Shown: in pieces, positions 1 to 64,000 of the stretch
Layout: each line of letters opens with the position of its first letter
Numbering within the stretch: position 1 is the stretch's first letter
NCBI RefSeq assembly: GCF_033472595.1
Contig: NZ_CP137642.1
Span: 682,001 to 746,000 of the forward strand
From: Methanoculleus receptaculi
Lineage (GTDB): Archaea > Halobacteriota > Methanomicrobia > Methanomicrobiales > Methanoculleaceae
Length of the DNA stretch: 64,000 nucleotides
Direction: 5' to 3'
Program-made: the position numbers and the translations under genes
Notes under the pieces: generated by a model
The model's database searches: none
What the model was told of the DNA's origin: nothing
What the model saw: the letters and a program-made list of their open reading frames with translations, nothing else

Positions 1-297
1 TTGAGACATGCCCGCCCGTTTTCGCGGTTCTTCTACCCGCTGCGGATCTACATGTACCTCGCAACGCCGGCCCTCTTCTTCATCGGAAGTGCTCTCTTCA
101 TCGTAGGGCTTGCTCTTGCGTCCACCACCCTCGCTTTCGGGCTCCTCTGTCTCTTCGCCCTGATCGGTTACTTCCGGAGGAGCAGCACGATCGTCTCCTT
201 TACCACGAATCAGGTCTATCTCGCAAAAGGGCTGCTTAACCTAGGAAAAGATATGCGGGTCTGGGAGAGTACGTCAAACAAGTTGGGGACCGGGTAG
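1..297 (+). CDS. Glycosyltransferase, C-terminal membrane part (5' truncated by window)
   Basis: The reading frame is open from base 1, so the N-terminus lies outside the window. The visible 98 residues hold two hydrophobic segments (about residues 17-60), then a basic tail with the pattern NQVYLAKGLLNLGKD..VWE. Such tails close many family 2 glycosyltransferases that carry C-terminal membrane anchors and elongate surface or lipid-linked glycans. No catalytic domain is visible, so the family assignment rests on the tail pattern and on the neighbouring glycan genes. Confidence 0.5.
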   Translation: MRHARPFSRFFYPLRIYMYLATPALFFIGSALFIVGLALASTTLAFGLLCLFALIGYFRRSSTIVSFTTNQVYLAKGLLNLGKDMRVWESTSNKLGTG

Positions 298-365
298 CCA
301 GTCCGGTCTCCCCTCTGCTGAGGGTCCTGAAATCATCAATTTTTACGAAGAAAGCAGGCAGAAGC

Positions 366-1555
366 CCCCCATTTTAGTGGGGGATGAATGCCGTTCTCCG
401 GCAATCTTATTACGCATTGGCGCGCACAAAACCATAATACGTAAGGCCTATCGGTATCGACTCTCTCCCTCAACGTCTCAGGTTACTCTCCTTGAGCAGA
501 CGCTTGAGATCTGTCGGTGGGTCTATAACGATACGGTCGCAGTGCGAAAGAACGCCTGGGAACAGGAGCAGAATTCCATCTCTCTACGAAACCAACAAGA
601 TCCTGCCCCAATGGAAAAAGGAACGACCCGATCTGAACCGGGTTCATTCTCAGGTTCTTCAGAATGTTCAGATGCGCGTTGATCTTGCTTTCAAAGCGTT
701 TTTCCAACGGGTGAAGGCGGGCGAGAACCCCGGCTATCCCCGGTTCAAGGAGAGAGATCGATACGATAGTTTCACGTACAAACAGTCGGGGTTCAAACTC
801 GATGGAGATCGTCTCCATCTCTCGAAGATCGGTGAGGTGAGGATCGTCCTCCACCGACCCATCGAGGGAACGATCAAGACTCTCACAATCCGGCGGTCTT
901 CGACCGGGAAGTGGTACGCCTGCTTCTCGGTCGAGTACGATCCCTCTCCGGCACCGCAGAAGGAGACCGTAGTCGGGATCGATGTCGGTCTCGAATCCTT
1001 CGCCACCCTCTCAAACGGAGAGAAGATCGAGAACCCCCGGTTTTTCCGTACTGACGAGAGGGTTCTCGCCAAAGCACAGAGGAAACTCTCGAAGGCACAG
1101 AAGGACACTCCTGAACGAAAGAAGGCCAGAAAGATCGTCGCACACGTCCACAAACGGATCGTCAACAGACGGCTCAATTTTGCTCACCAGACCTCCCGTC
1201 AATTGGTAGATCGGTTCGGTACAATTGTGTTTGAGGAACTGAACATCACAAACATGCAGAAGAACCACCCTCTGGCAAAAAGCATCGCAGATGTTGCCTG
1301 GAATATGTTTATCTCGATCACGGGGAGCAAAGCGGAGGATGCTGGCTCACGCGTGATCTAGGTGAATCCCAGAAACACATCACAGATGTGCTCCAGATGT
1401 GGGATGATCGTCGCCAAGACACTTTCTGATCGTGTCCACTCCTGCCCACATTGTGGATTGGTGATGGATCGCGACCAGAACGCGGCGATCATTATTATGA
1501 GATTGGGGCTGCAATCTCAGGGGTAACCCAGGATGCCCCTGACTTCAGTTGGGGG
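366..1555 (+). mobile_element. Decayed IS200/IS605-type (tnpB-only) element
   Basis: A broken tnpB is flanked by two hairpins typical of element ends. On the left, CCCCCA (366-371) pairs with TGGGGG (378-383). On the right, CCCC at 1536-1539 pairs with GGGG at 1551-1554 through an inner stem around a TC loop. The right hairpin lies just past the tnpB stop, where IS605-group elements end and where the guide (omega/reRNA) scaffold ends. There is no tnpA. Ends are approximate. Confidence 0.65.
434..1526 (+). pseudogene. tnpB: RNA-guided endonuclease TnpB, frameshifted and interrupted
   Basis: TnpB family nuclease reconstructed from two frames. The N-terminal part (IIRKAYRYRL..) is in frame from 434. 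A shift near 580-590 moves the protein into the next frame (..YETNKILPQWKK..). An in-frame TAG at 1359-1361 is followed directly by VNPRNTSQMCSRCG and the C-terminal zinc finger. The RuvC residues survive: Asp in GIDVGLESFA, Glu in FEELNI and Asp in DRDQNAA. The usual ATG appears as ATA at 434. The gene is damaged at three points, so it is probably inactive. A full-length relative lies at 59133-60359 on the other strand. Confidence 0.85.
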
Positions 1556-1639
1556 AGCAGTCACCCGGAGCACGATCCAGAGCAATAAACCGGATCCTGC
1601 AAGAGGAATATATCATCCTGCAGATAGACTCTCTTATCC

Positions 1640-3460
1640 ATGTGTGGTATTGCCGGGCAACTGCACCTTGCGGGAGGAGCAGCCGATCCAGAGTTGGTCC
1701 GGCGGATGTCCGACCTCCTCAAACACCGCGGGCCCGACGGGGACGGGATCTACGTAGACGGGATGGTAGCGCTTGCTCATCGCCGCCTGGCAATCATCGA
1801 TCTCTCCGAAGAGGGGCACCAGCCGATGACCAACGAGGACGGGACGCTCTGGCTGGTCTTCAACGGGGAGATCTACAACTACCGGGAACTCATGGAGGAA
1901 CTGATCGCGCACGGCCACCAGTTCCGATCGAGGACCGACAGTGAAGTGATCCTGCACGCCTACGAGGAGTGGGGAACCGGTTGCCTGCAACGGTTCAACG
2001 GGATGTGGGCGTTCGCCCTCTGGGACGGGCGGCGCCGCGAACTCTTCTGCGCCCGGGACCGCCTGGGGATAAAACCGTTCTATTACGCCCGAACCGGCGA
2101 CTCGTTCCTCTTTGCCTCCGAGATCAAAGCACTCCGTGTACATCCCGAGGTCGGCAGGCACCCCAACGAGAAGATGGTGTCTGCATTCCTCGCGTGGGGT
2201 CTCGCGGATCACACCGACCAGACGATGTTTGACGGAGTGCTCCAGCTGCTTCCGGCGCACTACATGATCGTCGGAGAGAACGGGATCGTGGAGCATGCGG
2301 CCTTCTGGGAAGTTACCGTCAACCCCGCCCTTGAATCAGAGCCCGATTCCGACGAACACCTTTCCAGGGCGTTCTTAAGCCTCCTTGAAGACGCGGTTGA
2401 TCTCCACCTGCGCAGTGATGTGCCGGTTGGAACCTGCCTTTCCGGCGGACTGGACTCATCCACCCTGACAGTGCTCATCAACCGGGTGCTCCGCCGTGGC
2501 TCTCCCGGCGGGGAGCCCCCGCGCCAGAATACGTTTTCTGCCTGCTTCGAGGACAAACGGTGTGACGAGAGCACCTACATCGATATCGTCGTGGAGAGTA
2601 CAGGCGTCAGGTCACACCGGGTCTACCCGGCCGCCGATGCAATCTGGGTGGATATCGAGCGCCTGCTCTACATCAACGACGAGCCGTTTGCCGCCCTGAC
2701 GCTGTACTCCCAGTACTGCGTCATGCGGCTTGCCCGGGACGAGGTGAAGGTGGTGCTGGACGGGCAGGGAGCCGACGAGCTCCTTGCAGGCTACATCGCC
2801 TACCAGTACTGCCATATCAGGGAGCTGGTCCGGGGGTTCCATATCCTGCGGGCTGCACGCGAGACTCTCGGGACACTCAGACACCACAGTGATTTCCTCT
2901 CGTACACCCTGACGCAACTCTTTGCCCGCAAAAAGCACCGGAACCTGATCCGGATGGAAGGATCCCGCACTCCCCGCTATCGCGGCACCCTGAGCGAGGT
3001 CCTGGAGACCGACCTGATGCGGGCGAACCTGCCCTATCTGCTCCACTGGGAAGACCGGACATCGATGGCCTTCTCTATCGAAGCACGGGTCCCGTTCCTC
3101 GACTACCGAGTCGTGGAATTTCTGGCGTCATTGCCCGTCGACCAGAAGATCCGGGGCGGCGTGACCAAGTTCGTCCTCCGAAAGGCGATACGGGGGCTGG
3201 TTCCCGAAGTGATCCGATGCAGGATGGACAAGAAAGGGTTCGCCACTCCCGAGGAGGTCTGGATGCAGGGGGACATGAGCGAGAAGGTCCTTGAGATTCT
3301 GTCGTCCGAGGCGTTTAAGAGCCGCCCCTACTGGGATGCTGACGCAGTAGCAGAGAGTTATAAGGCCTTTCTCCAGGGGAACATGCCCTACTCATCCGAG
3401 ATCTGGCGTATAGTCTGCTGTGAACTCTGGCTGCGCCGGTTCATCGATCCGGCAGCATAG
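1640..3460 (+). CDS. asnB: Asparagine synthase (glutamine-hydrolysing)
   Basis: 606 residues, the full family length. The ATG gives MCGIAG, placing the Ntn-type nucleophile Cys at position 2 after Met removal, which fixes the start. The glutaminase domain covers about residues 1-210 (RGPDGDG, NGEIYNY, RTDSEV). The ATP-pyrophosphatase domain follows, with SGGLDSS near residue 268. It would amidate aspartate, or act as an AsnB-like amidotransferase on a sugar or other surface substrate. Such enzymes are common in archaeal glycan clusters like this one. It ends in TAG, so TAG is an ordinary stop in this genome. Confidence 0.92.
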   Translation: MCGIAGQLHLAGGAADPELVRRMSDLLKHRGPDGDGIYVDGMVALAHRRLAIIDLSEEGHQPMTNEDGTLWLVFNGEIYNYRELMEELIAHGHQFRSRTDSEVILHAYEEWGTGCLQRFNGMWAFALWDGRRRELFCARDRLGIKPFYYARTGDSFLFASEIKALRVHPEVGRHPNEKMVSAFLAWGLADHTDQTMFDGVLQLLPAHYMIVGENGIVEHAAFWEVTVNPALESEPDSDEHLSRAFLSLLEDAVDLHLRSDVPVGTCLSGGLDSSTLTVLINRVLRRGSPGGEPPRQNTFSACFEDKRCDESTYIDIVVESTGVRSHRVYPAADAIWVDIERLLYINDEPFAALTLYSQYCVMRLARDEVKVVLDGQGADELLAGYIAYQYCHIRELVRGFHILRAARETLGTLRHHSDFLSYTLTQLFARKKHRNLIRMEGSRTPRYRGTLSEVLETDLMRANLPYLLHWEDRTSMAFSIEARVPFLDYRVVEFLASLPVDQKIRGGVTKFVLRKAIRGLVPEVIRCRMDKKGFATPEEVWMQGDMSEKVLEILSSEAFKSRPYWDADAVAESYKAFLQGNMPYSSEIWRIVCCELWLRRFIDPAA

Positions 3461-3490
3461 CCCAGGCAAGGAGGAAGGGGATCTCCTCTA

Positions 3491-4255
3491 TCAGATCTGG
3501 CCCAGGCGGACGTACTGTTTCAGCCCATAACTCGCAAAACTGTAGGTATATTGTATCGCGCGGATGATGCCGGACGGCCCCTTTCGGTAGAGTCCCATCC
3601 CGATGAGCATGTTCCCGAAATAGTGAAAGACCAGTTTCACATTCCTCACGAGCAGCGCCCGCGAGGATATTTTCAGGCCCTGGAGATCTTCTGATGCATT
3701 CCGTCCGATCGCCTCAAACCGCTCCTTCTTCTCTTGCGGATAGTCCTCGAAGTAGCCGCGATGGTGATAGATCGCCTTCGGGACAAACTTGATTCTGCCG
3801 GTGACGATCGCTTTCTCATGGATTGCACCGTAATACCGCAGCCTGTCCCTCTTCGCAAGCCTGACATGGATCTCCGGGTGCCCGCACGGTGTTTCAAGGA
3901 CCGTGCCGTCCGGGAGGACGTCGTGCCTGAGGAACGAGTAGGCGTCGTACTTCGGGGAGGATGTAAGGCCTCGGAGGCTCTCGAGAAGCCCCGGCTCGAG
4001 CGTCTCGTCGGGGTCGAGGATGAAGACCCACTCGTTTCGTGCCTGCTCGATACCGCAGTTCCGCTCGATGGCAAAACTGCCGGAGAACTTCCTCTGGATC
4101 AGGACGGCACCGAACTTCTCGGCAACGCCGGCCGTATTGTCCTCGCTCTGCCCGTCGACGATGACGATCTCATCGACGTATGCCGATATCATCTCAAGCG
4201 ACCGGGCCAGAGCCTCTTCTTCGTTTTTTGTTATAAGGCAGGCTGTGATCCCCAT
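3491..4255 (-). CDS. Glycosyltransferase family 2
   Basis: About 254 residues from the ATG at 4255 (MGITACLITKNEE). GT-A fold signs are the N-terminal LITKNEE, VDGQSEDNT and the metal-binding DPDETLEPG near residue 90. The longer upstream reading frame would run into the preceding gene, so this internal ATG is preferred. It lies 4 bases after the stop of the upstream glycosyltransferase, and the two are probably co-transcribed. The C-terminal hydrophobic stretch suggests membrane association. WaaE-like family members add sugars to lipid-linked glycans; the substrate here is unknown. Confidence 0.85.
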   Translation of the reverse strand: MGITACLITKNEEEALARSLEMISAYVDEIVIVDGQSEDNTAGVAEKFGAVLIQRKFSGSFAIERNCGIEQARNEWVFILDPDETLEPGLLESLRGLTSSPKYDAYSFLRHDVLPDGTVLETPCGHPEIHVRLAKRDRLRYYGAIHEKAIVTGRIKFVPKAIYHHRGYFEDYPQEKKERFEAIGRNASEDLQGLKISSRALLVRNVKLVFHYFGNMLIGMGLYRKGPSGIIRAIQYTYSFASYGLKQYVRLGQI

Positions 4256-4259
4256 GCTG

Positions 4260-5429
4260 TCACCACTTCTTGTCTCGAATCTCAATGTTCTCAAGGGTTC
4301 TCGTATAGATGCCCTGCACGGTGCCGGCGATCCGGGCCCAGGAAAACAGGTCCACTGCCTTCTTGCGGGCCGCAACCCCCATCTCCCTCCGGGTGGTATC
4401 GTTGGTCAGGACATTCACCAGCGCATCGGCGAGCCCGGGGGGATCTTTCGGTTCCACGAGGAGTCCGGTTTTGCCGTCGTCGATGAGATACGGTATGCCC
4501 CCGACGTTTGTCCCCACCAGAGGCTTGCCGCACGCCATCGCTTCAAGCCCTGCGATACTGGTCGCCTCCTTAAGGGAGGGGAGAACCACGACGTCCGCCG
4601 CCGTATACCATGAAGGCATCTCGGCGTTCGGAACCGACCCGGCAAAGATGATGTGATTCTGCACCCCGAGCTCACGGGCCCTCTTCTGGAGCAGGACCAA
4701 CTGATCTGGATACGACCCCCCTACGATGAAGAATCGGGTGTCCGGACACTCCCGGAGGACCGCCGGAACCGCTTCGACCAGGTATTTGACTCCGTTCTTC
4801 GGTTCGAGGCGGCGGGGGCAGAGCACGATCCGGGTCTCCGGTGCGAGGGTGTACTGCTTTCGGAGGTCCCTGGGCGGAACCTCCGGAGAAAATTTGTCCG
4901 TATCCACCCCGTTCGAGACGAACGTGATCTTTTGCCGGGGAACCCCGAGCGACCCGACCGCTCCGGCAAGTTCGTCGCTCGGGGCGATGATCTGATCCAT
5001 GCGTGCGTAGACCCACCGGTACAGCCACAGCATCCTCCCCCGCTCCAGGCGGTCCAGGAAGCCGGAGGTATGCTCGGTTGCAACCCCGGGAACCCCTGAC
5101 TGCAGCCTCGATACGAACCCGTCGGGAAAGACGTAGTGAGAGTGCAGGAGATCGATCTTCTTCTCCCTGACGATACGCTTCACGGTGAAGTACTCGAACA
5201 GGGCAAATACCGGATACAGCAGCACGGTGTTTTTGGGCAGGTAGACTCTGACGATATGAAGACCGTCTACCGTCTCCTCTTTCGGGGCGAAAAACGCATC
5301 TCGAAACGTAACTATCGTGACGTCGTTCCCGAGACTCCGGAGCGCTCTGGCAAGCTCGTAGATATGTGCCGCAATCCCCCCGACGTTCGGGAGGAAATCC
5401 ACCGAGAGTATGCAGATCCTGAGCCCCAT
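4260..5429 (-). CDS. Glycosyltransferase family 4 (GT-B)
   Basis: About 389 residues. I chose the ATG at 5429 (MGLRICILSVDF) because GGGGGAG lies about 5-7 bases upstream; a TTG codon four residues earlier is less likely. The N-terminal Rossmann half has GGIAAHIYELARAL. The C-terminal half has the nucleotide-sugar motif (PSLKEATSIAGLEAMACGKPLV) with the conserved Glu. It is first in a two-gene unit with the family 2 enzyme. Expected role: retaining transfer of a sugar to a surface or lipid-linked glycan. Confidence 0.88.
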   Translation of the reverse strand: MGLRICILSVDFLPNVGGIAAHIYELARALRSLGNDVTIVTFRDAFFAPKEETVDGLHIVRVYLPKNTVLLYPVFALFEYFTVKRIVREKKIDLLHSHYVFPDGFVSRLQSGVPGVATEHTSGFLDRLERGRMLWLYRWVYARMDQIIAPSDELAGAVGSLGVPRQKITFVSNGVDTDKFSPEVPPRDLRKQYTLAPETRIVLCPRRLEPKNGVKYLVEAVPAVLRECPDTRFFIVGGSYPDQLVLLQKRARELGVQNHIIFAGSVPNAEMPSWYTAADVVVLPSLKEATSIAGLEAMACGKPLVGTNVGGIPYLIDDGKTGLLVEPKDPPGLADALVNVLTNDTTRREMGVAARKKAVDLFSWARIAGTVQGIYTRTLENIEIRDKKW

Positions 5430-5590
5430 TCGCTCCCCCAACTACATTTACGCTCGACTCATGTTATGCTTTACCATCTCTATGTTCGCAGGGCAGTTAG
5501 CTCACGGACAAAAAACGGTGCGACAATAGCACTATATACGGCACCGGGTCAATTTTAATGAACTATCGCACCCCATCATGCAGGTGAACC

Positions 5591-6694
5591 ATGAGCGTTG
5601 CGATCATCCTCGGTACACGGCCTGAGATCATTAAGATGTCCCCGATCATCAGGGAGTATGAACGGAGGGGAGACGACTACTTCATCCTCCACACCGGCCA
5701 GCACTACTCTTACTCGATGGACAGGATCTTTTTCGAACAACTGCGCCTCCCGGATGCACGATACAACCTCAACGTGGGTTCGGGCCTGCAAGGGGAACAG
5801 ACCGGGAAGATGCTCGGACAGATAGAGCGGGTTTTGATCGATGAGAAACCTCATGCGGTTCTCGTGCAGGGGGACACCAACACGGTGCTCGCGGGAGCGC
5901 TTGCCGCAGTGAAACTCCACATTCCGGTGGGACACGTCGAAGCCGGACTGCGGAGCAACGACCGGAGAATGCCGGAGGAGATCAACCGGATCACGGCGGA
6001 TCACGTCTCGGACTACCTGTTTGCACCGACCGGTGAGTCGCAACGGAACCTGAGGAACGAAGGGATATCGAAAGAGAAGATCTTCGTCTGCGGGAACACG
6101 GTCGTGGACGCACTCTTCCAGAACCTCTCAATCAGCGAAGAGGCAATAGATCCGCTTAAAGAACTGGGGGTCCGGTCGGGCGGCTACTTCCTGGTGACGG
6201 CTCACCGCCAGGAGAACGTCGATGACCCGGGAAAACTCAGCGACATCCTCGAGGGCCTGGAGCGCGTCGCGACCGAGTACGCGATGCCCGTGATCTACCC
6301 CATGCATCCCCGGACGAAGAAGATGATGGAGCAGTTCCGGCTACAGGCAGGACCCGTCCGTTGCATCGAGCCTCTTGATTACCTCTCCTTCCTCCAGATG
6401 GAGAAACATGCAGGACTGATCCTGACAGACTCGGGAGGCGTGCAGGAAGAGGCATGCATTCTCCGTGTGCCCTGTGCGACGTTGCGGGAGAACACGGAGC
6501 GGCCGGAGACGGTGGCTGCAGGGGCGAACATCCTGGTGGGAACCGACCCGGGTACGATCATGGAAGGCGTGCGGATTATGATGGAGAGGGAGCGGGTTTG
6601 GCAGAACCCCTACGGCGACGGGACGGCGGGGAGGAAGATTGTGGAGATCGTTGGCTTGGTAGATGATTCTATCGCAGAAGGGGGACGAACATGA
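5591..6694 (+). CDS. wecB: UDP-N-acetylglucosamine 2-epimerase (non-hydrolysing)
   Basis: 367 residues with GTRPEIIKMSPI at the start, GDTNTVLAGALAA and HVEAGLRSNDRRMPEE, the family signatures. It interconverts UDP-GlcNAc and UDP-ManNAc in the cytoplasm, supplying ManNAc derivatives for surface glycans or N-glycans. AGGTGA sits just upstream of the ATG. The gene is transcribed away from the family 4 glycosyltransferase across about 160 bases that contain a TATA-like ACTATATAC near 5530. Its stop overlaps the next start (ATGA), so the two are translationally coupled. Confidence 0.93.
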   Translation: MSVAIILGTRPEIIKMSPIIREYERRGDDYFILHTGQHYSYSMDRIFFEQLRLPDARYNLNVGSGLQGEQTGKMLGQIERVLIDEKPHAVLVQGDTNTVLAGALAAVKLHIPVGHVEAGLRSNDRRMPEEINRITADHVSDYLFAPTGESQRNLRNEGISKEKIFVCGNTVVDALFQNLSISEEAIDPLKELGVRSGGYFLVTAHRQENVDDPGKLSDILEGLERVATEYAMPVIYPMHPRTKKMMEQFRLQAGPVRCIEPLDYLSFLQMEKHAGLILTDSGGVQEEACILRVPCATLRENTERPETVAAGANILVGTDPGTIMEGVRIMMERERVWQNPYGDGTAGRKIVEIVGLVDDSIAEGGRT

Positions 6695-7404
6695 GCATAA
6701 AAATCCGGGAGCGCGCCGGAGTTGCAGTGATGCAGGCAGGGCAGGCACTCGGGATCGGTATGGTTAGGATCCCTTTCGGTGTGCTCAGAGGAAAGAAATG
6801 GCAGTTTACTTCTTCCATCCCATCCTGTGCATTTGGAGTCTATGAGCGGCATATTGCGACACGGTTGCAGGGTGTATTGAATGCGGGGGCGGTGTTCTTT
6901 GATATCGGCGCAAACGTTGGGTATTACACACTATTTGCATCCACCCTTGTCGGCGACGCCGGGAAGGTGATCTCATTCGAGCCGGAGCCGGGAAACATGC
7001 AAATGCTCATTGAACATACCACGATCAACAAGTGTATCAATGTTACCCACGTACAAAAAGCACTAGCAGATGCACCTGGAATCATTCGATTTGATGGGAC
7101 TGCACATACGATGTGCAAGTTTTCTGACGACGGTAACATCGAGGTTGAGTGCACCACTCTTGACATGTTCATCCAGAACAGCGGAATCTCACCAGACATT
7201 ATGAAGATAGATGTCGAGGGAGCGGAGGTGAGAGTACTGCACGGTGCTGATATCTGTCTATCGGAGATCAGACCGGAAATTGTACTATCAGTACACGACA
7301 ATTTATTAGATGAGTGTTTGGACCTCCTCTCTGAATACGATTATAACATTGAGCAATTATCACCCGACGACCTGTATTGCGTGCCCTTAGAGAGAGGGAA
7401 CTAG
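6691..7404 (+). CDS. FkbM-family SAM-dependent methyltransferase
   Basis: 237 residues. SAM motif I is DIGANVGYYTLFAS near residue 70; later family signatures are FEPEPGN and MKIDVEGAEVRVLHGA. These enzymes O-methylate sugars or natural products, here probably a glycan sugar. The start overlaps the stop of wecB by 4 bases. It is noticeably more AT-rich than wecB in its second half, suggesting a separate origin. The stop is TAG. Confidence 0.85.
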   Translation: MSIKIRERAGVAVMQAGQALGIGMVRIPFGVLRGKKWQFTSSIPSCAFGVYERHIATRLQGVLNAGAVFFDIGANVGYYTLFASTLVGDAGKVISFEPEPGNMQMLIEHTTINKCINVTHVQKALADAPGIIRFDGTAHTMCKFSDDGNIEVECTTLDMFIQNSGISPDIMKIDVEGAEVRVLHGADICLSEIRPEIVLSVHDNLLDECLDLLSEYDYNIEQLSPDDLYCVPLERGN

Positions 7405-7465
7405 TGCCATGTCAACCCAGATATCAAATAAATATGCGATAGTATAACGTGGGCGTCACCTGTGA

Positions 7466-7480
7466 ATAACCAATTTATAT
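7466..7480 (+). promoter_or_regulatory. Orphan TATA-like promoter element before the IS256 insertion
   Basis: An AT-rich AATTTATATG lies in the gap between the FkbM gene and the IS256-type element. No gene starts within 100 bases downstream on this strand. It may once have served the glycosyltransferase at 9.1-10.3 kb, now separated from it by the insertion. This is inference from layout only. Confidence 0.3.
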
Positions 7481-7550
7481 GCAACTTTATCCAATCAAAC
7501 TTGAAGCAAATATAAGGACATCATAGAGATAGAGGGTAGTGTTTCAAATC

Positions 7551-8775
7551 TTCTGTAATTCTTCTGAGTCCTGTCTCCTTGTTTGATCATTCCCCCTTTA
7601 TCGTCAAATATTTTCTGCCGGTCACCCACTCCTCATTGATGTCCATCAGGATGGATCCTGCCAGCCTGAGGAGTGACTCTTCATTGGGAAATGCCCCTAC
7701 AACTTTGGTTCTCCGTTTCAGTTCCTTGTTGACTCTTTCCATCATGTTCGTCGTTCTGAGCCGTTTCCCGTGCGGTTTTGGGAATGCCGTGTAACTCAAG
7801 AGCCTCGGGAGGAATCGCTTGATCGTATTGGCTGCCTTCCGGTATCCGCGTGCGTTCAGGTCATCTGCAAGCTGCCGAAGTCTCTTCTCGTTCCCATATG
7901 CCTCCTTCAGCCCCTCTACAACCTCTTTCTGATGTTTCCGGGGAATATTCCTCAAGACGGCCCGGGTACAATGCACCTGACACATCTGCCAGGATGCGCC
8001 GAGGAAGGCGGCTTCCGCCGCCTTCTGGATGCCGGTATGCCCATCCGAGATGACCAGTTGGATTCCCTGCAGTCCTCGCTCTTTGAGGTCTTCGAACAAT
8101 CCCGACCAGAATTCTTCATTCTCACAGTCGGTGACTCTCGCACCCAGGATCTCCCGGTAGCCGTCGTCCCGGACGCCGGCGACCACCAGGACCGCTTTGG
8201 TGACGTATCGTGCTCCGTCGCGGACTTTGTAGTAGGACGCATCCACGAAGAGGTAGGGAATCGCCTGTTCGATCGGCCGCAGGAGGAATGCCTGCACGTG
8301 GTCGTCGAGGTCCTTGGCCATCCGGGAGACCGAAGCCGGGGAAACCTGATCGACCCCCAGATGACTGACGATCTCCCGGATCTTTCTCGTCGAAACTCCC
8401 TGGAGGTAGGATTCGACGATTGCGTTCACTAGAGCTTTCTCCACCCGGGCGTAGCGCCCGAAGACCTGCGTCTCAAACGGGAACTCGCGGAACTGGGGTT
8501 TCTGGAGGACTGTCTCCCCGTATCGGGTCTTCAAAGAGCGGTCCTTGTAGCCGTTCCGATGCGCTTTCCGCGCATCGGTGCGTTCGTACCGGGCAGTTCC
8601 TGCCTGCTGGAGGGCCTCTGCGAGCATCACCTGGTTGAGGAACCAGGTGATGAGGTTCTTCATGCCATTCTCATTATCGGAGAGATAATCTTCGATTAAC
8701 GCTAAGGGATCCATGGCCCTGTTTCTCCTTTGTCTAAATCTAGGTTGGATCCAGGGCCAATTCCATTTTACAGAA
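7551..8775. mobile_element. IS256-family insertion sequence
   Basis: One full transposase gene fills the element. A short inverted match, TTCTGTAA at 7551-7558 and TTACAGAA at 8768-8775, brackets the gene and marks the approximate ends. The full terminal repeats are imperfect and I could not identify a clean target duplication. Confidence 0.7.
7587..8714 (-). CDS. IS256-family (Mutator-type) transposase
   Basis: 375 residues, apparently intact. The DDE catalytic residues fit the family: Asp in LFVDASYYKVR, Asp in VISDGHTG followed by the CQVHC segment, and Glu in MMERVNKELKRR. The N-terminus (NGMKNLITWFLN) carries the usual MULE-like helical region. The ATG is at 8714. It is read opposite to the flanking glycan genes. 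Confidence 0.93.
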   Translation of the reverse strand: MDPLALIEDYLSDNENGMKNLITWFLNQVMLAEALQQAGTARYERTDARKAHRNGYKDRSLKTRYGETVLQKPQFREFPFETQVFGRYARVEKALVNAIVESYLQGVSTRKIREIVSHLGVDQVSPASVSRMAKDLDDHVQAFLLRPIEQAIPYLFVDASYYKVRDGARYVTKAVLVVAGVRDDGYREILGARVTDCENEEFWSGLFEDLKERGLQGIQLVISDGHTGIQKAAEAAFLGASWQMCQVHCTRAVLRNIPRKHQKEVVEGLKEAYGNEKRLRQLADDLNARGYRKAANTIKRFLPRLLSYTAFPKPHGKRLRTTNMMERVNKELKRRTKVVGAFPNEESLLRLAGSILMDINEEWVTGRKYLTIKGE

Positions 8776-9116
8776 CTTTCGTTACGTTACCGGACTACAA
8801 GTTATCCCCGGGGTCTCATTGCCGATACCTTCAACTAATTCGACAAATAGAGGAGAAATATCGTTTCCTGCAACACTATCAATATCGTGCACGGCGCGAC
8901 CGGGGACTGGGGCCTGGCCAAGCGATCCGCCATGTCATCGTTCACTGCCGTACTACCCGGGCTTGCACACAACCGTGCTTCGCAACAATAAAATTACCGG
9001 GCCATCTTCTACAGATCCAGGGCGAAACCCCTGGGGTTCCGGACCACCCAACCCGACGCTCCTCTGCGATCGGCGGAGCGGAGACAACCCTTAACTACTT
9101 CAAATCGATCGCAAGG
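8776..9116. other. Gap after IS256 with no convincing gene
   Basis: About 340 bases between the IS256 right end and the damaged glycosyltransferase. Short open frames exist but none has a start, ribosome site or recognisable motif. A weak open stretch with HGATGDWGLAKRS near 8890 could be a gene remnant, but I cannot assign it. Confidence 0.4.
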
Positions 9117-10269
9117 GTGCAAGACCGACGAATATCCTCCTTGTCTCCACCCAGGACTACATCCACCACCCGATCCCCTCGAGGCACCACAACATCTTCG
9201 AGGAACTCGCGAGGCGGCACGAGATCCACGTGCCCCACTTCCACGTCAGCAGAGGAGAGGAGCGTGAGACCCTTCTCCACGTCCACGAGGCGACGTGGCT
9301 CCCCATCAAAACCCCCTCCTTCACTACACATTAAACGCACCCTGCCACTACAGGGTCATCAGCAAGATCATCCGCGACCACGAGATCGACGTCGTCGTCG
9401 GGGCGCACGTCCTGGCCGGGACGGCGATGGTCAGAGCGGCTGAGAGGTACGGCGTCCCGGTGGTCTTCGACCTCAAGGACTGGTTCCCGGACTCGGCCGC
9501 TGCCTACTACAAAAATCCCGCTATAAAATGGGTGCTTCGTGAGGGTGTCCTTGCCATAACCCGCTACAACCTGGACCATAGCGACGTCATCACGACGGTC
9601 TCCCCGGGTCTCGTCGAGAAACTCAAGGCATACGGCTACGAGGCGGAGTTGATCACAAACGGTGTCAACACGGATATCTTCCACCCCATGGATGGGAGTG
9701 CGATGCGATCCGCACTCGGAATCGCGCCCGATGCCTTCGTGCTCGGGTTTGCCGGGGCAATCGAACGCTGGTATGCTCTCGATGAGGTGATCCGGCTCTT
9801 TCCGGAGGTTCTCAAGCGGCACCCGAACGCCGAGCTCCTGATAGTCGGCGGTTCGCTCTTCACCGGTTACATGGACGAACTGCAGGCGCTTGCTGCCAGG
9901 CTCGGGGTTTCGGGGAAGGTGCATTTCACAGGCACCGTCGATTACAATGACCTCCCCCGCTGCATCGCGCCGATGGATCTCTGCCTCATCCCGCTCTCGC
10001 CCCCTCAATGGGTGGATATCGCGCTCCCGAACAAGTACTTCGAGTACTCGGCGTGCGGGAAGCCGATCCTCTCGACCCCCATACCCGATATGCTCAGGAT
10101 GGGCGGCGACCATATCACCGTCTACAGGGACGGGCAGGAGTTCCTTGAGGGGGTGGATGAGGCCGCCGTGAACCCGCGGTGCTGCACAATCCCGATCGAG
10201 GAGCACGCCTGGAAGAAGAAAGCAGAGGCTTTCGAGAGGATCTTTACCCGGCTGACGGGTAAGACCTGA
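9117..10269 (+). pseudogene. Glycosyltransferase family 4, frameshifted
   Basis: The N-terminal part (TNILLVSTQDYIHHPIPSRH.. to about WLPIKTPS) reads in one frame from about 9128. The rest (LLHYTLNAPCHYRVISKIIRD..) is in another, with the shift near the C-run at 9308-9315. The C-terminal half is complete: GVNTDIF, LGFAGAIERWYAL and the nucleotide-sugar site near LPNKYFEYSACGKPI. No clear ATG precedes the first frame (ACG at 9128, GTG at 9117 out of frame). It is either a true pseudogene or carries sequence errors. It lies just downstream of the IS256 insertion and just upstream of AglB. Confidence 0.75.
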
Positions 10270-10351
10270 AACTGCACCCTCCCCCATCCACCATCGATAC
10301 ACCAAGATTATATTGGTTCGAATGGAAACTGATTCCTAAAGGGAGTGCCCG

Positions 10352-13006
10352 ATGGCTCAGATGGATATCAAGAAATACCAACCATATCTCATCATTGGTC
10401 TCATCGTCATCCTCGCGCTGCTCACGCTCTGGACGCGGGGAATCCCCGCAGATGGACTGGTGACCGACGAGGGTGTAAACCTGCTGGGAAACGATCCCTG
10501 GTACAATCTCCGCCAGGTTGAACAGACCCTGGCAAACTTCCCTGCATACGCCTGGTTTGACGCGATGACGCTCTACCCGACCGGGGACGTGATCTACTGG
10601 GGGCCTCTCTTCATCGAGATCATATCCGTGCTCTGTCTCCTTGCCGGCGCAGCGACGCGGCCTGAGATCATGCTGGTGGCGTCCTGGGTCCCGCCGCTGA
10701 TGGCCGTGGCGATGGTGCCGGTCGTCTACCTGCTTGCGAGAAAGATCGCAGACTGGAAGACCGGTCTCATCGCCGCCGGTCTTATTGCGGTCATCGGCAG
10801 CAACTACGCCTATCGCTCCCTCTTTGGCTTTGTCGATCACCACATCGCAGAGACGCTCTTCTCGACGATCTTTGTTCTCGCCTACGTGACGGCGCTGCTT
10901 GCGGCGCGCGACCGGCCGCTCTCCCCGAAGAACTTCGAGACCCTGAAGATCCCGGTAATAACAGCGGCCCTCGCCGGGGTAGCCTACCTCCTCGGGTTCT
11001 TCAACATGCCGACGATGGTCCTCTTCGCGCTCATCGTGGCGGCCTTCACCCTGGTCCAGTTCATCCTGGACTTCTTCCAGGAGAGATCGAGCGATTACCT
11101 GGTTCTCATAAACGCCGTCGTCTTCGGCGTCGTCATCGTCGGGGCGGCGGTATTCGGCTTCCCGCACTCCGGCCTCAGTCTCTCCCTGTACACCGTCGGG
11201 CACGTTATCGTCTACGCCGCCCTCATCGGAGGCACGCTAGCACTCTACGGCCTCTCGGTCTTCCTGAAAAAGCGGCCTAAATATTACTTCCCTCTCGCGC
11301 TCCTCGCCATTGCAGCCGTCGTCGCCGCTGTGCTCTATGCCGCCCTGCCTGAGATCTACAACCTCCTTATCTCAAGCCTCATCTCCTTCTTCGGCGAGCA
11401 GCCCGTAACCACAACCGTCCAGGAGGCGCGGGCATGGTCGTTTGACGCCGCCTGGGCGACCTTCCACTGGGGGCTGCTGCTTGCTGCCGGCGGAGCAGCC
11501 ACCCTGATCTGGCAGAACCGTGAGCGGGTGAACCCGGCCCACGTCTTCGTCCTGATCTGGTCGGGTATCATCCTGGGGTCGACCGCCGCGCATGTCCGCT
11601 ACGAGTACTACCTTGCCGTAAACATCGCCCTCCTCTCGGCGGTATTTGCAGGCGGGGTCCTGAGCGCAACCTGGAAAGAGGTTGCCCTCCTCCTCCGGAA
11701 AGGAAGTGCAGACAGCGCGCGCCCCGCGGCGGGAAGAGCCGAAAAACGGGAAGAGCCTCCAAAGAAAAAGGGCAAGAAAGGGGCAAGGGCCGCTGATGCT
11801 CCTAAAGCGAAATCCAGGAAGCGTGATCAGCCTGATTACCTCAAAGTCGGCGGGTTTGTTCTGGTTGCCGCTCTCACCCTCCTCTTTGCCGGGACGTCAT
11901 TCCAGGGGAACCTGGATCTCGCAAACAGCGCGAAATACAGTGGTATGGACTCGCAGTGGATGGAGGCCCTGGAGTGGATGGGAGAGAACACACCAGATCC
12001 CGGCGTCGATTACTACGCGATCTACGATCGTGAGACCTTCACCTACCCCGAAGAGTCATACGGTGTCATGTCCTGGTGGGACTACGGCCACTGGATCACG
12101 TTTATCTCGAAGCGGATCCCGAACAACAACCCCTTCCAGCACGGCGTTGCAGGGCCGAACGGCTCGGCGGTCTATCTCGTCTCGACATCAGAGGAAGCCG
12201 CAAACCACATCCTGGACAACATCGGTACACGATACGTGGTGACCGACTACCAGGTCGTCATGGGCAAGTTCCACGCCCCGGCAACCTGGGCTGATCCGAA
12301 CGACACTGGAGGACTGCGGTTCCAGCCGGTATTCTTCGTTCCCATGGGTTCGGGATCGGCGGGTTACCAGGCGATGCAGTTCTACAACCAGGACTACTAC
12401 ATGACGATGGTCTCCCGTCTCCACAACTTCGATGGCTCCATGACCGAACCGACAACGGGATCGGTGCTATACGTCGAGTATGTCGAGCCGGAGATGGCAA
12501 ACGCCTCATACCCGGTCATCACCAGCGCACAGGAGATGAACGCCACCGCGGCGGCCGCAGCAGCAGCAGCCTATAACCTGAATTCACCGGCGGGCTCTCA
12601 CGCCACCGTCCTGAACCTGCACTACGATTACCAGGCTGACTCGATCCTGCATCCGCTTGAGCGGGTGCCGGCGCTCAAACATTACCGGCTTGTCCACGAG
12701 ACCCCCCAGAACATCTACGGCAACGTGGGTGAGGACGGCCCTGACCTCAAGGCGGTCAAGATATTTGAGTATGTTCCCGGAGCCGCGATAAGGGGTGAGG
12801 GGGTCATCGAGGTCCCGATAGCCACAAACACCGGCCGGGAGTTTGTATACCGGCAGGAGAGCGAGAACGGTCTGTTTGTCGTTCCATACGCCACCTCCGG
12901 ATGGTCGGGCGAGGTTAGAGCGACCGGGCCCTACCGGATCGCCGGCACCGGCCAGACCTTCGATGTGACTGAAGAGGATATCCAGCAGGGGCGCACCATC
13001 AACTGA
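10352..13006 (+). CDS. aglB: Oligosaccharyltransferase, STT3/AglB type
   Basis: 884 residues. It transfers a lipid-linked glycan to Asn in N-x-S/T sequons on the outer face of the membrane. The N-terminus has the first external-loop acidic motif (GNDPWYNL) and roughly a dozen membrane spans. The catalytic hallmark SWWDYGHW is near residue 574 in the soluble C-terminal domain. A Lys/Arg/Ala-rich linker (about residues 447-495) and a poly-Ala run near residue 730 are unusual additions. AAAGGGAG precedes the ATG. The nearby glycosyltransferases and epimerase probably build its donor, and the Asn-rich lipoproteins in the 41-43 kb island are plausible substrates. Confidence 0.95.
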   Translation: MAQMDIKKYQPYLIIGLIVILALLTLWTRGIPADGLVTDEGVNLLGNDPWYNLRQVEQTLANFPAYAWFDAMTLYPTGDVIYWGPLFIEIISVLCLLAGAATRPEIMLVASWVPPLMAVAMVPVVYLLARKIADWKTGLIAAGLIAVIGSNYAYRSLFGFVDHHIAETLFSTIFVLAYVTALLAARDRPLSPKNFETLKIPVITAALAGVAYLLGFFNMPTMVLFALIVAAFTLVQFILDFFQERSSDYLVLINAVVFGVVIVGAAVFGFPHSGLSLSLYTVGHVIVYAALIGGTLALYGLSVFLKKRPKYYFPLALLAIAAVVAAVLYAALPEIYNLLISSLISFFGEQPVTTTVQEARAWSFDAAWATFHWGLLLAAGGAATLIWQNRERVNPAHVFVLIWSGIILGSTAAHVRYEYYLAVNIALLSAVFAGGVLSATWKEVALLLRKGSADSARPAAGRAEKREEPPKKKGKKGARAADAPKAKSRKRDQPDYLKVGGFVLVAALTLLFAGTSFQGNLDLANSAKYSGMDSQWMEALEWMGENTPDPGVDYYAIYDRETFTYPEESYGVMSWWDYGHWITFISKRIPNNNPFQHGVAGPNGSAVYLVSTSEEAANHILDNIGTRYVVTDYQVVMGKFHAPATWADPNDTGGLRFQPVFFVPMGSGSAGYQAMQFYNQDYYMTMVSRLHNFDGSMTEPTTGSVLYVEYVEPEMANASYPVITSAQEMNATAAAAAAAAYNLNSPAGSHATVLNLHYDYQADSILHPLERVPALKHYRLVHETPQNIYGNVGEDGPDLKAVKIFEYVPGAAIRGEGVIEVPIATNTGREFVYRQESENGLFVVPYATSGWSGEVRATGPYRIAGTGQTFDVTEEDIQQGRTIN

Positions 13007-13011
13007 CAGGA

Positions 13012-13980
13012 ATGCGCTACTCGATAATATACGGTGACATATTCACCCGGCACGATATGGAGGCCCATCCCGAGTCGGCCGCCCGGTTGCGGACGGCCCT
13101 CGAGTGCATACCCCCGAGCGCACGCTGGCGCCCCCCCATCCCCGCCTGCGAGGCCGATCTCGAGCGCGTCCACGACCCGCATTACATCCGCTGGGTGCGG
13201 GAGATGGCGACGGGCGCCTGCTTTTTAGACGCAAACACCTATGTCACCTGCCACTCTTTTGAGGCAGCGGCCCACGCTGCCGGGTCCACCATTGCAGCGG
13301 CGGAGCGGACGCTTGATGGTGAGCACTGTTTTGCACTTGTCCGCCCGCCGGGGCATCATGCCGAGCCCGACCGCGCAATGGGGTTCTGCATATTCAACAA
13401 CGCCGCGGTTGCGGCGGCAAAAGCGCTCCTGTCCCTCGACCGGGTGGCGATCCTGGACTGGGATCTTCACCACGGCAACGGCACCCAGACGATCTTTTAC
13501 GGGAGCGACAGGGTGCTCTTCTGCTCGGTGCACCAGGAGAACAGTTTCCCCTGGACGGGCTGGGTGGACGAGATCGGCACCGGCGCCGGCCGGGGCTACA
13601 ACCTGAATGCACCGCTTGCGGCAGGCTCGACCCTCGCCGATTACGCCCTGGTATTTGAGGAGGTGTTCATCCCTGCTATCGTTCGGTTCCGCCCGGATCT
13701 TCTGATAGTCTCGGCCGGGCAGGACGCTCTCGCCGACGATGGGCGCGGCGGGATGAAACTTGAACCCGACGACTACGGTGTGCTTGCCGGGATGCTGATA
13801 GACTGGACGGACCTCCCCCTGGCGCTGACGCTGGAAGGAGGCTACGGCCCCTCGGCCGGGAAGGCCGTAGGCACTATATTCCAGGCCCTCGCGGGGAGAC
13901 GGTTTGAGCCGGCAGAAAAGCCGGTGCACCGGAGCACGGAACGGGTTGTGCGGATCTTAAAGAGAGTCCGGTTCTGTTGA
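13012..13980 (+). CDS. Histone-deacetylase superfamily amidohydrolase
   Basis: 322 residues. The arginase/deacetylase core is clear: RPPGHHAEPDRAMGFC holds the His dyad, DWDLHHGNGTQ gives the zinc-ligand Asp and His, and SAGQDALADD gives the last metal-binding Asp. Members deacetylate acetyl-lysine, polyamines or acetoin-pathway proteins; the substrate cannot be told here. It begins 6 bases after aglB with an AGGA site, so the two are probably co-transcribed, although a functional link to N-glycosylation is not established. Confidence 0.9.
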   Translation: MRYSIIYGDIFTRHDMEAHPESAARLRTALECIPPSARWRPPIPACEADLERVHDPHYIRWVREMATGACFLDANTYVTCHSFEAAAHAAGSTIAAAERTLDGEHCFALVRPPGHHAEPDRAMGFCIFNNAAVAAAKALLSLDRVAILDWDLHHGNGTQTIFYGSDRVLFCSVHQENSFPWTGWVDEIGTGAGRGYNLNAPLAAGSTLADYALVFEEVFIPAIVRFRPDLLIVSAGQDALADDGRGGMKLEPDDYGVLAGMLIDWTDLPLALTLEGGYGPSAGKAVGTIFQALAGRRFEPAEKPVHRSTERVVRILKRVRFC

Positions 13981-13999
13981 GCGCCGCCGCGGTCGAGAG

Positions 14000-15199
14000 T
14001 TACATCACTTGAGGGTTAATCCACGCATCCCGGGCGGACCGCCGTCGACGGGGGTCCATGCAGGAGACCTCGAAACCGGGGATGATCGCCCGCACCACGG
14101 GGATCGGCGTCCTGGTGAGGTCGCAGACGCAGACCCTGTCGGTGTGGGGCGCGACCTCATCGAGTACACGCCGGATGTCCAGGTCGAACCGTCCTGTGCT
14201 CATATCAGGGATATCAGCGAGGTCGACGGCATCAGCGTTGCCAAACCAGATCCTGTTGATCCGTTTCAGCCGTTCATAACCCGCCTTCCTGATTACCGCC
14301 TCCCGCCGGATGTCGCCAGGTTCGCCGTGGAGAATACTCCCCCTTCTCTTTGCAACCTCCGTGAGCGCCTGGAACGCTGCAGCCTCGGGTGAGAGGTGGG
14401 AGGCAGACCCCGTGAGGATCATCGCAGGATCCCGTGTAACGGTGTCGTCTGCGGTGGCCGCGACTGTGGGGATCTCCGTTCTCCCATCGAGCAGCCAGAG
14501 GTGAATCTCGATCCCGTTCTGCTCGAACCGCTCCAGCAGGCCGCGGGCGGCGCAATCCTTCTCGATGGTGAGGCGGCGGCCGGGGTTTCGCCCTGCATCA
14601 GCGATGCTGAGCGCGTCCCGCTCGATAACCTCGAGGAATGCGTGGAAAATGGCCTCTTCCATGACGTTTCCCGCCGCAAGCCCGTTTGTCTCGCTCCGAA
14701 ACAGCGGTGTCGTCAACCCGAGCGAGTCGTAGGGGTGGAAGACAGCGTTGCTCGGGACGTAGAGATCCTCGTCGTTCAGGATGTCCCTGGCCTGCGTCCA
14801 GTGGACCATCTCCCCCTGCTCGAGTTCCCGCGGAAGAATGAGGTCTTCGGGGTGCAGCGCCCGCGCAGGGCCGATCTCCTCGTAGGAGGCGTAATCCATG
14901 TGGTCACCATGGTATTCGGCGCAGCAGCGCTCGATCGCTGCCATCATCGCCGACACCCGTGCCTGGACCGCCTCTTTACCTGCTCCTGTGTAAACCCGAA
15001 CCGCTCCTCGCGCCGCTCCAGGTCGGACTGCAGCAAATACAGGGATCCCGGTCCGGTCGAGCGGGGTTATATCTGTGATCTCTGTAACCCCGATCCCTCT
15101 CATAAGGGGTTTCACAACGGCATCCGTCTCCTCCGGGGGGCGTGACCTGTGGCCGCCATCAAAGTAGACCTTCTCTACATGGCGAATCGTGATCGGCAT
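14000..15199 (-). CDS. ycaO: YcaO-domain protein, methanogenesis-marker-1 type
   Basis: 399 residues. YcaO enzymes use ATP to activate peptide backbones. In methanogens the marker-1 protein is needed, with TfuA, for the thioglycine of methyl-coenzyme M reductase. Signs include an N-terminal DRTGIPVFAAVRPG, an ATP-binding region (AMMAAIERCCAEYH, MEEAIFHAFLEVIERDA) and a C-terminal CDLTRTPIPVVRAIIPG. Length matches the methanogen family. No tfuA is adjacent. It ends just beyond the deacetylase gene and is read toward it. Confidence 0.85.
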   Translation of the reverse strand: MPITIRHVEKVYFDGGHRSRPPEETDAVVKPLMRGIGVTEITDITPLDRTGIPVFAAVRPGAARGAVRVYTGAGKEAVQARVSAMMAAIERCCAEYHGDHMDYASYEEIGPARALHPEDLILPRELEQGEMVHWTQARDILNDEDLYVPSNAVFHPYDSLGLTTPLFRSETNGLAAGNVMEEAIFHAFLEVIERDALSIADAGRNPGRRLTIEKDCAARGLLERFEQNGIEIHLWLLDGRTEIPTVAATADDTVTRDPAMILTGSASHLSPEAAAFQALTEVAKRRGSILHGEPGDIRREAVIRKAGYERLKRINRIWFGNADAVDLADIPDMSTGRFDLDIRRVLDEVAPHTDRVCVCDLTRTPIPVVRAIIPGFEVSCMDPRRRRSARDAWINPQVM

Positions 15200-15255
15200 T
15201 CATCATCCCTTCGTGGTAATACCTTAATAGTGTGGCAGATCTATTCTAGCATGTT

Positions 15256-15546
15256 ATGAGCATGGATGATATTGCAGTTGGTGCAGTCGTCCGGTACCCC
15301 CGTACCGGCACGACCGGAAAGGTCGTAAAGATCGAGGAGATCGATGGCCGGGAGTATGCTGAAATAGATACCACCGGCCTTTACTACCTGCTGGATGAAC
15401 TTATCAGGACAGAACTGACGGAGGAAGAGGCCAGGAAGAAGGAGCGCTCCCTCGAGGACTACGTGAGGGAACACAGGGAGATCCAGCAGCAGCTGGAGAA
15501 GGTATGGGAGGTTGGAACCGACCAGAGCTGCGAGGGCGGCGGCTAA
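15256..15546 (+). CDS. Small conserved methanogen protein (DUF2098-like)
   Basis: 96 residues. The N-terminal two thirds look like a small beta-barrel (VGAVVRYPRTGTTGKVVKIEEIDGREYAEIDTT). A charged helix follows (LTEEEARKKERSLEDYVREH). The pattern recalls the DUF2098 family of methanogens, which has no known function. It is transcribed away from ycaO. Its TAA overlaps the TAG of nikR on the other strand, so the two convergent genes share four bases with no room for separate terminators. Confidence 0.65.
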   Translation: MSMDDIAVGAVVRYPRTGTTGKVVKIEEIDGREYAEIDTTGLYYLLDELIRTELTEEEARKKERSLEDYVREHREIQQQLEKVWEVGTDQSCEGGG

Positions 15547-15965
15547 CCCTCGATCGGTATGGTGGTGAGTTTCACCGCCTCAACACCCTTCTGTGCCATA
15601 AGTTTCTCGGTAATATCTTTCAGTATGGTTCCATCCCCCCGGACCAGGATAACCTCAAGACATTTGCTGTGCGTTACATGCGAGTGGAGTGAGGCCTGAA
15701 TGTTGCCGGTATACTGGTGCTGTATGTCGATGAGCGTCTGGAGCAGTCCGCGCTGGTCATGGTCGTAGACCATGGTTATGACGCCCTGGCGCTCGCCTTT
15801 TACGTCTGATATCCACTGGAAGTGAGTGATGTAATTTCGTATCGAGTCCCGTATCCCCTCAGACCGGGAAGAGTAGCCCCGGAGTGCCAGGATCTCATCA
15901 AACTTATCGAGGAGGTTCTTTGGAAGCGAGATCCCTATGCGTGATAGTTCGGTATCACCTGACAT
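15543..15965 (-). CDS. nikR: Nickel-responsive regulator NikR
   Basis: About 140 residues from the ATG at 15965 (MSGDTELSRIGISLP). The ribbon-helix-helix DNA-binding domain occupies about residues 5-50 (SRIGISLPKNLLDKFDEI). The ACT-like nickel domain follows, with ligands in SLHSHVTHSKCLE matching the His, His, Cys pattern. It represses nickel uptake genes when nickel is high, which matters because MCR and hydrogenases need nickel. The upstream ATGs at 15995 and 15986 lie too near the TATA box to be translated, so the third ATG is preferred. No nickel transporter is adjacent. Confidence 0.9.
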   Translation of the reverse strand: MSGDTELSRIGISLPKNLLDKFDEILALRGYSSRSEGIRDSIRNYITHFQWISDVKGERQGVITMVYDHDQRGLLQTLIDIQHQYTGNIQASLHSHVTHSKCLEVILVRGDGTILKDITEKLMAQKGVEAVKLTTIPIEG

Positions 15966-15995
15966 GGTGTGATCAGTTCTCATATCGAACTTCAT

Positions 15996-16008
15996 AGGTA
16001 TAAATTTT
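15996..16008 (-). promoter_or_regulatory. TATA box of nikR
   Basis: On the minus strand AAAATTTATACC lies about 25-30 bases before a predicted transcript start near 15975, leaving a leader of about 10 bases before the chosen ATG at 15965. Confidence 0.5.
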
Positions 16009-16126
16009 CGCTAACATTCATGGTGATATTCACACTTCGTATGCTGAAACCGGTATGGCAAACGGGGTGCGGGCCGATGCATGGTGTAAAGACGCGGCAA
16101 GGGATTACGAGAGCAATCGCTACCGA

Positions 16127-16137
16127 TTATGTATAAG
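16127..16137 (+). promoter_or_regulatory. TATA box of the aIF2-gamma operon
   Basis: TTATGTATAAG sits about 20-25 bases before the ATG at 16153, so the transcript would start at or very near the initiation codon (leaderless). Confidence 0.5.
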
Positions 16138-16152
16138 TAGTGTCATTCTATA

Positions 16153-17412
16153 ATGAGTAAGGAGGTTCGAAAACTTTTGCGAGATGTATTCATTCCCGGT
16201 GTCAATATTGGGCTTGTAGGTCATGTCGATCACGGCAAGACCACTCTGGTCAGCGCCCTGACCGGCACCTGGACAGACCGGCACAGCGAGGAGATCAAGC
16301 GCGGCATCTCCATACGCCTCGGGTATGCGGACGCAACATTTTACCGGTGTGAGAAATGTAAAGGCAACGACGCTTACACCACCTCCGCGGAATGCCCAAA
16401 CTGCGGGGGGAAAGCCGTCCCGTTACGGACGGTATCTTTTGTCGATGCACCCGGTCACGAGACACTTATGGCGACTATGCTCTCGGGTTCGGCGTTGATG
16501 GACGGCGCGATGCTTGTGATAGCTGCAAACGAGTCCTGCCCCCAGCCCCAGACAAAGGAGCACCTGATGGCGCTTGAGTTGATCGGGATAAACAGGATCG
16601 TCATCGTCCAGAACAAGATCGATGTTGTGACCCAGGCGGAGGCGCTGGAGCATTATAAGCAGATCAAGCGGTTCATCAAGGGCACTATCGCCGAGAACGC
16701 TCCTATCATCCCGGTATCTGCACAGAAAGGTGTCAATATCGGTGCCCTGATCCAGGCGCTGGATGAGGTCATCCCGGAGCCTGAACGCAACCCAGATCTC
16801 GACCCGCTGCTCCTCATTGCACGCTCGTTTGACATCAACAGACCGGGCTGCAACTGGCGGGACGTGAAAGGCGGTGTCATCGGCGGGTCGCTCATCCGGG
16901 GGGTGCTGCGTGAGGGTGATGAGATCGAGATCCGGCCCGGTCGGCAGTTGCAGGTCGAGAATCGGACTAAGTGGGAGCCTATCACAACAAAGATCACCTC
17001 GATCAACGCCGGCATGATCAGCGTGACCGAGGCTACTCCGGGGGGTCTTCTCGGCATCGCGACCAAACTTGATCCCGCACTGACGAAGAGCGACGCTCTC
17101 GCCGGGCAGGTTGCGGGGCTCGTCGGGAGACTGCCGCCCGTCCGGGAGCGGCTGAAGTTTGATGTAACGCTGATGGATCGGGTTGTCGGTGCGGACAGCG
17201 AGCAGATAATCGAGCCCCTCAAGCATAAAGAGCCGCTGATGCTCGCGGTTGGCACCGCGGTCACCGTCGGCGTGATCACGAACACCAGAAAGAATCAGGT
17301 CGAGGTTCAGCTGAAGCGGGCGGTCTGTGCGGAGGCTGGTGCGAGGATTGCCATAAGCAGGCAGGTCGGCGGGCGATGGCGGTTGATCGGCATGGGTGTT
17401 CTGGTCGAGTGA
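16153..17412 (+). CDS. eif2g: Translation initiation factor 2, gamma subunit
   Basis: 419 residues. The GTPase motifs are [15 protein letters not shown] and NKID. A zinc knuckle (CEKCKG..CPNCGG, about residues 63-82) is typical of aIF2/eIF2-gamma and sets it apart from EF-Tu and SelB. It carries initiator tRNA to the small ribosomal subunit with the alpha and beta subunits. It opens a long operon of information-processing genes whose order is conserved in euryarchaea; the next gene starts inside its stop codon (GTGA). Confidence 0.96.
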
Positions 17413-17789
17413 AGGTGCTTCTCGACACAAACGCTCTCCTTATGCCGGCTCAGTTCGGTATCGATCTCTATGACGGGCTGATGGCGCTCCTGGGGGATTT
17501 CGAACCGGTAACGCTCGAAGAGGTGGTCGGTGAACTCTCCGGGCTTGCCAGGGGGCACGGCCGCGATGCGGCTGCCGCACGGGTGGGTCTTGAGATGGTC
17601 CGGCGCGCGAAGATCGTGCCGAGCGGGAGCAGCGCGGAGTCTGTGGATGGCCGGGTGATCGAGTATGCCCGGCGGGAGGGATGCATCGTGGTTACAAACG
17701 ATCGCAACCTCCGTAACGATCTTCTTCGTGAGGGGATCGGTGTTGTCTCGATGCGGAAGGAAAGAACGCTGGAACTGATGAGGGGATAG
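17409..17789 (+). CDS. PIN-domain protein (archaeal VapC9/FCF1-like)
   Basis: About 126 residues from the GTG at 17409, which overlaps the aIF2-gamma stop. PIN acidic residues are visible: Asp in VLLDTNALL, Glu in TLEEVVGEL and Asp in [12 protein letters not shown]. No antitoxin precedes it, and the fixed place between aIF2-gamma and rpo7 across euryarchaea suggests an rRNA-processing or RNA-quality role rather than a toxin. The stop is TAG. Confidence 0.8.
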
Positions 17790-17798
17790 GTGAAAATC

Positions 17799-18368
17799 AT
17801 GTATTATAAAGTGACGCTGGAGGACAAGGTGCGGGTTCCGCCGAACCGCCTCGGGGAAGACCTGGAGAGGGTTATCCTCAACGTACTGCAGGAACAGCTG
17901 GAAGGCAGCATCTCAAAGGAGATCGGGATATTCATTGCGGTGACGGGTATTCTCGATGTCGGTGAGGGAGAGTTGATCCCCGGGGACGGCGCGGTCTATT
18001 ACGATGTAAGGTTTGAGGCGATTGTTCTCCGCCTGGCGCTCCAGGAGGTGATCGAGGGCGAGGTTGTGGAGACGACAAGTTTCGGCGCCTTCGTCAGCCT
18101 GGGCCCGATCGACGCGATGCTGCACGTGAGCCAGATATCCGATGAGTACATCAATTACGATGAGAGGAACGGCAGGCTGGTCTGCCAGGATTCAAAGCGT
18201 TCGATTGCCGCTGGCGACGGCGTCCGGGGCAGGATCGTTGCCCTCTCGTTAAACGAACGTGAGCCAAGAGAGAGCAAGATCGGTCTCACCATGCGTCAGC
18301 CGGGCCTGGGCGCACTTGCATGGCTGGATGAGGAGTTCGAGGAGGAGAAGAAGAGGAGGTCGGCGTAA
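17799..18368 (+). CDS. rpo7: DNA-directed RNA polymerase subunit Rpo7 (E')
   Basis: 189 residues from the ATG at 17799 (MYYKVTLEDKVRVPP), the conserved family start, with GGTG about 7 bases upstream. The N-terminal RNP-like part is followed by an S1 RNA-binding domain (about residues 80-160: GEVVETTSFGAFVSLGPIDAMLHVSQI). It forms the RNA polymerase stalk with Rpo4 and binds emerging RNA. The next gene follows after one base. Confidence 0.95.
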   Translation: MYYKVTLEDKVRVPPNRLGEDLERVILNVLQEQLEGSISKEIGIFIAVTGILDVGEGELIPGDGAVYYDVRFEAIVLRLALQEVIEGEVVETTSFGAFVSLGPIDAMLHVSQISDEYINYDERNGRLVCQDSKRSIAAGDGVRGRIVALSLNEREPRESKIGLTMRQPGLGALAWLDEEFEEEKKRRSA

Positions 18369-18369
18369 G

Positions 18370-18573
18370 ATGGCCGTGGGTGGTAAGAAGGTGGTCAGGG
18401 TCTGCCGCGAGTGCCACCGCGTCGTTGAGGGGGAGGCCTGTGTGGTCTGCGGGACCTCCAACCTGAGCGAGGACTGGGCCGGATACGTTGTGATAATCGA
18501 TCCGGAGCATTCGGATATTGCAAAGAAGATGAACATCACCCTGCCTGGCCGTTATGCTCTGAAGGTTCGCTGA
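18370..18573 (+). CDS. spt4: Transcription elongation factor Spt4 (RNA polymerase E'')
   Basis: 67 residues from the ATG at 18370. The zinc ribbon (CRECHRVVEGEACVVCG) is the Spt4 hallmark, followed by DWAGYVVIIDPEHSDIAKKM. It pairs with Spt5 to make RNA polymerase processive. The in-frame upstream extension is Arg-rich and lies inside rpo7, so the internal ATG is correct. The stop shares a base with the next start. Confidence 0.95.
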   Translation: MAVGGKKVVRVCRECHRVVEGEACVVCGTSNLSEDWAGYVVIIDPEHSDIAKKMNITLPGRYALKVR

Positions 18574-19058
18574 TGCTCAGGCTTCCGGAAGCCCACCGGG
18601 AACTGTTCAAAAAACCGTTTGGCGTCCTTTATGGAAGTATCGCCGAACTCCTTCCCCTGATCGAGGGGCGGATGGTCTGCGCCGTCGGTGATGTGGTGAC
18701 CCATAACCTCCTTGCCGCGGGGGTTGTCCCCGATATCGCCATCATCGACGGCTACACGATGCGCAGCCCCTGCAACCGTTTGCCCCTGCTCAGAGGGAGA
18801 AGGGTGACGGTGAAGAACCCTCCCGGAACTATCACCGACGAGCTGGTAGCGGCTATCGATGAAGCGGTGCGGAACCGGCCTGTGGTCATCTTTGTCGAGG
18901 GTGAGGAGGATCTCGCGGTCATTCCGCTGGTTTTTGCCGCGCCGCCCGGGGTTGCCGTGCTATACGGTCAGCCGGGGGAGGGGGTTGTCCTCCGGATTGT
19001 GGATGAGGCGGCTAAACAGGAAGCGGCAGCCATGCTGGAGCGTTTCATACGGGAGTGA
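18573..19058 (+). CDS. GTP-dependent dephospho-CoA kinase (DUF359)
   Basis: 161 residues. The archaeal last step of CoA synthesis uses GTP. The sequence shows VGDVVTHNLLAAGVVPDIAIIDGYTMR and VEGEEDLAVIPLVFAAPPG, the conserved DUF359 blocks. The start overlaps the spt4 stop by one base (TGATG). Operon position between spt4 and S24e is standard in euryarchaea. Confidence 0.92.
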   Translation: MLRLPEAHRELFKKPFGVLYGSIAELLPLIEGRMVCAVGDVVTHNLLAAGVVPDIAIIDGYTMRSPCNRLPLLRGRRVTVKNPPGTITDELVAAIDEAVRNRPVVIFVEGEEDLAVIPLVFAAPPGVAVLYGQPGEGVVLRIVDEAAKQEAAAMLERFIRE

Positions 19059-19080
19059 TGGCTTGCGGCTCCATCCCAGA

Positions 19081-19090
19081 GTATAAATAA
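19081..19090 (+). promoter_or_regulatory. TATA box before S24e
   Basis: GTATAAATAA ends about 29 bases before the ATG of rps24e, giving a second promoter inside the operon and a leader of only a few bases. Confidence 0.55.
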
Positions 19091-19118
19091 ACCCGCCAAC
19101 AATATTTTAGGGATATCG

Positions 19119-19412
19119 ATGGAGTTCAAAATCACGCGTGATGTGAGGAACGAGGTCTTAAAGAGGAGAGAACTTGAGTTTGTTCTCACTTTCAACGGAC
19201 CGACGCCCTCGCGGAAGAGCATTCAGGAGAAACTTGCCGCCCTGCAGAACAGGGATGAGAATCTCATCGTGCTCGACCTGGAGAGAACCCGGTTCGGGAA
19301 GATGGAACTTCTCGGCCGTGCCCGGATCTATGACGACGAGGAGACGAAGGTCTCAACCGAGCGGGAGTACCTGCTCAAGCGTGGCAAACCGAAGGCTGAG
19401 AGCGGGGCTTGA
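19119..19412 (+). CDS. rps24e: Ribosomal protein eS24
   Basis: 97 residues ([21 protein letters not shown]), with the conserved THE-LIKE core [15 protein letters not shown] and an [22 protein letters not shown] segment. It is a component of the small subunit, shared with eukaryotes. It has its own TATA element just upstream and is followed after 5 bases by eS31. Confidence 0.95.
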
Positions 19413-19417
19413 AGAGC

Positions 19418-19573
19418 ATGACGGCTAAGAGATACGAGTGCTACGAGATCAAGGGCAATGCGGCGGTTCTGCTCAAGCGGCACTGTCCCCGATGCGGTCC
19501 AGGCGTCCTGATGGCCGAGCATGAGGATCGTGTGGCCTGCGGCAGGTGCGGTTATACCGAGTTCCGTAAGTAG
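19418..19573 (+). CDS. rps27ae: Ribosomal protein eS31 (S27ae)
   Basis: 51 residues. A short zinc-ribbon protein with [16 protein letters not shown], matching the archaeal S27ae part that in eukaryotes is fused to ubiquitin. It lies just after eS24 and before Kae1-Bud32, the usual order. The stop is TAG. Confidence 0.93.
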
Positions 19574-19667
19574 GTCTTTACCCCTACATACCCCATACAC
19601 GGCCGCGGACGCGGTGTTTTACGGGTCGCGGTCGGTCTTTTCCTCGTAACGGAGCAGGACATGTTTT

Positions 19668-21251
19668 ATGCCTGATAAACGACCTGAAGAAGGGCTGGTG
19701 CTGGGGCTTGAGGGAACGGCATGGAACCTCAGCGCCGCTCTCTTCGGGGAGGAACCTACCGCCCTCCATTCGTCACCATACATCCCCTCAAAGGGCGGAA
19801 TTCATCCGCGGGAGGCTGCGCAGCACCACGCTTCGGTGATGAAGGATCTCATATCCCGGGTGCTGACCGACCCTGAACGGATCCGGGCGGTTGCCTTCTC
19901 ACAGGGGCCGGGTCTCGGCCCGTCTCTACGGACGGTGGCGACAGCGGCGCGTGCCCTCTCGATAGCCCTGGGCGTGCCGCTCATCGGTGTCAACCACTGT
20001 GTGGCACACATCGAGATCGGGAGATGGGCGACCGGGTTTTCCGACCCCATCGTTCTCTACGCGAGCGGTGCAAACACCCAGGTGCTCGGTTACCTCAATG
20101 GCCGTTACCGGATATTCGGGGAGACGCTGGATATTGGTCTAGGAAACGCGCTCGATAAGTTTGCACGCTACCACGATCTGCCGCACCCAGGCGGCCCTGC
20201 CATCGAGAGCCTGGCGCGCAGCGGCGGCTACATCGAACTCCCCTACACCGTGAAGGGAATGGATCTTGCCTTCTCCGGGCTGGTCAGCGCCGCCCAGGAG
20301 AGCACCGCCCCCCTGGAGGATGTATGTTACAGCCTCCAGGAGACCGCGTTTGCGATGTGTGTCGAGGTTACGGAGCGGGCGCTTGCACATGCCGGGAAGG
20401 ATGAGGTGATCCTTGTCGGCGGGGTGGGTGCAAACAGCCGGCTGCAGGAGATGCTACGGGTTATGTGCGAGGAACGGGGGGCGAAGTTTGCCGTCCCAGA
20501 GCGGACTTACCTCGGCGACAACGGCGCGATGATTGCTTACACGGGCAGGATCATGCTGGACCACGGTGTCACCCTTCCTCTCGAAGAGTCGCAGATCCGG
20601 CCGGGTTATAGGGCCGATGAGGTGGAGATCGTCTGGCGGCCGGAACCTGGCGAGATCTTTGCCGGCGGGCCGCACGAAGGCGGGGTTGCCCGGGGTGCAG
20701 AAGGTGTCGTGGAGATTGGTGAGGATACTGTTGCCAAGCGCCGGTTGAACAAACGATACCGGCACCCGGAACTGGATCGCCGTTTGATCACTGAACGGAC
20801 GCGGGCAGAGGCGCGCCTGATATCGATGGCGCGGCGGGCGGGTGTCCCCACTCCCGTGATCCGCGATATAACGACTGACACGATCGTGATGGAGCGGATT
20901 CGTGGCGATCTGTTGAAGTATGTCGCCGCACCGGAGACTGTCCGGGTCGCTGGCGAGACGGTTGGGAGGCTGCACGCCGCAGGGATAGTCCACGGCGACC
21001 TGACGACCAGCAACATGATCGTCCGTGACGGCCAGTGCGTACTGATCGATTTCGGGCTTGCCTCTACATCATCGGAGGTCGAGAGCCGCGGGGTTGATAT
21101 CCACGTCTTTTTCCAGACGCTTGAGAGCACCGCCCAAAACTTCGAGGACCTGATCGAGGCGTTCATCGAGGGCTACTCCCGCGTCTTCCCCGACGCGGAT
21201 GAGGTTATTGAGCGAGAGCACGAGATTGAGATGCGGGGGCGTTACCTCTGA
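19668..21251 (+). CDS. kae1-bud32: Kae1-Bud32 fusion, tRNA t6A synthesis
   Basis: 527 residues. The N-terminal 325 are the Kae1/TsaD threonylcarbamoyltransferase: metal-binding His residues in GVNHCVAHIEIG, plus GPGLGPSLR and VGGVGANSRLQEM. The C-terminal 200 are the Bud32 kinase/ATPase: KRRLNKRYRHPELD, VHGDLTTSNMI and IDFGLAS. Together with Cgi121 and Pcc1 the KEOPS complex adds threonylcarbamoyl to A37 of ANN-decoding tRNAs. The fusion is known in several euryarchaea. The ribosome site is weak. Confidence 0.95.
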   Translation: MPDKRPEEGLVLGLEGTAWNLSAALFGEEPTALHSSPYIPSKGGIHPREAAQHHASVMKDLISRVLTDPERIRAVAFSQGPGLGPSLRTVATAARALSIALGVPLIGVNHCVAHIEIGRWATGFSDPIVLYASGANTQVLGYLNGRYRIFGETLDIGLGNALDKFARYHDLPHPGGPAIESLARSGGYIELPYTVKGMDLAFSGLVSAAQESTAPLEDVCYSLQETAFAMCVEVTERALAHAGKDEVILVGGVGANSRLQEMLRVMCEERGAKFAVPERTYLGDNGAMIAYTGRIMLDHGVTLPLEESQIRPGYRADEVEIVWRPEPGEIFAGGPHEGGVARGAEGVVEIGEDTVAKRRLNKRYRHPELDRRLITERTRAEARLISMARRAGVPTPVIRDITTDTIVMERIRGDLLKYVAAPETVRVAGETVGRLHAAGIVHGDLTTSNMIVRDGQCVLIDFGLASTSSEVESRGVDIHVFFQTLESTAQNFEDLIEAFIEGYSRVFPDADEVIEREHEIEMRGRYL

Positions 21252-21259
21252 AGATTACG

Positions 21260-21808
21260 GTGGTGACGAGCAACGCCAACAAGGCTCGGGAGGTTGCGGC
21301 ATACTTAGAGGGGGTGCTCCAGGTCGAGCATGCCGCGCTGGAGTGCCCGGAGTTCCGGCATAACGATCTCGGGGAGATCGCCCGCGGGAAGGCGGAGTTT
21401 GCCTACGAGAAACTCTCAAGGCCTCTGATAGTTGACGATACCGGTCTATTCATCGATGCGCTCGGCGGGTTCCCGGGGCCCTATGCCGCCTACGTCCAGG
21501 ATACGATCGGCAACGCGGGGATCCTGAAACTCATGGAGGGCGTCGAGGAGAGGAGCGCCAGATTCGAGACGGCGATCGCGTTTGCATGGGAGGACGGCAT
21601 CCGTATCTTCCGGGGCGCCCTTCCCGGGGCGATCGTTGCCCCGCGTGGGGCGGAGGGGTTTGGCTATGACCCCATATTTGAGTATGCGGGGCAGACGCTT
21701 GCCGAGATGCCGCTTGCCGAGAAGAACCGGGTCTCGCACCGGGCGCGCGCCCTCCAGGCGTTCCGGGCCTGGATCGAGCAGGAGACAGGGGTGCGACAGA
21801 ACCGTTAA
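21260..21808 (+). CDS. rdgB: XTP/dITP diphosphatase (RdgB/HAM1)
   Basis: 182 residues from the GTG at 21260. It hydrolyses non-canonical purine triphosphates. TSNANKAREV, VDDTGLFIDALGGFPGPYAAYV and FGYDPIF are family blocks. The GTG start removes most of the first beta strand. A CTG at 21248, overlapping the Kae1-Bud32 stop, would give (M)KITVVTSNANK, the usual N-terminus, so the real start may be this non-standard codon. Confidence 0.92.
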   Translation: MVTSNANKAREVAAYLEGVLQVEHAALECPEFRHNDLGEIARGKAEFAYEKLSRPLIVDDTGLFIDALGGFPGPYAAYVQDTIGNAGILKLMEGVEERSARFETAIAFAWEDGIRIFRGALPGAIVAPRGAEGFGYDPIFEYAGQTLAEMPLAEKNRVSHRARALQAFRAWIEQETGVRQNR

Positions 21809-21848
21809 GAGGGAATAGAGGTAAATGACATAAGGCTGGTGTTTTGAT

Positions 21849-21995
21849 ATGGCGAGATTTCCCGAAGCTGAAGCACGTCTTCTCAATGTAAAGATCTGCA
21901 TGAAATGCAATGCCCGAAACGCAGTCCGCGCGACACACTGCCGCAAGTGCGGTTCAGACGAACTCAGGCCAAAGTCCCGGGAGCGTAAAGCGTAA
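21849..21995 (+). CDS. rpl40e: Ribosomal protein eL40
   Basis: 48 residues ([20 protein letters not shown]..), with the zinc site [14 protein letters not shown] and basic C-terminus KSRERKA. It is the small large-subunit protein that in eukaryotes is fused to ubiquitin. A T-rich stretch at 22030-22036 after the stop may terminate the operon. Confidence 0.95.
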
Positions 21996-22053
21996 AGACC
22001 GGTGCGCGACTTTAGCGCGCCTCCGGTATACTTTTTTAGGGGGTATCCCTTCT

Positions 22054-22704
22054 TCAGGCGGAGTAATAGGTGACCTTTCGGCCTTCTTCGCTGTACTCGC
22101 CCCTGAAGGTCTCGATGTTGCGTTTGTAGCCGATCCGCTCTTTGAATCCAAGTTTGCGGAGCCGTTCGCGGACCCGCATCACGTCCGCCTCGTCCGCCCA
22201 GTCCTTTGTGTAGACGTAGATGACCGTCCGCTCGTCGCGAGAGTCAGGATCGGGTCTGGCTGTGCTGACCTTCGCGGATATGCCGAGTCTCCCCTCAACG
22301 GTCTCGTTTCGAACCTTTCGCCACGCCTCGTCCGCCTCCCCTGCGGGGACGAAGATGAGCCATTTTCCAGCCCTCTCGTCGTCGACCCCCCGCTCATGCG
22401 GACCCGGTGCGTCCTGGACTATCCAGTAAGTTCTTGTAGTCTTTGAGGGGGAAACTCCCTCGCCCTCTCTCAGGGGAGCGTATATGGCGTCGATGCTTCC
22501 GAACCGTTTGAGCAGGGCATCTGCGAGTTCGGGGTAATCCTCTCTGAACCGGCTGAAGATCTCACGGAGTTTCTCTTTGAAATCGATCCCCTGCTCGACG
22601 AGTTCGAAGAGGTAAGGGCCGCGGCGCCTGAGTTCGCGGTTGAGGTAGATCTCAAAGATCCCGTAGACTGCGTCGGCCAGGGCTTCCGGATCGATCCCGC
22701 TCAT
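22054..22704 (-). CDS. Uncharacterised protein, DUF1917/Bles03-like
   Basis: 216 residues. The N-terminal 70 are helical and acidic. The C-terminal part has YWIVQDAPGPHERG, GKWLIFVPAGEADEAWRKVR, GRLGISAKVSTA and VIYVYTKDWADEADVMRVRERLRKLG. This recalls the Bles03/DUF1917 group, sometimes labelled phosphothreonine-lyase-like, with no proven activity in archaea. It is read toward eL40. The assignment rests on remembered family pattern, not a search. Confidence 0.6.
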   Translation of the reverse strand: MSGIDPEALADAVYGIFEIYLNRELRRRGPYLFELVEQGIDFKEKLREIFSRFREDYPELADALLKRFGSIDAIYAPLREGEGVSPSKTTRTYWIVQDAPGPHERGVDDERAGKWLIFVPAGEADEAWRKVRNETVEGRLGISAKVSTARPDPDSRDERTVIYVYTKDWADEADVMRVRERLRKLGFKERIGYKRNIETFRGEYSEEGRKVTYYSA

Positions 22705-22745
22705 ACATAACTGTAGCCCCCGGAACTGTGAAAATGGTTTTGAAG

Positions 22746-23510
22746 TTACCGGTCAAGCGCTTCTGCAACGAGTTCTGCGGCCCGCTCGCCGGAGAGAAGC
22801 ATCCCGCCAAAGATCGGTCCCATGCGGCACTCCCCGGCAACGGCGTTTGCCGCCATACCGGCGACAAAGAGGCCGGGGTAGACCTCTTTTGTGTGCTCCA
22901 GAATCCGTGACTCGGCACGCTCGGCCCACATGAAACTCTCGCCTTTGACCTGGATGTTGCCGCCTTTACGCTCGATCATCCGGGCGATCGTTGCATCGTG
23001 CCCCGTTGCATCGACGGTGCAGGTGCAGGCGATGGTGAGCGGGTCGACGTGCAGTCCGGCCATATCTACCGGTGTCCAGTTGATGACCAGGCCCCCAACC
23101 CTGCCGTCGCCGCGAACCATCACGTCCTCGACCGTGACCAGGTTGAAGAACTCTACACCGGCATCGCAGGCCGCCGCGGTGAGTTTGGCAACCGTCTCGA
23201 CCGATTTCGCGACGTAGTAGCCCTCCTCAAACTCGCGGCATGCGACTCCAAACCGGTCGAGCAGCCGCCTTGCCTCTTCCTGGACAACAATCCTTGGAAA
23301 CATCATCCCGCCGCCCCACATCCCGCCGCCTATGCTGAGTTTCTTCTCGATGAGGGCGCACCGGATTCCCCGTTTGCCGAGGAGCGCGGCGCATGTGAGT
23401 CCTGAAGGCCCGCCGCCGATAACGGCGGCGTCCACCTCAAGGAGGTCGATGAGCGCCCGGTGCTGCTCTTCCAGGATTGCCCTGCTGATGGTCACTTCGT
23501 TCAGTCTCAT
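22746..23510 (-). CDS. thi4: Thiazole synthase, sulfide-dependent Thi4 type
   Basis: About 254 residues from the ATG at 23510 (MRLNEVTISRAI); an ATG 9 bases earlier is possible. FAD/NAD-binding motif AVIGGGPSGLTCA, then KLSIGGGMWGGGMMFP, ATGHDA and GMAANAVAGECRMGPIFGGMLLSG. It makes the thiamine thiazole phosphate from NAD and glycine. The helix after GHD has no Cys where yeast Thi4 has its sacrificial Cys, which fits the archaeal enzymes that use free sulfide catalytically. Confidence 0.9.
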   Translation of the reverse strand: MRLNEVTISRAILEEQHRALIDLLEVDAAVIGGGPSGLTCAALLGKRGIRCALIEKKLSIGGGMWGGGMMFPRIVVQEEARRLLDRFGVACREFEEGYYVAKSVETVAKLTAAACDAGVEFFNLVTVEDVMVRGDGRVGGLVINWTPVDMAGLHVDPLTIACTCTVDATGHDATIARMIERKGGNIQVKGESFMWAERAESRILEHTKEVYPGLFVAGMAANAVAGECRMGPIFGGMLLSGERAAELVAEALDR

Positions 23511-23653
23511 GTCCTTCATTTATATCTGCCAGGGGGAGATAAGGGCACCGCCGTGTGCCGCGAAAAACCACTGGATCGCAGTTTGGAGCGCGAGCACCCG
23601 GAAAGATCCCGACGAAGGTCTTAATAGCGGCACCGCACAACATATACCCTACC

Positions 23654-24535
23654 ATGAACTGGACGCGCGATTTCGGTCTCACTATGAGGATGATCCTCAC
23701 GTCGCTCCTTCTCCTCATAGTCTACCTGATCTTCCTTGGCGTCCTTGCCGCGCTGGGGTTCCCGTTTGAGTCCCTCCTGCTGGTGGCTGCCCTTATGGCG
23801 TTCCTCCAGTACTACTTCTCAGATAAACTGGTGCTCTGGAGCACCAAGACGAGAATCGTCGAGGAGGACGAGTACCCGGAGTTGCACCGGATGGTAGAGA
23901 GCCTTGCTGCCAGGGCGGGTCTCCCCAAACCGAAGATCGGGATTATGGTGTCCCCGGTGCCGAACGCGTTTGCTACCGGGCGCAGCCCGAAGAACGCGGT
24001 TGTGGCGGTAACCGACTCGATCATGCGGACGCTCAACCGCGAGGAGCTTGAGGCGGTGCTCGCCCACGAGATATCTCATGTGAAGAACCGGGATATGCTG
24101 ACCCTGACAATGGCGAGTTTCATATCGATGCTTGCCTTCCTGATCATGCGTAACTGGATCTTCATAAGCCTCTTCAACAACCGCGACAACAACATGGGCG
24201 CGTTGATACTGGTCTACGTGGTCTCGATCGTTGTCTGGCTGGTGAGCACCCTTCTCACGCGGGCTCTATCCCGCTACAGGGAGTTTGCCGCGGACCGTGG
24301 CAGTGCAGTCCTGACGGGGAACCCCCAGGCGCTGATATCGGCGCTGACGAAGATCAGCGGCCGGATGGACTACATCCCGGCCGAGAAGAAGCAGGAGGTT
24401 GAGGGGGCAAACGCCTTCTTCATCATCCCGGCCCTCTCGGGAAACACCCTGATGGAACTCTTCTCCACCCACCCGCCCCTCGAGAAGCGGGTGGCCGCCC
24501 TCCAGGAACTGGGGGCGCAGATGCGGGGCTACTGA
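23654..24535 (+). CDS. htpX: HtpX-family membrane zinc metalloprotease
   Basis: 293 residues from the ATG at 23654 (MNWTRDFGLTMRMIL). Four hydrophobic segments (about residues 10-30, 33-53, 155-175, 185-210). The zinc site is HEISH at about residue 139, with a third acidic ligand in REFAADRGSA. It degrades misfolded membrane proteins. A TATA-like ATATACCC and CTTAATAG precede it. Confidence 0.92.
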   Translation: MNWTRDFGLTMRMILTSLLLLIVYLIFLGVLAALGFPFESLLLVAALMAFLQYYFSDKLVLWSTKTRIVEEDEYPELHRMVESLAARAGLPKPKIGIMVSPVPNAFATGRSPKNAVVAVTDSIMRTLNREELEAVLAHEISHVKNRDMLTLTMASFISMLAFLIMRNWIFISLFNNRDNNMGALILVYVVSIVVWLVSTLLTRALSRYREFAADRGSAVLTGNPQALISALTKISGRMDYIPAEKKQEVEGANAFFIIPALSGNTLMELFSTHPPLEKRVAALQELGAQMRGY

Positions 24536-24861
24536 CCCCGCCTCTCCAGAACCCACCTGATCAGCGATCTGGACTATAAACTCTCTGCGTTTTTCCTGGA
24601 AGAATGCCGCCGGCGTTCACTCCACCGCCCGGCGGGCGGGTAGTCTCTGGCGATTGGTGGAGGTGAAAAGCCGTATCCAGGAGGGAAACGGGATCTCCGC
24701 GGGTCTAAGCGGGAACCGACGAAGAAAAACATCTCTCCGCCTTCCCTCCACTCCGAAATAGCCTCTCGCAAAAACCCGGTTCGTCCTCGTGGCGGGGGCC
24801 ATCAGACCGCAGCACAGCCTGAAGAGACCGGTTTGATGGCTCCCTCCCCCCATCTCACCCA
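24536..24861. other. Gap with no recognisable gene
   Basis: About 325 bases between htpX and the tRNA promoter. GC-rich, without a supported reading frame, repeat or RNA motif that I can recognise. Confidence 0.4.
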
Positions 24862-24873
24862 ATATTTAATAAT
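24862..24873 (+). promoter_or_regulatory. TATA box of the tRNA-Gly/tRNA-Val pair
   Basis: AATATTTAATAA ends about 38 bases upstream of mature tRNA-Gly, consistent with an archaeal promoter and a short 5' trailer. Confidence 0.55.
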
Positions 24874-24910
24874 CCTCACGGCCTACATGATCAGGCAGAC
24901 TGCGCAGAGC

Positions 24911-24981
24911 GCATCGATGGTCTAGTGGTATGACTTTGGCCTTCCAAGCCAACAGCCCGGGTTCAATTCCCGGTCGATGCA
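24911..24981 (+). tRNA. tRNA-Gly (anticodon TCC)
   Basis: Acceptor GCATCGA pairs with TCGATGC; the anticodon loop CTTCCAA is closed by TTGGC/GCCAA; the T-loop is GTTCAATTC. The CCA end is not encoded. No intron is seen. Confidence 0.95.
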
Positions 24982-24983
24982 TG

Positions 24984-25057
24984 GGGCCCGTGGTCTAGGT
25001 GGTTATGACGTCGCCTTCACACGGCGAAGATCCTGAGTTCGAATCTCAGCGGGCCCA
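24984..25057 (+). tRNA. tRNA-Val (anticodon CAC)
   Basis: Acceptor GGGCCCG pairs with CGGGCCC. Anticodon loop TTCACAC is closed by TCGCC/GGCGA, and the T-loop is GTTCGAATC. It lies two bases after tRNA-Gly and is probably made in the same precursor. CCA is not encoded. Confidence 0.95.
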
Positions 25058-25058
25058 T

Positions 25059-25068
25059 TCTTTTTTTT
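25059..25068 (+). terminator. T-run terminator after the tRNA pair
   Basis: An uninterrupted run of T directly after tRNA-Val, as expected for archaeal polymerase termination. Confidence 0.6.
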
Positions 25069-25103
25069 CGGCCGGTTTCCTGTGAGAGAGCTGATAGAAA
25101 AAT

Positions 25104-27350
25104 TCAGCGGGAGAAGGGATGACCGTTTACTCCCGCCCCCTCTGCCAGACCCCTCCACGCCTGAGCCTGAGAGTCTTTTATCAGGCTCACTGCATATGGC
25201 GTCCCCGCGGCCGCCTTCAGGAGGAGAGGGTAGTAGCGGCCGACATACTCTTTAACCATCCGCCGTGACGAAAACCTCGGGGCATTGCTCCGGATCGACT
25301 CTTTCATCATCCTGACCCACCCGTGCGGGATATCATCGATGGAGCGGTCGTAGTAGAGCGGGACAACCTCCCGCTCAAGAAGGTCGTATATCGCCGCTGC
25401 ATCGATGCTGTCCCTTGAGTCGCGGTCAGCAGCCCCCTCTCCAAACGCCCAGCCGTTCCTGCCGTTATAGCCCTCCAGCCACCAGCCGTCCAGGATCGAG
25501 AGGTTCAGCACGCCGTTGAGCGCTGCCTTCATACCGCTTGTCCCGCTTGCCTCCATGGGTGGCAGCGGGTTGTTCAACCAGACATCGGCGCCCTGCACCA
25601 TGTAGCGGGCCACATGATTGTTATAATCCTCTATGAATACAACCCGCCCCCAAAATCCGGGATCCTGCGTGTGCTGGTAGATCCGCTGGAGCATCCGTTT
25701 CCCCTCCCTGTCGGCCGGGTGCGCCTTCCCGGCGAAGATGATCTGGACAGGACGCCAGGGGTTGTTCACGATGCGTTTGAGTCGGTCTGGATCCTCGAAT
25801 ATGAGGTATGCCCGTTTGTAGGTCGAGAACCGTCTGGCAAACCCGATCGTCAGGACCGAAGGGTCCAGAAACGCGCTTCCGATCCCCGGTTCCACTGACC
25901 CGACCCGCTGCATCGTCCACCGGAGCCGCTCCCGCTCCCGGAGCCGGTTGATAAGTTTTGCCTTCAGCCAGAGGTGGAGGTTCCAGAGTTCGGCGTCCGG
26001 GATCTCGTCTATCAGTTCCCAGACCAGCGGGTTGTCGTGCTCCGCCAGCCATCCGGGTGCGGTGGGGCCGATGTAGCGGTTGTAGAGCGCCTGCATACGG
26101 GTGTTCAGCCAGGTTGTAAGATGTACACCGTTTGTAACATAGTCTGCTGGCGCCTCATCCCCACCCGAGCCGTGCCAGAGAGATCTCCACATATCGGAGG
26201 CGACGGCCCCGTTTGCCCGTGAGACGCCGTTGTGGTGCGCCGACAGACGGAGCGCGAGCGCGGTCATGTTGAAACCGGCTTCTGGTTGCTCAGGATTGGC
26301 CCCCAGGTGCAGGAACCGGGTTCGATCGATCCCGAGCGCAGTGTAGTAGGACGAAAAGTATCTCTCGATCAGGTCGAGGGGGAAGACATCGTGGCCGGCC
26401 GGGACGGGTGTATGGGTGGTGAAGATGGTGGTCGCCCGCACCTCTTCGAGTGCCTCCTCAAACGTCATTCCCCCCTCAACACGTTCCCTGATCCGCTCAA
26501 GCAGCGCAAAGGCCGGGTGCCCTTCGTTCAGGTGCACCGCTGAATACTCGATACCGAGGGTGTGGAGCACCCTCCGCCCGCCGATGCCGAGCACGATCTC
26601 CTGGCGGAGGCGTTGCTCCAGGCCGACGGCATAAAGCCTGGCTGATATGCCGCGGTTCTCCGGGTTGTTGCAGGGTATGTCTGTATCCAGAAGGTAGAGC
26701 GGTGTCCTGCCGACCTGAACCTTCCAGACGGCGACGTATATGGGCGGATCGATATTGGGAACCCGGACTATAAGGTCATTGCCCTCGGCATCGAGAACAC
26801 GGGTGATCGGTGCAGCATCGTGGTCGAGCGGCTGGGTGATATCCTCCTGCCAGCCGTCCGGGTCGATCTGCTGGCATACGTAACCCTGGGAGTAGAGAAA
26901 CCCGACGGCAACCAGCGGTATCCCGAGATCGCTTGCCTCCTTCAAGTGATCGCCGGCAAGGAACCCAAGTCCGCCTGCATAGATGGGTAACGAATGGTGG
27001 AGCCCGTACTCCGCCGAGAAGTAGGCGAGCGTCAAAGGCGGGTGGTTGGCGTAGTTCTCTGAGAACCATGTTCCGGTGGTGTTCATATAATTCCTGAACC
27101 GGTGCATGATGATGTCGTAGCGGCGGCAGTAGGCTGGATTATTTGCTGCCTGGTTCAGGAACTCAACCGGAATCTCGCGAAGCATCCGGATCGGGTTGTG
27201 GGCGCTTCTCCTCCACGCCTGGTGGTTCAACTGTTTGAAGAGTACCCGGGCCTCCTGGTTCCAGCTCCACCAGAGGTTGTATGCCAGGTCGACAAGTCCG
27301 GAGATCCGTTCGGGGACATGGTCGAACTGATCGCGGATGGAATCCTCCAT
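25104..27350 (-). CDS. glgP: Alpha-glucan (glycogen) phosphorylase
   Basis: 748 residues from the ATG at 27350, chosen because a TATA box at 27392-27402 would start the transcript near 27372; the upstream GTG is outside that transcript. The N-terminal DUF3417-like part (LVDLAYNLWWSWN) is typical of the archaeal/thermophile phosphorylase group. The PLP-lysine region is EASGTSGMKAALNG. It releases glucose-1-phosphate from stored glucan. It is the last gene of the glucan cluster, with its own promoter. Confidence 0.92.
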   Translation of the reverse strand: MEDSIRDQFDHVPERISGLVDLAYNLWWSWNQEARVLFKQLNHQAWRRSAHNPIRMLREIPVEFLNQAANNPAYCRRYDIIMHRFRNYMNTTGTWFSENYANHPPLTLAYFSAEYGLHHSLPIYAGGLGFLAGDHLKEASDLGIPLVAVGFLYSQGYVCQQIDPDGWQEDITQPLDHDAAPITRVLDAEGNDLIVRVPNIDPPIYVAVWKVQVGRTPLYLLDTDIPCNNPENRGISARLYAVGLEQRLRQEIVLGIGGRRVLHTLGIEYSAVHLNEGHPAFALLERIRERVEGGMTFEEALEEVRATTIFTTHTPVPAGHDVFPLDLIERYFSSYYTALGIDRTRFLHLGANPEQPEAGFNMTALALRLSAHHNGVSRANGAVASDMWRSLWHGSGGDEAPADYVTNGVHLTTWLNTRMQALYNRYIGPTAPGWLAEHDNPLVWELIDEIPDAELWNLHLWLKAKLINRLRERERLRWTMQRVGSVEPGIGSAFLDPSVLTIGFARRFSTYKRAYLIFEDPDRLKRIVNNPWRPVQIIFAGKAHPADREGKRMLQRIYQHTQDPGFWGRVVFIEDYNNHVARYMVQGADVWLNNPLPPMEASGTSGMKAALNGVLNLSILDGWWLEGYNGRNGWAFGEGAADRDSRDSIDAAAIYDLLEREVVPLYYDRSIDDIPHGWVRMMKESIRSNAPRFSSRRMVKEYVGRYYPLLLKAAAGTPYAVSLIKDSQAQAWRGLAEGAGVNGHPFSR

Positions 27351-27391
27351 GAAACCCTGTCCTCTGATTGCTGGTGTAGTTTTTATCACAG

Positions 27392-27402
27392 TTATTATAT
27401 TC
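27392..27402 (-). promoter_or_regulatory. TATA box of glgP
   Basis: Minus-strand AATATAATAAC lies in the 111-base gap after malQ, so phosphorylase can be expressed apart from the rest of the cluster. Confidence 0.5.
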
Positions 27403-27461
27403 CTTTTGATATCTCTCTATATCCCGATGATATCAAAATTATTGAGTCATTTGTGGTCTTT

Positions 27462-28958
27462 TCAACTTCTCCCATAGACCTCTGTCATCCCCGCAAACTC
27501 CTGCATGGTCTCTTCTCCCATCTCTTCAGGGCGGAGCCGCCATTCCCAGTTTCCTTTTGCCGTGGCCGGCCGGTTCATCCGTGCCTCCAGCCCGAGACCC
27601 AGTATATCCTGCATTGGGATGATGACCGTCTCTGCGGGTGAGAGCATCGCGAGACTGACCAGGATTCCGGGCACCCGCTCGGCGCTCACAGCCCCTCCTA
27701 TGTAGCGGAAGAGGAGGTCTCTCTGGCGATCGGTGATCTCGTGTTCGAACCACCCACGAACAGTGTTGTTGTCGTGTGTGCCCGTGTATGCGACGCAGTT
27801 TCTGCCTATGTTGTGGGGCGCGTGGAGGTTCTCTGCAATCTCGCCGTCAAACCCAAACAACAGAACCCTCATCCCCGGAAACCCGAACAGCCCCATCATC
27901 TCGCGGACATCGGGGGTGATGTAACCGAGGTCCTCGGCGATGATCGGGAGGCACGGCCTGCTCCGGGCAAGGTGCGTCAGGAGTTCACGCCCCGGCGCAT
28001 CGACCCAGCGGCCGTTCTGCGCGGTCGCCGCACCGGCCGGGACCTCCCAGTACTGGACAAACCCCCGGAAGTGATCAAGCCGCAGCCTGTCGAGAAGGGC
28101 GAGGGCGCGCTCTATCCGGCTCTCCCACCACGAAAACCGCTCTTCCCTGTGCGCCTCCCAGCGGTAGACAGGGTTTCCCCATAGTTGCCCGGTCTCGCAG
28201 AAGAGATCCGGTGGTACACCCGCGACGGCAGTCGGCCTCTTCTGTTCGTCGAGTTTGAAGAGTCCCGGGTTTGACCACGTATCGGCGCTGTCGTGGGTGA
28301 CATAGAACGGGATGTCCCCGATGACCTGGACATGGCGGGCACGGCAGCAGTCTTTGAACCTCTTCCACTGTCTGTCAAAAACATACTGGAGAAACCTCTC
28401 CCTTAGGACCCGCTCGGCAAGTTTCGCAGTGTAGTTTTCCAGCGCCTCCTGCTCCCGGTCACGGACGGCGGCCGGCCAGTCGGCCCACGCCCGTCCGGCA
28501 AAGTGCTCTTTCAGGGCCACAAAGAGGGCATAATCATCGAGCCAGGAGGCATTTTTGGCCGCAAAATCCTCGTAACGGTGGTCGCTGCCCCGTTCCCTGA
28601 ACCGCTCAAACCCGAGGTCAAAGAGTCTGTTCTTGTAGTCGATCACCCCGGGGTAGTCGACCCGGTCCACCGGGAACGGCGGCGGATCCGTGATATCCGC
28701 GGGCTCGAGAAAACCGTCCGCAACCATCTGCTCCGGGCTGATAAGCCAGGTGTTTCCGGCAAACGCCGAAGTGCTCTGGTATGGGGAGTTGCCGAACGCC
28801 GGGAACGTCGGGTTGAGGGGGAGGATCTGCCAGTAGCGCTGTCCGGCATCGGCGAGGAGATCCAGAAACCGCTGCGCCGCAGGACCCAGGTCGCCGATCC
28901 CGTATGCCGATGGAAGAGACGTTATATGGAGCAGAACCCCGCTCCCCCGCCGGTTCAT
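27462..28958 (-). CDS. malQ: 4-alpha-glucanotransferase (amylomaltase)
   Basis: 498 residues from the ATG at 28958 (MNRRGSGVLLHITSLPSAYGIGDLG). GH77 catalytic residues: nucleophile Asp in RLDHFRGF, acid/base Glu in IAEDLG and Asp in TGTHDNNTVRGW. It moves maltodextrin units between chains during glucan turnover. The start overlaps the previous stop (ATGA), so it is coupled to the GH57 gene upstream. Confidence 0.93.
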   Translation of the reverse strand: MNRRGSGVLLHITSLPSAYGIGDLGPAAQRFLDLLADAGQRYWQILPLNPTFPAFGNSPYQSTSAFAGNTWLISPEQMVADGFLEPADITDPPPFPVDRVDYPGVIDYKNRLFDLGFERFRERGSDHRYEDFAAKNASWLDDYALFVALKEHFAGRAWADWPAAVRDREQEALENYTAKLAERVLRERFLQYVFDRQWKRFKDCCRARHVQVIGDIPFYVTHDSADTWSNPGLFKLDEQKRPTAVAGVPPDLFCETGQLWGNPVYRWEAHREERFSWWESRIERALALLDRLRLDHFRGFVQYWEVPAGAATAQNGRWVDAPGRELLTHLARSRPCLPIIAEDLGYITPDVREMMGLFGFPGMRVLLFGFDGEIAENLHAPHNIGRNCVAYTGTHDNNTVRGWFEHEITDRQRDLLFRYIGGAVSAERVPGILVSLAMLSPAETVIIPMQDILGLGLEARMNRPATAKGNWEWRLRPEEMGEETMQEFAGMTEVYGRS

Positions 28959-31354
28959 CCCCGTCTCCCCCCAACAACACGCACGCCCAGGGATCCCGCC
29001 GCCCTCCTGTAGGCCTCCACCCACTGTTCTGCACCACCATCTCCACGTCCGGCACGCCCGCACATCTCCGTGTAGTGCCCGCGCAGCCTGATACAGATGT
29101 TCTGGCTCTCCCAGAGGTCAAGAGGCAGTGCAAGCAGCCTCGCGCAACCGACGATGCGCGGAATCTCTTCGAGTGGGGCGGGGTCGTCGGGTCTGGCCGC
29201 CGCTGCGCGGATAGATCCTTCGATCCTCCTCCCCGCCGCCGCTGCCAGGGCGGGTATATCGGGCGCAGGGTTCAGGGCCTCCACCTCGTTTGCGATCGCC
29301 AGAAATCGGCCGGGGTCGGGGCAGCCCTCCTCGAAGATCGAGGTCAGGCACCTGCTCCCGGCATACGCCATGAGGTGGGCTGCGGCCCCTGGCAACGGGA
29401 TCCCGAGGTCTTTGAGCGTCCGGATCAGGGCCGATTCATCCTGGTATACACCGCAGACCGCCTCCCCGATCCCCGGTATCATCTCGCGGGCTATCGCCCA
29501 CCTCTCCTCATCGGAGAGGTCTGCTGCGGTATAGAGCCGGCTGAAGCCCGCCGGTATCGCCCCGGCCGGATCCGGGCCGGCGAACGCCTCCCGGATCGCC
29601 GCATCGCCGCCGGGTTCGTTCACCCCGATGACGATGCGATCGATCCCGTCAAAGAGTGCGGCCGTGTCATAAGCCCCCTCTTCCCCCGCAGCGCGGGACC
29701 GCAGGTGAACCCTCCCCAGGATACGCCGCCGATCACCGGCGTTCAGGCGGTATGGCCACTCCTCCTGGAGGGCATACATCCCGGAGGTGGCCGCTGGGTG
29801 TTCAAGGCCAAAGAGGGCGTAGAGGGCGACCCCGGCCGCGATCCGGGGCAGATCGAAAACCCGCGGCCTGATACGGGCGTCGTAGACCTCAGCACCGGTT
29901 GCGTGCCCGGGATCGTTGCCCCGCGCCTCTCGGAGGGTCTCGAAGAACGCCGTCTCGAGATCGAGCCTGAGAACCTGTCGGGCGAGATCGATTGCCCGTT
30001 TTGCGTGGCGTATGACCTGGACGCTCCCCGGTTCTGCAATATCATCGAAGAACCAGCCGCAGCTTGTCTGCATAAGGTTCGCCTGCCTCTCAATCTCGAG
30101 GAGCGCCAGGAGCCTTTGCCGGTCTTCCGCGGAGAGGTTCCCGGTGGAGTGCCTGGATATGAACGCCTCCACGGCCTCATCCGACCAGTTGCCCAGGACG
30201 AGGCTGACGGCATCGTCCCGGGCCGCCACTGGGTCATCGAGGATCTCAGCGAACGCCTCATCCAGGCGGGGTGCGATGGCGTCCCGGACGATGGTGATCG
30301 CCTCTCGGAGCGGGCTGCGCCAGGCCTGCGACCAGCCCGGGTGCGCGCCGCTGCTGCAGCCGCAGTTCCCTCGCCAGCGTTCGATGCCGTGGGGGCAGCT
30401 CCAGGACGTCTCCTCCCGGATGATGACCTCATGCGTCGGGGGGTGGGCGGCCAGGTAGGCGCCATAGACCGTGAGGCTGACGTTCCGGTGCGATTCGAGC
30501 GACCGGAGGCAGTAAGCGAGCGCCATATCCCCGAATTTGCGGTGGTGGCCGTAAGTCTCTCCATCGGTCGCGATATGCACAAGTTCTGAGCGTTCTCCCC
30601 CGGGCGAGAACGCCTCGACCAGCCTTTCGGCAAACCGCTCCCCGTTTGAGAGAAGGTCACCGAACGCGACTTCCTGTGAGATCCCGGCGTTGTAGAAGAA
30701 GACTGCAATCCTCCGGCCCGAGGGGAGGCGGCAAACATATGGCATCGTCGTATCCAGGCTGTCACCAGTGACCTCTGTCCAGGTTGCCGTACCTATCTCC
30801 CGCACCCTCGCCGCCTGGTGGGGGGCAAGGATGGTGAAGAGGATCCCGGCCTCCGCCATCAGGTCGAGCGACTCGAGATCGACCGCGGTCTCCGGAAGCC
30901 ACATACCCTCGGGCATCCGGCCGAACCTTGCCGCAAAGTCGCGGACGCCCCAGACGACCTGTTTCCGCTTGTCACGCCGCACAGCAAGCGGCATGATGAT
31001 GTGGTTGTAGCAGCATGCAATCGCCGACCCATGGCCGGCGTAGCGCTCCTGGCTCTCATGGTCGGCTGCAAGGATTGCCTGGTAGACCTCCGGGCGGTGG
31101 CGGGCGAGCCAGGACAAGAGCGTCGGTGCGGCCGTGAAACTGATCCGCGCGTAGTTGTTAACGATATCCTCGATCAGCCCGTCGGCATCCAGTATGCGTG
31201 CGGCGGTGTTTGGGGCGTAACACTCCACGGTCACCCGCTCGTTCCAGTCATGGTGGGGGGCAGCGGAGCGCTGCATGCCGACCTCCCCGAGCCAGGGGTT
31301 CTCCCGCGAAGGCTGGTAGAAATGGCCGTGGATGCAGACTGCACGCTCCTTCAT
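28955..31354 (-). CDS. GH57-family glucan hydrolase/transferase with DUF3536
   Basis: 799 residues from the ATG at 31354 (MKERAVCIHGHFYQPSRENPW). The GH57 N-terminus HGHFYQP is clear, and ATDGETYGHHRKFGDMALAYCL lies near residue 260. The long C-terminal part is of the DUF3536 type, found in large GH57 proteins of unproven specificity. The neighbours indicate action on alpha-1,4/1,6-glucan. It starts 5 bases after glgB and overlaps malQ. Confidence 0.85.
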   Translation of the reverse strand: MKERAVCIHGHFYQPSRENPWLGEVGMQRSAAPHHDWNERVTVECYAPNTAARILDADGLIEDIVNNYARISFTAAPTLLSWLARHRPEVYQAILAADHESQERYAGHGSAIACCYNHIIMPLAVRRDKRKQVVWGVRDFAARFGRMPEGMWLPETAVDLESLDLMAEAGILFTILAPHQAARVREIGTATWTEVTGDSLDTTMPYVCRLPSGRRIAVFFYNAGISQEVAFGDLLSNGERFAERLVEAFSPGGERSELVHIATDGETYGHHRKFGDMALAYCLRSLESHRNVSLTVYGAYLAAHPPTHEVIIREETSWSCPHGIERWRGNCGCSSGAHPGWSQAWRSPLREAITIVRDAIAPRLDEAFAEILDDPVAARDDAVSLVLGNWSDEAVEAFISRHSTGNLSAEDRQRLLALLEIERQANLMQTSCGWFFDDIAEPGSVQVIRHAKRAIDLARQVLRLDLETAFFETLREARGNDPGHATGAEVYDARIRPRVFDLPRIAAGVALYALFGLEHPAATSGMYALQEEWPYRLNAGDRRRILGRVHLRSRAAGEEGAYDTAALFDGIDRIVIGVNEPGGDAAIREAFAGPDPAGAIPAGFSRLYTAADLSDEERWAIAREMIPGIGEAVCGVYQDESALIRTLKDLGIPLPGAAAHLMAYAGSRCLTSIFEEGCPDPGRFLAIANEVEALNPAPDIPALAAAAGRRIEGSIRAAAARPDDPAPLEEIPRIVGCARLLALPLDLWESQNICIRLRGHYTEMCGRAGRGDGGAEQWVEAYRRAAGSLGVRVVGGRRG

Positions 31355-31359
31355 CCGGT

Positions 31360-33300
31360 TTACGCCCCCTCGGGGGTGAAGATGACGACCGCAAGAGGGG
31401 GCAGCGTGAGCGGGAGCGACCACGCCCGGCCGTGCGCCGGAACCTGTTCCGCTTCCACCCCGCCCAGGTTCCCCACACCGCTCCCGCCGTACTCAACCGC
31501 ATCGCTGTTGAGCACCTCTCGCCAGAACCCGCCGAAGGGGACGCCTATACGGTAGCCGTAACGTGGTACCGGCGTGAAGTTGCAGGCGACAAGGACGATA
31601 TCATCGACCGACCGACCGCGCCGCAGGTAACTTATGATGCTCTTCTCGGCGTCCGAGAAGTCAACCCACTCAAACCCTGAAGGCTTGGCATCGCACTCGT
31701 GGAGAGCGGTTTTGCGGCGGTACAGGCGGTTTAAGTCGGTGACCCAGCGGAGGATCCCCCGGTGCGGGGCATACTGGAGGAGGTGCCATTCAAGCCCGGT
31801 CTCGTGGTTCCACTCCGACCACTGCCCGAACTCCCCGCCCATGAAGAGGAGTTTCTTTCCCGGGTGCGTGAACATATACCCGAAGAGGAGACGGAGGTTT
31901 GCCCTTTTCTGCCACTCATCACCGGGCATCTTTCCGATGAGCGCGCTCTTCTCGTGGACGACCTCGTCGTGCGAGAGGGGGAGGATGTAGCGTTCTGAGA
32001 AGGCGTAGGATATGCTGAACGTCAGGATGTCGTGCCGGTACTTCCGATAGATCGGGTCGAGCGCGAAGTAGTCGAGCGTGTCATGCATCCAGCCCATGTT
32101 CCATTTCAGGTCAAACCCTAACCCTCCTGTGGCACCCGGCGCGGTCACCCCTGCCCAGGCGGTAGCCTCCTCGGCTATGGCGAGCGTATCAGGATAGTTT
32201 GCATGGACGGTGTCGTTCAACTTCCGGAGGAACCCTATCGCGTCCAGGTTCTCTCGCCCCCCGTAGATGTTTGGAGTCCACTCACCGGGACGACGGGCGT
32301 AGTCAAGGTAGAGCATCGAGGAGACCGCGTCCACCCTTATACCATCGGCGTGGTAGCGGTCGAGCCAGAACACGGCGCTGCTGATAAGAAACGATCGAAC
32401 CTCGTTTCGCCCCAGGTTAAAGACGTAACTCTTCCACTCCGGGTGGTAGCGCTGGCCTGGCTGCTCATGCTCGTAGAGATGGGTGCCGTCGAAGTAGGAG
32501 AGGCCGTATCCGTCGGAGGGGAAGTGGGACGGCACCCAGTCCAGGATCACCCCGATCCCGCGCTTGTGCAGGTAGTCGACGAGATGCATGAAGTCCTGCG
32601 GGGTGCCGTACCTGCTCGTCGGGGCGAAGTAACCGAGAGTCTGGTAACCCCAGGAGGCGTAAAGCGGGTGCTCCATGATCGGGAGGAACTCGACATGTGT
32701 AAACCCTGTATCGAGGAGGTAACTTGCGAGTTCTACTGCGAGTTCCTGGTAACTCATGCACCGTCCCTTTCCATCATCCGGCAGCCGCCACGACCCGGCG
32801 TGGACCTCATAGGTTGAGATCGGAGCGGCGGGGTTGTTAAACTCTTCCCGACGCCGCATCCACGCCCGGTCATGCCAGGAGTAGGAGGTATCCCAGACGA
32901 TTGAGGCGGTCTTCGGCGGAACCTCCCAGTAGCAGGCGAACGGGTCGCCTTTCTCCACCGAGTAGTTGTTGTAGCGGCTCCTGATGTAGTACTTGTAGAG
33001 ATCCCCATGACCGACACCCGGGATAAACCCCTCCCAGATGCCTGACCCGTCGCTCCGTGCCCTTAGCGGGTTTTTCCCGGCCACCCAGCCGTTGAAGTCA
33101 CCTATGACCGAGACCTCCACGGCGTTTGGCGCCCAGACCGCAAAGAATGTTCCTTTAACGCCGCTGGAGATGGCGATGTGCGACCCCAGTTTTTCGTAGA
33201 GGCGTGTGTGTGTCCCCTGCCGAAAGAGGTAGACATCGTAATCGGTTATGAGACTCCCCGTCTTTGTGATATCGTCCAATCTCTGCTGCACGCTCTTCAT
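31360..33300 (-). CDS. glgB: 1,4-alpha-glucan branching enzyme (GH13)
   Basis: 646 residues. An N-terminal carbohydrate-binding/early-set domain ([21 protein letters not shown]) is followed by the GH13 barrel. The nucleophile is in [17 protein letters not shown], the acid/base Glu in [10 protein letters not shown] and the third Asp in [10 protein letters not shown]. It introduces alpha-1,6 branches into glycogen. The ATG overlaps the stop of the glycosyltransferase by four bases. Confidence 0.95.
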
Positions 33301-34469
33301 CCCTCCCCGCCGCCGCTGTCGCGGCCTGCTGCAATAACCTTCCGGTAGACCTCAAGCATCCGGTCAGTGACGACACTCCACCGGAACCTCTCCATAACCT
33401 TCCGTCGCCCCGCCTGCCCGAGTCGCTGCATGTGTGCGGGGTCATTGATGAGGAGGCACACCCCCCAGGCTATCGATTCCGGACGGACGGGGACCTTGAT
33501 ACCGTCCTTGAAGTTCTCTATGTTCTCGGCGAGCCCCCCGACGTCTGTCGCGACGACGCAACGCTCAGCGCTCCAGGCTTCTGTAAGGACGAGTCCAAAG
33601 GGCTCGTTTCTGCTTGGTATGACTACAAGGTCGCAGGCGTTCAGGATCTGGAGGTGCTCTTCGTCGGCGACGTAGCCCAGGAACTGGACAGGAAGACCGG
33701 TTGCCATCTTCTCCAGGCTCTCGCGCATATCCCCGGTGCCTGCGAAGAGGAACTGGACGTCCCAACGTCTGGCAAGGATCGTGGGTATGGCCTGAACCAG
33801 GAGGTCGGGCCCCTTCTGGTAGGTGAGGCGGCCGACAAAGAGGAGAACGGGTGCAAGGGGATGGATGCCGTAACGTTTCTTCACCGCCCCGGGGTCGACC
33901 TGGATGCGGTATGCGTCGGGGTCGATCCCGTTCGGGATGACGGTGACTTTCCATTCCGGGACGCCATAAAGCCACATCACCTCGGTCTTTGTTGAGTTTG
34001 ATACCGTTGTGACCGCTTTTGCGATGTAGCCGCCATACCATTCTTTGCCTGATATCTCCTGAAACTCCCACCAGCCACCGAAGTTTCCGCCGTTTCGGCC
34101 GTACTCGGTCGAGTGGTAGGAGAGAATGGTGTTGCGGTCGCGCAGGATGTGCATCGCCTCAACCATGTGCCAGTCGTGGAAGTGGAGGATGTCAAACGGC
34201 GGTGTGTCGTGAGCCCGAAAGGCGTTGAGAAGCATGTTGCTCATAGTTCTGCAGTAGTCGACGATGTTGTCGCCGTAGGGCAGGCAGTAATGGTAGTGGA
34301 CACCGTTGATGTCTGCATCCTCCTCCTCGCCCCGTGTGAAGAAGTGAACCTCGTGCCCCCCTGCCGCCAGGTGCTCTGCAAGGTGGGTTGCCGCCGGTGC
34401 AAGCCCGCCAACCTTGAACCTGGAGTGGAGAGATTCCCAGCAGAAGAATGCTATCTTATACGTTTCCAT
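33297..34469 (-). CDS. Glycogen synthase-like glycosyltransferase (GT4/GT5)
   Basis: 390 residues from the ATG at 34469 ([32 protein letters not shown]). GT-B fold with GGLAPA near the N-terminus, [21 protein letters not shown] and [16 protein letters not shown], the nucleotide-sugar site with its conserved Glu. The N-terminal pattern and genomic position beside glgB make ADP/UDP-glucose:glucan transfer the likely job. It overlaps the amylase gene by 19 bases and glgB by 4. Confidence 0.88.
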
Positions 34470-35899
34470 AGACTGTCTATCCTCTTCTGGATCGTTGACC
34501 GGAGTTCGTTGCGGTCGGATATGCCCGAGATACTCTTTGCCAGGGTTGTATCGCCGATGACTAACTCGATCCAGCGCGTGAAATCCCCGCGATCCAGATG
34601 GTGGCTGATGACATCGTCGGAGGCAAACTCCAGGATGTTTACGAACTCCTGCAGACTGTGAGCAGCGTAACCTGCTGGCCGGTCTTGCGAGGAGAAGTGG
34701 AAAGCCTTCTCCGGCGGGACGCAACGGAGCGAGATGACCGCCCGGGGTGAGCGGCTGGCGGGAGTTGACCTCTCCTCCAGGTCAGAGAGGACGCGCATGA
34801 AGGAGGCGAAATGGTCGTGGACAGTCTGCTGGCTGGTGGGATGAGACTGTTTTCCGCAGGAGGTCGATCGCATCGCCATCCTGCGCAGGTGTTCGGTGTC
34901 AAGGAGGCGGCGCCATACCTGTTTGTCCGCAACAAGGGCTCCAGCATCCTCGAGCGCATGAAGGGCGGACTGCTGGATGATGGTTAGCTGCTGGTTATCG
35001 GCGTTGACCGCCTCCCCGATCTCTGAGTGTGGCGAGAACCTGGTGACGGCATCTGATGGGTGTATACTATCCACCCCTTTTGCGGCGAGTGCTGCGGGAA
35101 GAGCACGCAGGAATTCCAGGATACCGGTCTCGGCACCGACGAAGTCACCGAATACGCGGTAGTCCAGGTAGAGCGTGATGCACTCGCCCGGCGAGACTGA
35201 GATCCACTCCGCGTAACGGTCGGCCGTGAGCGGCCATCTGTCCCAATCGCGCCAGGGGAACCTGATGGCGATATCGTCGGCAAGATTGCAGTGGGTTATG
35301 AGGATGGGGAGACCGTTGTAGGTGTAGACGTGGTTTGTGTCAGTATCGAGAGCGGGGCCGTTATCACCCTCGATGATGGCTGCCCGGATTCCGTTATCCT
35401 GGAGCACCTCCGCTGTGGCCGGGGTGATGGGGTAGTCGGTGTGCGCAAACGCCGTTGGGACTGCGGAGAAGTAATCCTTCATCAGGTCGCGGTGCATCAG
35501 GATCTCGGTCTCGAACTCTCCGGGATCCCTGAACTGGCCGGCGACGCTGTGGTAATAGGTCTCTCCAAGGAGTTCGACGTTCCGGTGCGTGGCCGCACGG
35601 GAGAGGAGATCGAGCATATCGGGATACCAGGATTCCAGGAGCTCCACGACGGTGCCGGAGATGCTGAGAGTGCATGCGAACCCCTCCTCAAGGAGGTTGA
35701 TCAGGATCTCTGTTGCCGGTTGGAATGAGCGGTCGATGACCACACCCAGGTCTTCCTTCAGATAAGGGTCAAAATAAGCCCTCTTTACGTCTTTTAACCC
35801 CTTTGCCATACCCGATCGAAACCCCGGATTTAGATAACAGGGATAGTGGATATCAAACCCGGGGCAGACTGCTGGTGGAGTTTGCCCCTCGCTTTTCAT
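34451..35899 (-). CDS. GH57-family alpha-amylase
   Basis: 482 residues from the ATG at 35899 (MKSEGQTPP). GH57 barrel with DIHYPCYLNP, the nucleophile Glu in ELLGETYYHS near residue 122 and later HTDYPITPATAEVLQ. These cytoplasmic enzymes hydrolyse alpha-1,4 links in glycogen or starch-like glucan. The start lies about 25-30 bases after a TATA box, so the mRNA is probably leaderless. It is first in the glucan operon. Confidence 0.87.
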   Translation of the reverse strand: MKSEGQTPPAVCPGFDIHYPCYLNPGFRSGMAKGLKDVKRAYFDPYLKEDLGVVIDRSFQPATEILINLLEEGFACTLSISGTVVELLESWYPDMLDLLSRAATHRNVELLGETYYHSVAGQFRDPGEFETEILMHRDLMKDYFSAVPTAFAHTDYPITPATAEVLQDNGIRAAIIEGDNGPALDTDTNHVYTYNGLPILITHCNLADDIAIRFPWRDWDRWPLTADRYAEWISVSPGECITLYLDYRVFGDFVGAETGILEFLRALPAALAAKGVDSIHPSDAVTRFSPHSEIGEAVNADNQQLTIIQQSALHALEDAGALVADKQVWRRLLDTEHLRRMAMRSTSCGKQSHPTSQQTVHDHFASFMRVLSDLEERSTPASRSPRAVISLRCVPPEKAFHFSSQDRPAGYAAHSLQEFVNILEFASDDVISHHLDRGDFTRWIELVIGDTTLAKSISGISDRNELRSTIQKRIDSLWKRIR

Positions 35900-35923
35900 T
35901 GGAGATAGATGGCCCTTTCTGTG

Positions 35924-35933
35924 CATATAAATA
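35924..35933 (-). promoter_or_regulatory. TATA box of the glucan operon
   Basis: Minus-strand TTTATATG, about 27 bases before the first ATG. It would drive the five overlapping genes from the amylase to malQ. Confidence 0.55.
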
Positions 35934-36245
35934 TCGGTGATACGAATATCACCAATCCTTCCGCCCCCGACCCCTGGAGGCCCGGAGGATTCGGCGGATA
36001 TGGCCACATCAAACCAACGTTAACTCATGGTTTTACACCCTCAAATCACCCTCTCCCCCTCTCTCTGCGTCTCACCTGAAGACATATCCATCCATGGAGA
36101 GGTCTATCAAAGCCGGGAAGTATTGGTTGATGCACCTGCTCGTCACATCCAGAAACGATCGAAACAGCCTTCCGTCCCCGCTCATTTATCCTCTTTCAGG
36201 ATGGAATCAAATGGGAAAACCGCACAACGCAGAGGGGGAAGCAGT

Positions 36246-36554
36246 GTGAGCCGCGATAGATTTCTTGTTAGGAGGATGGGGCGGGAGGAGGTTGAGATTG
36301 CCGTTGACTGGGCGGAGCAGGAGGGATGGAATCCTGGGATTCACGGTGCAGAGGAGATCTTCCTTACCCTCTCTGCGCAGGTGCCGGGCGAGGCGATCTA
36401 CCTCGATACGCCTGAACCAAACGCCGAAGCCGTGGCGCTTAGCCGCAGGCACGGAATGGTCGCCGTCTTTGAGACGGCCCGGATCTAAACGAAGGCAATC
36501 CCTGACCCGCCACTTGCCGAGATCTTCGGCGTGACCTCGTTTGAGGTCGGCTGA
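36246..36554 (+). pseudogene. GNAT acetyltransferase with internal deletion and nonsense codon
   Basis: The N-terminus (EVEIAVDWAEQEGWNPGIHGAEEIF) and C-terminus (PGEAIYLDTPEPNAEAVALSRRHGM..VFETARI) of a two-domain GNAT protein are joined directly. The acetyl-CoA-binding middle is missing. A TAA at 36486-36488 cuts ETARI, yet the frame continues sensibly (TKAIPDPPLAEIFGVTSFEVG) to a TGA at 36554. From the usual length of such proteins I estimate roughly 150 or more residues lost. The GTG at 36246 has a G-rich site upstream. It cannot be an active acetyltransferase. Confidence 0.75.
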
Positions 36555-36627
36555 CGATCCATACCCGCCCCGACCACAACATTCTAAACATATCTCTCCC
36601 GAGTAACCTCCAGGAAGTGTTTACTGT

Positions 36628-37189
36628 ATGGACTACCTGGAAGAGTTTCCAGTTCTCTTCATCGATGACGAAGGGCAAGTCAGGGACGCTGGTTGCGGAA
36701 CTATCCCGGTTCAAAGCGCTTTACGACGGCAACAGCCCGATCGAGGAGGTCTTTCCAGACCTGGTGCGCCAGTATCCCGCCAGGTATGCGGGGCTCGGGC
36801 TTGCGGACCTCTGCCGGGAGATGCACGGGTTCCTCCGGGCGGAGTCGATCCCGGTGGTTGTCCGGGACGTCTATTCGAGGCTTCCGGAACCGGTGATGAC
36901 GCCGGCGGAGGCTTACCGCCGCCTTGTGCGTGGAGAGGTGGTGCAGGTGCCTGCGGGCGAGATCGAGGGGAAGACCGTCGCAGTGATGGTCGTCCCCTAC
37001 CCGCTCGGCATCCCGGTCATAATGCCCGGGGAGCGGTGCGGCCAGGAGACACGGGCGGTTGTGGATTACCTCGAGATCCTCCAGGAGTTCGACAACCTCT
37101 TTCCCGGGTTCGAGAACGAGGTGCATGGCGTGGACGTCGTTACGAGGGAGGGGCGCCGGGTCTATTACGCCTACTGTGTTTCGGAGTGA
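36628..37189 (+). pseudogene. Orn/Lys/Arg decarboxylase remnant, internal deletion
   Basis: A short N-terminal piece (MDYLEEFPVLFIDDE, ATG 36628 after AGGAAG) is followed in another frame by a C-terminal domain of about 165 residues (LVAELSRFKALYDGN.. to ..VYYAYCVSE). That domain resembles the C-terminal domain of group III Orn/Lys/Arg decarboxylases (GEVVQVPAGEIEGKTVAVMVVPYPLGIPVIMPGE). The large PLP domain is absent. The gene is disabled by a large internal deletion plus frame loss. Confidence 0.7.
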
Positions 37190-37195
37190 CGGCGG

Positions 37196-37471
37196 TCAAT
37201 CCCGCACGCTGCCGCGGGCGAGCGAGGCGAGGATTCCCGGGGTGCAGAGGGCGGCGAAAGCGAGGAAGATCACGGTCGCGAAGAGGTACGATGAGGCCAC
37301 GAGGCTGAGCGAGACGGCGTCGAGGTCGAACTCTGCTGCTATCGACGGGAGCGCGATGTTCACCGCCGAGCTCATGAACGGGGTGAGGAACGCGGCGAGG
37401 GTGGCGATGATGAGGACAGTCCGGCGCTGGACGGCAACGGGGGCGGGCATGGGGGTGCTTTGACGCGGCAC
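37196..37471 (-). pseudogene. MFS transporter remnant, ends joined
   Basis: Residues 15-68 look like the first spans of an EmrB/QacA-type drug transporter (LAAFLTPFMSSAVNIALPSIAAEF..). The next 20 resemble the last membrane helix and basic tail of the same family (FAALCTPGILASLARGSVRD). About 400 internal residues are missing. It converges on the decarboxylase remnant with a 6-base gap and is the third adjacent gene of this kind. Confidence 0.65.
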
Positions 37472-37799
37472 TTATTTGAGTTTGGGACGGCCGGGGAGTA
37501 AAGGGTTGTGATATTGCGCTCCTCTGGGGGGCGAGGAGGGGCGGCGGCCGGGCGGAGGTCGATGATGTCATCGATCTTCACGGTGCTCACGCCCCGGACG
37601 TCCCGTCCGTTGCACTCACGAATCATCGCAAGTCACCCTTTCGGCGTATCGACCCCTTTCTCTGCGGAGAAGCCGCACAGCAGAGCCCGACGGCTGCTCG
37701 AACTTCTACTCCTGATCCATTGCGTAGCCTCCGCGGCGCAGACCGCATGATTTTCCTCGCCGCGAGAACAGCCTTCCTCCTGTGTCCGTGCTCCCCGCA
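37472..37799. other. Gap before the accessory island
   Basis: About 330 bases. A minus-strand open stretch begins IRECNGRDVRGVSTVKIDD near 37620 and may be a gene fragment; I do not recognise it. No RNA motif is seen. The conserved promoter repeat begins at the right edge. Confidence 0.35.
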
Positions 37800-38145
37800 G
37801 CCGGATCGATCGTCTCACTTTCACAAACAGCCAACGGACATGTAGATGATTGTGAGAGAAATGCTATATAAGCCCGGGTCTATCCTCTTATGCGGAAGCT
37901 CAAAACAGCGTTCACAAAACCGCGGAGGCTCACCCCATCCAACCAAGACCGGGTGAACCCCCCACTGCCCGAAGGCGAAAGAGTTGTTCGCATTCCATGT
38001 ATTTGGGTGTACCTCTTTTTGCCTCCGGGGAGGTTATCGGAGGAAAAGCAAATGAACGGAACCATTGGAATGCGGGCACTCTCCGCGCTCTTCGCCGTGC
38101 TGCTGGTGAGCATGGGTGTTGTGCCGGCAATGGCGTGCGAGCCGG
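37800..38145 (+). repeat. Promoter-leader-signal-peptide cassette, copy A
   Basis: Contains, in order: a conserved upstream block (ACAGCCAACGGACATGTA), a BRE/TATA core (GAGAGAAAT..CTATATAA, TATA 37863-37871), a leader of about 155 bases and codons for a signal peptide starting at 38052. The leader block GCGTTC.CAAAACCGCGGAGG and ACCGGGTGAACCCCC recurs almost unchanged in copy D (48.5-48.8 kb). Shorter or diverged copies are at 41.3, 44.0 and 50.8 kb. Confidence 0.75.
38011..38054 (+). promoter_or_regulatory. Possible Shine-Dalgarno-masking hairpin, copy A
   Basis: TTTTTGCCTCC about 30 bases before the start can pair with GGAGGAAAAG, the ribosome-binding site of the ATG at 38052: five GC-rich pairs, one mismatch, then four A-T/G-T pairs. 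The shorter alternative CCTC/GAGG pairing next to it would free the site. The same arrangement is present before 48746. Confidence 0.5.
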
Positions 38146-38814
38146 GGGACGCCTTGCGGCGATGCCAGAGAAGACCTGCAGAAAACCGATCTGTCAGGCT
38201 TGGAGAAGTACGAAGCTGTCGCTTCCGCTCTGAACTTGGATGATGTGAAAAAGCTCTCGGACATCTCGCGCTCTGAAGACTTTAGTATGATCGTCGACAA
38301 CGCGAAAGCGTTCTCCTTCGAGAAGGAACTCGAAGACGGATCAATCAAGCATGCAACGGCTGTGGTACTGCCCATCGAATCTGTTATTGAAAAAGACGGT
38401 TTGGTCCAGACATCGAACATCGTTGCAGTCTGGGACGGTGACAATGCTCGGGTACTCAAGTACACATGCATTTTCCAGGAAAAATCCCTGTACACACTCG
38501 ATTTCAGCATAATCGATGTCAATGGAGATGTGGTTAAGGAAACCATTATCGATGAGGGCTCATTCATCAAGGAAACGTCGGAGCATCTCTTTGCAACAGA
38601 GGAGGACCCGGATTACTGGCAAAGAGTTGTTTACTGTATCACCTTGAATTGTGCTTGTGCGCTTGCTGGAATCCCTTGTCCTGGAATATCGGTCTGTGAA
38701 ATTTGTATTGTGTTGTTACAACCATGTGTTGTTTTTATGACTCCATATACCTGCGCCCCTGCCGTAGCTTGCTTAGGAGTGGAAATAGCCGCATGTATGT
38801 ACGACAGCCTGTAA
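38052..38814 (+). CDS. Halocin C8-like cysteine-rich secreted precursor (frameshifted)
   Basis: The first frame encodes a Sec signal peptide (MNGTIGMRALSALFAVLLVS..VPAMA-C). A +1 shift near 38140-38160 leads to the mature part (REDLQKTDLSGLEKYEAV..), an acidic domain of about 140 residues. The last 60 residues are hydrophobic with exactly ten Cys, spaced 4-1-6-5-2-6-8-5-7. The segment ACLGVEIAAC resembles SCLGFVEIVC of halocin C8, an archaeal peptide antibiotic with ten Cys cut from a precursor whose N-part gives immunity. I infer an archaeocin precursor. There is no twin-Arg signal, unlike halocin C8. Whether the shift is real or a sequence error is open. Confidence 0.6.
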
Positions 38815-38848
38815 ATCAGATAGATACCTCTTTTTTGTGGAGTGTGCT

Positions 38849-39520
38849 ATGACAACACAGCAACGCTACCAATTTGTAGTGGTTATCGTATTACTCGGAC
38901 TCGTTTGTTCCGGTTGTTTGGAAACAGGCGCTGATACGGATACGCTTCTGCAAAATACCATAGAAAAGCAGGCGAATGCCGAGAGCCTGGCATACATCGA
39001 AGAGCTTACTTTATATCTAGGGAATGAAACGAAGACAGTTGAATATGATGTACTTTTAAAGAAACCGGACAAATTTCGAAGAATCGAGAAGAGCGGCTCA
39101 TTTATACGCTCGGAGATTACTTCCAATGGAGATATAGTCTGGATCTATGATCCTGAGAAAAATACAGTGTTCATTAGAAATCTGACATCATCAGAGAAAC
39201 TACCAGAACCTGCGATCTATGCATTGTTGAATGATAATATCTTTGAAAAATACATGGTAACAGGTCAAGAAATGGAGTCGAATAACCCAACTCCGGCTTA
39301 TAAGATAGAACTGGCTTCTCACGAGTCGGATAACGAAGATACGAGAGAGTATCTGCTGTGGATCGATCCCGATGGTCTCATCCCGTTGAAGCTGGAGAGT
39401 TGGGACAAGGGCAATCCGGTGCTAACCCTGGAATATCGAGATTATTCGATAAATTGCACAACAAATGATAGTGATTTCACCTTTACGATTCCTGATGATG
39501 CATCGGTGATGTACATATGA
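38849..39520 (+). CDS. Lipoprotein, LolA-like fold
   Basis: 223 residues from the ATG at 38849, with GGAG about 8 bases upstream. The signal peptide ends in a lipobox (LVCSGC, Cys near residue 25). The mature part is beta-rich (VEYDVLLKKPDKFRRIEKSG, DIVWIYDPEKNTVFIRN, LLWIDPDGLIPLKLESWDKG), the pattern of archaeal LolA/LppX-like lipoproteins that hold lipophilic molecules. It follows the halocin-like gene and overlaps the next start (ATGA). A role in binding or neutralising the hydrophobic peptide is possible, but this is inference. Confidence 0.7.
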   Translation: MTTQQRYQFVVVIVLLGLVCSGCLETGADTDTLLQNTIEKQANAESLAYIEELTLYLGNETKTVEYDVLLKKPDKFRRIEKSGSFIRSEITSNGDIVWIYDPEKNTVFIRNLTSSEKLPEPAIYALLNDNIFEKYMVTGQEMESNNPTPAYKIELASHESDNEDTREYLLWIDPDGLIPLKLESWDKGNPVLTLEYRDYSINCTTNDSDFTFTIPDDASVMYI

Positions 39521-40137
39521 AGCTCGACCCTATCATCAAGGAGGCACTCTGGCGCTCGGTTGTAGTCTTTGTCGTGTCGATTATCATCGTCGCTATCATC
39601 ATCGCGACAGCTCCCCTCCCGATACCTGCGTTCTTGTTGTTTCCCCTAGCATTGACGATCGCTGCAGTATATTTCTGTCTTATGGTGTGGTATGGACGAA
39701 AGGCAGCCGGACGATCAAAACCCCATGCATATCCTCCGTCATCCTCTCCGGTTAGCGGATACAGGGAAGGAGAAAAGATGCAGAGGCGAGCCGTTGTCGA
39801 GAAGGTGACCGACGCCGTCCTTGCCGTCGTGATCTTCCTGATCTATCTCTATGCGTCCCGTGCATCCTCCATCAACCAGGTCTTCTGGCTCCCTGTCCTT
39901 GTCATCATCGGCCTGCTCCTGACGCGCATCGTCTTCATCGATGGCGGCGAGCGCCGCATCACCCTTGTACGATCGGTTGTCTTCTATCTCATAGTCGCCG
40001 CGATCGTTGTTCTGCGCTACCTGGCACTGGGATATCCCGTTGTCCCCCTCCTCCAGGCAATCGCGCTTGTCGGCATCGTTGCTTTTCCCATCCTCTATAT
40101 CTGGGAACGACGACGCACACCGAAGGGAACGGATTGA
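39517..40137 (+). CDS. Multi-pass membrane protein, unknown
   Basis: 206 residues with about six hydrophobic segments in two groups (about residues 15-55 and 95-190), separated by a Pro/Ser-rich polar linker (KPHAYPPSSSPVSGYREGEK). A second possible start is MQRRAVVEK at residue 88. It is translationally coupled to the lipoprotein gene and precedes the thioredoxin-CcdA gene. I do not recognise a family. Its place after a bacteriocin-like gene makes immunity or export a reasonable guess. Confidence 0.65.
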   Translation: MKLDPIIKEALWRSVVVFVVSIIIVAIIIATAPLPIPAFLLFPLALTIAAVYFCLMVWYGRKAAGRSKPHAYPPSSSPVSGYREGEKMQRRAVVEKVTDAVLAVVIFLIYLYASRASSINQVFWLPVLVIIGLLLTRIVFIDGGERRITLVRSVVFYLIVAAIVVLRYLALGYPVVPLLQAIALVGIVAFPILYIWERRRTPKGTD

Positions 40138-40204
40138 TGGCTGAGGGATGGCCTGTGGAGTGATCGATGTGCCTTGGCACATCTCTGCAAATGGCGGAGG
40201 GCTC

Positions 40205-41209
40205 ATGATCGTAAAAGCGGTGCAGGTACTTGCCGTTCTGCTCATCGCGTGCACTCTGTGCATTCCTGCAGCCGCAGCCTCAACGATCTCCCTCGAATAT
40301 TACCACATGGACCGGTGTCCGGACTGCAAACTGACTGATCCGCTGATCGCGGACCTGGAAGGCTCCTACGACGGCGCCCCCGCGATCGAATGGATCGATG
40401 TCGAAACCGTGGACGGATGGGAGCGATGGAACGCATACGAATTTCTCGAAGTCCCGGCCGTAGTCATAAACGGCGCCATTAAAATTCCCAAAGAGGAGAT
40501 CACCGAAAAGAACCTCAGGGTGGCGATCGAGCAATCCCTTGCCGGTGCTGAGCCGCCGGAGAACTCCCCGCCGATTAACTGGGACATCCCGTTTGCATTC
40601 TCCCTGGGCCTCTTCTCCGGTTTCTCGCCCTGCCTGATGGCAATCCTCGGATTCATCCTGGTGTACGTCACCGGGTCGGGCACGGGGTTGAGAAGCAGTC
40701 TCCTGAACTCTGTAATATTCGGCCTGGGGCTGGTCGCCGCGTATATCATCCTGGGGTGCTGCTTCCTGCTGGCGGGGATGTCCCTCGGCGGTTTTGGCCC
40801 TTACCTCGCCATAGCAGCAGGGATAATCACGATACTCGCCGGGGTGAACCTACTCGGGTTGATACGGCTCCCGGTCTCCACTGACAACTATGTTAAGTCA
40901 TCCATACAGAAGCATGCGACCACCTTTGTCGGGTTGTTCATACTGGGCATGATATTTTCGATCGTCAAGGCCCCGTGCGCCGCACCGATGATCCTCGTCC
41001 TGCTGAGCAGAATCCTGATCGACGGCACCGTGCAGGATTTATCGCTCCTGCTGGTCTTCGGAGCCGGGGTGCTCACGCCGTTTCTCGGCGTCGGAGTACT
41101 CGGGGGATATGCCTCGTCGAGCAGGATACGGGAATACAGGGATGTAATTCGAGCCGGCAGCGGGATTCTTTTGATAGGATTCGGGGTCTGGATGCTCTTC
41201 TGGGGATAA
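40205..41209 (+). CDS. Thioredoxin-like domain fused to CcdA-type membrane protein
   Basis: 334 residues from the ATG at 40205, with GGAGG just upstream. A signal peptide (about 1-25) is followed by a thioredoxin-like domain with a CPDC active site (YYHMDRCPDCKLTDPL) and cis-Pro region EVPAVV. Six membrane spans follow (about 125-334), with the CcdA cysteines in SGFSPCLMAILGF and KAPCAAPMIL. CcdA/DsbD proteins carry electrons across the membrane for disulfide exchange. Next to a ten-Cys secreted peptide it may fold that product. A truncated duplicate is at 48.1 kb. Confidence 0.85.
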   Translation: MIVKAVQVLAVLLIACTLCIPAAAASTISLEYYHMDRCPDCKLTDPLIADLEGSYDGAPAIEWIDVETVDGWERWNAYEFLEVPAVVINGAIKIPKEEITEKNLRVAIEQSLAGAEPPENSPPINWDIPFAFSLGLFSGFSPCLMAILGFILVYVTGSGTGLRSSLLNSVIFGLGLVAAYIILGCCFLLAGMSLGGFGPYLAIAAGIITILAGVNLLGLIRLPVSTDNYVKSSIQKHATTFVGLFILGMIFSIVKAPCAAPMILVLLSRILIDGTVQDLSLLLVFGAGVLTPFLGVGVLGGYASSSRIREYRDVIRAGSGILLIGFGVWMLFWG

Positions 41210-41278
41210 ATGGAGCGCCGGATCCGGCGATGTCCGTCCGGATCGGTCAGCACCCGGTTTGTTAGTCTGCCTCGCCGC

Positions 41279-41294
41279 AAGAAAGACCTTTCTT
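41279..41294 (+). terminator. Hairpin after the CcdA gene
   Basis: AAGAAAG-AC-CTTTCTT is a perfect short inverted repeat, present again at 48459-48474 after the duplicate CcdA fragment. There is no following T-run, so a terminator role is weak. Confidence 0.3.
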
Positions 41295-41309
41295 CTCCGT
41301 CCCCTTCTT

Positions 41310-41385
41310 TCAGAGCAGGTTGATCGCCTCACTTTTACGAACAGCCAGCGGACGTGTAAAGGATTGTGAGAGAAATTATATAACT
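41310..41385 (+). promoter_or_regulatory. Island promoter repeat, copy B
   Basis: Block CAGAGCAGGTTGATCGCCTC, then ACAGCCAGCGGACGTGTAAAGG and GAGAGAAAT with TATA ATTATATAA at 41375-41383. The leader to the ATG at 41454 is only about 45 bases. It matches copies A and D upstream of the TATA box but lacks their long leader and signal-peptide part. Confidence 0.7.
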
Positions 41386-41453
41386 CCTTAAGCCCAGCCC
41401 CCCTATGCGGATGCCCGAAGCGCGTTCGCAAAAACGTTAACGAAGGAACTGCA

Positions 41454-42050
41454 ATGAAATTACGTATTTACTCATACATCGCAACGATAATCCTCGTCGT
41501 CCTTGCCAGCGCCGGGTGCCTAGAACCCACCGAAACCGGCCCGGTCGTAAATACCACCCTGGAACCCACACCGGAGCCCTGCGAGACATGCACCGTCCCC
41601 GAGGGCTTCTGCGGCCCACCCGGGGTCTGCCCGGGGGAGCCGGTGAACGGCGTCTACGCCTTCACGGACAAGGATGTCTACCGGATCGGGGAGGTGGTGG
41701 AGTTCGGCATCGTCAACTGCGGCGATGAGCCGGTGGAATTCGGCAGCCCACGCCCATGGTGGATTGACAGATGGGTCATGAACGAATCAGGATGCATGCC
41801 GGGCAATTGCACCGACGGCACGTGGGAGCCCATAGCCGATGGGGGATATGCTCCGACCGTGATGTGCTTCCTCGACCCCAGAGAGAACTGGACAGTGCAG
41901 TGGAATACTACAAACTGGTGGGATACTGCAGAGGCGAGCGGAAGTCCTGTATGTCCATATGATATTCGGATTCACGACGACCCCCTTACTCCTGGGACGT
42001 ACCGGGTGCGATATGGGCCCAACTTTACCAAGGAGTTCGAGTTTGTGTGA
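41454..42050 (+). CDS. Cys-rich lipoprotein 1 of a tandem pair
   Basis: 198 residues. Lipobox ASAGC (Cys near residue 22), then a Thr/Pro-rich spacer (TTLEPTPEPCETC) and a Cys-rich segment. An Ig-like beta domain follows (VYAFTDKDVYRIGEVVEFGIVNCGDEPVEF). Several N-x-S/T sequons (NES, NCT, NWT, NTT, NFT) suit AglB glycosylation. The gene sits under promoter repeat B. Function unknown. Residues about 56-120 are identical at DNA level to the next gene. Confidence 0.75.
   Translation: MKLRIYSYIATIILVVLASAGCLEPTETGPVVNTTLEPTPEPCETCTVPEGFCGPPGVCPGEPVNGVYAFTDKDVYRIGEVVEFGIVNCGDEPVEFGSPRPWWIDRWVMNESGCMPGNCTDGTWEPIADGGYAPTVMCFLDPRENWTVQWNTTNWWDTAEASGSPVCPYDIRIHDDPLTPGTYRVRYGPNFTKEFEFV
41619..41814 (+). 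repeat. 196-base perfect repeat, first copy
   Basis: This segment reappears without a mismatch at 42272-42467 in the neighbouring lipoprotein gene, while the flanks of both genes have diverged. Confidence 0.85.
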
Positions 42051-42109
42051 CGCGGAATAACCCCGGCCACCGGAGGCACAAGGATGTGCGCACAAATGGA
42101 GAAACCGCA

Positions 42110-42673
42110 ATGAAACCACAAATTCACCCATGCATCGCGATGATAACTCTCATTGCCGTCTTCGCGACCGCCGGGTGCCTGGAACCAGCCAGCACCGCCG
42201 TAAACGCCACCCCAGAACCGACACCGGAACCCTGCGAAACGTGCACCGTCCCCGAAGACTTTTGCGGCCCGCCCGGGGTCTGCCCGGGGGAGCCGGTGAA
42301 CGGCGTCTACGCCTTCACGGACAAGGATGTCTACCGGATCGGGGAGGTGGTGGAGTTCGGCATCGTCAACTGCGGCGATGAGCCGGTGGAATTCGGCAGC
42401 CCACGCCCATGGTGGATTGACAGATGGGTCATGAACGAATCAGGATGCATGCCGGGCAATTGCACCGGCGGCACGTGGGAGCTCGTCAGCAATGCGGGAT
42501 GTGCTCCGACCGTGGTGTGCTTCCTCGACCCCGGAGAGAACTGGACGGTGCGTTGGGATACAGGGGCGAACCGAAGTGAGACCATATACATGATGGTGGC
42601 GGACAACCTCACTCCCGGGACACACTGCATCTGGTACGAAGGCGGCTATGCCAAGGAGTTCGAGTTCGTGTGA
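42110..42673 (+). CDS. Cys-rich lipoprotein 2 of a tandem pair
   Basis: 187 residues from the ATG at 42110 (MKPQIHPCIAMITLIAVFATAGC), GGAGA upstream, lipobox ATAGC. It has the same architecture as the preceding gene: Pro-rich spacer, Cys motif, Ig-like domain and sequons. The ends of the two proteins differ clearly but the centre is identical, pointing to recent duplication or gene conversion. It lies 59 bases downstream and is probably co-transcribed. Confidence 0.75.
   Translation: MKPQIHPCIAMITLIAVFATAGCLEPASTAVNATPEPTPEPCETCTVPEDFCGPPGVCPGEPVNGVYAFTDKDVYRIGEVVEFGIVNCGDEPVEFGSPRPWWIDRWVMNESGCMPGNCTGGTWELVSNAGCAPTVVCFLDPGENWTVRWDTGANRSETIYMMVADNLTPGTHCIWYEGGYAKEFEFV
42272..42467 (+). repeat. 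196-base perfect repeat, second copy
   Basis: Identical to 41619-41814; offset 653 bases. Confidence 0.85.
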
Positions 42674-42959
42674 GCGTAACGGCAGCACAGGCATGCTGCG
42701 GCTTCCGTGTGCGGATGCGCTGCGGCAGCAGCGCAGACGGGGCGCTCCACGCGAAAAAAAGGGTAGTGTCCCGGAATATAACTGAAAAAGTTTTTCATAG
42801 AATCTGACCGTATTACGTTGAGCAATACCCTGCGTTCATACCAAAAGCTCACATTGGGGAGTTTTTCCTACTATCAGTTGTTTCTTGGGGCACTGCTGGC
42901 ACCGTTGCCGATGGTGGACAATAGTGTACCCTGTACGGCGGCGCCGTGATAAGGGTTTC
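42674..42959. other. Gap with an insertion-sequence end remnant
   Basis: No gene is seen. GTAGTGTCCCGGAATATAACT near 42762 resembles the terminal repeat of the IS481-type element that starts at 42977 and may be a relic of an earlier related insertion. A GC-rich palindromic patch lies near 42690-42730. Confidence 0.4.
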
Positions 42960-42976
42960 ATCTCCAGAAAAGGGAT

Positions 42977-43955
42977 GTAGTATCCCGAAATCATTTGACA
43001 CCAGACTTATATGTGGGTGTGAGCAAGCTCTCCGATCGGGATATCCGAGGTATCATTCGTCAGTGGAAGAGAGGGCGGCCTGTTCGTGACCTTGCGGACT
43101 ATCATCACGTGAGCCGGCAACGGATCTACCAGATTATCGCAGCGTACCGGCAGACGGGGTGTTATCCGTATCCACAAACGCCAGGAAGAAAGCCCGCTCA
43201 GATCCCGCACGAGACTGAAACTCTCGTCCTGGCCGCTCATGACCAGTATTCTCTCGGCCCCACACATCTCGAGAAGAAGATCGAAGAAGTGGATGGGATG
43301 CATATTCCCCACAATACGATTTACCGGATCCTGCTGGAGCATGGACGGGTGGAGGTCTGCATGAAGAAGCGGAAGCAGCGGAAATGGGTGCGCTATGAAC
43401 GTGACCACGCAATGTCACTCTGGCAGGGAGACTGGAAGATGATCTCATTGGATGGCCAGAACCGATGGCTCATCGCATTCATGGACGATTCCTCCCGGCT
43501 CATCACCTGTTATGGGGTCTTCGACCGACCCACGACTCACTTCACCATGCAGATCTTGGAACAAGGATTCCGGGAATACGGAACGCCCCTGGAAATCCTC
43601 ACGGACAACGGTTCACAGTTTGTTTCAGCCAGGAACCCAAAAACGGCAGATCATACCTTTCGAAAATTCCTTGAGTCCCATGGGATTCGGCATATCAGAG
43701 CCCGGGTGAATCATCCCCAGACCAACGGCAAGATTGAGAGGTTCTTTGGCGAGGTCGAGCGAAGAGCACATAGATTCGGATCCGTGGATGCAGTGGTGCG
43801 GTGGCATAACGAGATCAAGCCGCATAGCAGTCTCGACTATGACGAACCTGCCCATGCGTTCTGGTATCGCCTGCCGCCGGAACGGATCCTTGGGTACGCA
43901 CAGAGGTGGATGGATGCGCAAGAGTGATATATGTAAAATTAATTCGGGATACCAC
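42977..43955 (+). mobile_element. IS481-family insertion sequence
   Basis: About 979 bases. The left terminal repeat GTAGTATCCCGAAATCATT is matched inverted at the right end (AATTAATTCGGGATACCAC), with a few mismatches. It carries one intact transposase and is flanked by a perfect 17-base duplication. Confidence 0.85.
42995..43927 (+). CDS. IS481-family DDE transposase
   Basis: Up to 310 residues. An N-terminal helix-turn-helix (LSDRDIRGIIRQWKRGRPVRDLADYHHVSRQRIYQII) is followed by an rve integrase core: Asp in WKMISLDGQ, Asp in LTDNGSQF and Glu in TNGKIERFFGEVE. The frame opens with TTG at 42995; GTG at 43013 or 43019 are other possible starts. It appears complete. Confidence 0.9.
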   Translation: MTPDLYVGVSKLSDRDIRGIIRQWKRGRPVRDLADYHHVSRQRIYQIIAAYRQTGCYPYPQTPGRKPAQIPHETETLVLAAHDQYSLGPTHLEKKIEEVDGMHIPHNTIYRILLEHGRVEVCMKKRKQRKWVRYERDHAMSLWQGDWKMISLDGQNRWLIAFMDDSSRLITCYGVFDRPTTHFTMQILEQGFREYGTPLEILTDNGSQFVSARNPKTADHTFRKFLESHGIRHIRARVNHPQTNGKIERFFGEVERRAHRFGSVDAVVRWHNEIKPHSSLDYDEPAHAFWYRLPPERILGYAQRWMDAQE

Positions 43956-43995
43956 ATCTCCAGAAAAGGGATCAAACCCCTTACTTTTGGCAGAA

Positions 43996-44300
43996 ACCTG
44001 CCGACGTGTAAAGAAATTGGACAGAATTTCTAAATAACTCTGTGTTCAAGCCATTGTGTGGATGCTTCAGAGCGGCGTCCGCAAAAGATCTGGGGCTACC
44101 CATCCCTGGTTGACGACCGGATGACGCGCCCCGCGTGCCCGGAGGCAAAGGGAACGTACGCGTTCTGCGTACTTAAGGTTGTGCCTCTTTTGCCTCCGGG
44201 GAGAGAAACTGAAGGAAAAGTAAATGAACAGAAACATTGGAATGCGGGCGCTCTCCGTGCTCCTGGCAATGCTGCAGGTGAGTGTCGCGATGGTGCCGGC
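43996..44300 (+). repeat. Promoter-leader-signal-peptide cassette, copy C (diverged)
   Basis: CGACGTGTAAAG and a TATA-like TTCTAAATAA (44028-44037) are followed by a leader of about 165 bases. CTCTTTTGCCTCCGGGG recurs, then AAGGAAAAG and a signal peptide (MNRNIGMRALSVLLAML) close to copies A and D. The middle of the leader has diverged and the Shine-Dalgarno pairing is weaker. Confidence 0.65.
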
Positions 44301-45057
44301 AGTGGCTGCACAGAGTGAAAAGCGCTTTGAAGAGGAATTGCTGCAAAACATGGGTATAAAAGTAAACAGCATTGATACAGAATTGTGTGACTACAAAACT
44401 GTTGGAGACACGGTTTTCTTTAATGGGAATGTCAAATTCGATGCAGAATCTGGAGTAAGCGGGAAATTTGAGCGAATTTACGCAGACCAGCAAGTTAGTG
44501 GCTATTATTCCAAAAATGGCTCTTACCATATCGAATCCGTTGGTACAAACTACCGTTCAGCAATAGATGCGCAAGTGATTTCAGAAAGCTCCGATGCTAT
44601 TACACTCAAAATTGAGCAAGTGGTGGTTAAGAACGGAGTTGTAAAAGTGTCAAGCGATATAGTGACCCTCCCGAAAACCGAGCGTCCTGATATCAATGAT
44701 TTTGGTGGTGTAAGCAGTATTGGCCTAACAAGCGATAAAACAAAGATTGACTTACCGAGTATGGCCCCGCCAGGATCGACTTTAGTATTCAATGACGTAC
44801 AATATTTCTATCTTGTGTACGGCACTGCTGCTCTTGCAGTGGTTGCTGCTTATTTCGGTGTGTTACCCGCAGTAATTCTCGGTTTGGCAGCTGTAGCTCT
44901 TGAAGCTGCAGCTGATTACGGCGATTTCGATACAGAGGACTGTTACCTTGATGTCTGGCTTGTTCCCGAACCGCATCCCTCTGCCCCTATCCTCATAGAG
45001 GTTGACTATATATATTTAAACACCTTTTTTTCTTTATGTGATGCTTATGATTCGTAA
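44224..45057 (+). CDS. Secreted protein with hydrophobic C-terminal segment
   Basis: 277 residues, in frame throughout. The signal peptide (about 1-27, VPAVAAQ) belongs to the shared cassette family. Residues about 28-190 are beta-rich. Residues 200-240 form a long Ala/Val/Gly-rich hydrophobic stretch (YGTAALAVVAAYFGVLPAVILGLAAVALEAA), then an acidic tail with YLDVWLVPEP. A related C-terminal stretch is in the pseudogene at 45374. It resembles a leader-domain-plus-hydrophobic-peptide precursor, but no known family is recognised. Confidence 0.6.
   Translation: MNRNIGMRALSVLLAMLQVSVAMVPAVAAQSEKRFEEELLQNMGIKVNSIDTELCDYKTVGDTVFFNGNVKFDAESGVSGKFERIYADQQVSGYYSKNGSYHIESVGTNYRSAIDAQVISESSDAITLKIEQVVVKNGVVKVSSDIVTLPKTERPDINDFGGVSSIGLTSDKTKIDLPSMAPPGSTLVFNDVQYFYLVYGTAALAVVAAYFGVLPAVILGLAAVALEAAADYGDFDTEDCYLDVWLVPEPHPSAPILIEVDYIYLNTFFSLCDAYDS
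45006..45020 (+). promoter_or_regulatory. Strong TATA box inside the end of the 44224 gene
   Basis: TATATATTTAAA lies about 25-30 bases upstream of the next start codon, giving the small membrane protein its own promoter and nearly leaderless mRNA. Confidence 0.55.
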
Positions 45058-45238
45058 TTATCTGCCGTTATTATGGAAATTGGTATTCACTCTTGCAGTA
45101 GTTCTTCTCATCGCAAACATTTATGAGACTATACAAAGCGGTCATTATGACTCTCTTAGGCAGTGGGTGTTTTTTGCCCTTTTTTTCACGAGCCTCATCA
45201 TTCGATTCATCAGTGAAAAAACCGCAAAAAATACTTGA
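45047..45238 (+). CDS. Small two-TM membrane protein, candidate immunity
   Basis: 63 residues from the ATG at 45047 (MIRNYLPLLWKLVF); the ATG at 45041 would add two. Two hydrophobic helices (about residues 7-27 and 38-56) with a short polar loop and a basic tail (EKTAKNT). It overlaps the end of the preceding secreted-protein gene and has its own TATA box. Small two-span proteins after bacteriocin genes are often immunity factors; that is inference here. Confidence 0.55.
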   Translation: MIRNYLPLLWKLVFTLAVVLLIANIYETIQSGHYDSLRQWVFFALFFTSLIIRFISEKTAKNT

Positions 45239-45373
45239 TTTTCCCCGAGGTCATCCCGATACGCCCCTGGTTAAAATGAAGCGGTGCATGCTTGGGACAA
45301 AACCGAGCCGGAAGCCCATAACGAACCCCCTGTGATAGAAATGACTGCAGAAATACAGAAAAAAGGAAAAATC

Positions 45374-45694
45374 ATGGGTATCGTATCTTCACATACACTT
45401 TGGAACTTACGATATGGATAATTTGATCGCACCAGGGGTTTTTTAGCAATCGAAGGTCTAGGAGCGGCACTGGCCGTAATATTGGGACTAGCTACTCTCC
45501 CCGCACTAGCCTTGGCCACGGCGATTGCAGGAGCGTTAATCTTCGGCGCCTGGTACTACAAGAATCTAGATGGAAGTCTGGACATGTATTTCAGTAATCT
45601 GACTCTTGCACTCATTCCTGTGTACCTGGCGATGCCGGGACCACAACCGATTGTCGTGAGACTGGGATCGCACGATGTGCCGGTGCTTATATAA
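45374..45694 (+). pseudogene. Remnant of a second hydrophobic secreted protein
   Basis: A start with AAAGGA upstream (ATG 45374) gives only 15 residues. Downstream, YDMDNLIAPGVF and then, after a shift in the T-run near 45443, LAIEGLGAALAVILGLATLPALALATAIAGALIFGAWYYKNLDGS can be read to 45694. The hydrophobic stretch followed by LDMYFSN resembles the C-terminal part of the 44224 protein. It is a truncated, shifted paralogue. Confidence 0.5.
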
Positions 45695-45727
45695 CCAATA
45701 TGAGCCCATTTTTTGGGGTTGAATTCC

Positions 45728-45931
45728 ATGAACCGAAAAAAAATAATTATTGGATTCACGATCTTAGGTTTTATTATATTGCAGTTTGTTTTCTATAGGC
45801 TCATAGGTATCTGGGAAGAAGGCGCGAAACACGGTTTTTCCCAGGTCACGTTCATACTTGGAGTGGTCCTGGGCGTAGCATACGCCTACTTAGCATATAT
45901 TGTTGACACACGCCTTCTCGACGATCCGTAG
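45728..45931 (+). CDS. Small two-TM membrane protein, second copy in position
   Basis: 67 residues (MNRKKIIIGFTILGFIILQFVFY..), two hydrophobic helices with a charged loop (IWEEGAKHG). It follows the hydrophobic-protein remnant exactly as the 45047 gene follows 44224, so the pairing is repeated even though the sequences are not obviously alike. Confidence 0.5.
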   Translation: MNRKKIIIGFTILGFIILQFVFYRLIGIWEEGAKHGFSQVTFILGVVLGVAYAYLAYIVDTRLLDDP

Positions 45932-45966
45932 AACTATTTTATTACACCGAATGGAAAACGGCTCAA

Positions 45967-46494
45967 ATGAAGACAGATTCAAACGAGAGACCGAGCAGGG
46001 CAAGGGGAGCAGTACTCGGGCTACTATTGGCAATCACATGGATCGTTCTTATTCTATTGCTCGTTGAACGCATCTTCTTCCCTCATCAGGGCGGCGGCAT
46101 TCAAAATCCCGTCATCAACTGGCTTTATATCGGTCCCATGGTGTTCCTCGTCTGCGCCGGGAACTACCTGATGTACCAGCGGAAAGTAGGAGGTACCGAA
46201 GCCGCTCGTGGCGCAGCTGAACTTAAAATTCTCTTCTTTGGCGTTTTGCTCTGGTTCCCCGTCACACTGGCGCTGTTTCTCATGCAGTGGGGCGGTCACG
46301 GGCAACTGGGTTCGATGGTAGGGCTCCTGACCATGCTCATTATGCTCGCTATTTACACGTTGTGGGAGAGACGGCAGTACGGAGACATTCTCCTGAAAGC
46401 GCAGAGCAGGACAATTCACGTTAAGGTAGCGGAAACGCGAGATCACTATCTGTCCCCGGTTTTTCTCTCTCACACCGGGGTAGTGCTCCATTAA
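45967..46494 (+). CDS. Four-TM membrane protein, unknown
   Basis: 175 residues with four hydrophobic segments (about 14-36, 48-64, 82-102, 108-128) and a polar tail. No family recognised. It is expressed in the same direction just after the small membrane protein. The last residues (SPVFLSHTGVVLH) read into sequence that looks like an insertion-sequence boundary, so the true C-terminus may be lost. Confidence 0.55.
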   Translation: MKTDSNERPSRARGAVLGLLLAITWIVLILLLVERIFFPHQGGGIQNPVINWLYIGPMVFLVCAGNYLMYQRKVGGTEAARGAAELKILFFGVLLWFPVTLALFLMQWGGHGQLGSMVGLLTMLIMLAIYTLWERRQYGDILLKAQSRTIHVKVAETRDHYLSPVFLSHTGVVLH

Positions 46495-46570
46495 ATCACT
46501 GGTATCACATTTCTGGTGTCTCCACATATTATTCACATACTTTTATTTACTATCAGGAATAGTATTGCCC

Positions 46571-46732
46571 ATGTCCCGTGCCCGCAGTTCCGGCACGATG
46601 ACCTGCCAGAATTCTGCATGCCGGTTCTTCCAGCTTGAGGAAGGGAAAGATCTCATTAAGAATGGGAGGAATTGTGCTGGGAATCAGCAGTATTTCTGTA
46701 AACACTGCCAGACGTTGTCAACGGCGGCGTAA
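46571..46732 (+). pseudogene. Truncated IS transposase, N-terminal zinc-ribbon part
   Basis: 53 residues (MSRARSSGTMTCQNSACRFF..). The pattern CQNSAC..GNQQYFCKHCQT resembles the zinc ribbon of IS1/InsA-like transposases. It stops after ATLS-like residues just before the ISH3-type element, which probably inserted into it or replaced the rest. Confidence 0.5.
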
Positions 46733-46752
46733 CTTTGTGCACTTTCGGCGGT

Positions 46753-48074
46753 CTCAGTACTTCTCTAATTTTCAAGTAGGCGTATCCTGTGCCAAATCTG
46801 GAAACCAGCACAAAAGCGAAAGATCTATATGGGTTGCAGGCATCCCCTCATGCCTTTTGCCCAAAGGAAGAAGACAACCTGCAAGAAGATTAGCACCCTG
46901 AAATCGAAAGAATGTTGTGCTTGTGCGGTCACGGCACTGAATCAGCACCTGACCATTCCAATCCAGGGACGGCTCACCCAAACCGACCTGTTTCAGGCGC
47001 TGATTGGCATGGCCGCGATGAACCAGTCGATTCACTCGATCACCGGGCTTTTAGAGCACGTACCCTGTGAGACGTCCTTCCGATATCACCTGAAGAAACT
47101 CGACATGGACGAGTTGGAGCAGAAGAGCACTGCTATCCTCACCCATTTCGTACACCACGTCCTGAAGCCCGGGAACGCGTATCAGTTCGCGATCGACTAC
47201 ACTAACGACCCCTATTACGGGGAGACTACCGATGAGAACAAACCCTTTATCATCCGGAGCAAGCGCAAATAGTCGACGAACGAGTTCTATTCCTACGTCA
47301 CCCTGTACGTGACCACCACAGATCGGCAGATGACGCTGGCGATGTACCCGGTGCGCCAGGGGATCTCCAAGGTCGAGTATATCGCCCGCTGCCTCGACCG
47401 GATCGCCGAGATCGGCCTTGAGATCGAAGCCCTCTGCCTGGATCGGGAGTTCTACACCAAGAAGGTCTTCGGGTTTCTGACCCGGGTGCAGGTGCCGTTC
47501 ATCGTCTCGGTCAGGAAACACGGTAAACGGATGAAAGAATTACTCGAAGGAACGCAGTCCCGGTATGCCGAATACCGGATGAAAGCCAAACCGCCGCTTC
47601 TCCTGACGATCGCGATCGCAGTCAAGTATGCGAAAGGCAAACGAGGAAAGCACGGTGTCGAGAACCTGGGTTACGTCGTCGGTAGCCTTGCGTGGAACCC
47701 GCTTCGGGTGCACCAGACCTACCGATCCCGGTTCTCGATCGAATCGTCCTACCGGATGCGCAACCAGGTGAAACCCCGGACAAGCACGAAGAATCCGGTG
47801 ATCCGCTATATCTATGCCATTATTTCCTTCCTCCTCAAGAACGTTTGGATCGCTCTTTTGTGGATGCATTTCTCCCCGGTGAAGCGAGGGCCCAGAACCA
47901 TCGACATGCGCGCTTTCCGGTTCGACTACTTCATTGTCATAATCTGGGAAGCGATTCGGGCATCGATGAGGATGGTGAAAGGAATTCCCATCCTACGGAA
48001 TCCGGTTTAGAGAAAAGGGGGTGAGAAGACGTTGAATAAAACGAGAGGGAGGATGAATTTAGCGAAGTACTGAG
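46753..48074 (+). mobile_element. ISH3-like insertion sequence
   Basis: Terminal inverted repeats CTCAGTACTTCTCTAATTT (46753) and AATTTAGCGAAGTACTGAG (ending 48074) enclose one interrupted transposase gene. It separates an IS1-like remnant from a truncated CcdA copy. No clear target duplication was found. Confidence 0.75.
46850..48010 (+). pseudogene. ISH3/IS4-like transposase with in-frame TAG
   Basis: The frame runs from the ATG at 46850 (MPFAQRKKTT) and meets TAG at 47270-47272 after IIRSKRK. It continues in the same frame (STNEFYSYVTLYVTTTDRQM..) to the TAA at 48010. Catalytic features are Asp in FAIDYTNDPYYG, Asp in LCLDREFYTKKV and Glu in RFSIESSYRMRNQ. Apart from the one stop it looks complete, about 386 residues. 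TAG ends several normal genes here, so readthrough is unlikely. Confidence 0.75.
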
Positions 48075-48385
48075 TCCGCTATACGGAAACATTCGGCCAA
48101 TCTGGCCGGGTTGTTCTTTCTGGGTATGCTGTTTCGATCGTCAAGGCTCCGTGCGCCGCACCGATGATCCTTATCCTGCTGAGCAAAATCCTGGTTGACG
48201 GCACGGTACAGGACCTCCCGCTCTTACTGGTCTTTGGAGCCGGAGTGCTCACGCCGTTTCTCGGCGTCGGGGTCATCGGTGGATACGCCTCGTCGAGCAG
48301 GATACGGGAATACAGGGATCTCATTCGAGCGTGAAGCGGGATTCTTTTGATAGGATTCGGGGTCTGGATGCTCTTCTGGGGATAG
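48072..48385 (+). pseudogene. C-terminal fragment of a duplicated CcdA-type gene
   Basis: The sequence matches the last 100 residues of the 40205-41209 gene (SIVKAPCAAPMILILLSKIL.., VFGAGVLTPFLGVGVIGGYASSSRIREYRD.., LLIGFGVWMLFWG). It has a shift near 48128, a TGA near 48332 and its 5' end removed at the ISH3 right border. The downstream intergenic DNA is duplicated too. Confidence 0.8.
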
Positions 48386-48458
48386 ATGGAGCACCGGATC
48401 CGGTGGTGCCCGTCCATCCAGATCAGTCGGGACCCGGTTTGTCAGCCTGCCTCGCCGC

Positions 48459-48840
48459 AAGAAAGACCTTTCTTCTCCGTCCCCTTCCTTCAGAGCAGGT
48501 TGATCGCCTCACGTTTGCGAACAGCCGACGGACGTGTAGAGGGATGTGACAGAAAACATAAATGGCTTGACGCCTATGTCCTTGTGCGGATGCCCAAAAT
48601 GCGTTCGCAAAACCGCGGAGGCTCACCTCATCCGTCCAAGACCGGGTGAACCCCCCACTGCCCGAAGGCAATAAGTAACCTTGCATTCCATGAATTTAAA
48701 ATTACGCTTCTTTTGCCTCCGGGGACGTTATAGGAGGAAAAGCAAATGAACGGAACCATTGGAATGCGGGCACTCTCCGCGCTGCTCGCCGTGCTGTTGG
48801 TGAGCGCGGGTGTTGTGTCAGTGGTGAGTGCAACGAACAA
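48459..48840 (+). repeat. Promoter-leader-signal-peptide cassette, copy D
   Basis: The hairpin AAGAAAG/CTTTCTT (48459-48474), block CAGAGCAGGTTGATCGCCTC, CGGACGTGTAGAGGG and a TATA-like AACATAAAT (48555-48563) are followed by a leader near-identical to copy A and the signal peptide at 48746. The masking pair CTTTTGCCTCC and GGAGGAAAAG is intact (48711-48743). Confidence 0.75.
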
Positions 48841-50027
48841 CCCCTCAGGCAGAACCCCATAATACAACGTTTCGATTGGTTGATAATGTCCAACCTCCCC
48901 TCTTTGACTGGAGCGGTGTCGAGCCAGCGTCGCCAATGACAGGATCCGACCTAACGACGATCATCCTATCCGAAGCATATGTTACAAAACAGGTAGGACT
49001 GCAATCCCCCGGAATCGTTGAATTATCTCTTCCCTTTTCCGCATTCGGAGAATCGGATTGTTCTGTAGAAAAATCTCCAGACTACCTGATACAGGTAGGA
49101 ATTGCTGAAGATGATCCTGTTATGGTTTTAACAATACCCGATACGATGTTTAGGTCATTGAATGACGATCCTAACCGCATCGACCTGAGTTTTCCGCTTG
49201 AATACTTTTCGCATTACACAGATATCAGTACTTACTATCGACAGCACCCGGAGAACACCGCAGACAACTCTCGATTCAAATTATCAGATAGCGATCTGGA
49301 TGCGATTAATTCACTTGAAGTTAATATCGAACGTGATGTGCAGCCATACCTCTCCAGAGTAAGGTTTATGGCCGATTCAGGAAACGAAATTACATACCTT
49401 ACAGGAAAAATTAGGCCTTATTACTATTCAAATTCCGGAGCTAGATACACGATTTTCCAGGAGAGAGAAATAAATTTAAACCGTTTCGATGCATCAGGGG
49501 AACCCCTTGACACAATTGAAATTGTTGTCGAGTACGAAGACGCCCTTCCCGGAGTGGGGAACATCAAGTTATATCCGGTAGTATATGACGAAGGTTCTCT
49601 GATTTATCCAGGTCCCGACCCGTATATCGACGTATCCAGATCATCCCTCCCTCACGAGTATAATTACTATGTGTCCATCGGTAGTGGTTCTACGTTGGGA
49701 AAATATGAGATCTGGCTCCAGGATACGACAACCGAAGAATGGCTGGGGTACTATTATTACGATGACGATAGCGATCCGAGTCAATTCATCAAGCGAAATG
49801 TAGGGTCATCGGAGTTATTCCTTTGGGACAGCTCGACCTTTTCCTTTGATGCACGCACATCGCCGATAATGGATGAATGGTGCAGGCAGGGAAGTACCTG
49901 GAACAGACCAGCAGACGTATTCTCATACTACGACCGACAATACGATTCTTATGTGAGCACGTCGTATTCAACCGGGTCGGGTATAATCTATACACACACC
50001 TACTGTAGTGGAAGTGGTTCATCTTAG
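48746..50027 (+). CDS. Large secreted protein behind the shared signal peptide (frameshifted)
   Basis: The signal peptide frame (MNGTIGMRALSALLAVLLVS..VVSA) stops after SGRTP at 48861. A +1 shift near 48830-48850 gives about 390 further residues (AEPHNTTFRLVDNVQPPLFDWSG..). The mature protein is acidic, Tyr/Ser-rich and likely beta-structured (YVSIGSGSTLGKYEIWLQDTTTEEWLGYYYYDDD), with only a few Cys, two of them in the last 50 residues. No family recognised. The signal peptide matches that of the halocin-like gene almost exactly, but the mature parts are unrelated. Confidence 0.6.
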
Positions 50028-50064
50028 ATTATATCTATTTTTTAATTTACGGAGGAAAAATCAC

Positions 50065-50646
50065 GTGAAGCCTCACTATATCATGGTAATACTCTCGTTT
50101 ATTCTCCTCACCGCGGGGTGCATCGAGCCCATGACCACCGATCCCGCAGAGGTTACGCCGTCGCCCATAACCGAACTTCCCCCCGATAATGCACCGTCAC
50201 TCCGGGATTCAGCCTTCATCAGGATCGAAGCGTGGGAGGACCCCGCCGAATACACGAGTTTCTCCCCGCCGTCATACATCCCCAAGGAGTATACTCTTTA
50301 CGGCCTCCTGATATCCACCGCCTGGAACGAGTCCTACGGCCACTACACGACGATCGGCGAGACCCTGCGCTACGCACGCAACGACACGATGCAGAACGCA
50401 TCGTGGACCACCGATATGACGCTTCTCGACGTCACCTGGAGCAAATACGGGTATAACCCCTATGCAAAAGATCGGATTATTCACAATGAGCCGGAACCCG
50501 TTGACATAAACGGGTATACAGGGCTGATCTACGAGACCGAATCGGACCGGCTGATCGTCTGGACAGCGGCCGAGAACGCTACGTATCACGTGCGTGGGTC
50601 TCTCGACCGCGAAGAGTTGATCCGGGTGGCGCGGTCTATTCCCTGA
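50065..50646 (+). CDS. Lipoprotein, DUF4367-like
   Basis: 193 residues from the GTG at 50065, with GGAGGA about 8 bases upstream. Lipobox LLTAGC (Cys near residue 18), then a Pro-rich spacer. The C-terminal part (DINGYTGLIYETESDRLIVWTAAENATYHVRGSLDREELIRVARSI) resembles DUF4367, a domain often found on membrane-anchored or secreted proteins with unknown role. It is 37 bases after the large secreted protein and is probably co-transcribed. Confidence 0.7.
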   Translation: MKPHYIMVILSFILLTAGCIEPMTTDPAEVTPSPITELPPDNAPSLRDSAFIRIEAWEDPAEYTSFSPPSYIPKEYTLYGLLISTAWNESYGHYTTIGETLRYARNDTMQNASWTTDMTLLDVTWSKYGYNPYAKDRIIHNEPEPVDINGYTGLIYETESDRLIVWTAAENATYHVRGSLDREELIRVARSIP

Positions 50647-50825
50647 AAACCACCACCATCTCATTTTACAGGGAGGGGAGTCGGACGACAACTCCGTCTT
50701 ACCGTAGGCCACAAGCCCAGCCACCACGATCACCGGCGGCAAGAAAACAGTATTCGGAGCCGGGAACGAACTCGGCGCCCTCTCCCACCGGCTCGTCGGC
50801 CAACACCGCCGATAAAACAACCCTT

Positions 50826-50905
50826 CTTCTCTCCCTCCGTCCTCCAGAGCAGGATCGAGCGCTGTGCTTTTGTGAATGACCGGCAAACGTGTAAAGAGAT
50901 CGGAT
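50826..50905 (+). repeat. Island promoter repeat, copy E (degenerate)
   Basis: CAGAGCAGGATCGAGCGC.., GAATGACCGGCAAACGTGTAAAGAGAT recalls copies B and D, but no TATA box or gene follows. It marks the right edge of the island. The surrounding 50647-50978 has no other feature. Confidence 0.5.
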
Positions 50906-50978
50906 TCTCGGTATGTACCTGGCATGGGACTGGAGTGCAACATGGAGAAAGCCTCACGCGAACGCAGGGCAGGAGTAA

Positions 50979-51185
50979 GGTATCCAGCGAGGTAATCTCT
51001 CCTCAAACCCCATTTACCCAGACGTTGCTCGCTGTATCGGAGAGTTCGCCCCAAAACTCCTCAACCGGGAGGAGCACGCCCAATCATACCTGATGGTGCT
51101 CACGCTCCGGACGGCACATCTGAAGAATCGGTTGGACCCGGTCTTGTCCCGGCAGAAGACCCGGGCCAACCCCGAAAAAGAGTAG
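50979..51185 (+). pseudogene. Unrecognised C-terminal gene fragment
   Basis: 68 codons open after a TAA: ..NPIYPDVARCIGEFAPKLLNREEHAQSYLMVLTLRTAHLKNRLDPVLSRQKTR... It has amphipathic-helix character but no start codon at its beginning, no ribosome site and no family that I know. Its TAG abuts the stop of the opposing flavoprotein gene. Confidence 0.3.
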
Positions 51186-52529
51186 TTATTCTTCCTTCAG
51201 CATCGCGTTGATCGCTGCCGCCGCACGCTTCGCCGAGCCCATCGCCTCGATCACCGTCGCCGCGCCGGTGGCGATATCCCCTCCGGCGTAGACGTGGGGG
51301 ATCGACGTCCGGCCGTTCTCGTCGACTACGACGTTGCCCCTCCGGCCGCGTTCGAGGCCCGGGATCAGGGAGACGAGGAGCGGGTTCGGGCTCGTGCCGA
51401 TCGCCTGGATGACCATGTCCACATCGAGAGTGAACTCACTCCCCTCGATCGGCTCTGGGGACGGGCGACCGCTTGCATCAAGGTCGCAGAGAGACATCTT
51501 CACGCACTCAATCCCCGAGACGCACTGCTTACCGAGGATCTGGGTCGGGTTCGTGCAGGTGAAGAACTCGATCCCTTCTTCCTTTGCGTGCAGAACCTCC
51601 GCCCTCCGTGCCGGCATCTCCTCCTCGCCGCGGCGGTAGATCAGGTAGACCTTCGCGCCCAGCCGGCGCGCCACCCTGGCAGCATCCATCGCGACGTTTC
51701 CGCCGCCGATCACCGCGACGCGATCCGCGGGCAGCACCGGCGTGTCGAACTCCGGGAAGGCGTCGGCGTGCATCAGGTTCACCCGCGTGAGGAACTCGTT
51801 TGCAGAGTAGACGCCGTTTATGCTCTCGCCGGGGATGCCCATGAACGCAGGAAGCCCTGCCCCGGTCGCGAGGAAGACCGCGTCGTAGCCCAGGAGTTCA
51901 TCGACACTGACGCTCCTTCCCACCAGGTGGTTCTTCTCCAGCCTGACGCCGAGAGCAAGCACCTGGTCGATCTCTGCCCTGACTATATCCTTCGGGAGTC
52001 GGAACGCCGGGATGCCGTAGGCCAGGACACCCCCCGCCTCGTGCAGCGACTCAAAGATGGTTACGGCGTGGCCGGCACGGGCGAGGTCGGCCGCGGCGGT
52101 CAACCCCGCCGGGCCTGAGCCAACAACTGCAACCCGTTTTCCGGTCGGTCTCGCCACGTCGGGGAGGGTCGGGTTGTTCTGCCTCTCCCAGTCGGCGACG
52201 AACCGCTCGAGTGCGCCGATCCGTATCGGCGTCTCTTTGTTGCCGAGGACGCAGACCCCCTCGCACTGCGTCTCCTGCGGGCAGACCCGGCCGCAGATGG
52301 CCGGGAGCATGTTCTGGTCCTTGAGAGACCGTGCGGCCGCCGGGAAATTGCCTTCCGCAACCTGATGGACGAACCCCGGGATATCGATCCCGACCGGGCA
52401 GCCCTTCACGCAGAGCGGTTTCTTGCACTGGAGGCAGCGTTCTGCCTCGGCAACGGCCTCATCAGGGGTGAGGCCGAGGTCCACCTCCTCAAAATCGTGG
52501 ATCCGGATCTCGGCCGGCCTGTCACCCAT
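51186..52529 (-). CDS. gltA: NADPH-dependent glutamate synthase/NfnB-type flavoprotein
   Basis: 447 residues from the ATG at 52529 (MGDRPAEIRIHDF). N-terminal Fe-S cysteines (CLQCKKPLCVKGCPVGIDIPGF, CGRVCPQETQCEGVC), an FAD site (VAVVGSGPAGLTAA) and an NAD(P) site (VAVIGGGNVAMDAARVARRLG). Such proteins pair with an FNR-like subunit to make NADPH-ferredoxin oxidoreductase (NfnAB/SudAB), moving electrons between NAD(P)H and ferredoxin. The start overlaps the previous gene by 8 bases. Confidence 0.92.
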   Translation of the reverse strand: MGDRPAEIRIHDFEEVDLGLTPDEAVAEAERCLQCKKPLCVKGCPVGIDIPGFVHQVAEGNFPAAARSLKDQNMLPAICGRVCPQETQCEGVCVLGNKETPIRIGALERFVADWERQNNPTLPDVARPTGKRVAVVGSGPAGLTAAADLARAGHAVTIFESLHEAGGVLAYGIPAFRLPKDIVRAEIDQVLALGVRLEKNHLVGRSVSVDELLGYDAVFLATGAGLPAFMGIPGESINGVYSANEFLTRVNLMHADAFPEFDTPVLPADRVAVIGGGNVAMDAARVARRLGAKVYLIYRRGEEEMPARRAEVLHAKEEGIEFFTCTNPTQILGKQCVSGIECVKMSLCDLDASGRPSPEPIEGSEFTLDVDMVIQAIGTSPNPLLVSLIPGLERGRRGNVVVDENGRTSIPHVYAGGDIATGAATVIEAMGSAKRAAAAINAMLKEE

Positions 52530-53373
52530 GGTGGCCACCCCCCTCGCCGCAGCGGCACCGGTGCTCTGCGAACCGCTCGAACGCGGTCTTCTCCTGCGAG
52601 GTGTAGATCCGCTGCCGCTGCATCAGGTTGTCAAAATCGACCTGGTGGGCATCGAACTCGGGGCCGTCGACGCAGGCAAACTTTGTCTCACCGCCGACGC
52701 TCACCCGGCAGGAGCCGCACATCCCCGTCCCGTCGACCATGATCGGGTTGAGACTCACGTAGGTCTTCACGCCGGCTGGCGCCGTCACGGCGGAGGTGAC
52801 CTTCATCATGATGGCGGGGCCGATGATCCAGACCCGGTCGATCGTCCTCTCCTCGAGCAGTCTCTTCAGGACGTCGCTTGCAAAACCGTGGACGCCCCTG
52901 CTGCCGTCGTCGGTTGTTATGTAGAGTTCGTCGCAGATCTCGCGCATCTCGTCTTCCAGGATGAGAAGGTCTGCGCTCCGCGCTCCGATGATCCCGATGA
53001 CGTGGTTCCCAGCGCGTTTCAGTTCCGCTGCGATGAGGGGCGTGCTCGCGATCCCGACACCGCCGCCGACCACACAGCATGTGCCGTAGTTATCGATCTC
53101 GCTTGGTCTTCCAAGCGGTCCAGCAACGTCCATTATGCTCTCGCCGGCCTGGAGGGTCGCAAGCTCCTCGGTTGTCTTGCCCACGGTCATAAAGATAACC
53201 CTAACCGCATCTCCCCGGGCCGCGGAGATGGTGAGTGGTATCCGTTCGCCCTTCTCGTGCAGGCGAACTATGAGAAACTGTCCTGCCCGTGCGTGCCGCG
53301 CAACGTGTGGCGCGTGGATCCAGTACTCGTAGACCCGGTCGGCGAGCCTGGCCGCTGATTCTATCCTGTACAA
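52522..53373 (-). CDS. FNR-like subunit of NfnAB/sulfide dehydrogenase
   Basis: 283 residues if TTG at 53373 is used (MYRIESAARLADRVYEY), which matches the family N-terminus and has AGGAG 8 bases upstream; GTG at 53382 adds three residues. FAD domain with GERIPLTIS, NAD domain CCVVGGGVGIASTPLI and a C-terminal [2Fe-2S] site (GTGMCGSCRVSVGGETKFACVDGPEFD). It works with the partner gene downstream. Confidence 0.9.
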   Translation of the reverse strand: MYRIESAARLADRVYEYWIHAPHVARHARAGQFLIVRLHEKGERIPLTISAARGDAVRVIFMTVGKTTEELATLQAGESIMDVAGPLGRPSEIDNYGTCCVVGGGVGIASTPLIAAELKRAGNHVIGIIGARSADLLILEDEMREICDELYITTDDGSRGVHGFASDVLKRLLEERTIDRVWIIGPAIMMKVTSAVTAPAGVKTYVSLNPIMVDGTGMCGSCRVSVGGETKFACVDGPEFDAHQVDFDNLMQRQRIYTSQEKTAFERFAEHRCRCGEGGGHHG

Positions 53374-53563
53374 CCACTTCACTCCTGAATGGTCCTGGTT
53401 GGTCTGCCCTCAAATGCAGTTAACGCTTCGTATACATTGTGGCTCCAGCCTCTTTACTGCAGCTATTCTGCGCAGGGCAGGTATCCCGGGAACCGGCGGC
53501 ACCGGATCCTGAGTTGAGGTGAAGATACGAACGATTATCCCAGCACCCGCCGCAGGGATATGC

Positions 53564-53719
53564 ATGCAAAGCCAGGTAGGCTGGGGGATTGCCCTGGCGG
53601 TCATCGGCGCGGTGGTCGCACTGATAATCCCGATCTGCGGCCTCCCGATCATCGCGGTCGGCGTCGCGCTGCTCATCTGGCGGGGGCGCGAGGATACCAT
53701 CGAAGAGATCAAGGAGTGA
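53564..53719 (+). CDS. Small two-TM membrane protein
   Basis: 51 residues from the ATG at 53564 (MQSQVGWGIALAVIGAVVALIIP..). Two hydrophobic helices are separated by ICGLP and the tail is acidic (GREDTIEEIKE). It lies 6 bases before ybjQ, likely co-transcribed. No family assigned. Confidence 0.6.
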   Translation: MQSQVGWGIALAVIGAVVALIIPICGLPIIAVGVALLIWRGREDTIEEIKE

Positions 53720-53725
53720 AGAGAG

Positions 53726-54049
53726 ATGATACTGACAACAACTGCAGAGGTTCCTGGCCACGAGATCGAGGAGATCCTGGGTGTGGTCTTCGGGAACACG
53801 GTACGGGCGAAGAACATAGGGAAAGATATCACTGCGGGACTCAAGAGCCTCGTCGGCGGCGAACTCCAGGAATACACCGATATGCTCGCCGACGCCCGGA
53901 CTGAGGCATACAACCGAATGGTCAACGCCGCGCGCGATCTCGGGGCCGAAGCGGTGGTGAATATCAGGTTCACGACGTCCCAGACGATGGGGTCCGCGGC
54001 GGAACTCCTGGCCTACGGGACGGCGGTGAAGCTCGTCCCGAGGAAGTAA
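53726..54049 (+). CDS. YbjQ/UPF0145 family protein
   Basis: 107 residues (MILTTTAEVPGHEIEEILGVVFGNTVRAKNIGKDI..). The conserved blocks are GNTVRAKNIGKD, a helix with AYNRMVNAARDLGAEAVVNIRF and the C-terminal strand AYGTAVKL. These small proteins form pentamers; a heavy-metal-binding role is suggested by name but not proven. GAAGAGAG precedes the ATG. Confidence 0.9.
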   Translation: MILTTTAEVPGHEIEEILGVVFGNTVRAKNIGKDITAGLKSLVGGELQEYTDMLADARTEAYNRMVNAARDLGAEAVVNIRFTTSQTMGSAAELLAYGTAVKLVPRK

Positions 54050-54068
54050 GGGCTTTTGGGTTTTTCAG

Positions 54069-54094
54069 GGCAGGGGATCCTGCCGTCTTTTTTT
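54069..54094 (+). terminator. Hairpin plus T-run after ybjQ
   Basis: GCAGG and CCTGC form a 5-base stem around GGAT and are followed by seven T (54088-54094). Confidence 0.5.
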
Positions 54095-54530
54095 GTTGGG
54101 GTCTACAGCGTGGGTTTGAGGCCGTGTGTGGCAGGAAGAAGCACGGCCTCTGGCGGGGTTTTAACCTGGAGTCGTCGCCTGAGATCATCTTTCAGATGGT
54201 TGATGCTCAAACTCCTGCCTGTTACGCAAACTCACAGCACGGCTTTCCACCGGGTATCGCCACGCACTGCCCCCGCCCCCCCCCCGGGCGGGGAGGAGGC
54301 CGGAGGCCGGGTGGGGTGGGGGTTGCAGGTGTAGCCTAATGAGTTGGAGACGGGGGGGCGTGCCCCCTCCCCGTCAGCCCCTCCCCAGTGGCGATAGCCA
54401 CCACCGTCCACTGTACCGGGCTTTCTCCTCGATAGAGTGTTATGAGCCGGAGTTTGCGTGCCACGGGGACCTGAACGACGACGTCCCGTGGCGGGTCTAA
54501 GTTTGAGCATCGCAAAGTCTAGCCCCGGAC
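54095..54530. other. GC-skewed structured gap without genes
   Basis: A C-run and then a G-rich strand (54286-54322) could form a G-quadruplex. A 27-base inverted repeat follows (GACGGGGGGGCG to CCCCCTCCCCGTC, 54349-54375). No coding frame in this 435-base stretch is supported. Confidence 0.45.
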
Positions 54531-56165
54531 TCACTCCCCAACCTTCTTCACCTTCCGCACCCGCACTGCAACCCCGCGCTTCGACCGGAGCATCTCGTCC
54601 GCCCCCATCATCGCCCGCCCGGTGGCGACCGCGAGAGGCCCTTCCACCAGCACCTCGTCGCCCTCCCGTATCCGGGGGTCGCAATCAACAACTCCTGGAG
54701 CAAGGACATCACCCTGCGGCACGAACTCATCTATCCTGACACGGTAGCCCTCCGGGATAAGGTCCCAGCCCGCAAACATCGGGCGGAAGAGCCCCGTCCC
54801 GGGGTCGATGCTGAAGAGCTGCTGCTTCCCGCGGAGCACCGCCATCTGCATGCTCCTGCCCCGGATCTGGAGCCCTTTCGTGTTGATATCCGTCGCGAAC
54901 TGCCAGGAGACCGTGCCCCGGATGGTATCGGTCTGCACCCTTCGTTCGCCCGCGAGAGCCTCGTCGAGCGCCCGGAGCGAGCCCGGCGACGTCGGGTGGC
55001 CGCGGCAGGTCACCTCGAGGTCGATACCGCAGGCCTTTGCCGCCATCCGGGCAACGGTGAGCGCCCCGCCGTCCAGATGGGCGATCACCCGGCGGTAGGG
55101 GTGTGCGGAGAAGTAGCGGGCCAGTATATCGGCGATGAACGCACACTCCTCGCGGTCCCAGTAGCCGGTCACCGGCACGTCGTAGTGCGCCGCCGGGTAG
55201 AGCCGTTCGAGTTCCCGTGGCACGAGGCCGAGCGGAGAGGTGACGATCAGTTCGTGCGCCCGCCGGTTCACAACGTTCATGAAGAGTTTGTGACTCCGCG
55301 AAAGAGAGTAGGGTTTCTTTGCCGAGCATGGGAGGAGGACGGCGACGTCGGTCCTGGTCGGAACGAACCGCTCGACCACGCGATCGGCGAACCGCCTGAT
55401 CTCCGCCCGGTTCTGCGACTCGGCGGTGGCCGCAAGCATCGGCGTTGCCCGCGCAACAGGAAGGTAGCGTTCCATGAACGTGTAGTTCCGGTCGAGGAAC
55501 CGGAGGGCGGCCACCTCTGCAGCGTTCGCACGGCACCGTTCTTCCACAAGCTCCCTTAGCCTGCCGGTCTCGATGTGGTGGCGGACGAGGGCGATCTCGC
55601 GGTCGAGCGCGAGACGGTTGTGCCGCCGGAGGTCGCCGGCCCGGCAGCCCTCGCAGCCGCAGACACCGCCATCCATCAGACCGGCGGCGAACTCGCCCTC
55701 CGGCAGGCAGAACCTCTTCTGCGCGGAGGCGAGGTCGACCCCGCGATAGTCGAAGATATCAAACCCCGAGTATATCAGGAGGCAGACAGTCGATGGAAGC
55801 GCTGCAGCCGGAGCATACCAGGCGGTGTCGGGAGGGAGACGCTCTTTTATAGCGGCAAGCCAGGCGGCGTAGTTCCGGGGATTCGAGAGAGCGGCCTGCC
55901 AGTTCGCGACAAGGACGCAGTCGCCCGATTCTGCCGATGCCGAGAGGGGGTGGACGGCAACAGGCTCCCCCTCGCCCCGAGAGAAGTATCTCTCCACGAA
56001 GGCCTGATCGGCGGTGAGCGGGACGTTTGAGAGAGATCTATCGCGGAGAGAGGGAAACAGGGCATCAGTATCGAGCGCGGCGGGGAGGGAAACGGTCTTT
56101 CCCCCATGCTCGTAGGCGGATCTCCGTGCAAGACCGTCGCGGCATCGAGCCTCATACCTGCTCAT
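54531..56165 (-). CDS. arcS: Archaeosine synthase ArcS
   Basis: 544 residues from the ATG at 56165. A TGT-like N-terminal part is followed by the ArcS-type core ([44 protein letters not shown]) and a C-terminal PUA domain ([25 protein letters not shown]). It converts preQ0 at tRNA position 15 to a precursor of archaeosine. The start overlaps the end of tgtA by 14 bases, so both steps of the pathway are coupled. Confidence 0.93.
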
Positions 56166-57603
56166 GGAGCACCTCCGCGCCCGGCACCTCTTCCCGGACC
56201 ACCCGCGCCCACTCATCTGCGCACCGGACGGCAAACTCTTTCCCCGGGTTTGCCTCCATCAGAGACCGGATACCGGCGCACCCTGCCCTGACCATCTCCT
56301 CATCCCACTCGGGGGTCTCGCTCTGGCCTATCGGAAACGTCTCCGCGAGTTCCGGGGGGTATGGGCCGAACGGCGGTTTGAAGTTCAGGACGGTATCAAA
56401 CCCTGGAGTCCCGCTGCCGTCGAACGAGACCAGCACCCGCTCGCCGAGGGGGATGCGGGGGATGACCCTGTGGTATCGGAGCACCTCCGTCCTCCGGCAG
56501 GTCTCAGCCCCCCGGTAGAAGAACCGGCGCTTGGAGACGGGGTCGTCGACCTCCAGTTCGGCAGTGTCTCTCAGGAGTTCACGGTAGCCGTCGAGCAGGC
56601 GCGGGTGGCTCCGGCACCGCTCATCGACCAGTTCCCATAGCGTCCCCTCCTGGATCGCCTGCCGGATACGGGAGATCTCGGCCAGGGTGACGTGGAGGTT
56701 GTGGAGAGCGAGCAACCGCTCGCGATCTTCGGACTTCCGGAGTTCGTCGGCGGTCATGGAGCGGCAGACCTGGCAGGGGCAGGGGAGTTCTGCGAGTTCG
56801 TCTATCTTGAGGCTCCCGTGGGTGGTGATGTAACGGCCTTCCCTGGCAAATAGAGCGTAGGCGGCAGAGTCAAAGAGGTCGCAGCCCATGGCAACGGCGA
56901 GGGCGAACATCGAGGGGTGGCCGGCACCGAAGAGGTGGACGGCGGTTGCCGGGGAGAGCCCACGTTTTGCCGCGAGGACGACCCTGACAAGGTCACGGTA
57001 TCGGTAGGTCTCCATCAGCGGCACCACCGCACCGATCGGGCAGAACGTCAACCCGAGTTCCCTGACGGCACGTCCTGACTCTTCGCGCAGGTCGGCGAAG
57101 ATCCCGCCCTGAACCGGCCCGGCCAGGTTTGCATCGGGGAAGAGGCGGTGCGCCTCCCGGATCCGTTCCATCGTGACGCCGAGGTCCTGTTCCGCCCGCT
57201 GCCGTCCTGCGTCCGGGGGTGTTGGGATGTCCAGGGGAACGATGATATCGCTTCCTATCGCCTGCTGGAACTCGAGCGTCTCCCTGTTGTTCACCTCGAC
57301 CTCACCGTAGACCGAGAGCTGGAATGAACCGGAATCAGTCATTATGGCGCCGTCGAAATCGAGGACGCGATGTAGTCCTTCCGCGAGTGCGCGGTCGCGG
57401 TAGTCCGCGCTCCGCCTGAATATGTAGGCGTTTGTTATCAGCGCCTCGATGCCCATCCTCCCCATCTCGCGGGGTGTGACCAGCGGGAGGTGGGGGTTGA
57501 CCACCGGCAGGAGAGCGGGTGTCCGGACGTTCTTTTCGTTCACCCTCAGCCTGCCGACCCTCCCGGCGATGTCTTTGTGGATGACCTCAAACGTGATTGT
57601 CAT
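56152..57603 (-). CDS. tgtA: tRNA-guanine(15) transglycosylase, archaeal
   Basis: 483 residues from the ATG at 57603. TIM-barrel TGT with the catalytic Asp region [20 protein letters not shown], the second Asp in [13 protein letters not shown] and the zinc site CPCQVCRSM. It swaps guanine 15 in the D-loop for preQ0. No PUA domain is seen here; ArcS next door carries one. It is read after AMMECR1. Confidence 0.94.
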
Positions 57604-57608
57604 TCAGG

Positions 57609-58175
57609 TTAGACCGCCTTCTCTTCGATAACCTGGCCCTCAAACGTCAGCACGGCCACATCGCCACGCCTCCAGCACCCCGGCGGGAGCCCCGCCTTGG
57701 CACAGGTCTGGTCGAGGAACTCTCTGCTGTTCCAGCCGTACTCTGTTGCGACCTGGGGGAGGAGAAGACCTGCTCTCCCCAGACCGCTGACCATCAGGCC
57801 GTGCCTTCCTACCTCCACGTATTGCGGGCGCTCCAGCGGCGGGCACTCGAGCGGCCTCGGCGGTGTCAGCACCGTCACCTCGATCTCGATGTCGTTGACC
57901 TCTGGGGGTGAGACCGGCGGGAACCGGGGGTCCTCGAGTGCTGCCGAGGCGGCCGCCTCGATTATAGCCTCGCCGAGCGGTTTTATCGGGTATGGGAGGC
58001 CGATACATCCGCGTAGAAGTCCGTGCCGCTTGATGGTGACAAAAACACCACGTTTCTCCCCGAAGACCGGGGGGAGGGGGGGCAGCGCCATCCGTTCGCC
58101 ATCGACGGCTCTCTCGATGGCCATCCGCGCCAGGCGAACCGCCATTCTGCCTTCTTCTGGGGTCAGCATTTCCAT
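57609..58175 (-). CDS. AMMECR1 domain protein
   Basis: 188 residues from the ATG at 58175 (MEMLTPEEG). The hallmark LRGCIG is present near residue 66, and DPRFPPVSPPEVNDIEIEVTVL and EYGWNSREFLDQTCAKAGLPPGCW follow. The family is found in archaea and humans; its function is unknown. It lies 5 bases upstream of tgtA and probably heads this operon. Confidence 0.92.
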   Translation of the reverse strand: MEMLTPEEGRMAVRLARMAIERAVDGERMALPPLPPVFGEKRGVFVTIKRHGLLRGCIGLPYPIKPLGEAIIEAAASAALEDPRFPPVSPPEVNDIEIEVTVLTPPRPLECPPLERPQYVEVGRHGLMVSGLGRAGLLLPQVATEYGWNSREFLDQTCAKAGLPPGCWRRGDVAVLTFEGQVIEEKAV

Positions 58176-58430
58176 CAGAGTGGGTTGTATGATATTGAAT
58201 ACTTTTAGCATTTCGTGGGAGAGGTGGTGGTGAGGGTGAGATGCGCTGCATGCAGTCACCAGCGTAAACCCAACCTGGAGGCTGCTGCTGATACAGATGA
58301 ACCATCCACGAGTTTCTCCGCTGCAAACCGGGAGGCGTTATCGCGTCCATCTGAGACGCTCCTCCAGAGACCTGATCCAATCGCGTGCTGGCGCGCGAAG
58401 CGCCCCCGATCTGGGGGCGACCCACCCTCA
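58176..58430. other. Gap with a perfect hairpin
   Basis: CGCCCCC (58401-58407) pairs with GGGGGCG (58413-58419) around a 5-base loop. Nothing else is recognised between AMMECR1 and the RNase P RNA promoter. Confidence 0.4.
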
Positions 58431-58441
58431 TAAATATATAC
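58431..58441 (+). promoter_or_regulatory. TATA box of the RNase P RNA gene
   Basis: TAAATATATA lies about 27 bases before the predicted 5' end near 58463. Confidence 0.6.
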
Positions 58442-58462
58442 CCTCGCAGCAAAACTATTATA

Positions 58463-58820
58463 GGAGAGAGGGAGAGCGCGGCCGACGGTGGCACATCCCG
58501 TGCCGCTGAGGAAAGTCCTCCCACCGGCCAGACACGCAGCCGCACGCAAGTGCGGGTGGCGAGAGTCACGGCAATGGCACAGAAACGGCACGGCCCGCCG
58601 TCAGTGATGAAACGATCGAGCCCCACCCACACCGTGGGCGAGCGGCGCGGGTTTATCCCCGCGCAACTCGTTGAACGTAGCGGCGGGAAACGATGAAACG
58701 GTGAATCCCTGCGGGTGCAAGCCAGAATAGGGCATATGGACTGTCTGGCGTCCGCCCGGGTATGGCGCTTAGCTGAATGCCGCACCAAACAGAAGGAGGC
58801 TTACTCCTCCCACTCTCCTC
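58463..58820 (+). ncRNA. rnpB: RNase P RNA, archaeal type A
   Basis: The P4 core strands are both present: GAGGAAAGTCC near 58508 and ACAGAAGGAGGCTTAC near 58788. The outer P1 stem forms between GGAGAGAGGGAGAG at the start and CTCCCACTCTCC at the end. A GC-rich interior contains several helices (e.g. GTGCGGGTGGCGAGAGTCACGG). Length near 358 fits. It cleaves tRNA 5' leaders with its protein partners. Confidence 0.92.
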
Positions 58821-59009
58821 TTTTGAGGATCTATTCCCGACACTGTGCAATTTTGAGCCTCACCACCTGTGCGGAAAAATCCCTCTCACGATAAGCGACC
58901 GCACGCGAGATCCGGGGTTGACCGTGATGACCAGACCACTCCGCCCCGGCGACTTACCTGCCTGTCAGAATAGATCGCTCAGAAAGCGAAACAAGAATTG
59001 AGTGTTCAA

Positions 59010-59082
59010 CGGGCCTGAAGGGATTTGAACCCCTGGCCTACGGATTAAGAGTCCGTCGCTCTGCCAGCTAAGCTACAGGCCC
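59010..59082 (-). tRNA. tRNA-Lys (anticodon CTT)
   Basis: Minus strand. Acceptor GGGCCTG pairs with CAGGCCC; the anticodon loop CTCTTAA is closed by ACGGA/TCCGT; T-loop GTTCAAATC. No CCA is encoded. A TATA-like TTATACT (59117-59125 minus strand) lies upstream, between it and the TnpB element. Confidence 0.94.
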
Positions 59083-59132
59083 ACGTATCTGACCTAAGAG
59101 TATGGTAGTGAAAACAGTATAAGCCTTATGGA

Positions 59133-59290
59133 TCATTCAGTGATATCGCCGGGATAGGGGATCCAGTGAACTACCCCGCGCCTCTCGGGCGGGGCTTCCT
59201 GCTTCATGGCCAACACTTGCACCACAGAGATGTGATGTAGAGGTCTTGGCTCCACAGGCTCAAAGGGCTGTTCCATCCCCACGCGGTGGA
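59133..59290 (-). ncRNA. Possible TnpB guide (omega) RNA region
   Basis: In IS605-group elements the right-end transcript, overlapping the tnpB 3' end, is the guide scaffold and the sequence just outside the element is the guide. The hairpin at 59174-59194 fits the scaffold end. This is inferred by analogy with characterised elements; no transcript evidence. Confidence 0.35.
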
Positions 59291-60359
59291 TATTTACCGC
59301 AGCATTGTAATCTCTATCGGCAACAAACCCACAGTATGGGCATTCGTGGACTCTCTCGGAGAGCGTCTTTTTCACGATGCTTCCGCAGTTCGAACACATC
59401 TGTGTCGTGTCGCGGGGATCGACTTTGACGAGTTCCGTACCAGCACTTTCAGCCTTGTACGAGAGGTAAGAATAAAATCGTCCCCACGACGCACTGTGGA
59501 TACTTCTCCGGAGCCCGCGAGATTTGCCGTTCTCTTTCAAATACTTGATATTCAGGTCTTCAACACAGATCGTCGCATAGGTGTCAACGTACTGACGGGA
59601 GAGTTTGTGCAGGAAATCGTTCTTCTGGTTGGCGACATGATCATAGACCTTCTCCAGTTTCCTTTTTGCCTTCTTCCAGTTTTTCGAGAACCGTTTTTTC
59701 CGGGCAAGACTCCGCTGGATCTTCTTGATCCTGCCCAGAGAATGTTCATAGAACCTGGGGTTCTCGATCACCGCACCGTCACTATCGACCGCAAACGAGT
59801 TCAGACCGAGATCGATACCGACAGACTGCCCTTCACGCTTTGATGAAGACACTGTCTGCTCTGTCTGAATGATCACATACCATCTATCGCCGGAACGGGT
59901 GATCAGGACACCCTTCACCTTCCCGGTGTAGGGTCGGTGCATGTTGAACGGAATCGTTCCGATCTTCGAGAACGTAATCGAACTATGCTCGCGGTCGATC
60001 TTGAAACCCGACTGATTATAATTGAGCGTCCGGTATCGGGCTGCACTCTTGAATCGGAGTTTGCCGATCTTCCGTCCTCTCTTCTTTGTCTGCGAGAGTG
60101 CAGCGATGTTGCTCCAGAGGGTGTAGTTGACCATCTGGAGCACTTTAGAGTATACGTCCTTGAGTGCAGGATTCTCCTCTTTCAGCGTGACGATCCGCGC
60201 CTGCGTTCCCCGCATCGTCGGAGAGATTCCATTCTCTCGTGCCGTGTTGCATTCTTCGAGAAGTTTGTTGTAGAGCCACCTACAGGTATCGAGCGCGGCA
60301 TTCAGCCGAACTTCAGTGGTTGCATCGGGATACGCTCGGTACTTGTAGGAAACGATCAT
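59133..60359 (-). CDS. tnpB: RNA-guided endonuclease TnpB, intact
   Basis: 408 residues. An N-terminal helical/WED part (MIVSYKYRAYPDATTEVRLNAALDTCRWLYN) is followed by the RuvC-like nuclease: Asp in GIDLGLNSFA, Glu in CVEDLNI and Asp in ADRDYNAA. The zinc finger is CSNCGSIVKKTLSERVHECPYCG. All catalytic residues are present, so it may be active. Its final codons overlap the right-end hairpin, as in elements where the guide RNA comes from the tnpB 3' end. No tnpA is present. Confidence 0.93.
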   Translation of the reverse strand: MIVSYKYRAYPDATTEVRLNAALDTCRWLYNKLLEECNTARENGISPTMRGTQARIVTLKEENPALKDVYSKVLQMVNYTLWSNIAALSQTKKRGRKIGKLRFKSAARYRTLNYNQSGFKIDREHSSITFSKIGTIPFNMHRPYTGKVKGVLITRSGDRWYVIIQTEQTVSSSKREGQSVGIDLGLNSFAVDSDGAVIENPRFYEHSLGRIKKIQRSLARKKRFSKNWKKAKRKLEKVYDHVANQKNDFLHKLSRQYVDTYATICVEDLNIKYLKENGKSRGLRRSIHSASWGRFYSYLSYKAESAGTELVKVDPRDTTQMCSNCGSIVKKTLSERVHECPYCGFVADRDYNAAVNIHRVGMEQPFEPVEPRPLHHISVVQVLAMKQEAPPERRGVVHWIPYPGDITE

Positions 60360-60575
60360 TTACTTCCTCCATCTGCGGGTCGACATACTCCTTCAGCGCA
60401 TCGAGACTTACCTGTCCTGATGTACCTGTACCGAATGTGCAGACCTATCAAGTTTATACCTCATGTTGGGTAAATGATAATAGAATACTCAAGAGGAATA
60501 TATCTATCGCAGGAAGGAAGGGCGGCTCCGCTTTCATCCCCATCGTGAACGGTGGGGACTTCCCGCTCCGCCCCC
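59165..60575 (-). mobile_element. IS200/IS605-type tnpB-only element between tRNA-Lys and the DHH gene
   Basis: Right end: hairpin 59174-59194 (CCCCGC.CC to GGGCGGGG) next to GTTCAC on the minus strand, the usual end of this group. Left end: CCCC..GGGG hairpin (60538-60557) inside a larger GGGCGG/CCGCCC pairing (about 60520-60573). Exact ends are uncertain. Confidence 0.55.
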
Positions 60576-60622
60576 TTCACCCCCGCAAGTTAAATACCAT
60601 GGAACGTTACACCATTGTACGC

Positions 60623-62086
60623 ATGCCTGAGGTGGTCCAGAACGTTTCGAAGGAAGGTGTCAAGTACATCATCCTTGGGTGCGGGAGGACGGGCTACAAC
60701 GTGGCCGAGGAACTCGCCAAGGAGACCGAGGATCTCATCATCGTCGATAAGGACGAAAAACGGGTGGAAGACCTCAGGGACCAGAAGTACAATGCACTTG
60801 TTCGCGACTTCAGCAACCCTGGCTTCATGGATGGGCTGCCCGTCCCCGAGGTTGCCTTCATCCTGGCAAACGACCGGGAGGCCAACCTGGCCGCCCTCAA
60901 GACCATCAAGAGCCGCTACCCGGCGACCTATGTCATCGCCCGCGCCATCGACGCGGTCAGCGTCGATCTCCTCCAGCAGGAAGGCGCTGATGTAGTCCTC
61001 TACCCCCAGGAGGTGGTGGCGCGAACCGCCATCTACCATATCAGGAAACTCCACTCTTCACGGCTTGCCCTGCGGCTCTACGATCTGCTTGCCTCCTGGG
61101 AAGGGACGCTCTGCATCGTCACCCACTTAAACCCTGATCCCGATTCGATATCAAGCGCCATGGCGCTCTCACTGATAGCGCGGCATGCAAGCCACAACAA
61201 ACTCAACTGCCGTATCGTCTATGAAGGAGATATCGGTCATCAGGAGAACCGGGCGTTTATAAACCTCCTGGACATCAAGATGGAGCGTCTAACCCCCCAG
61301 ATGCTGGAGGAGTGCGGCTACATCGCTCTGGTCGACTCGTCCGGGCCCGGCGTGAACAACAATCTGCCAAAATCGACCCGTGTCAACATAATTATCGACC
61401 ATCACAAGAACAACACCCAACCGCCGTCCGCCGTCGCAGACTTCATCGATATCAGGCCAGGCGTTGGAGCCACGGCAAGCATCATGACCCAATACCTGAT
61501 GGAACTCGATATCCCGGTGAGCAAAACGGTGGCCACAGCGCTCCTGTACGGTATCAGGGCCGATACACGAGATTTCAAGCGGAACGTCACCCCCCAGGAT
61601 CTCAACTACGCGGCGTTCCTCCTCCCCCTCACAGATGCGGATCTCCTGGATAAGATCACCTCCCCATCGGTCTCGCTGGAGACGATCGAGATCATAGGCA
61701 ACGCCATCCGGAACCGGAAGATCAATAGCGGTTACCTCTTCTCAAACGTAGGTTATATCAGGAACCGGGACGCCCTCCCGCAGGCGGCCGATATGCTGAT
61801 CCACCTTGAGGGTGTGAACACCGCCCTGGTCTATGGCATCACAGACCAGAACATCATCATATCGGCCCGAAACAAGGATATCAGGCTCCATCTCGGGAAC
61901 GTTATGGCCGAGGCGTTCGGCTCCATCGGGGAGGCCGGCGGGCATGCCACGATGGCTGCCGCCATGATCCCCCTCAGTTATTTCTCCATGGCAAAGGATA
62001 AAGAAGGTCTGCTCACCCTGATAATCGATCCCATCCTCAAACGTTTCTCCGAGATCGTCGGTCTGGACGGTGAGGGTGAAGAATGA
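60623..62086 (+). CDS. TrkA-N / DHH-DHHA1 phosphoesterase protein
   Basis: 487 residues from the ATG at 60623. A TATA-like TTAAATA near 60588 makes the upstream ATG at 60599 less likely. N-terminal Rossmann TrkA-N domain (YIILGCGRTGYNVAEELAK), then a DHH phosphoesterase (THLNPDPDSISSAMAL, VDSSGPG, IIDHHKNN) and a DHHA1 domain (GGHATMAAAMIPL). Proteins of this build are thought to hydrolyse cyclic dinucleotides or nanoRNA, with nucleotide sensing by the N-domain. It overlaps mptE (ATGA). Confidence 0.88.
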   Translation: MPEVVQNVSKEGVKYIILGCGRTGYNVAEELAKETEDLIIVDKDEKRVEDLRDQKYNALVRDFSNPGFMDGLPVPEVAFILANDREANLAALKTIKSRYPATYVIARAIDAVSVDLLQQEGADVVLYPQEVVARTAIYHIRKLHSSRLALRLYDLLASWEGTLCIVTHLNPDPDSISSAMALSLIARHASHNKLNCRIVYEGDIGHQENRAFINLLDIKMERLTPQMLEECGYIALVDSSGPGVNNNLPKSTRVNIIIDHHKNNTQPPSAVADFIDIRPGVGATASIMTQYLMELDIPVSKTVATALLYGIRADTRDFKRNVTPQDLNYAAFLLPLTDADLLDKITSPSVSLETIEIIGNAIRNRKINSGYLFSNVGYIRNRDALPQAADMLIHLEGVNTALVYGITDQNIIISARNKDIRLHLGNVMAEAFGSIGEAGGHATMAAAMIPLSYFSMAKDKEGLLTLIIDPILKRFSEIVGLDGEGEE

Positions 62087-62706
62087 GGTTTGAGGACTGG
62101 GAGCCTCACTACACTGCGATTCTGGAGTATTTCGGGTTTGAACGCGAGGCAGACGAAGAGGCCGCCCGGGTGCTCGCGGAACTTGCCGGCGGCAGGGATG
62201 ATATCGCGCTGCTTGAAGCGCTGATCGGGGGCAGGAACGTTACGGTCTGCGGGAACGCCCCCTCTCTCCCGGCAGAACTTGACCGGATCGAGGGGACGGT
62301 GCTTGCCGCCGACGCCGCGGCGGAGGTGCTCGCCGGCCACGGAGTGCGGCCGGACGCGGTCTTTACAGACCTGGACGGGGCGACAGACATCTTCATAGAC
62401 CTTTCCCGGCGGGGAACGGTGATGGTTGTCCACGCCCACGGGGATAACGTCCCGCTCCTCCGCCACTGGGTCCCCCGTATACTCGGGCCGCTGGTGGCAA
62501 CCACCCAGGCGGCTCCCATTCCGGGCGTCCACAACTTTGGGGGGTTCACCGACGGTGACAGGGCGGTCTTTGCCGCCAGGGAGCTCGGCGCGGCAGACGT
62601 CCGGATCATCGGGTTCGATCTCGCCGACCGGGATGTCGACCCCCTCAAGAGGGGAAAACTCTACTGGGCGGGCGAACTCCTCAGGATGATGGGGTATGAC
62701 CTCTGA
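62083..62706 (+). CDS. mptE: 6-hydroxymethyl-7,8-dihydropterin pyrophosphokinase, MptE type
   Basis: 207 residues. It makes the pyrophosphate activated pterin for methanopterin. Blocks: VTVCGNAPSLPAEL, DAVFTDLDGATD, VVHAHGDNVPLL, VHNFGGFTDGDRAVFAA and IGFDLADRDVDP. The start overlaps the upstream gene by 4 bases and the end overlaps the radical SAM gene by 11 bases. Confidence 0.92.
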   Translation: MRFEDWEPHYTAILEYFGFEREADEEAARVLAELAGGRDDIALLEALIGGRNVTVCGNAPSLPAELDRIEGTVLAADAAAEVLAGHGVRPDAVFTDLDGATDIFIDLSRRGTVMVVHAHGDNVPLLRHWVPRILGPLVATTQAAPIPGVHNFGGFTDGDRAVFAARELGAADVRIIGFDLADRDVDPLKRGKLYWAGELLRMMGYDL

Positions 62707-64000
62707 GGCACTTATAATCGACGGTTACGTCGATGAACCCGCGTGTCTCGGTGTCCCGCCATACGTATCCCCCTACATCCGCGAGGTCGCCGGCGTCCTC
62801 CTGGCGCATGGCTACGCGCCACGCTACGCCACCATCGACCAGGTCCGGGCCGACCCCTCCCTTATCGCCGGTCACGGCCGCGGCGATCTGGTGGTGATGA
62901 TCGCCGGGCTGACCGTGCCCGGCGCTTACATAGGCGGTCGACCAGCAACCCTGACGGAGATCCAGCAGATCGGGCTTACCCTCCGGGAACCGGCCACCGC
63001 GATCGGCGGCCCGATCAACTTCGGGTATGCTCCAGGGGGTGGGGAGAGGGCAATCCGGCAGGCGATAGCCGGGTTTGATGCAGTGCTCCGCGGCTCTCCG
63101 GCGGTTGCGCTGGATTCCTGGCTATCGGGGGGTGAACCGGAAGGTGAGCGGGATTACGCCCTGAGCGATCCATGGTGCGCTGCTGGTGCCGCGATCATAA
63201 CGCAGCACCCCTCGTTTCCTCACGTAATCTGCGAGCTGGAGACCGCGACAGGTTGCCCCCGTGCAACGGTCGGGGGATGTTCGTTCTGCACCGAGCCGTT
63301 CTACGGCCTCCCGCGCTACCGCAGCATCGAGGAGATCGCGGACGAGGTGGCGGCGCTTCACGCCGCCGGTGCCCGCCATTTCAGGCTCGGCCGCCAGCCT
63401 GACCTTCTTTCCTACCGGAGCGCCGGTGGTGGCGAGTTCCCGCTTCCCCGGCTTGAGGCGCTCGAGGACCTCTTCTCGGCGGTAAGAGAGAACGCACCCG
63501 ACCTTAAGACCCTCCACATCGACAACATCAACCCCGGCACCATCGCCAGACATCCGGACGCGGCACGGGCGGCGCTCGAGGTGATAGTGGCCGGGCACAC
63601 ACCCGGCGACACCGCGGCGTTCGGAATGGAGACCGCGGACCCGGCGGTTGTCAGGGCAAACAACCTCAAAGCCATGCCAGATGATGTATTCCGCGCTATC
63701 GAGGTGGTGAACGAGGTCGGGGGGAGGCGGACCTGCGGCATCCCCGAACTCCTGCCGGGCCTGAACTTCATCATCGGTCTTGCCGGCGAGACGCCGGCGA
63801 CGTTCGATGCAAACCAGGCGTTCCTCCGCCGCGTGCTCGACGCCGGGCTGCTTGTGCGGCGGGTGAACATCCGGCAGTTGATGCCTTTTGAGGGTACGGC
63901 CGCCTACGAGGAGAACACCCTGGGAAAGCACGATGCCCGGTTCAGGGCGTTCAAGGATTGGGTCAGGCGGGAGTTCGACGAACCGATGCTGCGCCGGGTC
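62696..64000 (+). CDS. Radical SAM protein (3' truncated by window)
   Basis: 435 codons from the ATG at 62696 (MTSEALIIDGYVDEPACLGVPPYVSPYI) with no stop up to the window edge. The N-terminal 130 residues look like a B12-binding-like Rossmann domain. The Fe-S motif CPRATVGGCSFC (Cys spacing 7 and 2, not the usual CxxxCxxC) follows, then IDNINPGTI and GLNFIIGLAGET. Substrate unknown; the position after mptE suggests a cofactor-related role, which is inference. Confidence 0.8.
   Translation, partial: MTSEALIIDGYVDEPACLGVPPYVSPYIREVAGVLLAHGYAPRYATIDQVRADPSLIAGHGRGDLVVMIAGLTVPGAYIGGRPATLTEIQQIGLTLREPATAIGGPINFGYAPGGGERAIRQAIAGFDAVLRGSPAVALDSWLSGGEPEGERDYALSDPWCAAGAAIITQHPSFPHVICELETATGCPRATVGGCSFCTEPFYGLPRYRSIEEIADEVAALHAAGARHFRLGRQPDLLSYRSAGGGEFPLPRLEALEDLFSAVRENAPDLKTLHIDNINPGTIARHPDAARAALEVIVAGHTPGDTAAFGMETADPAVVRANNLKAMPDDVFRAIEVVNEVGGRRTCGIPELLPGLNFIIGLAGETPATFDANQAFLRRVLDAGLLVRRVNIRQLMPFEGTAAYEENTLGKHDARFRAFKDWVRREFDEPMLRRV

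Follow-up and report, generated by a model that had tools for sequence, protein, structure and literature searches.

The archaeocins listed as described so far in a passage of a 2023 paper (PMC10105419) are only sulfolobicins and halocins, with none from methanogens. In the haloarchaeal halocin C8 system (precursor ProC8, consisting of HalI and HalC8; model TIGR04449), one gene accounts for both production and immunity according to the title of Sun 2005 as listed in PMC11509114, and a statement in the latter source gives Tat as the export route of halocin C8. The window analysed here, a stretch of 64,000 nucleotides from Methanoculleus receptaculi (contig NZ_CP137642.1, positions 682,001 to 746,000), carries four genes in the same direction (38052-41209, + strand, from ORFs and translations). 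Like halocin C8, they include a secreted precursor type with a distantly related pro-region and a hydrophobic, predicted helical, Cys-rich C-terminal core, but this core is unrelated by sequence and differs in Cys spacing, the signal is Sec-like rather than Tat, and the cassette has extra partner genes, none of which was found within 1.5 kb of 30 haloarchaeal halocin-C8 loci. We consider the locus, at a probability of roughly 0.6, a candidate for a methanogen branch of the halocin-C8-like archaeocin precursors that has a new class of core and a methanogen-specific accessory cassette on the envelope side. Judged by sequence, the designation “halocin C8 domain protein” fails for the precursor; the best available reading is that it would work like the halocin C8 type, with a likeness in pro-region and neighbourhood and not in the core. 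This link is drawn from partner genes shared with C8-type loci, a pro-region match and the same predicted order of domains.

The precursor gene begins with a signal peptide and first residues (MNGTIGMRALSALFAVLLVSMGVVPAMACEP; 38052-38143), followed by a five-G run (38144-38148), a distantly HalI-like pro-region with a predicted helix-loop-helix and six-stranded beta domain (38149-38607) and the hydrophobic Cys-rich core, predicted as three helices (38608-38814, stop codon included). The second gene (38849-39520) encodes a LolA-like lipoprotein with the lipobox Cys in CSGC, which, like LolA/RseB-like lipoprotein carriers, exceeds the Pfam cut-offs (PF09865/PF03548) for LolA (25.5 vs 23.6 bits) and DUF2092. 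Unlike such carriers, it stays below the NCBIfam equivalog cut-off (TIGR00547; 43.7 vs 112 bits), is archaeal and is membrane-anchored with no outer membrane present. The multi-pass membrane protein (39517-40137), which has a homologue in a halocin-C8-type locus, starts within the lipoprotein stop codon; this ATGA overlap (39517-39520) is as the preliminary description had it, and so is the fourth gene (40205-41209), where alignment confirmed the fusion of a CPDC thioredoxin to CcdA with the CcdA cysteines. Gene 4 shares with DsbD/CcdA thiol transporters a CcdA/DsbD transmembrane domain above the Pfam cut-offs (PF13386 and PF02683), an invariant, conserved Cys pair and an exported CxxC thioredoxin domain, and is unlike them in being a short fusion inside a peptide-precursor cassette. 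As CcdA in known systems passes electrons or reducing power outward, gene 4 is by analogy likelier a reductase or isomerase than an oxidase for oxidative folding.

Upstream of the precursor lies an element with a TATA-like box (37838-37869, + strand), near-repeated at 41352-41383. The only two perfect copies of its GATTGTGAGAGAAAT..TATA sequence in the genome (37848-37868 and 41362-41382) belong to the same island and precede the precursor and two tandem Cys-rich lipoproteins (41454-42673), respectively; homologues of these lipoproteins adjoin thioredoxin-CcdA genes in other Methanoculleus (L056, L102). At the island edge (36617-37471) are apparent remnants of two genes, a C-terminus and an N-terminus that we take to be those of a decarboxylase and a transporter.

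The window copy of the precursor is silent or mis-sequenced. Its signal peptide (MNGTIGMRALSALFAVLLVSMGVVPAMA) begins at 38052 with GGAGG ahead of the start and lies in the frame 38052-38243, while the remainder of the precursor occupies the next frame (38116-38814); DNA alignment with five relatives locates one surplus G in the GGGGG run at 38144-38148, i.e. a frameshift or a sequencing error. The relatives have a single uninterrupted frame of at least 253 codons with the secretion signal intact, so the continuous secreted precursor claimed for the window exists in them and is broken in the window itself, where the system would be silent unless the surplus G is a sequencing error. Past the shift the frame has no stop, with a dN/dS of 0.18 against the closest relative (89% identical), which argues for a recent shift or a sequencing error. 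The same signal peptide also heads another exported-protein gene (48746-50027), which is likewise broken by a surplus base just past the signal peptide (C4 for C3) in comparison with two relatives; error, decay or switching could explain two such shifts in one genome. In Methanoculleus, many exported proteins that are otherwise unrelated start with a near-identical signal peptide (MNGxIGMRALSALLAVLLVSVGVVP) and share its 5' leader; in the window these are the ones at 38052, 44224 and 48746. The region 44224-48382 is probably a second, decayed cassette: it holds an exported protein and small membrane proteins, along with an insertion sequence (46829-48010) and a thioredoxin-CcdA 3' remnant (48122-48382).

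The window core has ten Cys within its last 60 residues (chance about 3e-9 at an assumed 1.2% Cys) and is hydrophobic (GRAVY +1.17 over the last 68 residues). These ten Cys are invariant across six distinct window-type sequences, so that the Cys pattern does recur in homologues; the count of exactly ten Cys in 60 residues, as first reported, holds for the window and not for the family, in which four of the six have 12. The two extra residues are the first (WxC) and the last, and both are absent from the window and its 89%-identical relative, which suggests, weakly because the joint absence may go back to one event, that they pair with each other in a disulfide.

A halocin domain expected in the last 60 residues was not found with TIGR04449: none of four window-type cores gave a match at E values up to 10, nor was there one in the window's own or close genomes, while the same model matched in haloarchaea and in other methanogens. 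The window core thus lies outside the curated cut-off, and its Cys spacing (4,1,6,5,2,6,8,5,7, with two more Cys in most relatives) is not the ten-Cys spacing of TIGR04449. Profile-to-profile comparison with halocin C8 cores gave no relation (Prob 2.9), and Pfam and NCBIfam scans of the precursor returned chance-level matches only. As both TIGR04449 and the profile comparison came back empty, the likeness of ACLGVEIAAC to SCLGFVEIVC of halocin C8, pointed out previously, is not supported as homology.

The pro-regions were compared across the window type, the C8 type and the third precursor type described below. With signal peptides removed, hhalign related both the window type (Prob 90, E 2e-6) and the C8 type (Prob 94, E 1e-7) to the third core type, and the direct comparison between window and C8 types was weak. 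An HMM trained on the pro-regions of methanogen C8 and third types placed the window-type precursors at the top outside the training families among 5,105 ORFs (window E 0.0018). In an HMM of haloarchaeal pro-regions alone, methanogen C8 types took the top ranks, and window types came lower with E values of 0.65 or worse. In a combined HMM trained without window types, these followed the training families immediately in a search of 4,945 ORFs (window E 4e-4; only E 0.59 for the precursor of G018), and none of 1000 shuffles per sequence reached the real score. Because we built these HMMs iteratively, their E values are supportive and not independent proof. A HalI-like pro-region thus precedes the core, as in halocin-C8-like precursors in the wider sense, with a weak direct haloarchaeal comparison.

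Predicted structures point to a common domain order. AlphaFold models the window type (pTM 0.70) with helices at 21-31 and 37-40, a helix-loop-helix part of low confidence, then six strands and three core helices. For a haloarchaeal precursor that we take to carry the halocin C8 core, also by the motif quoted in the preliminary description, the model has helices at 14-25 and 28-39, six strands (mostly pLDDT 75-96) and low-confidence helices after them. Both models would thus run from a helix-loop-helix through six strands to a helical Cys-rich end, and the conserved DLSGLEKYEAVASALNLDDVKKL of the window type occupies the corresponding position. A Foldseek search of the PDB with both models gave no match at E 0.001 or below.

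The closest relatives are from Methanoculleus. Full-length window-type precursors occur in six of the 232 genomes of the class, with two copies in Methanoculleus sp. FWC-SCC3 (G006), and none was found in viral contigs and plasmids; many class-wide matches of our query A1 covered the signal peptide only and were left out of this count. Wherever a window-type locus is not truncated by a contig end (six loci: G000, G001, G006, G018, G022, G104), the order of precursor, LolA-like lipoprotein, membrane protein and thioredoxin-CcdA is kept, which bears out the expectation of a conserved neighbourhood, and some of their thioredoxin genes carry a frameshift or stop. The close thioredoxin-CcdA family occupies about 15 places in Methanoculleus on inspection of ORFs: six in window-type cassettes, two by halocin-C8-type genes or remnants, five by other exported proteins, one as a remnant in the window and one without such a neighbour. 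Gene 4 would therefore be an accessory of exported-protein cassettes that is not specific to one peptide. Within the class, 30 genomes have a member of the membrane-protein family and six have the precursor; the occurrence of the membrane protein without the precursor would fit retained immunity and also an independent role. Other exported proteins of no recognised family stand by a membrane protein and thioredoxin-CcdA (L100:37-996, L104:3496-4593, L102) and are possible further cargo of the cassette.

Some halocin-C8-type precursors in methanogens have the same kind of neighbours. The methanogen G334 (carrying mcrA) has two, at 23.0 bits (hmmscan) and 26.4 bits (genome search) around the TIGR04449 cut-off of 24. 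Downstream of the first (L061 copy 1) come a small membrane protein, a LolA-like lipoprotein and a thioredoxin-CcdA that shares 45% identity with window gene 4; the second has behind it a small membrane protein, then a lipoprotein and then a membrane protein with 31% identity to that of the window. For the lipoproteins, the identity between the window and a halocin-C8-type locus is 27%. In G089 (L057) a C8-type precursor comes with a membrane protein of the window type (62% identical) and a thioredoxin remnant, and in G020 a C8-type remnant is preceded by thioredoxin-CcdA and the remnant of a window-type membrane protein. These C8-type cassettes thus resemble the window in related pro-region, membrane protein and LolA-like lipoprotein and, in L061 copy 1, in thioredoxin-CcdA, and differ in a core near the TIGR04449 cut-off and in an additional small membrane protein that immediately follows the precursor. 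A third precursor of G334 has yet another Cys-rich end; this type (L061:12203-12817, L060:3685-4308) has a related pro-region and, downstream, a lipoprotein gene from a different family. A fusion of lipoprotein and thioredoxin next to a C8-type precursor (L062) was considered as genes 2 and 4 joined and set aside as evidence because its lipoprotein part is not significantly related to the LolA-like one.

The archaeocin reading is favoured by the cassette being kept in six of six loci, the invariant Cys, the shared partner genes, the pro-region relation and the dN/dS of 0.18. Against it stand a core that fails both TIGR04449 and the profile comparison, the weak direct pro-region comparison with the C8 type and the haloarchaeal-only HMM at E 0.65 or worse, the occurrence of gene 4 by unrelated exported proteins and of the membrane protein without the precursor, the 30 haloarchaeal loci without partners within 1.5 kb, and a window gene out of frame. 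Some of the same observations would suit an envelope redox or structural module, in which a Cys-rich exported surface, sensing or metal-binding protein has no antimicrobial role and its partners keep thiols ordered: same-family gene 4 accompanies other exported proteins in Methanoculleus, LolA/RseB-like folds serve envelope functions too, and the membrane protein is on its own in many genomes. We regard such a module as unlikely, given the patchy precursor (6/232 genomes), the remnants and mixed cassettes, and partners and a pro-region held in common with halocin-C8-type precursors.

It is very improbable that the precursor belongs to the halocin C8 domain family proper, with a core that has drifted but keeps disulfide pattern and fold; position, size, hydrophobicity and predicted helical core are alike, the window copy has ten Cys and the pro-regions are related, but four cores remained empty in TIGR04449 at E up to 10, the profile comparison gave Prob 2.9, and the Cys spacing differs, with 12 Cys in most relatives. 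The archaeocin reading is made at the level of the family and is compatible with a decayed cassette in this strain, sitting in a remnant-rich island with its working precursor gone. To that we give even odds: the frameshift directly after the signal peptide, the similar one-base shift at 48746-50027 and the insertion sequences and thioredoxin-CcdA remnant close by speak for decay, and the still open frame with a dN/dS of 0.18 speaks against it, as does the chance that both shifts, which lie in short homopolymers, are sequencing errors.

Under the archaeocin reading, intact relatives would export a precursor with signal peptide, distantly HalI-like pro-region and a hydrophobic core of 60-70 residues with 10-12 Cys. 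After export, the pro-region might shield the core until cleavage, the LolA-like lipoprotein might hold the hydrophobic core outside the cell, and the exported thioredoxin, fed by CcdA, might reduce or reshuffle its disulfides. Protection of the producer would fall to the membrane protein, perhaps together with the lipoprotein, so that immunity may reside in either, and the freed peptide would act on rival archaea, probably at the membrane.

The cassette supplies concrete methanogen archaeocin candidates together with partner genes, and Methanoculleus sp. FWC-SCC3, which has an intact copy, is a candidate strain; the joint absence of first and last Cys points to a testable disulfide. The comparison suggests that methanogens might have extended the one-gene haloarchaeal design with genes for an extracellular carrier and thiol exchange. 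Somewhat short of even odds, we also envisage a modular methanogen archaeocin system: Cys-rich cores of several unrelated kinds, the 10-12-Cys core of the window type being a new class among them, would share a single HalI-like pro-region and a single set of envelope-side partners, made up of lipoprotein, membrane protein and thioredoxin-CcdA. If so, strict anaerobes would possess a peptide weapon with its own thiol-disulfide relay.

What the first reader, a model, noticed from the sequence alone, without database searches (positions are those of the whole stretch)
44224..46494. Repeated pairs of hydrophobic secreted protein plus small membrane protein
44224 (hydrophobic C-terminal stretch) is followed by a two-TM protein at 45047. 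A decayed relative at 45374 is followed by another two-TM protein at 45728, then a four-TM protein at 45967. The same order with different sequences is what toxin-immunity pairs look like. The strong internal TATA box gives the small protein separate expression, which suits immunity.
Basis: inference. Interest (0 to 1): 0.6.

Follow-up and report, generated by a model that had tools for sequence, protein, structure and literature searches.

The report
Archaeal secreted hairpin proteins with membrane partners
This methanogen carries remains of a little-known gene pair, a secreted protein with a greasy hairpin followed by a tiny membrane protein, that recurs in other methanogens and evolves the way toxins and their antidotes do, so it may be a weapon archaea use against each other.

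Summary
Two units stand head to tail: 44224 (signal peptide, beta-rich region, hydrophobic helical hairpin, polar tail) plus 2-TM 45047; then a decayed second secreted gene plus 2-TM 45728 plus 4-TM 45967. The "decayed relative at 45374" is a fusion scar: a 4-TM gene cut at 45385 joined to the C-terminal half of another secreted protein (TOX2). Intact TOX2 genes exist in Methanoregulaceae and in a Methanosarcinaceae-like family. Of 23 homologues I classed as hairpin-bearing, 18 are followed by a small membrane ORF; 0 of 13 hairpin-less homologues and 0 of 13 other secreted proteins with the same leader are. Between tandem copies in one genome the N-domain is 98% identical, but hairpin and 2-TM partner only 59% and 64%; between genomes the pattern reverses. 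That is a toxin-immunity signature. No Pfam, NCBIfam, PADLOC or PDB family matches. Against: the 2-TM partner of 44224 has an 83%-identical orphan elsewhere and paralogues beside a Yip1-like protein; activity is untested; the key 2019 review could not be read. Verdict: probable polymorphic archaeal membrane toxins with membrane immunity, well supported for the TOX2 pair, moderately for 44224/45047.

The parts
44189..44310 (+). Leader and signal-peptide cassette (signal peptide 44224-44310), shared at DNA level with 38017-38123 and 48711-48817
   Evidence: repeat family D3; same signal peptide on many unrelated secreted proteins of the genus
44224..45057 (+). TOX1: secreted protein, signal peptide + beta-rich N-domain + hydrophobic hairpin + polar tail
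   Evidence: orthologues in 2 of 34 other genomes of the genus, each followed by the 2-TM gene
44791..44910 (+). Hydrophobic helical hairpin region of TOX1, fast evolving (dN 0.15-0.29 against about 0.05 in the N-domain)
   Evidence: two helices at residues 198-210 and 215-230 in a low-confidence model
45009..45019 (+). TATA-box-like TATATATTTAA inside the end of TOX1, 28-38 nt before the 2-TM start
   Evidence: 1 found, 0.00 expected; comparison
45047..45238 (+). TM2a: 63-aa two-TM protein, proposed immunity protein of TOX1
   Evidence: orphans and paralogues
45341..45385 (+). TM4a remnant: first ~15 codons of a 4-TM gene, cut at the fusion point 45385
   Evidence: blastn homology to G016 and G028 ends at 45385; intact copy in G001
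45386..45694 (+). TOX2 remnant: C-terminal part of a second secreted protein (from about residue 118), one frameshift, hairpin and tail readable at 45449-45691
   Evidence: matches a profile of 10 relatives that excludes it at E 2.4e-18
45728..45931 (+). TM2b: 67-aa two-TM protein, proposed immunity protein of TOX2
   Evidence: homologous to the 2-TM gene next to intact TOX2 in UBA11384 (7e-10), G425 (5.5e-8) and G433 (4e-7)
45967..46494 (+). TM4b: four-TM protein, third gene of the unit
   Evidence: 66% identical protein follows a third, broken hairpin-type secreted gene in G033

Best explanation
The units encode secreted membrane-active toxins and dedicated membrane immunity proteins, used between archaea. 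The proprotein is exported by its signal peptide; the beta-rich N-domain and tail fold outside the cell around a hydrophobic helical hairpin; the hairpin, either released by an extracellular protease or presented by the folded protein, inserts into the membrane of a sensitive neighbour and disrupts it. The 2-TM protein, made from the next gene, sits in the producer's membrane and blocks the matching hairpin; the 4-TM protein is an accessory or second immunity factor. New specificities arise by replacing or diverging the segment hairpin + tail + 2-TM gene while the N-domain stays. Shown: architecture, recurrence of the pair, linked divergence, decay in this genome. Inferred: export, killing, protection, mode of membrane damage, target range. 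In this genome only TOX1/TM2a looks intact; TOX2 is a remnant with its 2-TM and 4-TM partners left behind.
For: Pair conserved: TOX1+2TM in 3 of 3 genomes with TOX1; intact TOX2 in UBA11384 is followed by a homologue of the window's TM2b, and TOX2 relatives in a Methanosarcinaceae-like family likewise. Downstream TM ORF: 18 of 23 hairpin-bearing, 0 of 13 hairpin-less homologues (Fisher 7.4e-6), 0 of 13 other secreted proteins with the same leader. Linked divergence: G348 tandem copies N 98%, hairpin 59%, tail 74%, 2TM 64%; G348b against G425b N 87%, hairpin 94%, tail 91%, 2TM 93%; nucleotide differences N against hairpin+tail, Fisher 9e-12. Partial Mantel, hairpin with 2TM given N-domain, r 0.48, 0 of 5000 permutations as high. 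TOX1 hairpin dN 0.28-0.29 in two of three comparisons against 0.05 in the N-domain. One TOX2 unit has a subtilase-like gene (named by eye) directly downstream, and haloarchaeal halocins are matured by extracellular serine proteases (PMC12893001, abstract and passages read).
Against: TM2a occurs without TOX1 and TM2b relatives occur without TOX2. TM2a evolves under constraint (dN/dS about 0.22-0.23 in the three TOX1 genomes), not faster than expected. In the dereplicated set the hairpin-2TM partial correlation drops to 0.24 (367 of 5000 permutations as high); only the tail stays strong (0.54, 0 of 5000). TOX1 and TOX2 are not detectably homologous by profile comparison, so pooling them rests on architecture. 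No known toxin fold or family, and both structure models are low confidence. No phenotype data.
Confidence: 0.6

Rival explanations
1. Obligate membrane complex, not a weapon: the secreted protein stays anchored by its hairpin and the 2-TM protein is its structural, assembly or signalling partner at the cell surface.
For: Adjacent genes and linked divergence of the two TM parts would also be expected of a physical membrane complex; a hydrophobic hairpin in a Sec substrate would tend to stay in the membrane (general knowledge); no known toxin domain was found.
Against: Tandem, near-identical copies that differ mainly in hairpin, tail and partner, patchy distribution (TOX1 profile 7 of 232 genomes at E <= 0.01, 4 of them weak; TOX2 profile 15 of 392 at 1e-12), decay of several copies, and fast hairpin evolution in TOX1 fit conflict better than housekeeping.
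Confidence: 0.22
2. The 2-TM and 4-TM proteins are general small membrane proteins of a Yip1-like cluster that happen to sit beside fast-evolving secreted proteins; adjacency reflects local gene shuffling.
For: TM2a paralogues stand next to a Yip1-domain protein in 10 of 11 loci, and a close orphan exists in G001; 6-TM, 2-TM and 4-TM genes recur in different orders.
Against: Does not explain 18 of 23 against 0 of 13 and 0 of 13, nor TM2b pairing with TOX2 in two orders.
Confidence: 0.13
3. The small hydrophobic proteins are themselves the toxic part (holin-like or type I-like) and the secreted protein is unrelated.
For: Small two-TM proteins resemble such toxins in size (general knowledge).
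Against: Orphan 2-TM genes are kept intact in many genomes; the fast part lies in the secreted protein's hairpin.
Confidence: 0.05

Closest known systems
Halocin C8 and halocin H4 (archaeocins)
   Same: Secreted archaeal proprotein whose active part is released from a larger precursor; the halocin C8 precursor also yields an immunity part (PMC11509114 and PMC12893001, passages read).
   Different: Here the proposed immunity is a separate 2-TM gene downstream; the active part is proposed to be a hydrophobic hairpin followed by a tail, with no match to a halocin model.
SdpC/SdpI of Bacillus subtilis; propionicin F and closticin 574 (recalled, not tested)
   Same: Proprotein with an internal hydrophobic peptide near the C-terminus; SdpI is a membrane immunity protein.
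   Different: No sequence similarity found in Pfam or NCBIfam scans; 2-TM rather than multi-TM partner; archaeal.
Pore-forming colicins and their membrane immunity proteins (recalled, not tested)
   Same: Hydrophobic helical hairpin as killing element, immunity protein in the membrane that recognises it.
   Different: No translocation or receptor domains seen; different size; archaeal.
Polymorphic toxin systems and VARTIG of Thermococcales
   Same: Conserved N-terminal part, variable C-terminal part, membrane protein encoded next to it (PMC8416519, passages and section 13 read).
   Different: Small proteins (about 210-280 aa) with a hydrophobic hairpin instead of a nuclease or Ig domain.

Membership tests
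Archaeocin (halocin-like secreted proprotein toxin) | Antimicrobial activity of the secreted product | not testable with these tools
   No assay available
Archaeocin (halocin-like secreted proprotein toxin) | Signal peptide and proprotein architecture | tested here: met
   Hydropathy and alignment only, no signal-peptide predictor
Halocin C8 family | Sequence match to a halocin model | tested here: inconclusive
   No halocin model hit for TOX1, TOX2 or the Cys-rich neighbour protein in Pfam or NCBIfam; whether these libraries hold such a model was not checked
Polymorphic toxin-immunity system | Conserved N-terminal part with variable C-terminal part | tested here: met
Polymorphic toxin-immunity system | Immunity gene directly downstream, varying together with the toxin part | tested here: met
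   weaker after dereplication for the hairpin alone
Polymorphic toxin-immunity system | Recognisable toxin domain | tested here: not met
   No domain found; hydrophobic hairpin only
Polymorphic toxin-immunity system | Downstream protein protects against its partner | not testable with these tools
   Needs bench test
SdpC/SdpI | Sequence similarity to SdpC or SdpI | tested here: not met
   No SdpC match; SdpI (PF13630) appeared only below its cut-off for a truncated 4-TM relative, E 0.012
Known anti-phage defence system | Match to a PADLOC model | tested here: not met
   7 proteins; one weak hit (E 0.035) for the neighbouring Cys-rich protein of G029 only

The most novel reading that the evidence does not exclude
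A previously unmodelled family of polymorphic membrane toxins of methanogenic archaea, in which hairpin, tail and a 2-TM immunity gene form one exchangeable specificity cassette behind a conserved N-domain, spanning Methanomicrobiales and a Methanosarcinaceae-like family. It would be an archaeal counterpart of bacteriocin-immunity arrays, in cells whose ether-lipid membranes differ from those of bacteria.
Probability: 0.45. Interest if true: 0.82.

Novelty: new variant of a known kind. Interest (0 to 1): 0.66.

Why it matters
Antagonism between archaea is poorly known: a 2023 paper names only sulfolobicins and halocins as described archaeocins (PMC10105419, passages read). If the reading is right, methanogens of two orders carry toxin-immunity pairs that can be tested directly in genetically tractable Methanosarcina, and the paired natural variants (same N-domain, different hairpin and partner) are a ready-made specificity experiment. 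It would also explain many small secreted and membrane proteins that match no family model.

Tried and rejected
Homology of TOX1 and TOX2: C-terminal profiles P 0.24, mature profiles P 0.084 over 19 columns; a tblastn match covers the signal peptide and about 20 residues after it. Not claimed. Mobile carrier: no plasmid match for one TOX2 and no relative in IMG/VR, so no phage or plasmid carrier found. Structures: TOX1 alone pLDDT 38.5, TOX2 of UBA11384 with one relative pLDDT 46.5, pTM 0.43; Foldseek gave 0 matches at E <= 0.001 among 740 at E <= 10. These models are used only for a rough order of strands and helices. Rfam: no match in 37000-51000. Literature: eight term searches and one for propionicin F/closticin 574 listed no paper whose title or shown abstract describes these pairs; the most relevant review (Makarova et al. 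2019, mBio, doi 10.1128/mBio.00715-19) is not held, so it may already mention them. I considered counting the leader hairpin (Noticed in passing) as part of the system, but it occurs before many unrelated secreted proteins.

Limits of the counts: I sorted loci into hairpin-bearing and hairpin-less by reading translations that also showed the downstream ORFs, so the sorting was not blind. Several loci are close relatives or share a genome (G348 twice, G425 three times, G573 twice), so Fisher and Mantel values overstate independence. The five misses among 23 are L133, L134 and L154 (a homologous small ORF is there but its second segment falls under the threshold), L155 and L122 (decayed). Left out of the Mantel set of 16: G547 and G548 (partner with more TM segments), the frameshifted G425:3135531 and G501 copies, G254 and Methanogenium cariaci.

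Full report
WHAT IS THERE. The finding's ORFs are real. 44224-45057 (TOX1, 277 aa) starts with a signal-peptide-like segment, has a beta-rich stretch (low-confidence model), a hydrophobic two-helix stretch at about residues 190-229 and a polar tail. It is followed by a 63-aa two-TM protein (TM2a, 45047). The region is poorer in G+C (43-47%) than most of the window. 45374 is not the start of a second toxin: DNA homology to a 4-TM gene of G016 and G028 runs up to 45385, and from 45387 the sequence encodes the C-terminal part of a different secreted protein, TOX2, with a frameshift before the hairpin. Then come TM2b (45728, two TM) and TM4b (45967, four TM). TM4a, of which only the first codons remain here, is homologous to TM4b. 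The plain reading is that two tandem units, each secreted protein - 2TM - 4TM, were fused by a deletion.

TOX1 IN RELATIVES. In 35 genomes of the genus (own included) TOX1 is full length in three: this one, G028 (86% identical) and G016 (81-82%). In all three the 2-TM gene follows (76-78% identical), and the next gene TM4a is truncated at different points (about 15, 28 and 49 codons). Other hits cover the signal peptide or little more, and that is shared by many unrelated secreted proteins. The hairpin changes fast: non-synonymous divergence 0.29 (window-G016), 0.28 (G028-G016) and 0.15 (window-G028) against about 0.05 in the N-domain; Fisher on non-synonymous differences 5.9e-7, 1.8e-7 and 0.0095. 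TM2a does not show this (dN 0.10-0.13, dS 0.44-0.58).

TOX2 IN RELATIVES. A profile of the TOX2 C-terminus matched 15 of 392 genomes of the phylum at E <= 0.01, and a scan of named genomes gave a Methanoregulaceae MAG (UBA11384), Methanogenium cariaci and a Methanoregula MAG. UBA11384 carries the intact gene, with signal peptide, N-domain, hairpin and a DGSMDVYIS tail, followed by a homologue of TM2b. A profile of ten relatives (A5) then matched 58 of 111 genomes of the family of G425 at E <= 0.001, but most of these matches cover little more than the signal peptide; 18 listed places in 14 genomes cover most of the profile. At E <= 1e-12 it matched 15 of 392 phylum genomes, the window's remnant among them at 2.4e-18.

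THE PAIR. I fetched stretches and read the ORFs of 33 loci. With one fixed rule (an ORF of 45-160 aa with at least two hydrophobic segments that starts from 60 nt before to 300 nt after the stop), 18 of 23 homologues I classed as hairpin-bearing have such a gene, against 0 of 13 homologues without hairpin or signal peptide, and 0 of 13 other secreted proteins of the window's genus with the same leader. The hairpin-less homologues keep the regions before and after the hairpin, so the membrane partner goes with the hairpin, not with the rest of the protein. In G547 and G548 the partner is a 137-141 aa protein with more TM segments.

LINKED DIVERGENCE. In G348 two units stand in tandem: N-domain 98% identical, hairpin 59%, tail 74%, 2-TM protein 64%. 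One of them compared with a unit of G425: N-domain 87%, hairpin 94%, tail 91%, 2-TM 93%. At DNA level synonymous divergence between the tandem copies is 0.035 in the N-domain but 0.53 in the hairpin and 0.71 in the tail; the contrast between the two comparisons is significant (9e-12 for hairpin+tail, 2.4e-9 for the 2-TM gene). This means the C-terminal part and the partner gene have moved or diverged together while the N-domain was kept or homogenised. Over 16 units, hairpin and 2-TM distances correlate beyond the N-domain (partial r 0.48, 0 of 5000), tail likewise (0.55). After removing near-duplicates (13 units) the hairpin effect is no longer significant (0.24, 367 of 5000); the tail effect stays (0.54, 0 of 5000).

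AGAINST THE READING. TM2a has an 83%-identical homologue in G001 with a 6-TM protein, not TOX1, before it, and its paralogues lie beside a Yip1-domain protein in 10 of 11 loci. TM2b relatives occur in 6 other genomes of the genus (E <= 0.1), none of which has a TOX2 match at E <= 0.01; one of them, G024, has a weak C-terminal match at E 0.048. These may be orphan immunity genes, or the partner may have another role. No toxin fold is known for the hairpin proteins, TOX1 and TOX2 cannot be shown to be homologous, and no phenotype is known.

MECHANISM. I take the hairpin as the active element because it is what varies, what the 2-TM gene goes with, and what a membrane-embedded partner could recognise. 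Release by an extracellular protease is plausible: one unit has a subtilase-like ORF (named by eye) directly after the 2-TM gene, and haloarchaeal precursors are activated by halolysins (PMC12893001, abstract and passages read). Both steps are inference.

CONTROL ELEMENTS. In most of the Methanosarcinaceae-like units a stem-loop followed by a T run stands between the two genes; on 11 of the 16 sequences printed, 96.6% of cells pair, with changes on both sides at 3 of 8 pairs (3 of 500 shuffles reach it). The five left out are G433, G425a and UBA11384, which show no such stem by eye, and G573b and G425b, whose spacers are longer. It could set the ratio of the two products. In the window the internal TATA box could serve the same purpose for TM2a.

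NOVELTY. No Pfam, NCBIfam, PADLOC or PDB-sequence family fits. Searches of the held literature listed no paper that describes them, but the main review of archaeal toxins could not be read.

Noticed in passing
38052-41206: A second candidate toxin operon: a secreted protein with a Cys-rich hydrophobic C-terminus that resembles halocin C8 by eye (recalled; broken here by a frameshift near its start), a LolA-like lipoprotein, a 6-TM protein and a thioredoxin/DsbD-like protein. The same four-gene order is present in G034 and G029; in G008 the contig ends inside the second gene.
   Followed up: partly
44189-44310, 38017-38123, 48711-48817: A DNA cassette of leader plus signal peptide is shared (72-93% identity to the reference copy) by genes whose mature proteins look unrelated, and the same signal peptide recurs before many different secreted proteins in the genus. 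It looks like an exchangeable export module.
   Followed up: partly
38007-38051, 48701-48745 and leaders in L007-L034, L121-L165: The leader often forms a hairpin that pairs the Shine-Dalgarno sequence with an upstream CCTC motif: 34 of 39 leaders with a recognisable site, 19.4 expected from shuffles; three more had no recognisable site, among them 44224's own.
   Followed up: partly
L126-L135, L154, L164 (between secreted gene and 2-TM gene): Conserved stem-loop plus T run in the intergenic space, with compensatory changes.
   Followed up: partly
40956-41380 and 48132-48560: The 3' part of the DsbD-like gene and its following spacer are duplicated (88-89% identity), leaving a second, headless copy before the secreted protein gene at 48746.
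   Followed up: no
42995-43927 and 46829-48010: An IS481-type transposase, and a second gene split into two ORFs that looks like a transposase by eye, flank the region; the second had no family match.
   Followed up: no
L138, L140, L141, L148, L149, L153, L156-L162: Homologues of TOX2 without signal peptide and without hydrophobic hairpin, possibly cytosolic, in several genera; function unknown.
   Followed up: no
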